A stretch of DNA of 64,000 nucleotides from NCBI RefSeq assembly GCF_905475395.1, contig NC_058337.1:113454368-113518367 (forward strand). The letters run 5' to 3'. Positions within the stretch are counted from its first letter, which is position 1, and each line of letters begins with the position of its first letter. The notes under the pieces are model-generated. The model saw only the letters and a program-made list of their open reading frames with translations, searched no databases and was not told the origin of the DNA. A program made the translations under genes and the position numbers. This stretch comes from Chrysoperla carnea. Taxonomy: Eukaryota; Arthropoda; Insecta; Neuroptera; Chrysopidae. Of the stretch, positions 1-64,000 are shown in pieces.

Positions 1-1626
1 TAAGAGTACAGAGCAAGTTCGACATGGGATCAACTTATATTTGTTAATTTCTTGAATGTATGTAAAATATTTTACTTCGAGAAACACTCTTTTCTATCAG
101 TTTGGGAGCCCTATATCTTTGATACCACTAATGGGGTGGTTTCTGTGCCTCTGTTAAAATTCCACAATAAAAATGATAATAATTAATTCATCTTCTCTCA
201 ACAGAAGTAAATAAATTCACCACAAAATAAAATTAATTATGTAAACAGAGGTAAATATCTTGTATGTTTACATAAAATATTAAAACTCATATGTTATATT
301 ATACCGGATGATGTCTAAAAAAGTTGCCACTCTTTTATTTCCAAAGTGGAATGGAAAAATAAAGAATGGAAAAACACGTCTCGGCTCATCTTTTTATCCG
401 ACGGTCAAGGAGTGGTTATGTTTTTCGTGCGTATCTTGTGTGTATGTATATTTGTAAATTTCTTTCTTACCTCGTATCTTCCAAACGGCTCAATGGATTA
501 CAACCTTTAATGTATCATTAGATTTGTCTTTAAAACTCAAGTGTTCTTTTGTTTGAAAAAAAAATGACGGATTTGTGGAGCGAAAGAGTAATATTTAATA
601 ACAAAAATTAACAAAATCTATCGAGTACGATATCAAAGTAAAGAAAATTTAAAGGGGTTTACAAAAATATATCATTACTAGCGTGATACCCATCCGCTTC
701 GCAGCGTTTAAAAGTAAAGATTGATAAACCACCGTGTTAAAGCTTCCACCTTTATTGCTCTCACTTCTCCGCTTTCTATAACACTCGAAATAATGACAGG
801 GAATGTTTTACACAGGTAATATGTACGGTTTTCTATTTTTTTAAATGTAATATGTAGTCATAATTCATTGAGTATATCAGAAAAGACGGCCATGATATGT
901 TTTATATTGAACATTTTTACAGAAATCTGTAATTTATGGCAATGTCAAATTAAATTTAATTGTTTAATTTTTTTTTGGAATATATCTCTATAAATTATAG
1001 CTCATCTGTTATTCTGATATATGAGCTATATTATTAAGTTTTATTCAAATCTATTCATTAGTTTTTGTGTGAAAGCGTAACAAACAAACATCCTTACTTT
1101 CACATTTATAATATAAATAGGGATAGGGATATAAATAACAATTAACTTTTGTTAAATATTTTCTGTATACTATTCTTTAGCCTTAAAGAACTGTAAAATC
1201 AAGTACCGAAAAGATAAAATTGGGGTTCAAAAATATGTAGTTCTTAAAAGCGTGCCGATAAGTGTTCTTGCATTTTATAATTTTCCAACCCGTTTTCGAA
1301 AATTATAAGAGTGTAAGCTTTTTAAAAAATCATCTTGTAAAACATACATTGATGCTGACATAATAAAATATTGTAACTATATGTTATCTGAACAGGTATT
1401 GGCAATGATCACTATAGACAAATTGACGCCGTTCATTTATCAAATAAAGCCTTACGGCAAATACAGGTGTTATCTATGGTTTTGATCAATTATAGGTAAA
1501 TCAAGTGTATATTTATTTATTTATTATATACAAGCAAATTTATTTTGTTTACATAGAGGGGATCTAAAGTCCTTTGAATAATCATAATTGATTTACATTA
1601 AACCCTAATTTTAATGATTTTTTTAC

Positions 1627-1698
1627 GTTCAATTTCTGTCAAAAATTAATTCCATCCATTCAAATATCTCAGTAAACTTGAGATTTGCGGGAAAATAT
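1627..1698 (+). repeat. 72-bp direct repeat, copy 1
   Basis: It starts GTTCAATTTCTGTCAAAAAT and ends GAGATTTGCGGGAAAATAT. It differs at about two positions from 3333-3404 in the same orientation. Confidence 0.85.
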
Positions 1699-3332
1699 AT
1701 CAAAAATTTTATTGAAAAATTATTTTGGTCAGAGGAAACATTGTTTCCATTTGTCTCATTTCGTAGTACTCTACGGTATTGTGGCTATGTCCCTATGGAA
1801 GATTCGAAAAATATACTGTTTTTGATAAAATTTAATTTGGTACAACTTTTTTCTGATACTTTTTATATTTATCACCACTTTCTAGGAAATTGGAAAATAC
1901 ATATTTCATGGTTTATTTCCGACTTTTTTACAAGCAGTAGTAAAACTATGGTAGATTCGATTTCCTGAGGGTTGTAAACATAAATGAAGGGTAATTTTAT
2001 CTGCTCCAGTTCAATATGTGCCTACATATAACGTTTTTTTTAAAATTTATTTTATCACAGTTCTTGCCTGAAACTTTTTTCATATTTATGACTATTTCCT
2101 AGAACATTAGAAAACAAATTATTTTTCTTGTTTTTTTTGGCGTAAATAATGTCAGATCGAGTTCCTGATAAGAAATGCATGACATTTACTAAAACGCTGG
2201 TATAGTATAGAGAGAGACAGATACTAAAGTATCTATATTAGCACAAGAAAGATTACAGTACTGAATTGGGTAATCCACCAGAAAAATTGTGGGTATCATC
2301 TATCAGTCCCCCTCAATACAGTACAGTGTATGGCGTTCACATCGATACTGATATAGTGATATCAACAAAAAATTTATTTTAGTATACCTATGTGTACAAA
2401 ATATTCAAATTCTTCTATTTCAACAGAATTCTGATTGGTGTATTTGAATTAAAAATTTTCCATGTACGATCAATATTCTACGAAGGTACTGAAATTATTA
2501 TCTATTTATTTCAATATGGCGGTTGTTCTTTTAGGAATCCGAAGAAAGAAGTTAAAGTAGAATATATTAAGGGTATCCCTTACCTATAATTAAACTTCCC
2601 TAAAATTCAAATTCATTCACTCCTTTTGAAATCCGAAGAGGGAAACTTGGGTGAAGGAAATCTCCTAGTTATGTATTAGATTTTCCCTGGGCTTGCATTT
2701 AAAGTAAACCATGAAGTGTAATAAGTATGTAACTTTGGAAAAAATCAATTTTAGAAAAAAAACCAAAAGTTAAAATTTAATTATTCGACATTTTAAAAAA
2801 AGGATGTTATTTAATAGGGAAGTACACTTTATAAAATCCTTTCAATTGATAACTTTTGTTTATAACACGGATTTTCACTTTAATAATTTTTTTGATAAAA
2901 AAAAAGGTTTTTATTTAATTTAAAAAAATATTTGTTTCATTTTTGATTAGAATTGTGTGATGTCATATACGCATTATGCAAGAATGAATTTTGTTTTGAA
3001 ACAAATATATCAAATATCCTTTTTTATAAATTGTTCAAATCCCATATGGAGAATTCAATAGGTACATCTATATATAAAAACATCCCTTCCTGTTTAAATA
3101 CGTGTATTTAAAGGGGTGTAGTATATGGTTATATTGTTATTGTTAATATGGTCAAAATTAAAACAAATAAGATACTTTTGATGCCACCTGACAAAATATT
3201 ATTGATTAAAGGTGATACTTTTAATTTTTAAAGGCAAAAGTTAGATTTTTGAAAAGAACAATATATTATAATAATAAATACAATTCGATGTATGATTAAC
3301 GAACGGAAATTGATAAAAAAAATTAAAAATAA

Positions 3333-3404
3333 GTTCAATTTCTGTCAAAAATTAATTCTATTCATTCAAATATCTCAGTAAACTTGAGATTTGCGGGAAA
3401 ATAT
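3333..3404 (+). repeat. 72-bp direct repeat, copy 2
   Basis: Second copy of the 1627-1698 unit, 1.7 kb away. The flanks differ, so this is a dispersed element fragment rather than a local tandem. Confidence 0.85.
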
Positions 3405-3760
3405 TGTGTCAAAAACTTTTATTTCTTACAAATTTAGAAAACTAGTTTTTTACAGTTTTCTCAAAATAATCGTTTGAGAGGTGAAAATAGATTAATGAAT
3501 TTATAAAGTCGTAAAATGAAATAAACTTTTTTCAAAGCAGGTCCGTAGCCATTCCTGGAAATTCTACAGCTTGCTTTACTCGATAGTCAGAAATTGTCAA
3601 GCGATAAAAACTCTCAAAATATCTTTTAATCGCAGGTAACATCACTCTCTCTTTTAATCGCGGGTAACACCGTGGGGCGCTGCTAATGGTTTATAAAGCG
3701 AGCTCCTGATTACAGGAAAAAAATAATTTTCACACTTTTTTCAGTAGAAATTATAATAAT

Positions 3761-4305
3761 ACAAGTGAAAACAAACAATTGACTGAGTTAATTGTTGAAA
3801 TACCATGTATAGACAGTGTCGATTACTCTGTCACATTACACATACATACATGTCACACATATATAACTGATATTCCCAGATAAAACATACTATGCAATTT
3901 GCGCTCTCACGGGTAAAACAGTGGTGTTTAAGAAAAATATTTCAAACAAAAGTTGTTAATTTTTTTATAAGGAATATTTTTTACATTTAAAATTTTGTTC
4001 TATCTCTAACGGTTTACAAGATGGGTCCTACCGACCCAAGATCCAATTGACCTATGTTGCTCATTTGCAAACTCGACCTCACTTTTTATGTCCTAAGCAC
4101 GCTATGAAGTTTTAGCTTGATATCTCTTTTCGTTTTTGAGTAATCGTGCTGACAGACGGACAGACAGACAGACAAACAACCGAACATGGATTAATTAGGT
4201 GATTTTATAAATACCTATACCAAAATTTTGTTCACAGCATAAATATTTTTAAGCGTTACAAACTTGGGACTAAACTTAGTATACTTTATTTTATATACAT
4301 GGTAT
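3761..4305 (+). repeat. Dispersed repeat family 1, full-length copy
   Basis: About 545 bp without coding capacity. It starts ACAAGTGAAAACAAACAATT, has a subterminal near-palindrome (CAATTGAC/GTTAATTG), then a CTCACGGGTAAA block, a GACAGACGGACAGACAGACA block, and ends near TTAGTATAC and a final CATGGTAT. Other copies are at 14245, 32423, 47139 (-) and 54638 (-). No long terminal inverted repeats, poly(A) tail or clear target duplication is visible, so the class is unassigned. Confidence 0.85.
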
Positions 4306-4512
4306 AATAATGATAATTCACCCCAAACAAAATTTTTGTATGACCACCCGTGGTTTGGCAATCACAAAAAGGTCAAAAGTACATCAAAAAAATAATATAT
4401 TAGGTCAAATTATAATCATATGAAACTAATAATGTATAGAAAAGGGGCGTCGTAACATTTTATAATAATAATAATATGGGCGGAGTAGTTTGTGTATAGA
4501 GTATAGGCATAG

Positions 4513-4520
4513 TATAAAAG
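4513..4520 (+). promoter_or_regulatory. Isolated TATA-box-like motif with GC box
   Basis: TATAAAAG lies about 35 bases downstream of a GGGCGGAG motif (near 4479) and is followed by the palindromic GCGTCGGGACGC. No open frame follows closely, so it may be fortuitous. Confidence 0.15.
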
Positions 4521-4839
4521 CGTCGGGACGCTTATATATATATGTGAATATACGCCTACTGTGTCAAATAGAGCTTTGTTTATAGATATGTATACGTAAA
4601 GTAATGAATATCATGCTTGAAGGATTTATAGAAAAAAAAAAAGTTGTTCACACCATTTTTATATCGATAAGGATTAATTTTTATTGAACATGACATGTGA
4701 AAATTCTATAATTTCTTTACAATATTGAACTTAAGGAAGAATTAACGGTACAGACATGACTAAAAGAAATTAAGGTGGGATAAGTGTGAAATTTTGAAAA
4801 CGATGTAAAACAAAAACCCGTCATTTATTTCAAAATTTT

Positions 4840-4907
4840 TTAATTAGTTCTTAAATACTTTTTTATGAATCTTAAAATTCATAAAAAAGTATTTAAGAAC
4901 TAATTAA
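4840..4907. repeat. Perfect 31-bp inverted repeat, 6-base loop
   Basis: 4840-4870 is the exact reverse complement of 4877-4907, with loop CTTAAA. The arms read TTAATTAGTTCTTAAATACT inward from the left. The RNA or single strand would form a long AT-rich hairpin. Confidence 0.9.
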
Positions 4908-5071
4908 TTTTTTACCATCAAAATACATGAAGTATTTAAAGAAAATTATATACATTGAATTTTAAAGATTTTTTTCTTAATTTGTCCAAAAACAAGAATG
5001 TCAGGATAGAGAGAAACTGTTCTAGGATAATCAATCACCAATAATTGGCGCACTGAAAGAAGGGAACTCAC

Positions 5072-5179
5072 GATATGTGGTTGAAATCCTGCGCAGTAAA
5101 GTCAATAACTTGGTCATCTGGTAGAATGCGTACGCCTTCGTTCGGAATGAACGTTATCTTAGTGGGGTTATTCTTGGAG
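5072..5179 (-). other. Orphan exon-like open stretch, 108 nt
   Basis: On the minus strand 35 codons (from SKNNPTKITFIPNEG to TAQDFNHI) lie between an AG (TAACTGAG) and a strong donor ATC/GTGAGT. The GC-rich codons (CCG, GCG, CGC) stand out from the AT-rich surroundings. An in-frame stop just upstream of the AG means it needs splicing. I do not recognise the peptide. The upstream pyrimidine tract is poor, and no partner exon was found, so it may be a relic. Confidence 0.3.
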
Positions 5180-6108
5180 CTCAGTTACTTTTAGTTAGTT
5201 TTGTTGAATGCTTTTTATGGAGTTTAACAATTTAATTTGTTACAAATACAATTCGGAAAATTAGGAAAATTTTTGTTTAAGTGCGTTTTCAAAATCGCAC
5301 ACTCTTCTACCCGACCCTGTATTATACATGGTACTGTTTGGGTACATTTAACCCATAAAGGATCTTACTTTAATAGCGAATATCTTTTTGCTTGGCGGGT
5401 AAACAAATTTCAATTAAGGAATTCTCAAGGGGAGAGTTTTAACATCTACTCAAAATTAATTCAATCTGTAAAAAAGTAAGTTAAGGGCATTCTACCTGAA
5501 AGAATCAAAATTGAAAGTTTATATAAAAATGTAGCGAACAATAAAACATACTTTAAGAACTAAATATGTCGAAGCCGAAAATTCGAAAAATTCAAACTTT
5601 GAAATGGTTCTTTTTCGATTTTAAATTTAATTGATGTATTATGGTTAACGTTATAGGAAAATATTACCGCAATATTAAGTAGTGCATACCCATCTTCTAA
5701 AAGTATTATTTTATCAAGAAATTCAAGTAAAATACATGATTTTCTATTCTGGAAAAAATTTTACAATATTTTATGGCAAAAGTTTTTTGCATGTTAAAGA
5801 AATGGTTAACGATAACTCACAATTAGCATCGTGTTTGAGTTATGTTTCAGGAGCTTCCATGGCAATGACACATTACTTTATTAAAATAATTTTATGGATG
5901 GACATGTAAGTCTATGGTTTGTATATATGGTTTATATTCATAAAATTGAACACTATTTTCTATCAAATTCAAATAGATTATTATATAAATTTACATTTCA
6001 AAAATATTATTTATGCAATTTCGTCTTTTATTTTCATAATTTCTAATGCAAAAAGTTTAATTAATTGTTATTATTCAATAATTTTTTGAAAATTACTATA
6101 TCAATAAA

Positions 6109-6192
6109 ATGTAAACAATTGAAAAACAGTCGTAATTTAAATAAAATGTGTGGTTTATTGAAAATTTCATTAGAAAGCAGCACTGCAATCGA
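6109..6192 (+). repeat. Dispersed repeat pair, copy 1
   Basis: TGTAAACAATTGAAAAACAG and the following TTTAAATAAAA...TTTATTGAAA block align with 37064-37139, with scattered differences. Confidence 0.5.
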
Positions 6193-7162
6193 TTCAGTAT
6201 TCCCTCCATCTACTTTACACAAAAACAAAAAATGTTTTGAAAAAATTCTCCAAAATCATTGAAGTATTTACACAATTATTCAAATTAAACCAATAATTTG
6301 ACCAGATATAAAGTTTGCAACATGTAAAATAATAAAATATTGCACAATTTATGTAAAAAATATCCATATACGCCGTGAGAATTCTTGAAAAATTATCCAA
6401 TATACATTTTTAAAGGAACATATAGCCAGCCATACCATTAATAAATGTTTTATACCTTGTCCCTAATTCTAGGTGGGTGGTCAAAATCTGATACGAAATA
6501 CGTATCTCTGCTGATATGGAAAATAATTTTGATACACAAATTAAATATTAAAAAATTTAATAAAAAAATTATGGAGTTTATACAATGTGTTTTATTTAAA
6601 ATTGACCATAATTAAATTTCAGGGGAAGTTCCTCAGTGGCGTTACTATTTTTGGATCATTATGCAAAAGTTCGAGGAAACTGTAAGTATTGGAGATAAGC
6701 GATAAGGTGGGTGTATTATTTTAGTGTGCGTTCAGCCAAGAATACTCCATTGAAATTCTTGTTGGGTTTTCTTTAGAGACGCGTCTGTATCAATAAACCT
6801 GCAACATTGGATCATCTCAAAGTTAAAATCCACCAAGTTATAGCCGAAATAACTCCCCGAAAGTTCATAAAAATCACCTTGAACGAATAACCTGATGAAA
6901 AAGGTCAAGAGGCGGCCATTTGGCTGACATCACTTTTCATGTTAAATGATAGAATACACTTCGATTAATACACAATTCGATTAATAAAAATAATAATTTT
7001 TTTTTTTTAAACTAAAGTTGGGAAAATCAATTTGAGTCAACTATATTTGGATATTATTTTGTTTTTCTAGAATGTTTTACATCACCACTACTTGAAGTTA
7101 ACCTGAAAATTTTCAACACACTTTTTTTATAGCTTTGGACAAAAAGGAAGTTTTTTCTTAAG

Positions 7163-7300
7163 TTGCACCCTCACGGGTAAAGATGTTTACGAAAGAATGA
7201 TTCACATGAAAGTTGTAAATTATTTTCTAAGGATTAACTTTTCCAGTACTTCAGCTAGAACTTTTATTTGAACTTTTTTTTCTATTTAATGCATAGTTTT
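7163..7300 (+). repeat. Dispersed repeat family 1, degraded internal fragment
   Basis: The middle block of family 1 is recognisable (CCTCACGGGTAAAGATGTTTAC, then AAAGTTGTAAATTATTTT and a TAAGGA run), but both ends have decayed. Confidence 0.5.
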
Positions 7301-10300
7301 ATCGTAATTTGTAAAAAACTGATTAAAACTCCCCATTTACCCTTCAAAAATGTGGGTTAGGTACGTCCCTGAGAGATTGAATTTTTTTTTACGAAGTTTT
7401 TACAATCTAATAAACAACTGTGAAAAATTTCAAAGATGCATTAATGTATTCCTTTTAGATATGTAGTTTAATTGTACTAACTACCTTACGTTGATAAATA
7501 TACCATTTGATGAAATATGGTGGAAGCGCAAATAAATGTATGATACATGGTAAGAATAAGTATGTTGAATTATTTAATTGCGCTTCCACCAAAAATTGCA
7601 TATTTTTTTGACAAAAGATAAGATAAATGTGTATAACCAAAGATAATTTTCAATAAACACACGGTACCCTATAGATTCTTTTAATAAAAAATAAGAAATA
7701 TGTTGAAATATAATATTATTTATATAATATCAAACTAAATTTCATTAATACAATATGTATACTATATACCTAATATCAAACAATAATATGTACCTATAAT
7801 ATGTGTATTATATATATATTATTAGTGGAATACCGGTGTAAGTCACCAGGATATCAGATGCTGAACGAGTTGTTGTATAACGTGTCAAATATCTTGAAGG
7901 AAATGATAATTTTCTACATGGACAATTTCACAAAATGCATACCCAACTTATACACAGTAAAAAAATTACTAGATTGAAGTAAGAGCGATTACTTAGCTGT
8001 TGATGTTCTTATAACAAGTAAATATTTCTTGAGTAAAGGATGTTTTTACTTAATTCAAGAAAATAATTATTGGAATGTTTAAAAATTTTCTTGTAACAAG
8101 AAAATATTTACTTTCAACCATTTATTTTTATAGCTACAAAATATTATTTTCTTATTAAATTTTTCCGGAAAAGTGAAGCATAAATTGACGGAAAGTTAGA
8201 GTAAAATATCGGAGAGAAAATTATTAGAAACAGCCGAAATGGCAAAAAATTGTTGGTTAAATTGTAATAAATTCAAAGTACCAGATATTTTCCTAAGATT
8301 TCATGGGAAAATAATGATACCAACTATTATAAATTCTTGAAGATGCTTGTAATAACATTTACTTAATTCCAGGAACAAAACGAAGTAAGCGAAGAAAATA
8401 CTAATTAAACTAAAGCCCTACTAAGAATTCAGTTTAGTTTATAATTATGTTCAAGATTAAATAAATTTATTTATTTCCCAACTTTTATTTATACATATAC
8501 AAAGTCGAAGATTCTGGGAAGAATATATTAAAATACTTTTGGTGAAAAGCTTGTGAAATGTAGAATACGCTATTATAATTAACTAAAAATTGATATAGTC
8601 AATTCCTTGAATATCCTAAATACGAGCAAGTGCAGAAATTATTCGTATTTATAAATTCATACTTTAAAACACTAAGAAACCCGACAGGGTGCTTGTTTTT
8701 CGAAATTTAGCTGGTTTTGTGATTTCAAATTTTCCTTCCTTCCTTTTCTATTACCAGAAATTGAGCTTAAAAAAGTACAGATCGTTTTTTGCCTAAATAT
8801 ATGCATAATTTAAGAGCTGCCGTTAATATACCTATGGGCTTGGCAAATATTAACTGCCTCACCAGCTGAAAATTGGTGTATTTATGCTCTTTATATTATT
8901 CTTATAAGAAGATAATCAACTCTTCGATTAGTCTTACCATAGTCCAACACTTGAAAATTTGAAAGTATCAGACTACGGAAGTAAGTACTATCTTGTTTAG
9001 AATCGGGCTAAAGTTGAGACTGCCAGAGAGTCGATTATTTTTTTTATCATTTACAGAATAAGAAATAAAAACAAGTTAAAGTTACACAATTTAAAAAGAG
9101 AGACATACAGCTAGACCCGTCAAATTTATAGCACGCCGAGTCGGGAGTTAAAAAAGCTTTCATCAAGTTTAAGCTGGTGGGAAAATTAATACTTTGCCAA
9201 CCCCATAACTTTAAAAGCCAGTTCAGTGTTGATAGCTATATACCTATTACGTTCACACAAACTTTTAATTTGTTGCATAAGTCCAAGAAATGTCCGATGG
9301 TTACGCTTCAATCTTTGACTTTTACGTAGCTCTGAAAATCAAATATTTTTTTAACTTGCTTTGAAATATTTTGAGCGACAAACAATATTTTTGAGCTATT
9401 TACTTTATTTATTAAAATTAAAAACTATTTAACGAGCATAACGAAATATTTATGAGACAAAAATCGAATTGAAAGAAAATGTTCCAATACCAAAATACGC
9501 AATGAACAAAATTCGATAAAGGAACCAATATGTATTAACAATCGATGGACATTAATATTACCAACAATAGTCGATACCCGAATAAAGACAGTTTACAGGT
9601 ATCTATTACACATATATGAATATCTAACATATATCTTGAGAGTGTGTATGGGAAAATTGTGTACCTTGGATCACGATTTTAATTATACGCGTTTTTTTCA
9701 AAAACAATTTTTTATAATATTTATATAGTATCTCTTTATAATAGAAGGTCATAATACATCAAAGATCATCATACATAAGGGTACTTTGAGCTACAACTCC
9801 AATTATACCTGTAAGTTCTCCATTTAAAATGTGGTAAAGCTCTAGGATAGCAACATAGAACATAATAAATCATTGAAAATTCTATAAAAAATCCAAACCC
9901 TAGATAAGCACAGTTTTTGGATCGACCCCATAGATATTCTGATGCTTGTCACATAAAGTAAGATACAATGCCTAATAATTACGGTCTAATGATTAGACGG
10001 ATTTGCCAAAACCGTCTCTCGAACCATTATATGTGCTTGCTGTAATATTGTCCTTGCTCTCCAATTGTGCTACTATCAAACTATAGCAAAAAACATAAAT
10101 ATGAATTAACAAAAACGTTGGTTCATTAGCCTTGGCTAAGGTTTCGGTAGAAACTCATAAACCAAGACTTTATTCTACCATAATTTATCATCTTTGAAAT
10201 TGTATTAAATTTTCAATGCAAACCATATATACAAACCATAGAACTTTCATGCCCATCAATAAAATTATATTAATTAAGTAGTGTCATTACTAGGGAAACT

Positions 10301-11699
10301 CCTGATGTAAAATTCATTCTCAACAATAACTCTTCGATTTCAATTTTCGTATCTGACTGTTATTTTCACAGCACACCCATATAATTACACTTTTTCTTAT
10401 TTCCATGGAAATCACGATCTATTTTGATTAATTCCACAAATACCGTAGATGTTAGATTTATTTTTATTGCTTTGAAGAAGAGATCTTTTCATAGCCGCCC
10501 ACGATGCTAGATTCAATATGGTCAAGGTACAACGCTCTACCGTCCACCTTTAGAATACGGTATATCCGTAACATATTGAATATATCATCGATATTATTAA
10601 GTAAGATTATACACCCCCATGGATAAATATCTACGTAGGTACTACTACTAATATGGAGGGGTTTTCAATTATCATCATCATATTATATATTGTTATGTGT
10701 TCAAAGTGTTGTTGTTTGATGGTGGAGAGGGTGTAAAGTTTATGTAAGGGGGTGGGTTTATTTAGACCAATAACACATATCTATCAATATTTCATCACCA
10801 ACATATCGTGGTGGTGTTTTGTTTGTTGAAATTAGTTTGTAAACCCATTAGTATCAGTATATATTGTCCGGTAATTGATTGTCAATATGTTTCGATTTAG
10901 AAAAAAAAAATTTGATTAAGTTCAATTTTTTCGCTAAGAAGTTAACGCTGGGGGAGTGAATGTGATGGTCTCAGAAAGTGTATTTTTTGTGTTTAATGTG
11001 TAAAGTTTTTGTTTGTGTGAAAATTTAATATTTTTATTGGAAAATTTCTTTTTGTGAAGTGTGGTATGTTTCTTTTTGTAATTTATAGATGATGTATACA
11101 GGATGATTCATAAACATGGAGTGAAAAATTTTAAGAATGATTTTTTAAGAAAATCGTTTTCTGTTGATTTTTATTTTCAAATGATTTTCCCGTTATCATT
11201 TACTTCAGAATTGTATTTAAAATGTAGAGGATGTCGTCTGAAATATTGATGATAGGAAACTATATGGTCGAAGGTACACTTTTGATTTTTAACTTGGATG
11301 TAAATGGTTTGAATACTATTTATTGAAAAGTGCAAATTAACATTGTTACATATTTTTTGTTCATCTCTGGTCGAAAGATAATGTGCTATAGTTGTCTTCA
11401 ATTTTTAAATTTAAAATTGTAGGAAAAAGAAAAACTGAGAATTTAAAATTGTATGAAATATTCATTGCAACGTCGAAAATCTATTAACGTTTTTTCGAAT
11501 TTCTCCTTACTCTTATCGTGTCATTTTAGGAAAATATCGGGTGATTATAGAAGTATCTGAAAAAATTTGTATTTTGCTGGCAATTTTTTTTAAGTTCCCA
11601 TACGAGAAATGTCAACGAAATTTAAGCTCTTCTAATCAATTTTTGATGCACCAACTTTATAAAATTAGAGAATGATATTAAACAAAAAAATTTAAAGAA

Positions 11700-11905
11700 A
11701 CCCCTGCTTCAAGAAAATCTGCTTATCTGTTAGAAAATCATCGCCTCCTATTTAGTTGTTATCGGGTACGCCACCATAAACTCACAATTGAAACATAGCT
11801 AAGAAACTATTCGATCAAATTACCTTTCAAACTACGATGCCACAGACAGAATCATAGATAAAAAGACCACTGACATGATAAGTTGGGGCTAAAAAAATGA
11901 ACAAG
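11700..11905. repeat. Foldback repeat family 2, right half
   Basis: It contains the centre (GTTATCGGGTACGCC) and the right arm (GAAACATAGCTAAGAAAC, ATCAAATTACCTTTCAAA) and ends ACGATGCCACAGACAGA. Part of the right arm is deleted. Confidence 0.55.
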
Positions 11906-12204
11906 ATTGAACCATTCTTTTATATTTATTTTGAAATCAAACACAGAAGAAGCAAATAAATTTTTATAATATATATCTACTGATGGCACTATGTTTATAA
12001 ATATGTTTATTGCGCATCCGTCGGTAACATTCACAGAAAATTTTTCTGAAGCTTCTTGAAAGACATTTTCGAACAGTTTTAAAACTATTTTCATTAGATT
12101 TATAAAATTACACAATCCAAATTATTTTTTATTTTCTTTGAGAAACTTATTGAAGTTTTGTCTTTGTTCAACAGAGTCCTTTAGTAGAAATTCATGTGAA
12201 TAAT

Positions 12205-12500
12205 ATTAAGACCTAAGCGAATGGACCGATTTTGATATTTTTGTTTTTGCTTGAATGATAATTTTATCGAGAGTGTTCTTAGCCATGTTTCAAGAAAATC
12301 TACTCAGACGTTTGAAGTTTGTTATTCTTTTCTAGCTGTTTTGAGTACGGAATCCTTAACTCATACTTGAAACACAGCTAAATGCACTTCCGGTCAAATT
12401 ACCTTTCAAGAAAAACAAATTGGATCCTCATTTTAGGAGCAATCGTAGCTCTTAAACGGATGAATCGATTTTAAATTTGTTTATTTGTGGCACCTAAAAA
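12205..12500. repeat. Foldback repeat family 2, copy
   Basis: Left arm (GGACCGATTTT, TTTTATCGAGAGTGTTCTTAGC) and right arm (AACACAGCTAAATGCA, GGTCAAATTACCTTTC) are imperfect inverse complements around a centre reading GAGTACGGAATCC. A second left-arm start follows at 12450 (TCGTAGCTCTTAAACGGATG). Confidence 0.6.
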
Positions 12501-14244
12501 ATTTTTTCTCGTGATCTAAATATGGGTCATACCCACAGTTTACAAGCTACCGTTTTACTAGCTGATTGCTAAAATTTTTATTATTAATAATTCTTGCCTT
12601 GAAATTTCTTCTAATGCACTAACTTAAGATGGTTACCTTAAAATGTCTAGAAATAATTGTATTTCATACACAATAAACAAGTTTTTTTTCTTAAGAAAAA
12701 ATTTCTTAGAAAAGTAATTTTTTTCAAAACATATCCTTCTATTATTCTCGAACAGCATATAACGTGTACCGCTTTTAAGAGCAAAGCTTCTATTATATTG
12801 TGTGTTGTCATAGTAACCTGTTTAATTCATCTCAGTGTTGCAGCTATTATATGGTTGCCATATACCATATAGAAGCCTCAAAAGCAACAATAAAACGGGG
12901 CTTTGTGATTTAATTTTTGCTATGGAATTTTATATGCGTATACATATACTACTAACAAATATTTTATATATGTAATTTGTTTGTATGAAATTAGGTATTA
13001 TGATTAATTTTCATAATAATATATATATATTTTTTAAATTAGTTTTCTAAAAGTAGATATTGGTTTTCCATCAAATTTTTTTAGTTTATGAAAATAATAT
13101 GCACTAGCTTTAAATTGTTTTAATTAAAAATAATATTTCTCCGATCTAAGAATAAAATTAAAAAGATTTGTCTCAAAAATATTAGTAATTGTATAACGAA
13201 CGAGAAATTGGCGCTTGCATTATGCATTTTGGTTTTTGTTACACAGAAAATCGTTTAACACTCGAACTTGAAATTTAAGTTGTACGCTCTGCAGTTTCTC
13301 TTGGTGAAAACTTTGGTAGTATTCACTAAATATAAATTTTAATATAATTATTCTTTAATTATATAATTAATCTAAAATATCCAATGGAATATATTTTCTA
13401 AAATTTATTGTGTCTAAATATTCAGATTTTATATTCACACACAGTTTCTGTGAAAGGTTCTCATCAGATTTTAAAAAATCGTTGTCTATAACCAAAGTTT
13501 CTTGACATTAGAGACATTAGCCAAATTCGAACTTCTATTTCAAATTTGAGTTTGTAATCGAAATAGTTCAGAGCAGATATACTTGGTTGAACATTTTTTT
13601 AATCTTTGTAGAAAAGGAGTGTCATAATTTCTCAGGAAAAGTTAGTTATTGTCTACGTTTGATGAACATTTATTGGATTGATCTGCTCCAACAAGATTTT
13701 TGCATGCCTTCTTGTTGGAGCACAGATTAGTGCTATGAACAATGCATTAAAAAATTAAATATAACAAATGATCCCAACTAATTTTTTTATTTCCTAATTA
13801 CCTCAGCCAAGAACTTAATGGTGCCAGCGGTCTATGGTTTAAGTGATACAACCTTAATCGAACAAAATGACATATTAGGCATTTTTATTTTTTTATTGCC
13901 TATGTAGTGCACATTCATCGTGGATTACACTCGCAGATCATTAAAAAGTGTCAAAATTTAAAAAAAAAAGATTTTTTTTAAATAAATTAAATATAATTTT
14001 AAAATCACAAAATTTTCGATCCTAGTTTATACCCAACATAAGATAAGCACTCTTTACAATAACTTATACTTAGTGGTTTTTCCAAAATAACTTTTTAATT
14101 ATTTGCCATTTGTTCTACAGAATTCTAATTGAGATTAAGTTCAAAACTTTACAAACTTGGCAAAGTTAGTTTAGACAATATATAAAATATGAATATTCAA
14201 ATGTACTGTTCAAATTAACTTTTGACAGGAATCATATTGAAAAG

Positions 14245-14803
14245 CAAGTGAAAACAAACAATTCACTGAGTTAATTGCTGAAATACCCGGTATAGAAAGT
14301 GTTGAACGTCGAGTTTTCATTATTTATAAAAAAGAAGAATTTAAAGATCACTAGCTGAAGCTTCCTGCTAATTTTAATCTCACTGTGTTATATTGTTTTG
14401 GAGAACAGGGACACCCAAATTTTGTCCTTATTTTCGACCTCACGGGTAAATAGTGATGTTTACGTAAAAATGTATCAAACAAAGTCGTTAATTTTTGTAT
14501 AAGTTGTTCTATCGCAAACGGTTTACAAGATAGTTACTAGGGACCTCAATTGACTTATGTTGCTCATTTACTAACCCAAACTCACTGAGCACGCTGTATA
14601 AAAAATTTCAACTTGATCTCTTTTCGTTTTTGAGTTATTGTCTTCACGGACAGGCAGGGGGACGGACAACCCGAAATTGAATAATTAGATGATTTTAGAA
14701 ACACCTATACCAAAATTTTGTTTGTATCATCAATATTTCTAAGCATCACAAACTTGGGTCTAAAATTAGTATACCTTGATATATATTTTATATCTACATG
14801 GCT
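14245..14803 (+). repeat. Dispersed repeat family 1, copy upstream of glass
   Basis: Full-length but diverged copy, from CAAGTGAAAACAAACAATTC to TCTACATGGCTAT. It ends about 290 bases before the glass start codon, so it may overlap the promoter or 5' UTR. Confidence 0.8.
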
Positions 14804-15093
14804 ATGTAATGAAAATGAAAACTTACCTGAAGTGCGAACTATACATACTGTCGATTTTTAAATATGATCCCCTAAAATAACTTTAAAATTTAATCATTTT
14901 ATTTTCCCCAACAATATTCAAATAATTAATTAATTATGATATTTCCTAGAAATGCGATGAAAATCGAATATCAAGTTCAACATGTACAATCATGGTTCCC
15001 ATCAACCTACAGGAACATATACCCAATAAAGTGAGATAGCGTACGAAGTCACCAATACTAAAAACACATTTATCTCATATTATTTGATTTGTA

Positions 15094-18000
15094 ATGAGGC
15101 CACGCTCAGTACCTGCGCCGCCAATCAACTGTATAACCAATGAACCGATGTTATATAAGGAGCCCAGCATCATGGAATCAATGTATATACCGAACAATCC
15201 ACAGTACGGTTTACAACTTGAGTACACCACAACCGGACAGTATCCCGTTTATCATACCACAACAAATTTTAATGGTCCCGATGATGATCCGATCCAATTT
15301 AATGGATATAGCGTGAATTCACCAGTGCAAATATGTGTAAACAATGATAATCCAGAGAATCCACATTTCGAGGAAGTAACAAATGTGTTATGTGATGAAA
15401 ATAATTGTATTGTAGATGTTAGTGATTTACGGCACCATCAATTACATCATACTGAATGCGGTTGTCCGAATGATAGTGTAGATAATTTATGCAGTGAACA
15501 TCATCATCAACATGATCAGCAAAATATCGATGATGATTTGTGCCATCAAAATAATAGTGATTTAGAATTGTGTGCAAGTGTACAAGGGATTTCAAGTAGT
15601 GCGGGAATTTGTGCGAATACACAAATTTATTCGGGTAGTTTAAATAATAGTGTAGCACAACAATTATCAACGTCGTCGTCGGCAGCACCGTATTGGGCAA
15701 CGGATGTTGATATGGGAACATTTTCGTTGCCCCCATTGGACTTGGATCCGTTACCAAGTTTGTTCCCGTTTTCACCCTGTTCAGCGAATAATTTTAAGTA
15801 AGTTTACTTTATTCCATAAATTTGCATTATTATAATCCCGTAGCATTGAAATTGTTTTCACAAAATTGGAAATGTATAAAAGATTATTGTTTTGTCAGAC
15901 ACGTCTAAAGAAAAGGAAAAACACGTTTTAAGGTATTTCCAGCATGAATGCACTTGTCGGCAGATTACTTTTCGCCTATTTTTTTTCACAGAATGTTTGG
16001 TCGTTTTGATTTCGAGATAATCAGCTGCAAAGTTCAAGATTTCCCAATTCAAAGTATGTAAAACTCACTGCCCTCCCAGCTATTTTTTACGATATTCAAA
16101 AATTTTCTCGATAGAATTGAAAAAAAAAGTTGAAAGGAATGTTGTCAGAATAAAATAATAAAAATAATCTCGTGTTTTAAACGGTTAAAATTTCTGAAAC
16201 TTTGGGATTTAATAGTAAGCCCTATTAACTTCTTAAAAATTTCTTGATAAATTCTGTCGAAAATAAATTTTACCAAAAACCATGCTGGAAATTCCTTAAA
16301 TCTAGAAGATGAAATGTTGAAATGTTCCTTTTCAAAACAAAACTTGTCTTATACCTTTCGTTGTTATTTAAAGTAATTTTTATTTTTTCAAATCGAGAAA
16401 TATAAACCTTTTGTAGTTTAAAAAATTTGATCGATTTTCTGCTTAAGTTAAATTATAAAAAAGTTTTAAAGGTACCGATTTTTATTTGATGTCAATTCTA
16501 GATTTTTTTTATTAAACAAAATAGGAGCTTTTTATACGATAATAATAACGAGGCTTCATTTTTTGGAAATTTTCCTAAATTAATCCTGAATTTATTATTG
16601 CTTAGGAACGTTTGGATCGACCCGATCGATAAAATTTCACCAGATTTCTAGAGTTTTGTACGTGTCTTTATTAAGACGTATGTGGAACATATTTTATTTG
16701 TAAAAATTTACGAAAAGCAAATTTTGTTTATGAGATCCGAATAATTTAAAGCAACACTAAAGCAAGCTATATATAGATCAGCATCCGGTTTTTTTTGTAA
16801 TTGTAATAAAATGATATTAGAATTTCTTATTCAAACCTTCTATACGTGAAAGGAAACGCCAATAAATTCAAGAATTTTCCTGAAGATATACTAAGTTCTA
16901 AAGTAGAAATATTTTAACAAAAATATTGGAATTACGCGATATACTTGGTTGCAAAGAATACAAATACATACTGTATTCTTTGCTGGTTGTGTGAGGCTGG
17001 ATGAAATCTATGAGTTATTTTCTTTTGGTACGTAAAAAGAGTTTTATAATCGAATCGTGAAAACCGTAGCAACAGTTATTCTGATTGTAAAATTGTAAAC
17101 TAAATATTTTATGTCGATTGTTTCTCCATAATATGTACTTAGATCATATTAACGACCAGAAAAATATTTCACTAAATACTTGGAAATATACAACATATTA
17201 AATACTACCTGAATCAATTTGTTAAAAAATGTACAAGGAATAATGTGTTGATCTAAATTAAGATAAAGGCATTATGATAATTAAACCCCGTAGCTTGTAA
17301 ACCATCAACCATTAAAGTTATAGGTATTTTTAAGTTTTGAGTCCGCGGGGTATTAAATGGCTTTTTAATTCAAGATTATAAGCAACAATCTAATATTTCT
17401 ATTTTATATGTAAGTTTATTTTCGACGAGTTAAATCTACGAAAATTCTTATACGTGGTATCTCTTCTTTCACACGGTTCGGAAAATTTTTCATCGCACGC
17501 AAAAACTTCACTTTGGCGAGTATCCGGTTATTTTGTTACAAGGAGTAAAAATAAAGGATTTTCAAACGCTATATTACTTCCATTTGATATACTAACAATG
17601 GGAAAAATTTATTGGCAAGTGCAGCAGGTCCTCACGGGACGTGATATCCTGGATTCCTCTCACGGAAAATTCCTAAAAATGAAAAATAATTTCTGTATAA
17701 ATTGGCCATAAATTTATTTAAGGACATGCATAAATATTATTATTAGTGTCTTTTGTAGTATAAGATCATTTTATTTTGTATACCTAGAATTATAAATGTA
17801 TTGTAGTATTTAAAATTATTGTTTGCTAGATCAGAATGTATTAATGGTGGAGGTCCAACAGGAACAACAGGATCAAATCTATTACATCATCATCATCATC
17901 ATGGTAGTGGTATTGTAAAACAGCCACATGATATGGCTGATGTATTACTATCATTAAAACACGCAGTCGTACATCCAGGACAACAATCAGCAACATCACC

Positions 18001-20707
18001 ACAAGGCGGTGGCAGTATAGGGAATGGTGGAGGCGGTGCACCATTAAGTCCACCCAATTTTACAACTACTGCCGCCTATCCACAACAATCACAATTATCA
18101 TATTCAATGCACCCACATCAGGTATACATATACGTATATGTGGAATTGATTATATTGTGAATATATTAAGTATACTAGCAGATACCCGATCGCTTTGCTG
18201 GACAATTTCTCCTTCAAAAACAAAGACTATCACGTTATAGCCCTCACTAATCTCTCCTTTTGTTCACAATTTTATGGATTTTAATTTTTCGGTGGGAAAC
18301 TCTAATTTTTTTTTTTTAAAATGAAGTTTTGCTCATGATTCTCGGCGACATAGTAACTTTTTATAGGTCCAATCATAAAATTAACATGATTTTTACACTT
18401 TTTGGAGTAAAATTACCCCATCCATTGACATTCATAAAATTCCATTTTTTTTTTCAATTTTCTCGATTTTATCAAGGGGTAAAAAAAATTCTTTAAAAAA
18501 AATTGCAAAAACCGATAAATTTTTTTTATTTCAAATTTTGATAAAACTCAGTATATAAGGTAATTTTGACCCAAAAAGTACAAAAATCGGGTGCATTTGA
18601 TGACTGGTCGGATAGTTTTTGAGATACGGACTAAAATCGATCCAAATATTGCGAAATCTCAGAAACTCTGCATCCAATCATTAAATTAACCTGATTTTTA
18701 TACTTTTTGGATCAAAATTACCCCATCCACCGAGTTTCATTAAATTCCAAAACACAAATTTTTTTGCGTTTTTCTGTTTTTCTTAATTTTTTCAAAGGGG
18801 TAAATTAAAATTACCCCTTAAAAAAATTGCAAAAAATCGAGAAATTTTTTATCGCCAATTTCGATAAAACTCAGTATATAAGGTGTTTTGACCCAAAAAG
18901 TACAAAAATCGGGTGCATTTGATGAGTGGTCGAATAGTTTTTGAGATACGGACTGAAATCGATCCAAATATTGCAATATCTCAGAAACTTTGCATTCAAT
19001 CATTTTTGTTAAGCTGATTTGTATACTTTTTGGATCAAAATGATTCTACTTAATAAAGACTAATTATGCCTGTTGCACAACTGTTTCTAATTAATTTTCA
19101 AATTTAGATGCTGATGTCACCAACAGCATACCCAACCAGCTTTTGTGATCAAAGCGGAATGTTTGGTCCAACGAATGGCAACTGTCAAGGACATCAACAA
19201 TCTGGAATGTTTCCCAGCATGAGTGTCAATGTCTCAATGAACATGACAATGCATGGATATCCACCACCGTATCCAGAGACCATACAACATCAAGTCACTT
19301 GCCCACAAGTAAAATAATTCACTAACTCTAAGTCACAAATAATGTATCTAAAATTTTGTAATTCCTTTATACAGATGCAATGGAGTACATCACCACAAAA
19401 TACATCCCCTACAATGTATCATCAACAAGCACAAGGCATATTAAGTCCTAGTTATACTAGTGGGGGTACAACGTATTCCTTTACCGCAGATTTCCGTACA
19501 CCGTCTGGAGGCGGTACTGGAATTGGTGATAATCCGTTGATAACAACAAGTTCCTCATTTAAACCAGTATTAAATAAAAATAGTAGTACATTTTCACAAT
19601 TAGCGGCTGGACTGCGATCACGTAGACAAAGTTTAGGTTATAGTTCATTATCGCCAACAACGAATTCAGTGATTGGTGGACCAACAAAAATTCATACGGG
19701 TGCACTTAGTTCAGAGGATGAATCACAACGACCGAATTTATGCCGTATTTGTGGTAAGTAATTTTTTGCATTTATGCCAAAATCATTCATTTGTTTGGGA
19801 ATTTCCTAATTGCTTCCTAGGAACAAGTATGTTAGGATTTTATTTTACTATATGTAAAGAGGATTATATTTGACTTAATTTTTTTTTATTGCAAATACGT
19901 CAAAAGTGATTAAAAATGATTTTATAGAAAATTATGATATCTACATTTTTTATTCAAAAATTTTTACAAAGCGAACTTATATTCAAAAATACTTCCACTT
20001 CGATGGTAGTTTAAATCTTCATTTTATTGGACTATAATAGCAGACTTGAACACTAGTTTATGCTGATTTTATCCTCAAAAGGAGATCTTTGGCTATAACG
20101 AAGCATGAGAATAGTTTAAGTATCAAGATTCTTCAAATTATCATTCTAGTTTCTTCAAATTATTCAGACCGAAATTTTATGATGCATTAAGATAATAAAT
20201 TCCTGAATTTTAAACACAAAAACTAATTGGCTGAATTGTTTTTTTTTTCTAGGTAAAACATACGCCCGCCCAAGTACATTAAAAACTCATTTACGTACAC
20301 ATTCCGGTGAAAAACCGTATCGATGTAGTGATTGCAATAAAAGTTTTTCACAAGCAGCAAACTTAACAGCACACGTACGTACACATTCTGGTGAAAAACC
20401 ATTCCGTTGTCCAATTTGTGATCGTCGTTTTTCACAATCCAGTTCCGTAACGACACACATGCGTACACACAGCGGGGAGCGACCATATCGATGTCGTATG
20501 TGTAAAAAAGCATTTAGTGATAGTTCAACATTAACAAAACATTTACGAATTCATTCGGGCGAAAAACCATATCAATGTAAATTATGTCTGTTACGGTTTT
20601 CACAATCGGGTAATTTAAATCGTCATATGCGAGTCCATGGTACAACTAATAATGGTGCGGGACCAACAAATAGTCATCACCATCAGATGTTAGGTACAGC
20701 TGGATGA
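15094..20707 (+). CDS. gl: Glass, C2H2 zinc-finger transcription factor (five exons)
   Basis: Glass is a DNA-binding regulator needed for photoreceptor differentiation in insects and acts in the nucleus. Coding exons are 15094-15797, 17830-18121, 19108-19308, 19375-19753 and 20253-20707; all junctions are GT-AG and the phases join exactly, giving 676 aa. Residues 522-654 form five C2H2 fingers (Cys pairs at 522/525, 550/553, 578/581, 606/609, 634/637) with HSGEKP-type linkers; the match to fly Glass here is near-identical from memory. N-terminal blocks also match: [10 protein letters not shown], the acidic-hydrophobic [43 protein letters not shown] and YSFTADFR. The last intron splits finger 1 between its Cys pair and the rest. 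An in-frame TGA at 15085-15087 bounds the start, but Met19 (15148) and Met27/30 are alternatives, and a 5' untranslated exon was not located. Exon 2 carries a six-His run of CAT codons. The gene ends at a TGA with an open extension behind it. Confidence 0.95.
18371..19045. repeat. Tandem array with alternating inverted arms in glass intron 2
   Basis: Two full units (18371-18675 and 18676-18997, about 305 and 322 bp) and a short third start (18998 on) are arranged head to tail. Each unit begins AATCATWAAATTAAC-like and holds a forward arm (near 18386, 18691 and 19012, core TACTTTTTGGATCAAAA) and the reverse complement of that arm (18559-18592 and 18882-18914, core TTTTGACCCAAAAAGTA). The array fills most of the 986-base intron 18122-19107 and could fold in the pre-mRNA. 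Confidence 0.85.
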
Positions 20708-20836
20708 CATCATCCATATTCTTTGAGTACAGCGGCTGCAGCTGCGGCCGCGATGTCCTCCCATCATTATCATCATCATCATCACCATCACCATCCGACT
20801 GCAAGTGCAAACAGACATTTGGCCTTTTATTTGTAA
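20708..20836 (+). CDS. gl: Candidate readthrough extension of Glass
   Basis: Directly after the glass TGA (20705-20707) the same frame stays open for 42 codons and ends at TAA 20834-20836. The predicted tail has seven consecutive Ala, then a His-rich stretch (ten His in twelve residues) and ends in NRHLAFYL. The Ala run uses mixed codons (GCG, GCT, GCA, GCC) and the His run mixes CAT and CAC, which suggests selection on protein rather than simple triplet slippage. The stop context is TGA followed by C, the leakiest tetranucleotide class in insects. I recall a readthrough isoform being discussed for fly glass but cannot check it. The alternatives are a recent premature stop, a sequencing error, or chance. 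Confidence 0.55.
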   Translation, partial: HHPYSLSTAAAAAAAMSSHHYHHHHHHHHPTASANRHLAFYL

Positions 20837-20854
20837 TAGAAAATTTGAATCGCG

Positions 20855-20860
20855 AATAAA
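20855..20860 (+). terminator. Possible glass polyadenylation signal
   Basis: AATAAA lies 18 bases after the second stop (TAA 20834-20836) and about 150 bases after the first. A second AATAAA is at 21064-21069. Either could serve the glass transcript; no cleavage-site evidence is visible. Confidence 0.3.
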
Positions 20861-23800
20861 AAAGGGTAAACGTTTTGTACTCTGTAATACATACGAATCA
20901 CGGGAGAATATTATTATGTTTGAGTCTCGCTCGGTAGAATACAATTCACGGGAGAATTTGAGTCTATACCCAGATTGCCGATGTTGACAAATTTTAATAG
21001 TATAAAAGTCCGAGAACGGATCGCAAAATCACTTGACTCATCGGTAACCGGATCAAACTGTGTAATAAAGCGGCAATCAAAGCTATGGCAGTAGCTGCGA
21101 AGAGATAATTTTTATTGGAAAAAATTTTAAAGATGGCAAATGAAACATCTGTGACGACACTAAACGAACCACACGAGAAATACCACTCTCAAAAGGGCCT
21201 TTAGAATTCGAATATCCTCTATAAGAGATATTTTTGTCAACTAATAATTAATTATATGACAAAGTTTTTGACTAGAAAAAAATGGTGGATTTGGGTATAA
21301 GTCTGTCTAATAGCACAAAGTAGACTTGGTTTTTTCTTGTTGCTACAGTCAGCTCAGATTTTATGGCGCCGTTGCATGTTACTTATTCGTTGCTTCGTTT
21401 CGTCACCTAAAGTGCTGCTATTTGTATTAGAAACTTTCGGAAAAATCTACAGATGCTCAAAGGATCAATTGACATTGATCCCTTGACTTAATTCAGAGAA
21501 ATTCAAACGTTAATTGACAAAATTTGGAAAAAGAGTAGATAAATAAGTGCAAAAGAATGATAGTAAGAATTTTTCTGTGTATAAATGGAATTTTGATAGG
21601 AACATAACTGAAAGCCACCTTCTTAACAAAATTGAGATTTTTTTCTTTGTATGATAGGTAAAATTCTCCCGTAACTACCCAGAGTTCTGGATTTATACAA
21701 ATATTTCAAAATTTTAAGGACTGTGTTTTATAAAAAAAATTAAAATAATTAGGGTAAATTTTTTTAAAACGATGATTCAAATTTGTGTGATAATTAATAA
21801 TAGTTTATGTAAATACAATATTTTTGTCGAACCAAAACAATATCTCAAAAGAGAACCAAAAATATATCTCAAAAAAATTTACAAAAAAATTGTTGTTTAT
21901 TCATTTTTTAAATGTTTAAAATTTATGAAAATATTGTTAAATAAATGTGTGAATTTTAATAATTCAAATTAATTTATCCAAAATATCCAAAAGATTTAAA
22001 TATCTGATAAATTCGTTGTAGATAGTACTTAGCAAGTTGCGACCTAAATTCGATTGAAGTTTTTGAAAAGCATTGCAGACTTTCGTAGCGTAAAATACGC
22101 AAAATTTTGCTTGGCAAATAGCGTAATTTTCTTCCATTCTATAACCTTCTATTAAATTCTGTATGTGTCGTATACTAATGGATTTCCATCTAAATATTAT
22201 ACCACGCAGAAATAACATAAAACTGTCGCTACAAATTTTGACAATAAAGAATTGATTAATCTTTTTTAAAAAAATACAGTCAGCAGATCCAAAGTACTTT
22301 ACATTTAGATAAATTGATTTGAATAATTTAATAAAAAAACAACTTTTAAGTAAATTATAAAATAATAACGGCCATATTCGTCTTTAAACGATACTAAGTG
22401 TTTTTCAAAGTTAAAACTATGTAAAAACACTTTTGAATCAAATGAATTTTGTGTAACATTTTGAAAAACACAAAACATCTAGTCATTTTCTTTTTGTATA
22501 AAAATTGATTAAATAAAATAATAAATAATAAAAAAAACTTGCTGGAATAATTTTTAATCTTTGCATTTCAAACTTTACATAAACAAAACGATGTAAAATT
22601 AAAATTATTTTCAATAATAGATTTTGAATTTGTACCTTTCCTACCTTTCTGGATCCATAAAAAATTTTTACTTAAAAAGTTCTGCATAAAAATAACTTTC
22701 CATAATTTCCTTGTTGAATTTTAATGAATTTTTCATTTATTGCTCCTTTTTCATGCTAATTCATTCAGGATAAATAAAAAATTGTTAGTTCATTTTTTTA
22801 AAAATTAATAAAATAAACTTTTATCACAATTTATTTATTTCTGATTAAATAAGTACCTACTTATTTTATCAAAGTACTTAAAATTTCTAAATTTTTGTTC
22901 TATTTGTTATTAGAAATAGGCAGAATTTTTCAAAGAGTTAACAATCCGAATGCATACAGGATTCTTCTGTGTACATAATCATAGTAAAAATTTTAATTCC
23001 CCTGTAAATTTTATATTTTTGTTATTTGTGTGCTAAACTTTTTATAGATCTGAAGTACAAGTTGCCTATAATAAAAAAAATATAAAATAGAACTACCGAT
23101 CAAAAAATTTTAAAAAGTTGTTTCTAGGCCGTTTTCTCGTTTATCTGAATTAGCAGATTTTCTCGCAGACCGTATAAACTAAAAAGAATATATGCTCTAT
23201 ATTTTTCGAAAGTGTTATTTAGAATTTAAAAGTTGAAAACACGTCAATAAGTAGATATGCATTATTTAAAATTCTTTAAAAATTTATCTTTAATTAATTT
23301 TTCTCGGAGACTAAGAAAACAGATATAAATTAATGGTAAATAAACCATTGAAATACTTTTATAAAATTTAGGGAAATTAATTTTATAAAATTACTAACAT
23401 AGAAATTCAAATACTTCTTACCAATGCTAATTCAATTTTAACAGACATATTGTTAAAAATCATCATTTTTGAACCTCTTTAAAAAACCGTATTGAAATCG
23501 ATCCATGTGTTTGGAAGCTCCGAGCCATGATACCAAACATAGTCACGACGATTCTTTAATCTTGTAACACTTATCTCTGTTGGCCCAGACTAACGGCTTC
23601 AATGAACTTTTAGGTACGACTTTTAAATTTACTTAATTAAAGCTTTAATATTTTCAAAAATTTATTCAAAATATTTTTCGCTTGCTATTCAAAATTCCTT
23701 TCCAAATAAACCACAAACCGACTATCGACTGTTATAAGATTAGATTAATCCACAAAAGTACTACCTATTTTATTAATTTCTATTTTTGAAATTAGCAGCA

Positions 23801-24164
23801 TAAACTGGCTAAAATAGCGAAATAACGATAAAAAACTGGGCTTAAACCCTACCATGATAAAGTTTTCCTGAATGATTTCATTGAGAATTCTTGTAAATAT
23901 AGCTACGGATTCTAGAACATAAGATATAGGTACTGTTGATAAGCCACTCAAAATACTTGAAATTGATAATTTTGAAAAAAAATTCAATCCTCAATCACTT
24001 CATAGAGACACAATATTGTTATTTTATTAATTAAAATGGATTTAGCAAATAAGTATTGTGGAATTAATTAATCAAGAACTTGTGTGGTCTAATTAAATGC
24101 AATTTTTTAAATTTTTGAAATAATTCATTTAATTTAGTGTTTGATTGAAAAATATTGCCGAAAA
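20861..24164. other. Intergenic region between glass and transporter A
   Basis: AT-rich DNA with no supported gene or strong repeat. The TTTAG at 24133-24137 just before the transporter A start could be the acceptor of a 5' untranslated exon. Confidence 0.5.
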
Positions 24165-26270
24165 ATGGCAGAATCATTAAATCCTATGTTACCCACTGTA
24201 AACAGTGGGTCATCGTATAATCCAACAACTGTTTCGAAAGCAACCAGAGGACCGCAATATTTAGGTGCAATTATAGGTAAATATTTAGTAAATTTTTCTA
24301 TCAAAATTACAAAAATCAAAAATTATTTTAAATATTGAAAAAGCAATTTTTTGGCAGTAAAAATTCATAAACATTGGAGATAAAAATGTGCCCAATATTT
24401 TAGAGACAAACCTTAATTTATAATAAAACGGAATTCTTAGCTTAAAACAAGAAATCAGTAAAATTTCTCTCTTTACTTATGAACAATGTACTCAAATGAG
24501 ACGAATTTCATCTCAAATCGTGGATTAAAAGAAAATATCATTTGCTTAATTTTCATTATTGAATTTTTCTTCATGATTTTCTGTTTGAGTTTATGGTATT
24601 TTTGGGCTCACGGCAATGTATTTCTCATTTTGCTCGAAGGATTCTTACTTTCGACACTTAACTTATCTGTCTAGGAGAAAATAGGGTTTGCACCGATCTG
24701 GTCTTGGATACTTGAATAACCAACAGGATTTTTAAAATTGCGTGCCACATAACAATATTTTTTTTAAATTTCTAATTTATTGTTTAATCGAATAACCTTC
24801 ATTTGTGGACCCAAAAAATATTTTGGCATTGAAAATTTAGATAAAAAACTTTTAATTAAAAAATTATCTTTTTGATTAAAAATTAAGACGTAATTATACC
24901 CTTTTCAAACGTAATTGTTTTTGTTTTTAGTGTGTTTGGCAGCAGTTTCAGCTGGTACGGCCATAGGATGGAGTGCTCCAGTAATACCCCAACTAGAAAA
25001 TGGAACAACAGCCCCATTTCCTGTAACAAAATCAGAAAGTTCATGGATTGGTGCATTTTTACCAGTAGGTGCCTTATTTGGTGCTATTCCTGGTGGAATT
25101 TTGGCTGATAAAGTTGGACGAAAATTGACAATCTTATCATTAGCTGGACCATTTTTAATAAATTGGGGTTTAATTGTTATAGCAAATTCTGCAACTCTTA
25201 TGATTGTTGGACGATTTTTTGCCGGATTATCAACGGGAGCGATATGTGTAACAGGTTCTATGTACATTGGAGAGTTTGCTGAAACTGAAATACGTGGAGT
25301 TTTGGGATCCTACTTTCAATTGTTTTTATGTGTGGGAATTTTAATATCATTCGTTTTGGGAGCGTTTTTGGATTATGTCCAATTATCTTTAACACTAGCT
25401 GTAATTCCAATTATTTTTGTTATAACTTTTAAATTCATGCCAGAATCTCCGGTATATTTGATGACAATTGGTAAGCGAACAGAAGCTGAAGACGCTATTC
25501 GATGGTTTCGTGGTAAAAATTATAATGTCACACCAGTTATTGAGGAAATACAACATACAATTGACGCCACAGCTGGTAAAGAATCCTCAGTTGCGGATTT
25601 ATTTAAAACTAGAGGTAATTTGCGAGCATTTATTTCCAGTTTAGGATTGATGTTATTCCAACAATTCTCTGGAATAAACGCAGTTATCTTCTACACAGTC
25701 ACAATTTTTGAATTAGCTGGAAGTTCATTAAATCCGAAAGTGGCTGCTATTTTAATTGGAAGCATTCAAGTAGTTATGGCTTACATCGCTGCAACAATAA
25801 TTGATAAAGCTGGTCGAAAAATATTTTTATCTCTTAGTGGTGGAATTATGTTTATTTGTTTAGGTGGAATTGGATTTTTCTTCCAGCAAAAGGAATCGGA
25901 TGTGGATGTCTCAAATATTGGATGGTTACCACTCAGTTGTCTATTACTGTATATTGTAGGATTTTGTTTGGGTTATGGGCCTATACCATGGATGATTATG
26001 GGTGAATTATTTACGCCTGAATTGAAAGGTGTTGCAAGTGGTATTGCCGTATTAACTAATTGGTTTTTAACTTTTGTGGTCACAAAATCGTTTGATGGAA
26101 TGGTAGCAGCGTTTGGTATCAGTGGAACTTTCTTCACGTTTATGGCGTTTGTGTTTGCTGGTTTGGTGTTTGTACAAGTTGTTTTGCCGGAAACTAGAGG
26201 AAAATCATTGCAAGAAATACAAGATGAGTTAAATGGACGGAAGCATATACGTAAATCGGCTAATATTTAA
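24165..26270 (+). CDS. Transporter A: Tret1-like facilitated trehalose/sugar transporter
   Basis: This is a sugar-porter family MFS protein of 483 aa, expected in the plasma membrane with 12 helices. Tret1-type members move trehalose down its gradient from fat body or into tissues; the substrate here is inferred. Exons are 24165-24276 and 24931-26270, with a phase-1 GT-AG intron (donor GTAAAT, acceptor TTTTTAG). An in-frame TAG at 24135-24137 precedes the ATG. Signature motifs in order are DKVGRK (97-102), PESPVYL (208-214), QQFSGINAV (281-289, helix 7, substrate-contact Asn kept), DKAGRK (329-334), GPIPW (387-391) and PETRGKS (457-463). Length is typical of the family. The cytosolic N-terminus is short (about 37 residues) and Ser/Thr/Pro-rich. 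It is 3.3 kb downstream of glass, same strand, and converges with transporter B, a close paralogue. Confidence 0.93.
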
Positions 26271-26280
26271 AAAAAATTCG

Positions 26281-26286
26281 AATAAA
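26281..26286 (+). terminator. Poly(A) signal of transporter A
   Basis: AATAAA begins 11 bases after the TAA of transporter A; another AATAAA occurs near 26343. The position fits a short 3' UTR. Confidence 0.45.
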
Positions 26287-26681
26287 TAATTAGTTTTTAT
26301 AATTTATTTTAGTTTTTAAGATTCATATTTTAAGCTTTTATTAATAAACGTTATTTTAAAAAATAGTTTCTGTAGATTTTAATCCTACTTCGAAATCGGA
26401 AAGTAAAGAATACAAATTAAAATAGTGAGTATTCTTGATAATTTTGCAATGAAGATTTTCTGAGAAATCGACTACATAGGACGAAATTTCTACCAAAAGA
26501 TTACTTAAAAAGTTTATTCTCTATTTAAAAAAAATTACGGAAATAAATAATGGAATAATTTCTTTTTTAAAAATTTTATGAAAGTTTAATTATTCATAAG
26601 GGAGTATTCTGGTCTAGTAGCCTAAATTGGAGGCATTTTTCAATCTTTTTCGCCTAGGTTCAGTTATTTTTATAACAATAT

Positions 26682-27118
26682 CTGGATGACCGAGCTTTGC
26701 TCGGTTATTCGCCAATAGATGTCAGCAAGAGTCATATTTTTCACTTTAGACTACTCAAACGCCTCCTTTTTGTTATGTTATAATTTGCATTGTATTTCAT
26801 TAACTACGTTATACACCAATAGATGTCTGATGAATTTTTTTCACTTTAGACTACTCAAACGCCTCCTTTTTGTTATGTTATAATTTGCATTGTATTTCAT
26901 TAACTACGTTATACACCAATAGATGTCTGATGAATTTTTCATCAAAAGACGGATAAAAGGACATTTCTGATAAATGAAACCTAGCTAGATCGACTTATCG
27001 CCCCAAAAAACCCCTACATACTCATTTTCATGAAAATCGTTGGAGCCATTTCCAAGATCGTTGATATATATATATATATATATATATACAAGAATTGCTC
27101 GTTTAAATATATAAGATT
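26682..27118 (+). mobile_element. Retroposon-like element with TA-microsatellite tail
   Basis: It starts CTGGATGACCGAGCTTTGCT, a block common in insect retroposons, and ends with CATGAAAATCGTTGGAGCC, a (TA)n run at 27064-27086 and CAAGAATTGCTCGTTTAAAT, the 3' tail style of some insect non-LTR elements and their short derivatives. No reverse transcriptase remains. It includes the 100-bp tandem duplication listed separately. Confidence 0.55.
26741..26940. repeat. Near-perfect 100-bp tandem duplication
   Basis: 26741-26840 and 26841-26940 are identical except for the last base. An earlier diverged CAATAGATGTC...TTTTTCAC boundary at 26713-26744 may have allowed the slippage or unequal exchange. 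Confidence 0.9.
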
Positions 27119-27704
27119 AAAGTTTACCACCAGGGAATAATTCAGACTTCACTTTTCCCAGCGGTAGAACATTTTCTCAGATCTTTGCATAACTAAAACT
27201 CATCAACCATATTAACTTATATTATTAACTTCAAATAAAATTTCGCAACATAATGTTTTGTAAATTATAAGGTGAGTGGCAAACATATGTCTCCAACGTA
27301 TAAAAATCAAATTAAAAGTCCCCCAAATCTAAATTGGATGTTCATATCCTGTTTAAGCGAAGAGTTTTCGATATAGATCCGTCGCTGACAGATTGTACAG
27401 ATATCAGATAAAAGAAGTTCGTCAAGCATTTAAGCATGATTATTGTGTAGTTAGTACAATTTACGTCTAGGTAAGTTTTTGTTGCTAGCCAAACAAAGAA
27501 GTTCTGAAACATCTCAAAAATTACTCATGAATATTTTTTTTCTCGTTGAAAGGCGTCTCGTTGAAAAGTATTCCGCGCCTGGTATGGCAGCGAAAATTGA
27601 TTAATAGAAGATTTTATTAAATTCTTAAAAAAAAAAGCTACTTAAATTATGCATGGTGTTTGTAATAAACATGTTTACAACTGCCTTGTTACTCTGCGTT
27701 GTTT

Positions 27705-27780
27705 GCGTTACTCTGCCTGGAGTTGGAACCACGATCTATTACTATCCGGGCTATATTTTACCATTTAAGCTACAAGATGG
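27705..27780 (-). other. tRNA-like relic (SINE head or tRNA pseudogene)
   Basis: On the minus strand an A-box-like TAGCTTAAATGG is followed at tRNA spacing by a B-box-like GGTTCCAACTCC, with a GCCCGGATAGTAAT anticodon-arm-like stretch between. The acceptor ends do not pair, so it is not a working tRNA. Confidence 0.4.
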
Positions 27781-29056
27781 TCATACCAAAATTGTGTTAA
27801 CTTTTCTATACTGTCTAAAATAACACTTGATATTCAATAGCTCATTACATTATTTACATTTATTTACTGCTAAAAGCTGATAGAAATCATTGCATTTTTC
27901 GAACATAAAATAAAAATTTACAATATTGATTTAGAAATAATTTTTATTTAATTAACTATAATTAAAACGTGATTTAATAAATTTAAAAAAATTAAAAATT
28001 TATTGAAAATCAAGGTTGAAAACAATTTATACAGGCAGCATATATAGTTATACTTAAAATTATCGAAAATTAATTGATAAGATTAATTAGTATTTTTTAA
28101 TTATAATTGTTTAAGTGGCTTTAATACCAGCAGTATTAAGACCATTATATTATTTGTCTATGTTTAATGTGTGCTTTATTAAGTTAAGCTGATTTAATGC
28201 ATTATGGTTTTATGAATGTCTTTTGATAGGATTATTCAATTAGACAAATTATTATTGATTGATTTTTTGAACAAATTTTAATTTCTCATTTATAAGTATT
28301 TTTTTCGAGGGTTTGTTGCCGAACGTAAAGTATTAATGATTTGGAAGAATGACACATTATTGATTAAAGTCGTTTTATCGTTTTATGGTTGAAGAAAAGT
28401 TTACTTGCAACTTATACAACCTATATATTCATACAGAGAAAAATTAATCCTTGCCTCTAACTAATTTATTCTTACAATGCATATTTTCCAATTTTATATA
28501 ATGAATTAATAGATATAATGGCCAAAGTAACTCAACCTTTCTTGTCCCATAGTACTTCACAGATAATTTTTGATCAGTTCTTGAAAGAAAACTTTCGACG
28601 GTAGCTGGAAGAGCTAAAAATAAATAATAAGCAGTAGTTATTTTTTGTGAAACTATTTCACGAAGAAAAATTTTGGATCGTCGTTTTCATATTCATTTCA
28701 CTTCTGAAGCACCAGGCCGATGAAAATTTAAAGTGAAACAACTGAGATCATGATTATTAAATGATCAAAAAATCAACAATTTCATGAAATGAATGAGAAA
28801 TTTGGACTCATTAATTATAAAAATTGGACTCATTTAAACATGAGGCTAGTAGTATTTGTGATACCACGAAAAAAATTCTTCCTTCTTGAATTTTTTTTGT
28901 TTGGGAGTGTTTTATGTAGATGTCTCGAAAAACACTCATCTAATCGTTATATGGAGATCTTTTTGCTTCTGGGTTTTAATTACTGTATCCAATTACAAGA
29001 CCAAAACTTATCATAACTAGTAGCACATAGGTACAAGTTGTCTACACTAAACTGCA

Positions 29057-29158
29057 ACTCGACGCCAATGACCGGGTTGCGTTCGAGGGTACAGAAGAAT
29101 CTCAGAATCACCTGTTGAGGATCAGCCGTAATCTGTATGGATAAACCGGTGTTATTTG
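29057..29158 (+). pseudogene. Possible coding relic, GC-rich
   Basis: One frame is open for about 31 codons (LQLDANDRVAFEG... to ISRNLYG) and then stops at TAA, in a patch clearly richer in G and C than its neighbours. There is no start, splice site or recognised domain. A retrotransposon remnant is the likeliest source, but this is a guess. Confidence 0.25.
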
Positions 29159-32100
29159 ATGTGCGGAGCCTCTAGTCTAAGTATATTCATGTCCTTTCGA
29201 GTCTGCTTACGTCAACTTGCATAGTATTAGCTTATTTCTTCGTAACCATGATTCATAAAAATCACATATCGATCACTTATTTCGCTTATGACAGACCATA
29301 ATATTGACGCCTAATACTTTTTGTATTGAGTATATTAGTCAGAAATAAAGCGGAAATTTCTGGCTACTTAACAATTCAACCAATAAATAATTAACATATT
29401 GCAAATTATAAACACTCCTCCCTAAAATTGTTGATAAAATTTTAAAATCACTAAAAAGAATGTAAAAACGTTTATTGATTGCAATAAACAATTGACACGT
29501 GTAAATGTCCTGACTTTTTTCTGATACAAAATTGATTTTGATAAATGGTTGAGTGCTTGAGATATTAATTAGTAATTTTCTTTAGAATTTATTTTACCTG
29601 TACCTATCTATATGCTAAGCTCAGGGGAAAAATTAATTTTGTTTACATTACATTTCATAATTAAATCAAAGTTTATTTTTTAACATGATAAGTTTGTTAA
29701 AAAAAAAATTATGCAAATTTGTACTTCAAACCATAGGCACTGCAACAAGTGTAGCTAGCTCATTTCAGAATTCAAGATTCATAGATAGTTTTTTTGGGTA
29801 TTAATATAATTAGCCCGTAAAACATCTGAATGTCGTTAGCTACCAAATTCCTGACTTTGGCTTATGTTGTAGTTCAATGTTGTTTTGTAGGTTTGCCCAG
29901 AAACAAACTTTTCCACAACTCCTGCGAGAGGTATTTGATCCCCGTGAGTGTCTTTGCGTAATTATAGAGGGAACAGCGACTAGTATTCGAGGGATTGGAT
30001 ATCAAGTGAGAAAGTATGTGAGTTTGGTCTGATCTACAATATATCTCAATGCTAGGCTTTTGCCAGCTGACAATATTCAGATGTAACTAGCTATAATTTT
30101 AACGCTTTCTGTGAAAATGAGAAAAACCTTAAATTAAGAACTTTCTTTTTGTTTTTGAGATTTCTAAGATAATTAGGAAGCAAAAAATTCAAAAATCCAG
30201 TTCGTTTGGCGATTAGATAAGTAGTTTTCGGTGTATTGAATGAAATCGTTTCGTCAAAAAACTTTCTTATATAGTTGCAAGCGACATATCTGAAACTATT
30301 CGCCCAGCATCATAAAACCTTATATTTAATTTCAAAACTGGACAAGATCAAATTCAGAGATAAAAATATTTGTGAAATTTTTAATAATTTATAAAGAGTT
30401 TTTAACAAACTATCTCTTAAAAGATAGGTGAAGTTTTTTTTATTCCTGATTTCAATAATACTTTTTTGATAGAATAATTTTGGCGCAAAAAATTACGAAA
30501 ATCTCATTTATTTACCGATTAAATGAGAGTTCTTTGATGTAATCTAAAATTCTTCATCAGAACGATATTTTAGATTTCAAAAAATATAGAAATGTTCAAA
30601 AATTTTTTTTGTTTCGTATTACGTCAACTAACTAAACCGTGACGTTCAAAATATTAAAGAGCGGTGAACATTTTAGCGAATTTGCTGAAATTTTGTATAT
30701 AGCAACTTTATAAAATTTGAAAAATTCAACTATCGATTGATAAAATAAACAAGTTTGCCTGCAAAAAAAAAAAAGTTTAATTTTTGTTTATTTAGAATCT
30801 TTTTACAAATAATAATTATAGATAAAACAATAATTATTTTATTTAAAGTGATTTTCAATATTTATTTTATAATTTGATTTATTTACATTTTATATTTACA
30901 TTTTATGGATTTTACACTATATTGGATTTCAAGTGTACAATCGTGAAGAGTACAAATAATTCTAATATAAAACTATCTGCCTGAAAAGTACTACATCTTC
31001 TCATTTTTTATTTATTTATTTTATTTTAGGTCGCTTTTAACGTCTAGGTCATTAGCTACCGTTGAGAACTATACATCTTCTTAATAATGATGTATTTTTT
31101 ATATTCAGTTGGCAATTTTGTAGCTAAACTGTAAAGTAAATTGCCTACACTGATTATAAATGATGCATTATAAATTCTTAAAAAGAAAAATATTTTATAT
31201 TTAGTAAATTTTTTTTGGTGCCTACTTGTCGTCAATGTTAGAGGAAAATCGGTCATCAGAGAATAAAATTTAATATTCCTACATTAGTGGGTAATTCAAT
31301 TTAAACTCGGCATATTCAAAACGATGCAACAAAAACATTGTTATATTTAATTAATAATCGTAAATTTTAATGATTCAGGAAGTTGCAAAAACGTATTTTA
31401 TAATAAACCTTTTTAACTTCGTAGCTCCTAATAGTCACCGGGAAGCATTTTTAATACACCTAATGGAGGTAAAAATTTGATGATATATATATAAGTACCG
31501 TCGGGAGCTAACGGTCTACATAGGTGGGATAGTTGAATGGAGTTATTGAATTTGATTCTTTAACTCCTCATAACTTTTTTGTACTTTGTAAAATCGCGAC
31601 ATAACATTAGCTTTTCCATAAAGGCCAAGTTTCCCCTATATGTTGAAACAAATTTATTATACACAATTACTTATGTAAATAATAAAATTTAAACTGATCA
31701 ATTATTTTAAATATTTGTTTAATAAATTATAAAGACTCTGAATTACAAATTATTGCAGTATTTATGCTTAACATTCAAAATATTTTGTAAATAACAAAAT
31801 AGCTTCTTCTGGTTCATTGAAAATTATTTTTTGCTCCAAACTTTTAACGACATTGATTTCGCTTGACTGCCATATTTCTCAGGCAATACTACAATAATAA
31901 TGCCCAGTTCACTCAAAAGAAATAACAAATTGCTTACACCGATTTTATAAAAAAAAAGTTATCAATGCCGGGCCTTGATTACAATGAGACAATATGCAAA
32001 TTTTTTAACGACGCCTGACTTAAAGTGGAAAATTGTTCCAAGAAAAATTAATTATGATTTGTTTTTACAAATTAAACACAAAGTCATTAAAAAAATAATA

Positions 32101-32422
32101 ATTATGGAACTGTAAGTGGATGTATGCATTTTACGATAAATGCATTTGCCTAAAACAGGAAACAACCTCGTCTTCGAAAAAAAAATTACGTGTAGTCGAT
32201 TAATGTTAATATAAATAATAAATCCTTGTTTACATTAAATCACACTTTTTTATCAATGTGAATTTTAATATCAAGCGTGTACAGCACGAGGTGCGGTAGT
32301 GTTTAAAAGAACATTGTTCAAAAGTTTTTGATGCAAAAAAGTATCAATTAATTTCTTTCTGTCGCTCAACATCTAAATTTTTTTTAAATGATCTTTTATA
32401 GTATGCCAAAATGTTAACAAGA

Positions 32423-32984
32423 ACAAGTGAAAACAAGCAATTGACTGAGTTAATTGTTGAAATACCACGTATAGACAGTGTTGATTACTCTATCACATTA
32501 CACATATATACATGTCACACATACATAACTGATAAACCCATATTAATGCATACTATAAAATTTGCATATAATGTGTGCCCTCGTGAGTAAACAGTGATGT
32601 TTACAAAAAAATATTTCAAACAAAAGTTGTTTATTTTTTATATTTAAACTTTTGTTCTATCTTCTATCTCTAACGGTTTACAAGATGGGTCCTAATCCCA
32701 AGACCCAATTGACTTATATTGTCATTTGACATTTACGCCATTGACATTTACGAACTCAACCTCATGTTTTACGTCCTGGGTGCGCTGTAAAAATTTCCGC
32801 TTGATATCTTTTTTCGTTTTTGAGTTATCGTGTTCACAGACGGACGGACGGACGAACACCGATAATGGACTAATTAGATGATTCTATGAACTCCTATATT
32901 CTTTCGTAGTATCAATATTTTTAAGCGTTACAAACTTGGGACAGAACTTAATGTACTCTGTATATTTCATACATTCATGGTATA
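32423..32984 (+). repeat. Dispersed repeat family 1, copy between transporters A and B
   Basis: Full-length copy, from ACAAGTGAAAACAAGCAATT to ATTCATGGTATA, with the CTCGTGAGTAAACAGTGATG and GACGGACGGACG blocks in the usual order. Confidence 0.85.
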
Positions 32985-34489
32985 CAAATATTAGTGCAAT
33001 TTAAAAAAGTATCCATACTTTGCACTTTATTGAGTCTAATGGTACAGATTCTTGACTTTAACCTACGGATTTTAAAATTAAATAGAAAAAATAGAGAAAG
33101 ATTAAATTACACTATTTTTTTAAAGATGAATAAATTTGAATTTAATTATTTTAAAAAGTGAAACTTGTTTGAAAATAAAGATATTATTATATTGATGATT
33201 TACAGAAAATTTAGAACATACTGAGAGTAGAACTAACTCAAAGAATGGTACCTAACATTACTGGATACACTGCATTTCATATATAATAACTTGAAAAAAC
33301 TTACCAAGCCTGTTCTATTTTTCTTCCGAGTTCTTATTAGCAGTGTTAAAAATCATGAAAATAATTTTGGATAATTTAAATATGGGAAATTATTTTTATC
33401 AATTTTTACGTAATTTATTGGTCGAATTGGTTTTCAAATGTTTCACTAACGTATTCCTCGTCTTTGAAAGGTATTTATATTTTTTTCATTTTCTGCATAT
33501 TTCCGATACATTTTATTCTGGTTATTTTATTTTTAATTTTAAGATCGTTAATTAAATCTTTACTAACATAATCGAGATCCAGTTTAAAAAATAAATCTTT
33601 TTAGGTTTTAATATCACGAATAAATTTCAGAAAATAATGGAATTAAATTTACAAACTTTTTATTTTTTATATTTAATGTATAAATAAGTAGGTACATTCA
33701 AATTAATTATTGAATTATTCTATGATTAAAAATATTAAGACTTTTTAGACAAAAATCCGGATGGGTTATTGTTTGTCGAAATTTATTTAACCCCCTTCAA
33801 AGCAGTTCACTTAGGATATAATATGATGGAAATGAGCTTCCAAACCTTCATCGGTTCGGGTCATAACTTCTTAATCGAGAACAGTCTAAAGTCAGTTAGG
33901 TTGGTTGCGGAACGATTTGAGATCAATTTGTAATGTCAAAATATGGAAGAATCAATGAAGCGTGAAAATTTTAATTATCATAAATAGCGATAAAAAAGGA
34001 AAACCATACTCCAGTGCATCTAGCCTTTGTTAACAGTTTGTAATGACAGTACGGTGAGAATTGGAAGTCTTACTATTTTTGATCACAGTGGTAGGAACAT
34101 ATAAATTACATTTACTAGCCAATAAATAAATTAAATCACTATTAAAATTACAGCTTGATTGGTATAGAAAATAAGAAGTAACTACTCATACCTCCAGGAT
34201 ATTACGAACGCTCTGTATAATTAATACAAATCAATATTATTAATAAATTGACATTGGCCTCTATTGAAAAAAAAGAATAAATAATGTACCTAATCCGTAT
34301 TCATATCATAAATTTTACAGTACGCACGGCACGACGACGGTGGCTGAGACGTGCTTTGGTAATTGTTTATATCATTTGAATTCATTGTCACATAATATAA
34401 TAAATTGATACTGAACCTTGCCCAACAAATTACAGAGCATTGATCCAAATCACACAACACAAACGAACCATATTTGAAAAAGTTCTAGG

Positions 34490-34495
34490 TTTATT
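34490..34495 (-). terminator. Possible poly(A) signal of transporter B
   Basis: On the minus strand AATAAA begins 3 bases after the TAA stop. It is unusually close to the stop, so the true signal may lie further downstream. Confidence 0.25.
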
Positions 34496-34497
34496 TT

Positions 34498-36493
34498 TTA
34501 AAATTTCTTAAAATTAATTTTCCGTAAATCTTTTTGTATTTGTTGCATAGATTTCCCACGAGTTTCTGGTACACAAAATACAATAAACACTATTCCTAAG
34601 CTCAAAAATGCTGCAAATATGTAAAAAGTTGCGGCTGGTCCAATTGAAAATACTAGAGGTCCAAATGATTTAGTTACAATGAATACTAAAGCCCAATTTA
34701 GTGTAACAGTAATGCCACTTGCAATGCCCCGTAATTCAGGGGAATATATTTCGGACATTAACATCCACGGTAATGGTCCTAAGCCAACAGCGTATCCCAC
34801 AATAAAAAACATTAAGCTGAATAGAGGCAACCAACTGATGTAAGTCGTACTTCGACCGCCTAATTTCCATTGGAAATAGAAACCTAATAAGATCATACAA
34901 ACAGCCATAATGATGCCACTGATCATTAAGAAAAACTTTCGTCCAGCCCGTTCAATAACTGACGAACAAACTACTGCCATAATTACTTGGACGAGTGCGA
35001 CCAATATGGATTGTACATGTTCGTCAATCGAAGTGTTTGCAGCTTGAAAAATTTGAACAGTATACGATTTGATTGCGCTTACACCACTTAACTGTTGGAT
35101 GCACATCAAACCAATACATGCAATTAATCCATAAATATTTTCCCTTGTTTGGAATAAATCCATAAACTTTGCCGTACGGCCAAATCTAGCCTCGATCATT
35201 ACTTGCATCTGTGATAATTCTTTTTCGATATCATGATTTCGTGGTCGTAGCCACCGTAATGCGTCCGAAGCTGCAGTTAAACGATTATTCTTTATTAAAT
35301 ACACTGGAGATTCTGGTAAGAAATTAAATCCGATGCCAAAACAAATTGGAAATATGGCTAGAATTAATGATAGAATTTTATAGTGGACCAATGCTCCAAT
35401 TGAGTAAGTTATTAAGATTCCAATACATAAAAATAATTGAAAAAATGATCCATATGTTCCACGATTCTTAATTTCGGACATTTCTATTAAATACATGGAA
35501 CCACAAACGCAAATGGCACCAGTAGAAATTCCAGCCAAAAATCGTGCCACATACAACATGTAAACATTCACAGCAAAAACAATTAGAATCCAATTTATTA
35601 AAAATGGAATTGTTGTTCCAATCAAAATGAATTTACGACCAAATTTCTCAACTAAAATTCCCGCAGGAACTGCACTACATAAGGCTCCAATTGCTAGTAA
35701 CGATCCAATCCAAGTTGCTTCTGCGACTGTTACATGTATTGTAGAGCTTTTAGCGGTGAGTTGCGGTAGTACGGGTGATGTCCATGACAGTACACTTCCA
35801 GCAGATAAAGCTCCAAAACTAACTGCAACAAAAAACAAGTGAAAACAAACAATTGACTGCGATTCTTCCGAAGCATCTCAATTTCTTACAAATGTTGGAA
35901 ATTTTTAACATTCTAACGAAAAATCAAAAATTTCATTTTTTTATTTGCCATTCTTCATCATTTTAAAGGATGGAATGGGATCACAAGTCTTGGATTAAAG
36001 AATCGTAACTTATCAATAACGTAACAGTAAAAATCCTAACAGCCCAGGTGGATAAAGCATATCCAATTGCGTACTGAGCCTCAGAGGCCATGAAGTAGGT
36101 GTACTCAGCCTCTCAAAATAATGTAAAAACTGGTAAATGAGTAATTGTATCGGTAAATCCGGATTTGATAGAGCTATATACTTTTAAGGAGCACCCTATA
36201 TACTTTTTAGTTACGTATTATTGTGATTATCTTTTATCAGTATAAAATTTTTTCATTGATAATTCGTGTTTCTTTACAAAAATTTATAACCTCAAAAATT
36301 GGTAACGCCCAAAAAAGCCTAAATATTTTTTATATCCCAACGAATTAAAATTAATAATATCTATTAACTAGACGTTTTGCTTTTATATTTGAAACTTACC
36401 AACAACTGCTGCAAAACATTGTTGCCAATGCAACTTAGCTACTTTTGGTTGCCTACTTGAGGCCGGGAACATTGGATCCAATGTATCTGCCAT
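34498..36493 (-). CDS. Transporter B: divergent Tret1-like sugar transporter
   Basis: This is a second sugar-porter MFS gene, 472 aa, on the minus strand. Exon 1 is 36493-36400 (31 codons plus one base, donor GTAAGT) and exon 2 is 35822-34498 (acceptor TTGCAG); the phase-1 junction restores Val32. Motifs are EKFGRK (90-95), PESPVYL (201-207), QQLSGVSAIKSY (274-285), ERAGRK, GPLPW and PETRGKS. Helix 7 is unusual: the family's QQxSGxN Asn is Ser, and the following aromatic pair is replaced with Lys-Ser-Tyr, where transporters A and C keep Asn. Otherwise the frame is intact and conserved, so it looks functional rather than a pseudogene. A 25-bp piece of a dispersed repeat abuts its splice acceptor. 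It converges with transporter A and shares its gene structure, implying duplication with inversion. Confidence 0.92.
35835..35859 (+). repeat. 25-bp terminal fragment of dispersed repeat family 1
   Basis: These 25 bases match the outer end of the family-1 element exactly as in the copy starting at 3761 (core GTGAAAACAAACAATTGACTG), then similarity stops. On the minus strand it lies 10 to 34 bases upstream of the acceptor AG of transporter B exon 2 and supplies its T-rich tract. Confidence 0.7.
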
Positions 36494-37063
36494 AATAACC
36501 AATTTTTCTTTTCAAATATTTTTGCCACAATATAAAACGTAAAAACTTCTTTCAAAACTACGTGATTTATTCAATAATTTTACTAAATTTTTTTTAAATT
36601 TTTGATACCTTCATAAATAAAGGTTTTAGTTCTAAGAATGAATACAAGGAGCTCAAAAAGTCGCATGTCGAAACATTTTTTATTTAATTATTCTATCGTT
36701 TAATAAGTTTATTTTTTTGTAATCTTTTAGTAATGTACAATATTTCATTGAAGAGTGTAAGGGTTTTCTCATGCATGTAGCTTTTTCGTTGGATTTTCAT
36801 ATAGGATTTCTTTTAAAGTTTGCTAGTTTTAGAAGTGGCTGTAAAAAATTCAATCGATAAATTGTTCCAACATAAAAATCATTTTAGTATTATCTTATCT
36901 TCAAATTTCTTTTGAAAAATTCAATCAAACTTTAAAAATATATTGAGTGTATAAAAAAATTATTAAAAATGAATTTATTGGCAAACAAAATTTAATTATC
37001 CACACCTCTTAATTGATAGTTGATTTTAATAATTTTACTTTGTCTTTTACTATACCTATTGCA

Positions 37064-37139
37064 TGTAAACAATTGAAAAATAATCATATTTTAAATAAAA
37101 CGAGAGATTTATTGAAATTTCTTGAGAGAGCAGCCATTT
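37064..37139 (+). repeat. Dispersed repeat pair, copy 2
   Basis: Partner of 6109-6192 in the same orientation (TGTAAACAATTGAAAAATAA, then GAGATTTATTGAAATTTC). Confidence 0.5.
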
Positions 37140-38089
37140 ACTTTGCGCACATCGAATTATAGTAATTTTAAAATGATTGATTCCCAAGAACATTTTTAAT
37201 CCCAAGAACGTTATTTATTTCTGCCTACCGCCGCGGGTAACAGCACTAATATTGAAATAATTTTGCATTGAATAGTGAGTAAGGTGAATGAAACGTGATT
37301 CGTATTTATATTTAAACGTTCGATTTAACAATAACAAAAAATTACTTAACAGAAGTTACTAGAACATCAATTATCAAATTATATTTCATAATTTGTTGTC
37401 TGTCCCAGTATCAATATAATTAGATCGTATGGTAGTGATAAGTTTGTATGTCTCATTTTCAAATTTCCGCTTTCGAATGAAAATTATTGACTCGGCGTTG
37501 ACTAGAATAGGGAAACTCTAAGGATTTCTGTAAGAATAACATAATCGGCTTTTATTATTCGCCGCGGAGGATTAAGAATTTGGAATTTGGCAGATCTACC
37601 AATATTCTTTGGAAAAACAATCCATTATTTCAAACATTCAAAAACCAAACAAGATAAAAAACATCCCCAGAGTTCTTATGGCAAGCATAGTATGTGTCCT
37701 AATTTCTGTCTAGTAAGTAGTTTAAAATACTTACATCATGCATATTTCTCAGCCAATTAAAATTTTAATTTCACATTTTGCCATCTCATTTATAGTATTC
37801 TCATATTTTATTAAGAAATGCGAAAAAAATCAATGATATTTCCTATTGGATGCAGGCTCACTTCAGCCTTCTACCAGGCAAGTACATGGGGCCTGCCATT
37901 ATCATACTCTTACGATCTAAAAGTTATTTATCACACTGCTTGTTCATGCTAAATATACCGTAGTCGTACGGTACGTTATTTATTAATCTAGATTAAACAG
38001 CAGTTTAATCTTCAATTCAATTTGCATAAAGTACCTCTAATAAAACGCAACTATAAATAATATTAAATTACAAAATTAAAGGAAACCCC

Positions 38090-38690
38090 CGACATAAAAT
38101 CATGTCTGCTCGATTCGTTTATTGAATTGCAGCTCCGGAACGGTTTTAGATCTTTTTTGTTTGAAAAATAATTTGTTCGAGAGTGTTGGTAGATATGTTT
38201 CAAAAAAATCTATACTTATCCATTTGAAGATCATTTTTTTAGTTGTTTCAGGTACAAAACCCTAAACTCGCACTTCAAACATAGCTATAAGAACATTCTC
38301 GATCAAATTCCCTTTCAAACAAAAACATAAGCTAAAATCGGTTCATTCGTTTAGGAATTAGGTCTCATATAGATTCCGTTCGTGGCATCGTAGCTCCTAA
38401 ATGGTTGAACCGATATTGGGTTTTTTTTTAGGGAATTTGATCGCGAGCGTTTTTAGCTATGTATCTTGAATAGCTACTCACCCGTTAAAATATCAACACC
38501 TATTGTCTAGTTGTTATCCGGTACGGAACCCTAAATAGCTAGGACACTCACGATCAAATTAAGAAATCGGTCCATCCGCTTCGATGTTATCTATTACGAT
38601 GCCAGAGGCAGACAAACAAATAAACAGATACATTGACATGCTAAACTTTTAACACCTCTCTTTTCAGCCGGGGGTTAAGAAAATAATAGC
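38090..38690. repeat. Foldback repeat family 2, two units in tandem
   Basis: Two consecutive arm-centre-arm units of the same family, the second starting at the GGCATCGTAGCTCCTAAATG block near 38386. The block ends with ACACCTCTCTTTTCAGCCGG followed by GGGTTA, a tail seen in related insect repeats. No coding sequence is present. Confidence 0.65.
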
Positions 38691-38900
38691 TTGCTTGAAT
38701 TGAATGATGATCCGAAGATGCGATTAAATTTATTCCAGATAAATCTTGATCGTAATTAATTGTCGCTGTTTTTTAATTGATAATAACGATTTTCCTTTTT
38801 GCATAATATTTTACATACCAATAGGATAATAAATTGTTCTAATTATTATTCTACGCACACTTCTTTTAATACGCTTGCTAGGTATACAAAAAGTTTTGTA

Positions 38901-39165
38901 GGTTCGATTATCCTTCATTTTCTTTATATTTTTTCATATTTGGTATTCAAGTAGGTAAATGCTAGTCACCTCAATTACCAAAATCTGTCCTTAAAAGTTA
39001 AGTACCCTAATGACATAGACGTGTGAACATATCGGAGGTTCGATTACCATTTAAACTTCTTATTTTTTCAAATTCAGTATTCATCAAGTAAGTAAATGCT
39101 AGTTACCTCAGTTACCAAAAGATAACCTTAAAAAGTACGCTAATGATATAAACGTGAGAACATAA
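38901..39165 (+). repeat. Diverged 136-bp tandem duplication
   Basis: GGTTCGATTA begins both units (38901 and 39037). Each carries AAATGCTAGT(C/T)ACCTCA and an ACGTG(T)GAACAT-like end. The two units have diverged appreciably. Confidence 0.65.
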
Positions 39166-39736
39166 ATATTTTCCATCTTACAAAGAACAGATGGGCTATT
39201 CATAAAATACGTCCCGTAAACAGAAGAGGGAGAAGTATTACTTAGCAAGACAGACTTTGTTATGGGAAGGGGGGCTTCAAGTAAACGTTACCAATTTTAT
39301 TTTAATTTTTGTTCGTTTTTTGTAATTTTTTGATATTCGAAGAAGGAGATATACAAATTGTGATTTTATATTTGCAGGGAGTTTCACAAAATTTGACACG
39401 GTGTATCGAGAGGGGTGCGAAAAGACCTGGCTTACCGCTCGGATCTTTCATAACTGAGAAAACAGCATATATTTTGATGATCATCAATCCGCCCGAATTT
39501 AAAAATATATTATAGATACGCTTTGATTTTTCAGATTTCAGTGAATGCGTTTCAGAGATTGCCAAAAATATACAATTATCATTTTGTAATTTTGTCATAG
39601 GACGAGCACACAAAGATTAGTACTATAATTGAGCGATTTTATCGTACGCTATTGTGAATCCGTAGGTCGTCACTATTTAAGTTCAACAACTTATTTAAGT
39701 TAATAACTTCATTTAGTTCCCTTATCTTATATATTA

Positions 39737-40056
39737 CAGTAGAACCTCGATAAGTTAAAGTCCAAGGGAAACACAAAATATTTTAAGTTATAGAGGTTTT
39801 AAGTTATCAAGGGTCTATGTTAGGTAAAGGTTAATATAGAGGTATGTACATGTTTCTATGTACCCTAGTTAATATAGAGGTATGTACATGTTTCTATGTA
39901 GTTACTGAGCCTATACAGAGATTATTTATTTAAGTTATAGAGGTTGCGTATTTTAAGTTATAGAGGTTTTGGGCTCTGATGGGAAGGGAACATAGTATTT
40001 TTTGAAGTAACAGAGGTTTTTATGTTACCGAGGTTTAAGTTATCGAGGTTCTACTG
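39737..40056. mobile_element. Pogo-type MITE, 320 bp, TA target duplication
   Basis: The ends are inverted repeats of CAGTAGAACCTCGATAA(G/C)TT, the terminal signature I associate with pogo/Tigger elements, flanked on both sides by TA (39735-39736 and 40057-40058). The core AAGTTATAGAGGTT recurs at 39784, 39943 and 39955, with weaker versions near 40007 and 40034. A 38-bp direct duplication starts at 39831 and 39869. It encodes no transposase, so it would depend on one elsewhere. Confidence 0.88.
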
Positions 40057-41096
40057 TATTTCCCTAATCTGTTTTTTGCTGTGCACATGATATTATTTCT
40101 TCATCAAATTCCATGATTAGCCCCTAATTTTCAAGTTTACTTAAAAATAGACTCACGGTGTATAAATGTATCGCCTAGGATAAAATATTCTAGAGAAATA
40201 ATATTTTGATTTAATTTTGTTTATTATGTAACTTGTATATCATATCTGTAATAAAGTTGCCTATAAATAAAAAGAAAGTAAATGACTGACTTTTATGTCA
40301 TTTCTCTAGCCTATTTTTAGCCACAGGCAGTGCACTGCGGAATTTCGCACCGTTCAAGATAGCTAGTGTCTTTAATATTCTGATTAAAATATTTTTGTGT
40401 TGTAATAGATAGCTACGGATCCCTTAAAATATTGTAAGAAAGACTCTTAACAATTTTTACCTTCCTGTCTCAAATATTTGTACAAATTTTTTAAATAAAT
40501 ACATTTTATTATGAAATTTTCATTCATTTTTTGCTTTATGATTGATATTTGCAAATTTAATTAGTGATAATATGCTTATGGGTCTATTTAATTTATATTA
40601 TTATTAAATTAATATTAGTAATTATCATGTTGTATTAATTGCGAACAATTATTCTAAAATGAAAATTCACGAAATCTTCACACCACATCCAAAATCAGTA
40701 TTTTAATGAATATCTATAATTTACTTCAAATTTCTTCTTTATCCGGCGACTACCTTGATTGTTCCTCAACCAACTTTCAGAACCCATATAAGTCCAGGAA
40801 CCCAGTTAAATCAGAGAAAGTTTATCACGATTAGACCATTGTGTCAAATAAAAGCTTGCCTTTAAAAAGTATTTTATTGAATTAAAAATAATGTTTTCAA
40901 AAAGTAATTGAATAAGATTACACTTTTTGAGAATCAAAAACTTTATTTTTCGAGTACTCAAATCCTGTACCTACTCTGAAAAACAGTTTTTATGCTAATT
41001 TCTTGCTACAATTAATACAAGTAACCAAGAGATGGCAAGTTCACAAACAAAAGTTTTCTTAATATAACGGAAATGTCTAAATAATTATCAAAAATT

Positions 41097-41345
41097 TTAT
41101 GGTTTTTGATAATTGATACTTTCCATGAATACTTTTCGATTAAAAAAACTATTATGAGAATGTTGAAACATCAATAAAATTTCATAAGTCTCATCTGGTT
41201 TTCAGATAGGTGAAGATCGACTTTATACGGTCTCTTACATCATAAAATTTTTTATAATTATTTAGACATATCTTTTAAATTAGGAAAACTTTTGATAGGC
41301 TTGCCTGATTCCCATTATTTTGGTGACTAAATTATCTTTCTTCTG
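41097..41345. repeat. Dispersed repeat family 3, copy 1
   Basis: Segment 41120-41240 is similar to 56816-56930 in inverse orientation (shared GAAAAGTATTCATGG and CTTCACC(T/C)ATCTGA when read on the minus strand). The adjacent CCATTATTTTGGTGACTAAA block matches 57003-57055 in direct orientation. Confidence 0.45.
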
Positions 41346-42002
41346 ATACCAATTTCAATTGGTTATATTGATTCAAACACAAATCTTGGTTTATGATAAC
41401 AAAGAACTAATTGTTATATCTACAAAATTTCTTAATAGAAGGACAAAGCCCAAATTCTTTCAATTTTACTTATTTATTACGCTATATGCATAACAATTTT
41501 TAGGTTCAAATCCAAATTTTTTCCTATTGGTTTTTGAAAATTAAAAGAAACTAAATTATATTCTCAAATTTAATTTATAGAAGGCGTTAGAAGAATTTTG
41601 ATCAAAACAAATCGTGGAATATTAAAAAAAATTGACATAATTTAAATGTTTTGATTCGATACAGTATAGGTAATTAATAATTTTTATATGGAAGTAAATT
41701 ACTCTTGTAATTACTAATTACATTTACTGGTATTAAAAAAAAATTCCTTAAACAAAGATATTAAAAATTCACGTATACACCTAATAAACAAATTACAAAT
41801 AACATTATAATATGTTATAATTTTATTTGTTTATAAAGTTCTATACCGCACGTCTATCAGTCCGTCCGTTCGTCTGTCCTTACTTCAAAAAAACCTCTTC
41901 AAAATAGAAAATTAATAATAATACATCCCTACCACTAAAACGTTTTCACACGTTAAATAAAATTTTTTATTTAAAGAAAAAATCGCGCTGATAATGTAGA
42001 TA

Positions 42003-42237
42003 TATATAAAAGATAATTTTCAAAATTATTTTTCAATTTTTCAATAAAAAATTTCTGTAATAATAAATATATAAATACGACAACGTTTGTCTCATATTCG
42101 TTAATTTCTGAGTTTTATTTATTTTGTTTAAATTGTGTGAGTTTAAAAATTATTATTTATTTTATTTAAATTTTATTTTTTGTGGCTTGCTTTTTGGCTT
42201 TTTTTTTCTGGTAAAAAGAGCGCGAAGTGACGATATT
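42003..42237 (+). promoter_or_regulatory. Candidate promoter and 5' UTR exon upstream of transporter C
   Basis: A TATA-box-like TATATAAAAG (42003-42012) is followed about 225 bases later by GCGCGAAGTGACGATATT/GTAAGT, a good splice donor at 42238, in an otherwise AT-rich region without coding sequence. It could be a non-coding first exon spliced to the 48187 exon (pyrimidine-rich sequence ending AAG at 48155). There is no direct evidence of transcription. Confidence 0.2.
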
Positions 42238-43499
42238 GTAAGTTTTGTGAATTATTTTAAAGCCTTAATCTAAGGGCATTATTAAACATTTTAATTATTT
42301 TGAAAGATTTTGCTTATGGAATAATTGTTTACAAAAATTCAAAATTTGCGGCAATTATTTGTACGAAAATTAATAATTAATAGGGCAAATATTTGATAAA
42401 TCTTTTAATTTTAATGGGAAAAATTGAAATTTAATTTTAATGGGAAAAAATGAAATATTTTTTTTATAAAATAATTTATTTTAATTTATACATATTTTAA
42501 AATCATTTATAAAAATTAAAGTTTGATAATTTTATTAACAAATTGCTTTTATTTCGCACAAATAATGATTATTTTATGCAAAATTAATTAAGTGTAGCAC
42601 GCGTTTTGCCTATAGTTAATATATTCATTTTTAATCTGAACTTTTGCTGAATTATAAGTGAAATTATTCCTTTTTTTTAATGAAAATTAATTTTTTTTAA
42701 TTTATTTGATATATTTTACAAAAAAAAGCAATTTTGTTTATTTTGTTTTTTAAATCAGCATATTTGATCGAAATTGTGTAGAAATAAAATTAATGAAAAT
42801 TAACTATAATTAAAATCGTCTTCGTTTTAAGGGTATTTTGTTCAAATCTTGATCAGGGTTTAAATCTTTAATAAAACCAAGAATTTCGGATTTAAAAAAA
42901 ACTAGTTGGTACTTTGCCCCTTTTTTTTATTGCTGCATTAGTCGTTCAATATTCATGATAAATAATCGATTAGCCAGCGATTAATAATTAATGACTGTCT
43001 TTTAATCTTATTAACTTCATTAGTAATTGGACGATTAATCAGTTTTTTTATTGGAATAAGAAAAAAATTATAAAATGCTTGATAGTTTTGACCATAGGCG
43101 TGGCTATTGGGGGGAAGGAGGCGACTCTCTCTCATTATCCTTGACTTTTTGGGAAAATCAATTCAATAAAATAGTACAAAAATTGTCAATTGTCTCCATT
43201 CTACCATGCCGGTTCTACCGGCTATGACCGATTCTAAGCTTTCTTGCTGTAGAGAAATGGGATGAAAAATATAGAAAAAACCTTGCTCATTTTAATATTA
43301 ATTAATCGGTTATAGGGCTCGAATCTATAACCTCCGAGTTTCGAATTCAGCCCAGAGCTTAAACTTAAGACAGCTTACCCATATTCGATTGCTCCAATTT
43401 TCCTTGCAATTCATTTGTTGATGTTATCGTGAATAGTAACGTAATCCTGGATATAAGAACATCAAGAGTGAAGTATGTTTTGTGTTATTTTATTCCTGT

Positions 43500-44060
43500 C
43501 AAAATTTGTTTAATAAAAAAAAATTAAATTCAAATTATGCTTCTTATTTGGTTAATATCTACGCAGAAACACCTATAAAGTCTCATGTGACTTGCTTTAA
43601 TCTACACCTCTCAATGTCAACCGTAAACATGCTTATAATTGGTAAACTTTAAGCAAGAAAAAGGTCCAAACCCCAACTCCTGGGGCTAGGACATTAAAAA
43701 TTTGCATGTGGATTTCTTTGACACTGTAGGTGAGCAATAAGGATTTTTGTGAATTCCTAAGGTGGTGATAATTCCTAAGGTGATGATCAAGCTCAAAAAC
43801 TAATGAAACCTATTGAAACAAGCCGTAGATAGAATCTGGTGCGACCCTTGAGAAAAACTCCACACGAAAAACTCGACCGACTCGAAACGACTCAACCGAA
43901 TGTTATGATATTCTTTTTGGATCACATTGCCGCTATTACGCTTCGATCGGCACCTCAAAGAAGGCGATATCGATCAGGATAAAATTTAGGAAAGGCTCGC
44001 CCTGCTCGAAACGACTCGACCGACAGTGAAAACGGTGTCTATTTGACAAACTAACGTTTA
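43500..44060. other. GC-richer non-coding patch with short direct repeats
   Basis: CTCGAAACGACTC(A/G)ACCGA occurs at 43881-43899 and 44005-44023, and AATTCCTAAGGTG(G/A)TGAT occurs twice near 43752-43787. No intact reading frame spans the patch. It looks like the decayed remains of a repeat or gene. Confidence 0.35.
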
Positions 44061-47000
44061 AATCACAGTATACCTATACATTGCAGCACTGGCGATTGAT
44101 ATTTGATACTGCAAATCTATTGCTTCTTTATCGAACTACAACGTTGGCATTTTGTATAAATTTTCTATAAATACGTTTTAATTATGAAATTTCAAATATT
44201 ATTATGCAAACACTCTGATAAAAAATTCTAATCAATTATTTCTTAGCTTGGGATAAAAATAAATTTTAAAACAAAAAAACCAAATTTAACCTTTTACAAT
44301 GTGGAAAAGTTTATATCTAAAAAATATAACAACAAAAAATTTAAATATGATAATATTATTGTTGACCCCAAAGAGCTAAATATAAATTTGCCAATTTTAT
44401 TTAACAGTTAAGTTGCCAACAATAAAAAAATTTTGCTTTAAAGATAAATGACATAAAGTAGTTTTTACCCGACGAACGGAGGATATTTCATATACCTATC
44501 TGTGGCTGGCCTTTTAGTTGTTCAAACAAAATATGCCGGGATTGATTTTAACAACTGTAGTATCAATAGTATGGAGGTAATAATCTGGAGGGTATAGAAT
44601 ATTTTATGCTACAAAATAACCAAAATGGCGACCGTTTACGGAAAAATTCCCTCGGAAGTAAACATTTTTTAGTTCTTATTCTTACAAGATATATATCAAA
44701 GGAAAGCCCTTTTCATGGAGATTCCGAAAATATTTGGCACATTGATATCGAATTTACTCAAAAAGCGAAACTTTTTTCAATTTCCGCTGTTCTGCTGGAT
44801 GGGTCTAACACCTCAACTAATTTCAAAAACTGAGGTACCGGTAGAAGCGTGATAATAGATCGCTTAACATAGAATTAGAGGTGATTACCCCAAAAAACCA
44901 ATAATGAGGACGTAGAATTCCTTAAAGTTTATCTAGTTGTTACGCTGTGAAACCGAAACACTTAGCCAATTTTAACAAATTAGGTTAGAAAAGTAAGGAT
45001 TGTCGGGTTAAAATACGATAGACTAATTTTCAAACACGAATATAATGAGCTTTTGGTACCATAATATCCGCTATGGTTTATATGTGGCACAAACGTCTTA
45101 ATGGTTTAAGCTATTATGGTACCGAGAAAGTCCTGATGATAATTCCAATGTTCAATAAGCCGTATAGTCGGAGGCCTTTAATTCTGCTTGGTGTAAAATG
45201 CCGAAAGTAGACACTCAAATATTAGTTTCACTGTAGACCTCTGATTACAAGCACGACTTATTGGAAACCGGAGTCGGTTTTTTTAAAGTTATTCAAAAAT
45301 ATTTTAACATAAAATATAAAATTTATGATCGAGTTCATGGTAAGATTTTTCAAATTTTAAATGTCCTTTTGAAACATTTCAAAAATCGGAAGTTAGTTAA
45401 AAATTCAAGTCATAACTTTTTGGAGACAATTATAATTTGGTTTGAATATTAAACAAAAATTAAACCTTGAAATTTTTATCTTCTAATATTTTTATTTGTT
45501 AAAAATGTTACTTTTCAAAAGCAAATCTAGATTGATCAGGTGTTCCCAATACCTACTTCATAAAATAATCGAAAAAAGTTGCTTCATATAATTATTATGC
45601 CCTATTCAAGTTTGAAGTAGTTTATTTACACTGTTTGTTTTTAAATACTATTATTTTACCGATCGATTTATCAATAAATAACGCGCTACTCTTTTTAAAA
45701 TTGAGGCTACTTCTAAATTTTTTTATCAAATTGTGATAACGATTCAAAATTGACGAAAGTATTTGAAAAAAAAAAATGTTTTTATTGCAATGTCAAAAAA
45801 TTATAATTATTTGTTTTAAGTTCCGTTATCAGCTATTACTTAAGTGGTTTAGATAACTATTACAGTATGATATGATATCATAGCTTTCTATCTGTTGCAA
45901 TCACGTGGATATACAGTAATTGTGGAAAATTTCATTGTAATAATTACCAAAAACAAAAGCCACTCCTTGTTAAATTTCCGGTCACGCTTCATAAATTTTG
46001 ATGGCTCAAATTATTTGGGAACTATGTCATTTTTATGTTATGCGTCATTAAAGTCTAAGCATTGTATGAGTAGTTTTTCCAATTTTTTTTTTCGGGAGGT
46101 ATTGTAGTAGGTACAAGATTTGGAATTATTATTTTATTATTTTGTTATGGACTCAAGTTATGGTTGTTTTTTATTTAATTACTTCAAATTTAGCATTAAA
46201 TTATATTATTTAGACTTTAGCTTTAAAAACTGCTTCTTGTTTAACTTGGCTCTCCGGAGGTTAATTTTCGTAGTTTTTTTTCATGGTGCAGTTGAGACAT
46301 ATAAAAATCTCTTAATATCAACTATTGAAAACATTTATAGGCATAATTAAAACAGATCGTTTTCATTAATGATAAAAAGTATTAAAAATTTATTGATAAA
46401 ATCAAATTACTTCTAATTCAACAAAAAAAATAGATAAATTTACAAAATATTTCCATTTATAATTAATTACATAAGTCTGGATTAGATTTTAATCACTCTA
46501 AAAACTGTGATTTTATAAATCAAAGTATTATTTAATCTGAAAACCGCACGCTAGACAACATAAGCAAATAAAAATTTATGTTATCAAAATAATAATTCTT
46601 AACCATTATTCGAAAGTTGTTTATTCAAGGACTCTATTGAAGATGTTTCGTTTTCAACCCGTATGAAACAAATAAACATTTGGTAAACTACCCTATCATA
46701 AAATATCCTAAAAATTTCGAAAGTTGTTTTGCCAAGGACTAAGGACATACGTTGTTGTTGTTGAATGATTCGCTTCTACAAAAGTTAATCGTTTATGAAT
46801 ATTAACCAATGCAGGATATGATTGAATTTGAAATTTTTGGTTGTAAACTAAGCAAAATCGGAAAATTAATTGGATCCAGAAAATTTCTCGACGATCGAAA
46901 TGTATTTCTTGTGTGGATAATTTTTCCAGTGAGGTTACCACTTTATTAAATTGATTGGCGAGGATATTATATTAAGGTTAAATGAGTAAAATACGACTTC

Positions 47001-47138
47001 TTAGATTTGTTCACAAACATGAACTCACATGTGTAAATTATTGGCATAATATTTAGTGTGTAAATAAAAACTTTTTTGTGAGTTCTAGTTTGAAAGTCTA
47101 GTTAAATTTTCCAAAATAATCATATTTTTTTCGCTTTT

Positions 47139-47760
47139 TATACTCTGTATACATGAAATATACATCAAGGTATACTAATTTTAGTTCCAAGTTTTTAACG
47201 CTTATAAATATTGATGATACGAAAAAAATTTTGATATAGGTGTTCATAAAATCACTTAATTCGACCATTTTCGTTTGTTCGCCTGTAAACAAGATAACTC
47301 AAAAATGAAAAGAGATAGCAAGCTGAAGATTTTTAAAGCGTACTCATAGAACGAAAAAGGTGACTTTTAGTTCGTTAATGAGCAAGACAGATTAACTGGG
47401 TCTTGAGTCCGTAGAACCCATTCTGTAAGCCGTTAGAGATAGAACAAAAGTTTAAATGTAAAAAATGTTCCTTATAAGGAAACTAAACAACTTTTGCATG
47501 AAACATGTTTTCGTAAACATCCTTGTTTACCCGCGAGGGCGCAAATTAGGACGAAACTTTGGTGTCTATTTTCTCCAAAACGATAAAAGGCAAGCAATTG
47601 AAAATTCTCTGGGAGCTTTAGCTAGTGGTCTTGTGTTAGATTCTCGAAAAAAAAGAAAAAAATTCTAGAAAATATATTCTTAAATTTTGGAAAACCAAAC
47701 AAATGGCGATCGAAAGTTAATTTCCACAATTAACTCAATCAAATGTTTGTTTTCACTTGT
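47139..47760 (-). repeat. Dispersed repeat family 1, diverged copy upstream of transporter C
   Basis: Reverse-orientation copy that keeps both ends (TTTGTTTTCACTTGT at the right, GGTATACTAATTTTAGTTCC near the left) and the CTCAAAAATGAAAAGAGAT block. The segment 47560-47720 does not match the family and seems inserted or replaced. A short open frame inside it is fortuitous. Confidence 0.75.
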
Positions 47761-48097
47761 TTTAAAGTACACTTTTCCAAAATTTCTTTTATTATTTTTC
47801 TACAGAATTATCTCCATAATTTAAGTTTACAAATAAATTAAATTGATTGCATAGAAAACAGATCAGAACTTCCGGTTTTTTTTTATATCCAATTTTATAT
47901 GCAAATCATTGATTAAAACAAACAAATAATCTATCGCCTTTTAATAATTAGAAAAAACGTGTACAACCTCGTATCAGAGCAATAAAAAAAAATTAAAATT
48001 CAATAATTGTTAATAATAAAACAAAGCTAAAAAAAATTTTCATTAACAAATAGTAAAAATTAATTCTGCACACATATATAAATGTTAGCTTGTAAAA

Positions 48098-48121
48098 AAT
48101 AATAATAATAATAATAATAAA
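48098..48121. repeat. (AAT)n microsatellite
   Basis: About eight AAT units directly upstream of the first coding exon of transporter C. Confidence 0.8.
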
Positions 48122-48186
48122 TATATAATTATGTTTATATCTTTTATATTTGAAGTGGGAGCTGTCGCCCCGCGCATCAAGAGCCG

Positions 48187-51100
48187 ATGGCAGAAAGAAA
48201 CGGTCAGCGTCCATATGATTACGAGTTAGTGTCTCAGAACATAAATAATAGCGAAAATATAATAACTAGTGGTGGTGGTGGAATTGAAAATAGTTCAAAT
48301 ACAAATTTACATCGGCAACAGAATACTTCACAAACATACGTTATGGAAAGTGGGAGTAAAGCACGACAATATATTGCAGCTGGTACAGGTGAGTGTTTTG
48401 AAAAAGTTTTTTTTTTTTACTTTCGATCTAACGTTTTTTTGTTTATTTTGTCGACAAATTATTTTCAAAGAAATTAACAAATTTTTGCACGTTGAAAATC
48501 TGCGGTTTTTTTGTTGTTGTTGTGAAATTATCTCAATCGGTCCACTAGATTGATTACTTTTTTTCGAATTAACTTTAATTTATTTCCGATTTTTTTTTAA
48601 ATTTTCAATAACTAGTTTACACAGAAATTTTTAACTTATTGGTATGAGTAAAGTTAATTTTGTGGAAAATTCGGTCCACTGGTATGAATTTATACCTTCG
48701 ATATGTTAACTCATCGAAAAGTTTTTGTTTTGTTGTGTGATAAAGTCGAAATCGGTCCAAACAGAGTTTCCAGAATTAATGAAAATAGTTTTCGGGAAAA
48801 TTTTATTTATAATTGGTTAAATTAATTTGTTTAATAACAAAAGACGAAAAAATTTTTTCTAATGTTTTTTGAAAATCGAAATCATTTCCTTAGATTGGCA
48901 AATTATGGCAAATTTTCAAGTTTTTACTTAAAGTAAATTGTGTTATCGAGTATTTTGAAAAAATTCTAATAAAATATTTTAAAAGCTTGACTTCATTACT
49001 AACTTTTTATACTAATGTCTTTTGTACGCGAGTAAATGTTTAATACTTTTTATGATACTCAATTTTTGACTTCCAACTAAAAAGAAGGGTATTATAAGTT
49101 TAACGTGTCTGCGTATCTGTGTGTTTGTTTGTTTCATCGTAGTTCCTCAACGGATGAACCGATTTTAATTTTTTTGTTTTTGTTTCAAAGGTAGTTTGAT
49201 CAAGAGTGTTTTTAGCTATGTTTCGAGTGCAAATTTAGGGTTCTGTATCCGATAAAAACGGATGACCAGACTTGGTTGAAACATAACTAAAAATACTCTC
49301 GATCAAATTACCTGTCAAAAAATAAATCGAAATCGGTTCAGCTGTTTAGGATCTATGATGCAACAAAAAAATTGATCAGACATCGTATTATGTCGGAGGT
49401 TTCTTTGAATTATTAATTTAATATTTTTTTATATCATTTGTCGTTTAAATGCCGAATTTATTACTTCTCGTCGACTAGGTACTAAATAGCAAAAAGCAAT
49501 TGTGATTTTCTTACTGTTAATTTGATAATGTTTGTTATATTTGCTTAATATAAATATTACCGGTTTTTTTCGGTTTTAACTTTACTTTTCGAATACTTTA
49601 GTTTTTATGGGCTTACTTTCCTTGATTCTTGACTAACCTTTTAAATAAAACGCAAATAATTACTTACTTTTATTCTGAGACTTTTATATCTCGAAAAATC
49701 AGCTAAATATAGGAGGACTTTATGCCTTCTAATGGAATTCGCCAACGAAAATTGTAAATCGTAACCAAAAATGCTCTTATAAACTTTTGAATTTTTTGGA
49801 AACATTCAATTCGACATTCCGAGAAACCTCTAGAATTGAACTTTTACTATGAAAAGTATTTCTACTTAGAGTTCCCCCACCCACTTCGCTTTTTTTATTT
49901 GAAAGAAGACAAAGCAAAGAAAAAGTAATAATATTTGAAAAAAAATTTAAATAACATTGTAATAACTATTTTATACTGAAATAATTTTTGAAAATTATTA
50001 TTGAAATATTTTCAAATATTTAAAATATTAAAGTATTTGTGTATAATTATTATTTATATTAATTTAATAACATTGATAACGTTGAACGTGACACAGAATG
50101 TTGTGAAAATCTGTTTGTAGGCGATAATAATCAGCTAAAGCCCAACAGATAGTCGCAGTGATGATTAACGATACGCTGATGTGTTCAGTGAAAAGTATGA
50201 CGTCAAAAAATATACGTAATTGACCTCAGTTTGAGGTCAGAATCTTAATCTATGATGTTAAGGAAAATATATAAATTTTACTAACTTAACATTACTGCCG
50301 TTCGCCTAAACGGTATAAATGCTCTTTTGTATACTTCAAACAGTTGAAAAGCAAAACGCGTTAGTTCAATTCTTTGATAAATAAGTCTACCTTTTTTATG
50401 TCGTGTTTATATACAAGTCTGTTTTCAGCTTCAGTCAAATTAAAAATTGAAAACATATTTTTGATATTTTAACGATTAATTATTTTGCCATGAAGACTTA
50501 CTTCATAGATCGTATACAAAAAATTGCTTAATCTGCTTGCGAATGTTAATTTTACGATATCTTAAAATCGAGCATTCCATGGCTCAGTGCGTAACAAAGA
50601 AGCAGACTGAAAGTCAATTTTTGCCGCCTTGTCGTCAAAAGTGAGTTAGAATGTAAAAAAATAGTTATAAAATGTAATAAACTTAGGTAAAGTGTTCCAG
50701 AAACATTACGCACGCTAGTTTTGGACTGAATACTGTTTAATACATTTCGGCAGAGGATTTAAATAATGTTATTGTGAATTACCTAACGTATGAAGGTGAG
50801 GTTAGGTTAGAACGGCTGTCCTGGGGCGGGACACACTTAGACCATAGGGTCCGTTGTGATACCGAAAGAGGGTTGGCCCACCCCTGGCCACTACTCCATG
50901 AACCATTTGGAGCTGTTTAAGAACAGCAAGAGAGCTTTGACGTCGACGGACGTATGAAAGTGCTTTCTAAATATTATTCAAAATTTATTGTATCACTAAG
51001 ATACTGAAATACAAAAAATTGACGAAACGGAATTCTAAATTGTGGATAAGTTGTACCCCAAAGTACAGTTTTGGAGATATTGCCTGAAATTCTATGAATA

Positions 51101-54100
51101 TTGACCAACCTAATGATTTCTAATCTCTAATCTCTATAATGAGGAAAGCTAATCTCTATAATGGCACTTACAATGGGGAAATAGAAATCGGGAAACGCCA
51201 GGGAATTTTGAAAGTTAATTCTTGAAGCCACACTTGAATATAAAATCGCCTGAATATGCGATTACATAACGAAAACTAATATTCGTTTTCAAAATACAAC
51301 AAAAATTTATTACATAAATCAAAATAAACTAAAAAAAAAACCTCATAAAAATTAGTGGTGTTTTAAATAAGGAAATATTTTTAAATAATTAATAAATAAA
51401 TAAAATTAAATATTAAAAAAAAAAAATACATAAAAATAAATTTATAATAATATATTTAAAATCCGTGATCTTGAAATTAAAAATGACAGTCAATGGTATA
51501 ACAGTTTATTCGCGCGGTTAATTTACTAGATATTATATCGGAGTAGGGTAGTTAAAGAAATGCTGGAGTAAAAAAACTTGATTATTTTCATGAAAGAAAG
51601 ATTATTTTTAAACTTTTAACTGAATAATATCGTTATGACAACGAATTACTATTAAAATAAATTGGCTTCAATGAACTATTGCTCAAGCATTCCGTACCAA
51701 ATTTAAATGCATTGATCTATATTCATTTGTAATATGGTGTATGGATTAAGTTTTTTTTTGCCCATTTCTTAACAAAATATGAAAATACCGCAAAAATACT
51801 TGACAAAAAGTGAAATTAAAATTAAAATCATTCCAAAAGTAAATAAATATAAGCAAAAATTTCATATTAGCTACATTTTATCGTTTCAGAAAAATTCTAA
51901 TATTTTTTAATAATTTGTTGGGTTTCAATATCTTATAATTATAATTATATTCAATACGAATTGAAGAAATGTTGTTAATTTAATTTGAATCAGGTTTTGG
52001 AAAATTTTTAATTTTAGACAACAATTTGTTATGGAAAATTCTTTTAATCAATTTACAAAATCAAGTTTTTCCTTGCTTTGGAAAATTATTTTTTATTCTT
52101 CAAGTTTTTAGTAGAAGTCAATAATAATAATTATATTTGATTGGAAAAAAACGTGTTAATAACCATGAGCTAGAGCTGTCCATTTTTCTTTGTGCGCTGG
52201 AATTAATATTATTTCAAGATCGTTTTGTATTAGTTAACGAAATTCGCTATGAAAATTTCGAAACAATTATCCTAAACTCCAACAAAAACAGCAAATATTT
52301 CCACACCTCTGCATATACGCAACATATTAAATATCATAAAGCCTACTTAAAATTATGTAGCCTATGATGTAGCCCATTTTAAAGATGCAAGAATTTGACA
52401 CTTGAAGAATAGGAAATTGGAATAATTTTTTTTTGTATCACTCTAGATGAAGATTTCTCACTTCATGAATAGAAAAGTGAAGTTGGTTTTAAAAAATCTT
52501 CACTAGTATGCAAAATATGAACGTTTCAAATTCCTAATTATACAAAGAGGAAGATATCCCATAGAGATTACATATAAAACTTTGTTTTGCTAAAAGGAAG
52601 TGGCCAACCATTGAATGTAATTTTCGATTGGTTATAACTTTTTGGTTTTTTAATCAATTTTTAATTTCACTTTCAAATTTTGCCATAGCATCAAGTCTAG
52701 TTTTACATTTTTATGGGTAATATGGCCAATTCGTCACAATGATTAACCCTTATTGTACAGCATCATAAATTGGGATCAAACGTAATTCGCAAAGCCACAG
52801 GCAGCCATTTACTGTCTGTAACGATACTGGCTCATCGATAAATGCAAGTCCAGCAGACGATGAAAATTTATCAGTACCTATCTAACGTGACTTTAGCATT
52901 TTTTGAAAAGCGTACCATATCTAAGAGTCAATCATGAATCTTGATTTGAACTCTTTGACCAAAATTATAAATTTAAAATTAACGAAGTAATCGATAAAAA
53001 ATATAAAATTTTTTAAAAATTTTAAAGAAAAAAAAAGTCTGGACTTTCAAAAAATGTTCATTTTTAATGTTTCACATTGTAATAAATTTTTTGCAACGTG
53101 ACATTTTTATATTTATATTTAATAATTATAATTTCTCAAACTAATTATACCTGTATGATAATTTTTAATTCGATAAGGTAATTTGACAGCATTAAGTATA
53201 TTATTATAATTCTATGTTCGGTGCATATTTCGTCATTAACTGAGGGAATTAATAACAGAATATACATGAGTGACTCTTGAATTAATGATCATAATTTTAA
53301 TTCAAGTTCAAGCTCATCAAATAATGATGCTACGCCGCAATAAGTTGCAAGTAGGTATTTTTCTTGTTTAGATAATGAATTTAGGTATTTCCAATGATAT
53401 GAGACTTAAAGTAGTTTTCCACGAAATTGTGCGAAGAGGTTTTTCGACAGCATAAAGTTGTTAACAAAAAATTGTAGAAGCATTGATTGTCTCTGACATT
53501 TTTGAACATTTTTAGTTCGCGTATTTACTACATCGACAAAAAATTAAAATAATGACAACCTCATCTCGAAGTTGGTCGTTTCATATTGAAATAGAGTAAA
53601 AATACTTTCAAACAATTTCCTAATGATTGGAACAAGTACAAACACATACCTGATATGTCTTACCAGTGTGGAGTTGAGCCAACCACATGAGGATTGTTGT
53701 TATTAATAGACAAAAAATATATAAGATATTTTTGGACATAGGAACAACAAGACACTAAAATCATAGTAATCTATATGTCGCCGGTTCAAATCCGACTCGG
53801 GGAAATCTATTTTTTTTAATTAATAAATATACCTAATCAACTTGCTCATCACATCAGTATTTTGTTATAATATTTATAAGTGTTAGAACCAATCAAAAAA
53901 AGATTGTTTAAGTCTATGTTGCATTTCAAAACAACAATATTTGAAATTAGTTAGACAGTTTTTTTTCAGCTTAGCGATGTCGATTTCCTCTGATTTTCCA
54001 TTAATTTCATTGAAGTAAAACATTAAAAAGCGGTTTAAAAATAAAAATAATTCTTATTATTACACGTTTCATGCATTTATGAGTTTTGTTTCATTAATAA

Positions 54101-57100
54101 TTTTCATTATTTATGAAAATAATCGTGAAAACGATTTTAACCATACAAAATTACGTATAATTGAACTTGGGTGTTAAATGTATATTTTGTATTTGTTATT
54201 AGAAGCAAATATTGATTAACGTTACATTATTTCAAACAATTGTTTAAACAAAATTAATTCTAAAATACACTTTTAATCAAATTTTGTATATGACCAGAAA
54301 AATGATTGATAAGGACTTTTCATTGTAGAAGTATTTTCCAATTAACTAATCGGGCGCTCAGTTCTGACAAACTCAAAACCATTCAAGGAATTGTATAATT
54401 TCAAAATTATCGCTTTTATAAAAAGCATTGACAATAATAATTACACGATCATCCACAGCTCCATACTAAAACGCTGTTAAGGTTCATAATCAGAATATAA
54501 TTTGTTAATCAACTTGGGGTATTAAACAGGTCCAACAGCCAATAATATTTACGGTAGTCACATGTGATGTTTTCATATCAACACGCGAAAATTCATTCAT
54601 TTAAAATAAAAATACAGGAAATATATTAAACATTTTTATACCATGCATATATGTAATATGCAAGGTATACTAAGTTTAGTCCCAAGTTTGTAAAGCTTAA
54701 AAATATTGATGCTATGAACAAAAATTTTGGTATAGGTGTTCATAAAATCACCTAATTAGCCCATTTTCGGTTGTCTGTCCGTCTGTCCGTCTGTCTGTCA
54801 ACACGATAACTCAAAAACGAAAAAAGAAATCAAGCTGAAATTTTTACAATGTATTCAGTGCGTAAAAAGTGAGGTCTAGTTCGTAAATGAGCAACATAGG
54901 TCAATTGGGTCTTGGGTCCGTAGGACCCATCAAGTAAACCATAAGAGATAGAACAAAAGTTTAAAAAATAAAGTAAAAAATATTCCTTATAAAAAATTAT
55001 CCAACTTTTTTAAAGATTTTTTCGTAAACATTACTGTTTACGCGTGAGAGCGCAAATTAGGCGTTAATTGTATAGTATGTATTATATGGGAATATCAGTT
55101 ATGTATGTGTAACATGTATGTTACACATACATACAATTGTAATGGGATAGAGTAATCAACACTGTCTTTTCATGGTATTTCAATAATTAACTCAGTCAAT
55201 TGTTTGTTTTCGCTTGTTCATATATGTTTTTTTTTGTTATTTTCATAATTTATATTTAAAAATTCGTATAATAAATAAAAAGCAAATTTTTTATTTTGAA
55301 CACTTATTTTGCAATTTTATTTTTATAAACAATTTTCGTCAAAAAATAATCATAATATTTATGAATACAAAAACAAAAAATTTTTTTTTTATAATTTACG
55401 TAATAGCATTTTTTATCAATATTTTGCTTTCTAAAGTATTTTTATTTTATTATTATTTTAAATAATAAATAATAAACTTTGAAATTAAGGCAAGAAAAAT
55501 AAATTTTAACCTCGCCCCCTCTTAGACACACCCCTCAATTTTGTTTACATTCAATGGTTTATATCGCGTGGTATTTCTACGGATCTAGGCATTGATTTCT
55601 TTTTTATTTTGAAATTGAGCAGTTTTGGTAAATATTTTACATTTTTTAAATTGGGAAAACGTATACAAATTGAAGACTGTTTTCATTAGTATAAAATGAT
55701 CATGTTAATTATCGTTATCTCTTTTTTGGGGGCTCCCTGATCAAATTTGTAAATCCTCGCAGCACAAACCAATCAATCAAAGCACAAAATCAATGCTGAA
55801 AACTTATCTTTCATAAAATGTCCTAGCTTTTTCGCATGATTTGCTTCTTTAATTTTGGAGAAAATTTTTATGCCGAATATTTAGAAGACGTTTCAGAACT
55901 TATTTCAAAGATGTTTTAATAAATATTAGAACAACTCGAAATGAAATGTTTTCATACCCGCTAATCCAAAATTTTTCTTCATGTAGTGTGTTTATAGAAA
56001 TAATAACTGCTTGTTATTTATTTCTCACCATTCCTGGCACAGTAGAAAGACCTTTTTCGAAATTGATACTAATCAAAATTTATTTGAGAAATACCATGGT
56101 ACAAGAAAGGTTGAGGTCTTTGGCTTTTATTTCTTTTGAAAACTATAGTTATGATCTCTGCTAATGAAAAAACAAATCGTTCAAAAAATTAGTTTGTTAA
56201 TTAACTGGAGAATGGAAAATTTTTTGGTAGATCAATGAAAATATTTATATAGAACGCTTTAAATGCATAATAGTAGGATACCCTGATTGAATTTTATGAA
56301 TGATTTCCTACAAAAATTTATCTGATTGTTTGACATTGTATTTAATAACAAAATATAATAAGCTACTTAGTAGGAATGATAAGAATTTGAATTATTGTAG
56401 GCTGATAGCAAACATAGAATTATAACATAATTGCAAAAAACAAAATTATTTTAATAACGTTTTTATGTGGGGCAAAATTAGCACATACAGGGTGATTCAA
56501 AAAACCTCAATAAGAACTGCTTACATCAAAATAACTAAAAAGTTCATATGAACATATCGTCTAAAACCTTTCATTTTCGAGTTACACGAAATTTTAAACC
56601 AAAATATGATAATTGTAAGAAATATCTGAGATTCCTTACACAAAAATAAGAATAAATCATCAAGTTAACATATAGTCAAAAGAAATTTCATTTTTGAGAT
56701 ATTCAAACAAAAAATGTCAGTACAATATTCTCAAAATTTTATATCTCGAAAACTAAAAGTCTTAACCATAAGTTTATCAAATCTTTTTTTTATTTAATTT
56801 TTGTGTTTTAGAACAGAGGACGGTATAAGGGCGACCTTCACCCATCTGATAATCAGAGGAGACATAATTTTTACGAAATTATATTAATTGATAAACACGC
56901 CTATGATAGCTTTTCTATCGAAAAGTATTCATGGCTATTTCATATTAAATTAATTTTAATCAATTTTTCTTCCATAACGGTTTTGTAAAGGCAAACCTAA
57001 ACCATTATTTTGATAATTAAATTATCTTTCCTCTGATACCAATTTTGATTGGTTAACAGATCGTTGTATTTATCTATATTGACTTACGGTTTGAACAGGT

Positions 57101-60100
57101 AAGTTAATATAGGTAACTACATCCATCTGTAAACCAAAGTTCTTTTAGACAATGAGGAATAACAAATTAATAATTTATTTACCAATATCAAACGTAAGTT
57201 TTTAAACTTTATCATTCTGTATCTCGAAATTTTATTTATTTTTTTCATTTGACGCAAGGAATTCAATGCCTGAAGTTTATCAGAATATTTTTAAATTATT
57301 CTTTTGATTTTAAAAATGACTTTGAGTCTTGGAAAATGTTTGAACTATTTCTAAAACTATTTAAGACATTCAAAATGGTTTTTTGCAAAAATATTATTAT
57401 CGAAAACATCTAGTACAAATAATATGCATTCATACAGATAGAAATGAAATTCAATCTTTCGTACTTAAAACGCCCCCCATATTAATGGAGGTATTTCAAC
57501 ATTTATTCTGCGTCAAAGCTTATTTGCGTATTTGTGATAAAGTTAAATGTATTTAAATTAATTGAAGAAATATGAGTTATAAAAAATTAAAATACCAACA
57601 ATTTTTTGCTAGAACTGAAAATTTTTCTATAATTTCAAATACGTATTTGATACATAATTACGCATTTTATTTCTAGAAAAAAATTTTTGAAGTTATTTAA
57701 AAATTTAATTACATTCGAATAAATCCAATTGAAACGATTTTTGATTGCTCTAACAATAATATGGCAATAATAGCCTTGGAAAACCAATTTTTCAAAAAAC
57801 TATAAACAAATTAAAAAATTGGAAAAAAAACAACAATTTGTCAAACAATAGGTACGGTAATTATTATTTGTTGAAACAAATAATTTATTTTTTTTGTAAA
57901 TAATTAAAACAATAGGTATAAAGCTGGCCAACAAGGATCTCACTGAAAAAGGGACTCCACAAAAAAAAAAATTTTTGTATTTTTATTTTCACAGTTAGGG
58001 TACCACAGGTAGATTTACGAAGGTTAAAAAAAGGGACAGTGTCAACCGTGGCGTATTGGGCGTCCATCAAAAATCGACGCAGAAAATTAGGTGGACCCAT
58101 AACTTAAAAATCTTACCTCTCCCAGCCCTGTCTCAGTATTTTAAGACTACCTTAGTACTACACATTTACAATAAATTTTGATTTGCAAATAAGTCCAAAA
58201 AATCCACGATAACTCTCCACATACAGGTATTTTAGTATAATAAAGTAGACCAGTATAAATCAGCGGTGGATATCGGTTTTACTTGACTTCAAAAATTTGG
58301 TTACTACCGTGGCTAATAAAACGCTCGCCCGCTAAACGAGAGGTGCAAATCTTGTGTAAATTCACAATTATTTTTTGACAAATATGTCAGACATCGTGTT
58401 TAAATGAAATGTGCATTAATTTTTACACAATTCTAACGTTAACACAAAAGTAAAAAGTTTCAGTTTGTATGGTGAATTAGAGGCTAGCAAATTTAGTTGT
58501 GTTTAGATTCCGAGGACTTAAAAAGATATTATAATATTTAAATTTACAAAATCACAACTAAATTGTTTAAATTTTCGAAAACAGCTACGCCATATTATAT
58601 TATACTAAACTAGATATTATTTAATAATTTAATATTTAAATAAATAATATTTCTTGTTGATGTAACCAAAAAAAAACTATTATTATCGTAACTTGGTGTC
58701 TCTACAGACATAAAAAGATTTTAAAATGCTAGAGACAATGAAAAACCAATCTTGAAATTATACCTTTTTTAATTTTTTCTTTTAAGAACCATCGCTGAAA
58801 AAATGATTTTGGTGAGATCACTTTCAATTTAGTTCAAATAGTTTTGCTTAATATTTTAATGCACTTAATTGCGCACCCATCCTTTTGGATTTTACAATTT
58901 AGATTTTAGCGCCATAATGTCAAAAAATATAAACCATCATCTTCGAAAAAACTTTTAAAATAAATAGTAGACTCGTCCAGTTATTAGGAAAACTGATGAT
59001 TTTTAACTAAAATTTTAAATAGCTGAACGGAATAATATTTTCGTTGTTGTTTGGAGATCGTGTTTGTGCCTATCCGTAGCCATAATATGATTAAAAATAT
59101 TTAGGCATCAGTATTCTAATATTGATTGATTCGTATACGATAGATAAATGACATGCACAATGGGATAACATTTTTTTTCTACTATCTGTCTGTATTGTAT
59201 AATACTCAGTAACATTTTCTATAATTTACTTACGGCACTCGTATTGAAAATATTTGTTTGTCGTTGAGTGTACGTAATCATTATACAGATCTCTCATCAT
59301 TTGTAATGTTTTCAAAACAAATTTTTTTAATTTGATGACCTTGCTACTGAATTTAATTTTACACCTTGCTATTGAAATTTTAAGCTAGTGAATTAATAGT
59401 ATATTGTGCAACAAGTGCGTTTGAATGTTAATTGTACTCTAAATTGGAATTAGAAATATCTACCTAAGAACGGAAGGAGTGCTTTTACCACTCGAGGGAT
59501 AGGCTAATAGCTTAATAAACAAGAGCTAGTGCGATAAACTAACTTGCCGCTCGCAAATATAATTTGTAATTTGATACAATGGAAATCAGTGCGAAAAGAA
59601 AGAACTTACCCTCCATGCGAAATTTTTTTTTAAAATATCATGCATATTGGCATAAAATCAAACCAATAATTATAATACAATTTAGGGGGCTATCAGACTA
59701 TCTATTTCCTATGCAGATAATAAACTGGTAGTCTATGATTATATTATTGCATGCAAAACATAGTAAAGTTTGTCCTTGACCATCGAAAATTTAATTTATG
59801 AATGAAATCATTAAATTTAATGTGAACATAAAACAAACGTTTTTTTAGATTTTTAAGATTGTTTAGATATCATTTTTGGCTCGTTCCCAAATTTTTAACT
59901 TTTAGGAGACAAATCCTGAGCAAAAATGAAGGCGCATAGCATATGATGGTTAAGGTTAGAGTAGCTGCCCTGGGGTGGAACACACTTAGACCATCAGATC
60001 CGTTGTGTTAACGAAAAGTGGGTACCACCCCCGGCCACTGCTCTATAGAAAATTTGAAGCTGTATAAGAACAGCAAGAGTGCTTTGATTTTAACGGACTT

Positions 60101-63100
60101 CGGGCTAGAGAGGTCTTAAAAAAAGAACTGACGCAAATGAGTTCACTTCCTCTCCACTGTGACAACGTCTGCATGAATTGTGAAGCACTATTAGGCCCAG
60201 TCGTTAAACGTGTCTGTCTGCTAGCCAGTGTCTTGTAACAGCCGCAACGATTCTGCTTACCGACTTTTTTTTATTACGAATGCATTCTTGTATTTTTGGC
60301 AATTATTTGGTAAGTACCATGGAATGATATCGTGAGTATTGGGCAAAGCTTGGGTTTGTCACTCAGAAGCATCGCGTAGAAACCAAAAAGAATTTTATTA
60401 TTTCTGAGTAACTTTTTTTTTATTTTTTCTGAGTAACAAGGAGTAATTCTCTCACATGTCATGGTACTAGGATAATAACAAAAATCCATTAAAAATCAAA
60501 GCCTTAGACAAAAATTTTATCGAAACAAAAACTAAGCATAATTAAGCGCAAATTGTTTTATTATATAATAATGTAGCTTAGCAAAGTTTGAATTGAATAT
60601 AAACATATGACGTAGATTTTAAATTTACCATAACTAAAATAAATATTTATGCAATTGTTATATAAAAATAATAAATTGATTATGATTAGTTAAATGAAAT
60701 TCAAAATATTTCCACAGGTGATTCCTTCAAAAAATATTCTAAATTGTTCTTATTTGTTCTCTAATTATTTATAAAGCCAACTTAATGAATACCAAAACAT
60801 ACACGCTTACACACTTTATTATATTTATCTTCGAATCTAAATTATTTCTAATCGAAGTGGTATGAGTACCTACTTAAGCATTCTCCCATATTTTGGTAGA
60901 AAAAATGTCAGATAAACTAGACATATTTATCATTATTCGCAACTATTAGAATCTATAGTGGACACTGTTATGGCGGTTGAAGAGGGTACATGAATCTCCT
61001 GGGATAAACAAACAAAAAACTATAGAACATAAGTAAGTCAATTCGTAGAAATTCACTTTTAATGTCATTTAATTATATAGAATCTAGGATAATGTGTACA
61101 CCTCTTCATTTCATATTTAAATCTCAATAATTTCACTAAAATATCTCTTATGATAGAATAACCCATATTCACTATTCTGTTAGCTTGTAAAAAAAATTCT
61201 AATTTTTGCAAGCAATAGAATTAACTTAATTAATTCCAAATTTTAATTACTTAATCAATTAAAAATTGCAAAATTTTGATATCAATTAAAAAAATTATTA
61301 ACTTAAAATTATTGAAAATGACAAGGTAGAACGATGCTAAAGGCAAATTTTTTGTTAAAATAATCCATAAAACACTACACCATTTCCTTATTCTGTTAAT
61401 AATTTACATGCAAATTCGCATGGCTATATATAAATTTCTGAATGGCTATTGAACGGAGCCGAACCTGTAAGGTAAAAAATAATTTAGTCAAATATACCAA
61501 AAATGATTGTTGTTTTTTCTTATAATAAATTTTATTCCAAATTTAAATACATTTTTTCATTCTCTATAGAACGATTTAAATCTACCCAACTCAGCTGATC
61601 ACTGCACTTTTACCAGGGGATGTAGCTCAGTGGTAGAGCGTTCGCTTTGCATGTGAAAGGCCCGGGGTTCGATCCCCCGCATCTCCATTTTTTTTGTTTT
61701 ATTTTTACACACAGCGCACCACTTATAATAAATAAGGAGGAAATATAAGTTTAGTGATTAAGGAAATAACTTACTCTGAGTTATTTCTGAGCAGACCGCC
61801 GTTCAGAAGTTATTTCCTTTGATGCTTACTAAGTTAATGCAAAAAGATTTTTTACGAAGAATAATTTTCAAGAGCATCTGCCTTGAATCGCCAACCACAC
61901 TACTAGGTACTGATTAATAAAAATAAAATAAAATCGCCTTTTTAATAGAAAGTTATCCGATTTAAGACTGACGAAGGTCATGTTCATGATTAATTAATGG
62001 TAAACTTAATGAGGAATGCACTACTTGTTTGATAATTGTACGTAAATAAAATTGGAAACAAAACTAGTTTTCATTCGGAAAAATTTATGGGAGGTTTTTC
62101 ATTTATTCAAGGTGTATTTTCTTTTTTTTTTTTTTTTTTTTTTAAAAGAAACATCATTAATTATTTTTATTATATATTCTTCAATGAAATCATTCTCATT
62201 TACTTGCTATAAATTTTCGTAGGAGTGTCGGCTTTAAGGTTGTTCCCAGAATCTGTTAAAACTCAGCGAAATAAGGCCATAAGTAAGAGTAAAAGATTTT
62301 CAATTCTAGTTTTTAAGATATTGACGTCTGGAAATCAAAATGATGATTTTAAGTACTTCGGCCGTTACGTGACTAATCAACAAGTTAATTAGGCAATTTG
62401 TATAACCCAAAATAGTCGACTTTGTTGAATACCTTTATCTTTTCGATGTTTAAGATTAAAATTCTTTTGATTATACAAATTTTAAAATCTCCCTCAGTAG
62501 TAAAATTTTTTTAAATAAGTGTATTCGTTAAATCTTTAACGATATTTATTTATCTCATGTGAAAATTTGCATAAAATCAAAAAACTTTAATAACAAATTT
62601 CAAAATCATCAAATTCAACTACAATGCAGGAGTTGGTACAAAATTGTTATAAAAGTTGCCTATCTTTAAAGATTGTTCTCCTAAATATTGTATATAAAAA
62701 AATTGAAACCTTTTGAAATGCAAAAGTTTGTTATTTCAATTAGTAATTTTCCAATTCTTATTTTCAAAATTATGTACAGTTATAAACAATCAAAGATCAT
62801 CAGTAAAAATTATAATAACATTGAGACTTTATTTATTTCTAGGTAATTTGATTGCCTTTAGTGCTGGCTGTGTTTTAACATGGACATCACCTTGTCTACC
62901 AAAATTATACGATAATTGGGAAACGGACAGTCCTTTAGATCGACAAATTACACTAACAGAAAAATCATGGATATCATCTTTATTAGCATTAGCTGCTGCG
63001 TTTGGTCCAATTATTGCTGGATATTTAGCTGATCGTATTGGACGAAAAATTGTATTATTGGGTGCAGCTATACCATTTATTGTTGGCTGGGTTTTAATGG

Positions 63101-64000
63101 CAACTACAACGACAGTTGCACAAATTTTAATTGCACGATTTCTTTGGGGTTTATCCGTTGGTGCAGTGTTTACAGTTTTACCCATGTACATTGGTGAAAT
63201 TGCAGATGTAAGTTTCTACCGTTCTTTGTTATTTATTTTAAAACATTACTTTTGACATGGGCTTATACAAGTTCGCTATAACTAGCGAGAATTGTTTTAT
63301 GTCAATAGCACTTTTATGCCAGTTGAGAGTCTCATTGCCCGTCTTACTGCTATTGTTTTTAAAATTTAAGCTTGCTTATGGCTACCATATTGACTACTTG
63401 ACGTCATTAGTGATTTGCCCAAAAAGAAATTTTGATTTTGATAGATTTTTATTTTTTACAGGACGATGTTCGTGGAGCATTAGGATCATTTATGCAATTG
63501 TTCATCACGTTTGGAATTTTATGGGCGTATGCTGTTGGTGCATATACTTCCTTTAAAGTATTCTCCTATTTATCGGTTGCAATTCCAATCGCTTTTTGTG
63601 TATTCTTTTTCTTTATGCCTGAATCACCGTATTATCTATTAGGCAAAGATAAACGCAACGAGGCTACCGAAGCATTAATGTTTTTACGAAGTAAATCAAA
63701 TGATGGAGTTCAAAAAGAACTTGAACAAATGAAATGTAATGTAGATGAGACGAAAAAACAATCTGGAACAATTAAAGATTTATTTGCCACGGCTAGCTCT
63801 AAAAAAGCTTTGATTTTATCATGTGGATTAGTTGGTTTCCAACAATTTTCTGGTATAAACGCTGTGTTATTCTTCTGTGGAACCATTTTTAAGGAATCTG
63901 GAAGTACAGTTGATCCTGATATTAATGCCATTATTATTGGATGCGTACAAATCGGTTCAAGTGCAGTTACACCATTGGTTGTAGACCGGTTAGGACGTAG
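48187..64000 (+). CDS. Transporter C: Tret1-like sugar transporter, 3' end beyond the window
   Basis: This third sugar-porter MFS gene is cut by the window end. Exons are 48187-48388, 62843-63207 and 63462 to at least 64000, giving 368 complete codons of a probable ~500. Exon 1 encodes a polar 67-residue N-terminus (MAERNGQRPYDYELV..., Gly/Asn-rich) ending KARQYIAAGT; its phase-1 donor (G/GTGAGT) joins the acceptor TTTCTAG at 62842 to give GNLIAFSAG, the usual run into helix 1. Motifs are DRIGRK (131-136), PESPYYL (242-248), QQFSGINAV (316-324) and DRLGR at the cut edge. Intron 2 (63208-63461, phase 0) falls after EIAD and before DDVRG and is absent from A and B. An in-frame TGA at 48151-48153 precedes the ATG, which sits in a good context (GCCGATGG). 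Pairing across 14.45 kb rests on phase and sequence fit; another, unseen first exon is possible. Confidence 0.87.
49075..49410. repeat. Foldback repeat family 2, copy in transporter C intron 1
   Basis: Left arm 49136-49230 (CATCGTAGTTCCTCAACGGA to TTTTAGCTATGTTTCGAG) and right arm about 49288-49362 (GTTGAAACATAACTAAAAAT to GGATCTATGATGCAAC) are imperfect inverse complements. Confidence 0.65.
50797..50958 (+). repeat. GGTTAGG-headed GC-rich dispersed repeat, copy 1
   Basis: It starts GAGGTTAGGTTAGAACGGCT, continues with ACACACTTAGACCATAGGGT and ends with a GAACAGCAAGAG block. It is clearly GC-richer than its surroundings. The short TTAGG repeat at the head resembles the insect telomere unit, but only two copies are present. 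Confidence 0.7.
53760..53813 (+). other. tRNA-like 3' half
   Basis: GTCGCCGGTTCAAATCCGAC resembles a T arm with B box (four of five stem pairs) and is followed by TCGGGGA like an acceptor 3' strand. No matching 5' half (TCCCCGA) lies upstream, so this is a fragment or SINE remnant. Confidence 0.4.
54638..55217 (-). repeat. Dispersed repeat family 1, copy in transporter C intron 1
   Basis: Well-preserved reverse copy of about 580 bp. Its GTCTGTCCGTCTGTCCGTC block and the outer TTTGTTTTCGCTTGT end are clear. An imperfect palindrome of TATGTATGTGTAACATG type lies near 55100-55135. Confidence 0.85.
56816..57060. repeat. Dispersed repeat family 3, copy 2
   Basis: It carries CGACCTTCACCCATCTGATA, ATCGAAAAGTATTCATGGC and CTCTGATACCAATTTTGATT. 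Relative to 41097-41345 one half is inverted and the other direct, as expected for a foldback unit or an inversion. Confidence 0.45.
58312..58366 (+). other. Weak tRNA-like relic
   Basis: GTGGCTAATAAAACGCTCGC followed by CCGCTAAACGAG and GGTGCAAATCT has the order A box, anticodon stem (CTCG/CGAG) and B box, each imperfect. Acceptor pairing is lost. Confidence 0.3.
59948..60255 (+). repeat. GGTTAGG-headed GC-rich dispersed repeat, copy 2
   Basis: 59948-60105 aligns with 50797-50958 throughout (CTGCCCTGGGGTGGAACACA, GGCCACTGCTCTA, AAGAACAGCAAGAG). The GC-rich stretch continues to about 60255 without a partner in this window, so this copy may be longer. Confidence 0.7.
61616..61687 (+). tRNA. 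tRNA-Ala (anticodon TGC)
   Basis: The 72 bases, including the discriminator A, fold into a complete cloverleaf. Acceptor GGGGATG pairs with CATCTCC and includes the G3:U70 wobble that identifies alanine tRNA. The D arm is GCTCAGTGGTAGAGC, the anticodon stem TTCGC/GTGAA (one G-U) has loop TTTGCAT with anticodon TGC at 61648-61650, and the T arm is CGGGG-TTCGATC-CCCCG. A TTTTTT run (61689 on) follows as RNA polymerase III terminator. There is no intron. It lies inside intron 1 of transporter C on the same strand. Confidence 0.97.
61688..61694 (+). terminator. RNA polymerase III terminator of tRNA-Ala
   Basis: A T run begins immediately after the discriminator base of the tRNA gene, the normal stop signal for polymerase III. 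Confidence 0.8.
62122..62143. repeat. (T)22 homopolymer
   Basis: A 22-base T run in intron 1 of transporter C, about 430 bases after the tRNA gene. It could be the reverse-oriented tail of a retroposed sequence, but no body is recognisable beside it. Confidence 0.7.

What the first reader, a model, noticed from the sequence alone, without database searches (positions are those of the whole stretch)
20705..20836. Glass stop codon followed by a 42-codon in-frame, low-complexity extension
Directly seen: the frame stays open after TGA for 42 codons, with Ala7 and a His-rich block encoded by mixed synonymous codons, ending at TAA. TGA-C is the leakiest stop context known in insects. Many insect regulatory genes make C-terminally extended forms by readthrough, and I recall (unverified) such an isoform for fly glass. 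The inference is that two Glass proteins (676 and 719 aa) are made here.
Basis: partly seen in the sequence, partly recalled or inferred. Interest (0 to 1): 0.75.

Follow-up and report, generated by a model that had tools for sequence, protein, structure and literature searches.

The report
Possible longer Glass protein in lacewing
In a green lacewing, the eye-development gene glass ends at a leaky type of stop signal followed in frame by 42 more codons that look like protein, so ribosomes may make some of a longer Glass, as predicted before for flies; direct proof is missing.

Summary
The window is Chrysoperla carnea chromosome 1. glass ends at TGA-C (20705-20708); the frame stays open for 42 codons to TAA, with TAG right behind. 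The open frame alone is weak evidence: 59 of 1075 TGAC sites in 200 kb of this genome do as well, and three other frames are open too. The stronger evidence is content. A codon score trained on lacewing homeobox genes gives +16.5 bits in frame and -27 and -21 in the other forward frames. Only 3 of 1354 open background segments reach that; coding windows average +17.8. The signal is amino-acid composition (Ala7, His block), not synonymous codon choice. Among 28 homeobox ORF ends the only other strongly positive tail was that of vvl/drifter, a proven fly readthrough gene; Abd-B, another, scored negative. Fly Glass has a published readthrough form (PC, 679 aa, UGAC, His-rich middle, dispensable for the eye), described as not conserved outside higher Diptera. 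Most likely a readthrough isoform: a new member of a known kind, unproven. No insect relatives, footprints or peptides could be examined. Main rivals: chance low-complexity 3'UTR, recent nonsense mutation.

The parts
15094..15797 (+). glass exon (first coding exon in the model; start codon uncertain)
   Evidence: In-frame model ending at a GTAAGT donor; motifs MYIPNNP and [18 protein letters not shown]; their likeness to fly Glass is recalled
17830..18121 (+). glass coding exon, holds a (CAT)6 His6 run
19108..19308 (+). glass coding exon with [15 protein letters not shown]; a fly glass exon 4 primer in PMC6655844 encodes MNMTMH in one frame (my translation)
19375..19753 (+). glass coding exon into the first zinc finger
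20253..20704 (+). last coding exon: C2H2 zinc fingers, then 21 residues after HMRVHG; no intron in the last finger
   Evidence: 5 zf-C2H2 stretches
20705..20707 (+). first stop TGA, next base C (UGA-C)
20708..20833 (+). 42-codon in-frame extension, proposed readthrough tail
20732..20752 (+). Ala7, GCG GCT GCA GCT GCG GCC GCG; the RNA can form an 8-bp hairpin (20732-20739 with 20744-20751)
20762..20794 (+). His block HHYHHHHHHHH
20834..20839 (+). tandem stops TAA TAG ending the extension
20855..20860 (+). AATAAA, possible polyadenylation signal after the second stop (16 AATAAA or ATTAAA in 20601-23000, so it may be chance)

Best explanation
glass of Chrysoperla carnea ends at a leaky UGA-C. A fraction of ribosomes probably insert an amino acid there (a near-cognate tRNA) and go on for 42 codons to tandem stops TAA-TAG, making a Glass of about 719 residues next to the 676-residue form. 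The added tail (Ala7, then a His block) is probably a disordered, transcription-factor-like segment that would modify Glass after its zinc fingers, for example its regulatory activity or its place in the nucleus. Shown: the sequence, the context, and in-frame coding-like content. Inferred: that readthrough happens, at what rate, and that the tail does anything. In flies the comparable tail is dispensable for the eye.
For: Codon score frame 0 +16.5 versus -27.3 and -20.9 in the other forward frames; 3 of 1354 background open segments reach it; 69 coding windows average 17.8 and 26 TF tails 16.3. 0 of 1920 open dinucleotide shuffles reach it; by GC of the background segment 0 of 31 (0.45-0.6), 1 of 72 (0.40-0.45), 2 of 244 (0.35-0.40), 0 of 933 below. 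7 of 1069 overlapping 3'-flank windows reach it, all 7 in L033 where they run into a neighbouring homeobox gene. 0 Ala runs of 4 or more in 200 kb background against 3 in 3431 training codons. Of 28 homeobox ORF ends, 1 has 42 or more open codons in frame (L036, score -31.5) and 2 have TGAC. Positive control: the only other strongly positive in-frame extension among the 28 is L045 (22 codons, +11.5; next L026 +3.2), with C-terminus HQLAAH and TAG-C; fly vvl/dfr has the same C-terminus (my translation of its primers) and UAG-C and is a proven readthrough gene. Fly Glass PC: UGAC, His-rich middle of variable length. UGA-C is described as a leaky context.
Against: Synonymous codon choice alone gives -4.8 (null -6.2, sd 5.7; coding +7.3, sd 5.4), and 586 of 1354 background segments do as well: no signal. 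The 24 codons outside the Ala and His runs score 2.0; 53 of 1354 background segments reach that, and coding averages 10.2. One other forward and two reverse frames are open too. The lacewing Abd-B-like gene, whose fly counterpart is a readthrough gene, scores -5.4 after its TGA-C, so the test misses or its tail is not coding. [quoted passage not shown] No comparative or translation data.
Confidence: 0.64

Rival explanations
1. The stretch is ordinary 3'UTR: a GC-rich GCN repeat and an impure CAT repeat keep the frame open by chance and look like Ala and His when read.
For: An open run of 42 codons after TGAC is 5.5% by chance; three other frames open; synonymous choice not coding-like; a pure (CAT)n microsatellite exists in the background (L013).
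Against: Score reached by 3 of 1354 background segments and 0 of 1920 shuffles; no Ala run of 4 or more in 200 kb background; the non-repeat codons also lean coding (53 of 1354).
Confidence: 0.2
2. The longer protein was the normal Glass and the TGA is recent: a nonsense mutation, a heterozygous allele or a base error.
For: Low-complexity His-containing sequence lies on both sides of the stop ([12 protein letters not shown] then HHPYSL), so the tail could be one old C-terminus.
Against: PacBio assembly at 40-fold with 147-fold 10X reads makes a base error unlikely; fly Glass also stops with UGAC, 37 residues after the first His of its last finger (His 567 of 604).
Confidence: 0.1
3. Alternative splicing removes the TGA and joins the tail to the main frame.
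For: 73 in-frame GT..AG pairs exist (15 printed), among them 20655-20732 (78 nt), 20689-20805 (117 nt) and a 39-nt one at 20694-20732 bounded by GTACAG repeats, which spare the fingers.
Against: The best donors by consensus (6 of 8) lie in finger-coding sequence or at the exon start; those that spare the fingers match 5 of 8 with at most 9 of 15 pyrimidines at the acceptor, or 11 of 15 for a 39-nt piece; 39 nt is below usual intron size (general knowledge). RNA was not seen.
Confidence: 0.04
4. UGA is recoded as selenocysteine or edited to UGG.
For: The stop is UGA.
Against: The 3 Rfam matches up to E 10 in 19000-24000 include no SECIS family; G 5' of the A is disfavoured by ADAR (general knowledge).
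Confidence: 0.02

Closest known systems
Drosophila Glass PC isoform (PMC6655844)
   Same: Same gene, stop a few dozen residues after the start of the last finger's helix, UGAC context, in-frame extension with a His-rich stretch
   Different: Fly tail 75 aa with conserved ends (within higher Diptera); lacewing tail 42 aa with Ala7. From fly primers I infer P at codon 3 and S at codon 5, as here, but codons 1-2 are unknown and no convincing alignment was possible. The fly has an intron in the last finger, the lacewing does not
vvl/drifter readthrough (PMC8417969), and its lacewing ortholog L045
   Same: Transcription factor with stop+C and a low-complexity tail; lacewing vvl keeps HQLAAH and TAG-C
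   Different: UAG; 286-aa tail and readthrough measured up to 50% in one fly tissue; only 22 codons in lacewing, not measured
Abundant insect stop codon readthrough set (Jungreis 2016, PMC5100048)
   Same: Leaky stop, frame-0 coding potential above the other frames, tails that diverge fast and score between coding and non-coding
   Different: Those were called by multi-species PhyloCSF; this is one genome

Membership tests
Insect programmed stop codon readthrough genes | Leaky stop context (UGAC is called the most frequent readthrough context) | tested here: met
   TGAC at 20705-20708; context statements
Insect programmed stop codon readthrough genes | Second ORF in frame 0 scores as coding, above frames 1 and 2 | tested here: met
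   +16.5 versus -27.3 and -20.9; driven by amino-acid composition, synonymous part like background
Insect programmed stop codon readthrough genes | Protein-coding pattern of substitutions across related species | not testable with these tools
   No insect collection offered; scans of viral contigs and genome contigs gave no Glass ortholog
Insect programmed stop codon readthrough genes | Footprints, peptides or reporter readthrough | not testable with these tools
   No such data
Insect programmed stop codon readthrough genes | Splicing, selenocysteine and editing excluded | tested here: inconclusive
   Only weak splice pairs spare the fingers, no SECIS match; RNA not examined
Glass PC of higher Diptera | UGAC at the end of Glass with in-frame extension | tested here: met
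Glass PC of higher Diptera | His-rich central part of variable length | tested here: met
   10 His in 11 codons; compare
Glass PC of higher Diptera | Conserved residues at both ends of the tail | tested here: inconclusive
   The fly sequence is known here only through primers

The most novel reading that the evidence does not exclude
Readthrough of the Glass stop is much older than higher Diptera and goes back to the common ancestor of lacewings and flies: the leaky UGA-C and the His-rich make-up were kept while the tail's sequence and length drifted, so selection acts on composition, and sequence alignment missed it outside flies.
Probability: 0.3. Interest if true: 0.6.

Novelty: new member of a known kind. 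Interest (0 to 1): 0.42.

Why it matters
If true, a conserved eye-development regulator has a readthrough isoform outside higher Diptera, where the published fly tail was called not conserved. It would make testable whether readthrough tails of transcription factors are kept for composition rather than sequence. The lacewing vvl stop suggests that single-genome scoring can find some such cases in insects without alignments.

Tried and rejected
RNA hairpin as a selected stimulator: the region folds better than dinucleotide shuffles (z -2.08; z -2.49). Keeping the peptide and permuting its own synonymous codons, 243 of 1000 fold as well (299 of 1000 with uniform codons, 67 of 1000 with CDS codon frequencies). 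The hairpin is therefore an expected by-product of GC-rich Ala codons and I do not count it as evidence.

Selenocysteine: no SECIS among 3 matches in 19000-24000.

Relatives: viral contigs gave 1 pattern match and no relative. Genome contigs gave 7 MAG contigs at 44-54% identity, read by me as general zinc-finger genes and not Glass.

Pfam on the tail: 0 families.

PF00105 and headcase PF16002 did not complete. One search translated the exon in a wrong frame and was not used.

Rows dropped: the homeobox controls are the 30 loci cut from 101 matches. They gave 28 distinct ORF ends in 27 loci; L035 repeats L033, and L050 and L051 gave no ORF of 60 aa or more by my pattern. L036 and L048 were left out of training as running into intron-like sequence (26 ORFs, 3431 codons). 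Some of the 28 ends may be intronic stops. The GC bins printed hold 1280 of the 1354 segments. Background pieces (L002-L021) are evenly spaced and contain some real exons and repeats by eye.

Full report
What is there. The window lies at 113454368-113518367 of contig C1 of a genome held as 559,487,470 bases in 337 contigs. C1 is 139,979,878 bases long, exactly the longest scaffold of Chrysoperla carnea inChrCarn1.1, which also has 337 scaffolds (PMC10116181, text part 1 of 2 read). That paper gives a span of 560,248,701 and 94.41 Mb for chromosome 3, where the held genome has 94,120,854, so the held copy may be a revised release. The species is the common green lacewing. The gene has five coding exons in the window giving 676 codons in the model I prefer, one of six in-frame models, and 5 zf-C2H2 stretches in the last exon. 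I call it Glass by its fingers and by motifs such as MNMTMH, which a fly glass primer also encodes in my translation; the wider likeness to fly Glass is recalled. The last finger is not split by an intron, as Fritsch et al. report for arthropods other than Diptera and Lepidoptera (PMC6655844: abstract, passages, section 18, and part 1 of 2 of section 24).

The observation. TGA-C at 20705-20708, 42 open codons, then TAA TAG. Length alone is weak: 59 of 1075 TGAC sites in 20 evenly spaced 10-kb pieces are followed by at least 42 open codons, and about 19% would be expected at the base composition of the stretch itself. One other forward frame and two reverse frames are open through the same stretch.

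Content test. I trained a codon log-odds score on 26 lacewing homeobox ORFs (3431 codons) against the 200 kb of background. The extension scores +16.5 bits in frame, -27.3 and -20.9 in the other forward frames, and -12.4, +0.2 (a frame with 10 stops) and -3.1 on the reverse strand. Of 1354 background segments of 42 open codons after a stop, 3 reach it (mean -16.0, sd 8.8); 69 coding windows average 17.8 and 26 tails 16.3. Of 1920 open dinucleotide shuffles (5000 made) none reaches it; by GC of the background segment 0 of 31, 1 of 72 and 2 of 244 do, and 0 of 933 below. In real 3' flanks 7 of 1069 overlapping windows reach it, all 7 in L033 and inside the next homeobox gene.

Limits of that test. 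The score is carried by amino-acid composition. Synonymous choice alone gives -4.8, like background (586 of 1354 as high) and unlike coding (+7.3). GC3 is 0.36 in the extension, 0.25 in glass and 0.21 in the training genes. The 24 codons outside the Ala and His runs score 2.0, reached by 53 of 1354 background segments, while coding averages 10.2. An intermediate value is what Jungreis et al. report for readthrough regions as a group (PMC5100048, section 13), but it is also what a weak or decaying signal would give.

Controls found on the way. Among 28 homeobox ORF ends in the same genome, 1 has 42 or more open codons in frame (L036, score -31.5), 2 have TGAC, and the median extension is 6 codons. 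The only strongly positive extension is L045, 22 codons, +11.5, a value reached by the first 22 codons of 1 of 1354 background segments. Its protein is a POU factor ending HQLAAH at TAG-C. Fly vvl/drifter ends HQLAAH by my translation of its primers and has UAG-C, with readthrough shown by mass spectrometry and antibodies and reaching 50% in the prothoracic gland (PMC8417969, abstract, passages and section 6). Against this, Abd-B, another fly readthrough gene (PMC4973966, passage), has TGA-C and 18 further codons in the lacewing (L046; named by recall of its homeodomain), but that tail scores -5.4, so it does not support the test.

Precedent. Fly Glass PC (679 aa) is predicted from conservation after the UGAC stop; it has conserved ends and a His-rich middle of variable length. 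Flies without it have normal eyes, and the sequence was called not conserved in other insects, mosquitoes included. The species list in the legend of their S5 figure has no Neuroptera. Jungreis et al. found abundant readthrough in most insects tested, but not by their definition in Tribolium or Apis, and for many fly-mosquito pairs of orthologous readthrough tails no relationship was visible. Lack of sequence match therefore does not exclude an old shared readthrough, nor does it show one.

Mechanism. Best reading: leaky UGA-C, near-cognate decoding, a minor 719-residue form with an Ala and His tail. Histidine runs are reported to place human proteins in nuclear speckles (PMC2644819, search listing with start of abstract only), so altered nuclear placement is one testable effect; this is inference. 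The predicted hairpin is explained by the peptide's own codons. Splicing, selenocysteine and editing look unlikely but RNA was not seen.

Novelty searches. In the held library, 'stop codon readthrough' with Neuroptera gave 0 papers. The rows listed for glass with readthrough (20 of 1083, 20 of 219, 5 of 5) and for insects with readthrough (15 of 117, 6 of 6) show fly work on Glass and, by title and abstract start, no lacewing case. Supplements and subscription journals were not searched.

Noticed in passing
L045:1855-1923 (+), own genome C1:66623273-66626443: Lacewing vvl/drifter ortholog ends HQLAAH, TAG-C, then 22 codons HLISWASSNASAAALLSQHDHG with the best coding score of 28 homeobox ORF ends: likely conserved readthrough of a proven fly case.
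   Followed up: partly
L046 (reverse strand), own genome C1:108987890-108991060: Abd-B-like gene (named by recall) ends at TGA-C with 18 further codons PVPFSGVMFGHHHHGLVT; fly Abd-B is a readthrough gene, but the tail scores -5.4 here.
   Followed up: partly
L026 (reverse strand), own genome C1:106819402-106822572: Scr-like Hox gene (named by recall) has TAG-G and 28 further open codons, score +3.2; weak candidate.
   Followed up: no
window 24915-26270 (+), 34498-35877 (-), 62707-63255 (+): Three sugar-transporter-like ORFs (MFS type by eye), probably a local gene family next to glass.
   Followed up: no
window 20694-20733: GTACAGC occurs on both sides of the TGA, bounding a 39-nt in-frame piece; shorter than an ordinary intron.
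   Followed up: partly
L033/L035, own genome C1:119100852-119104935: Two adjacent, very similar homeobox genes, apparently a tandem duplication.
   Followed up: no
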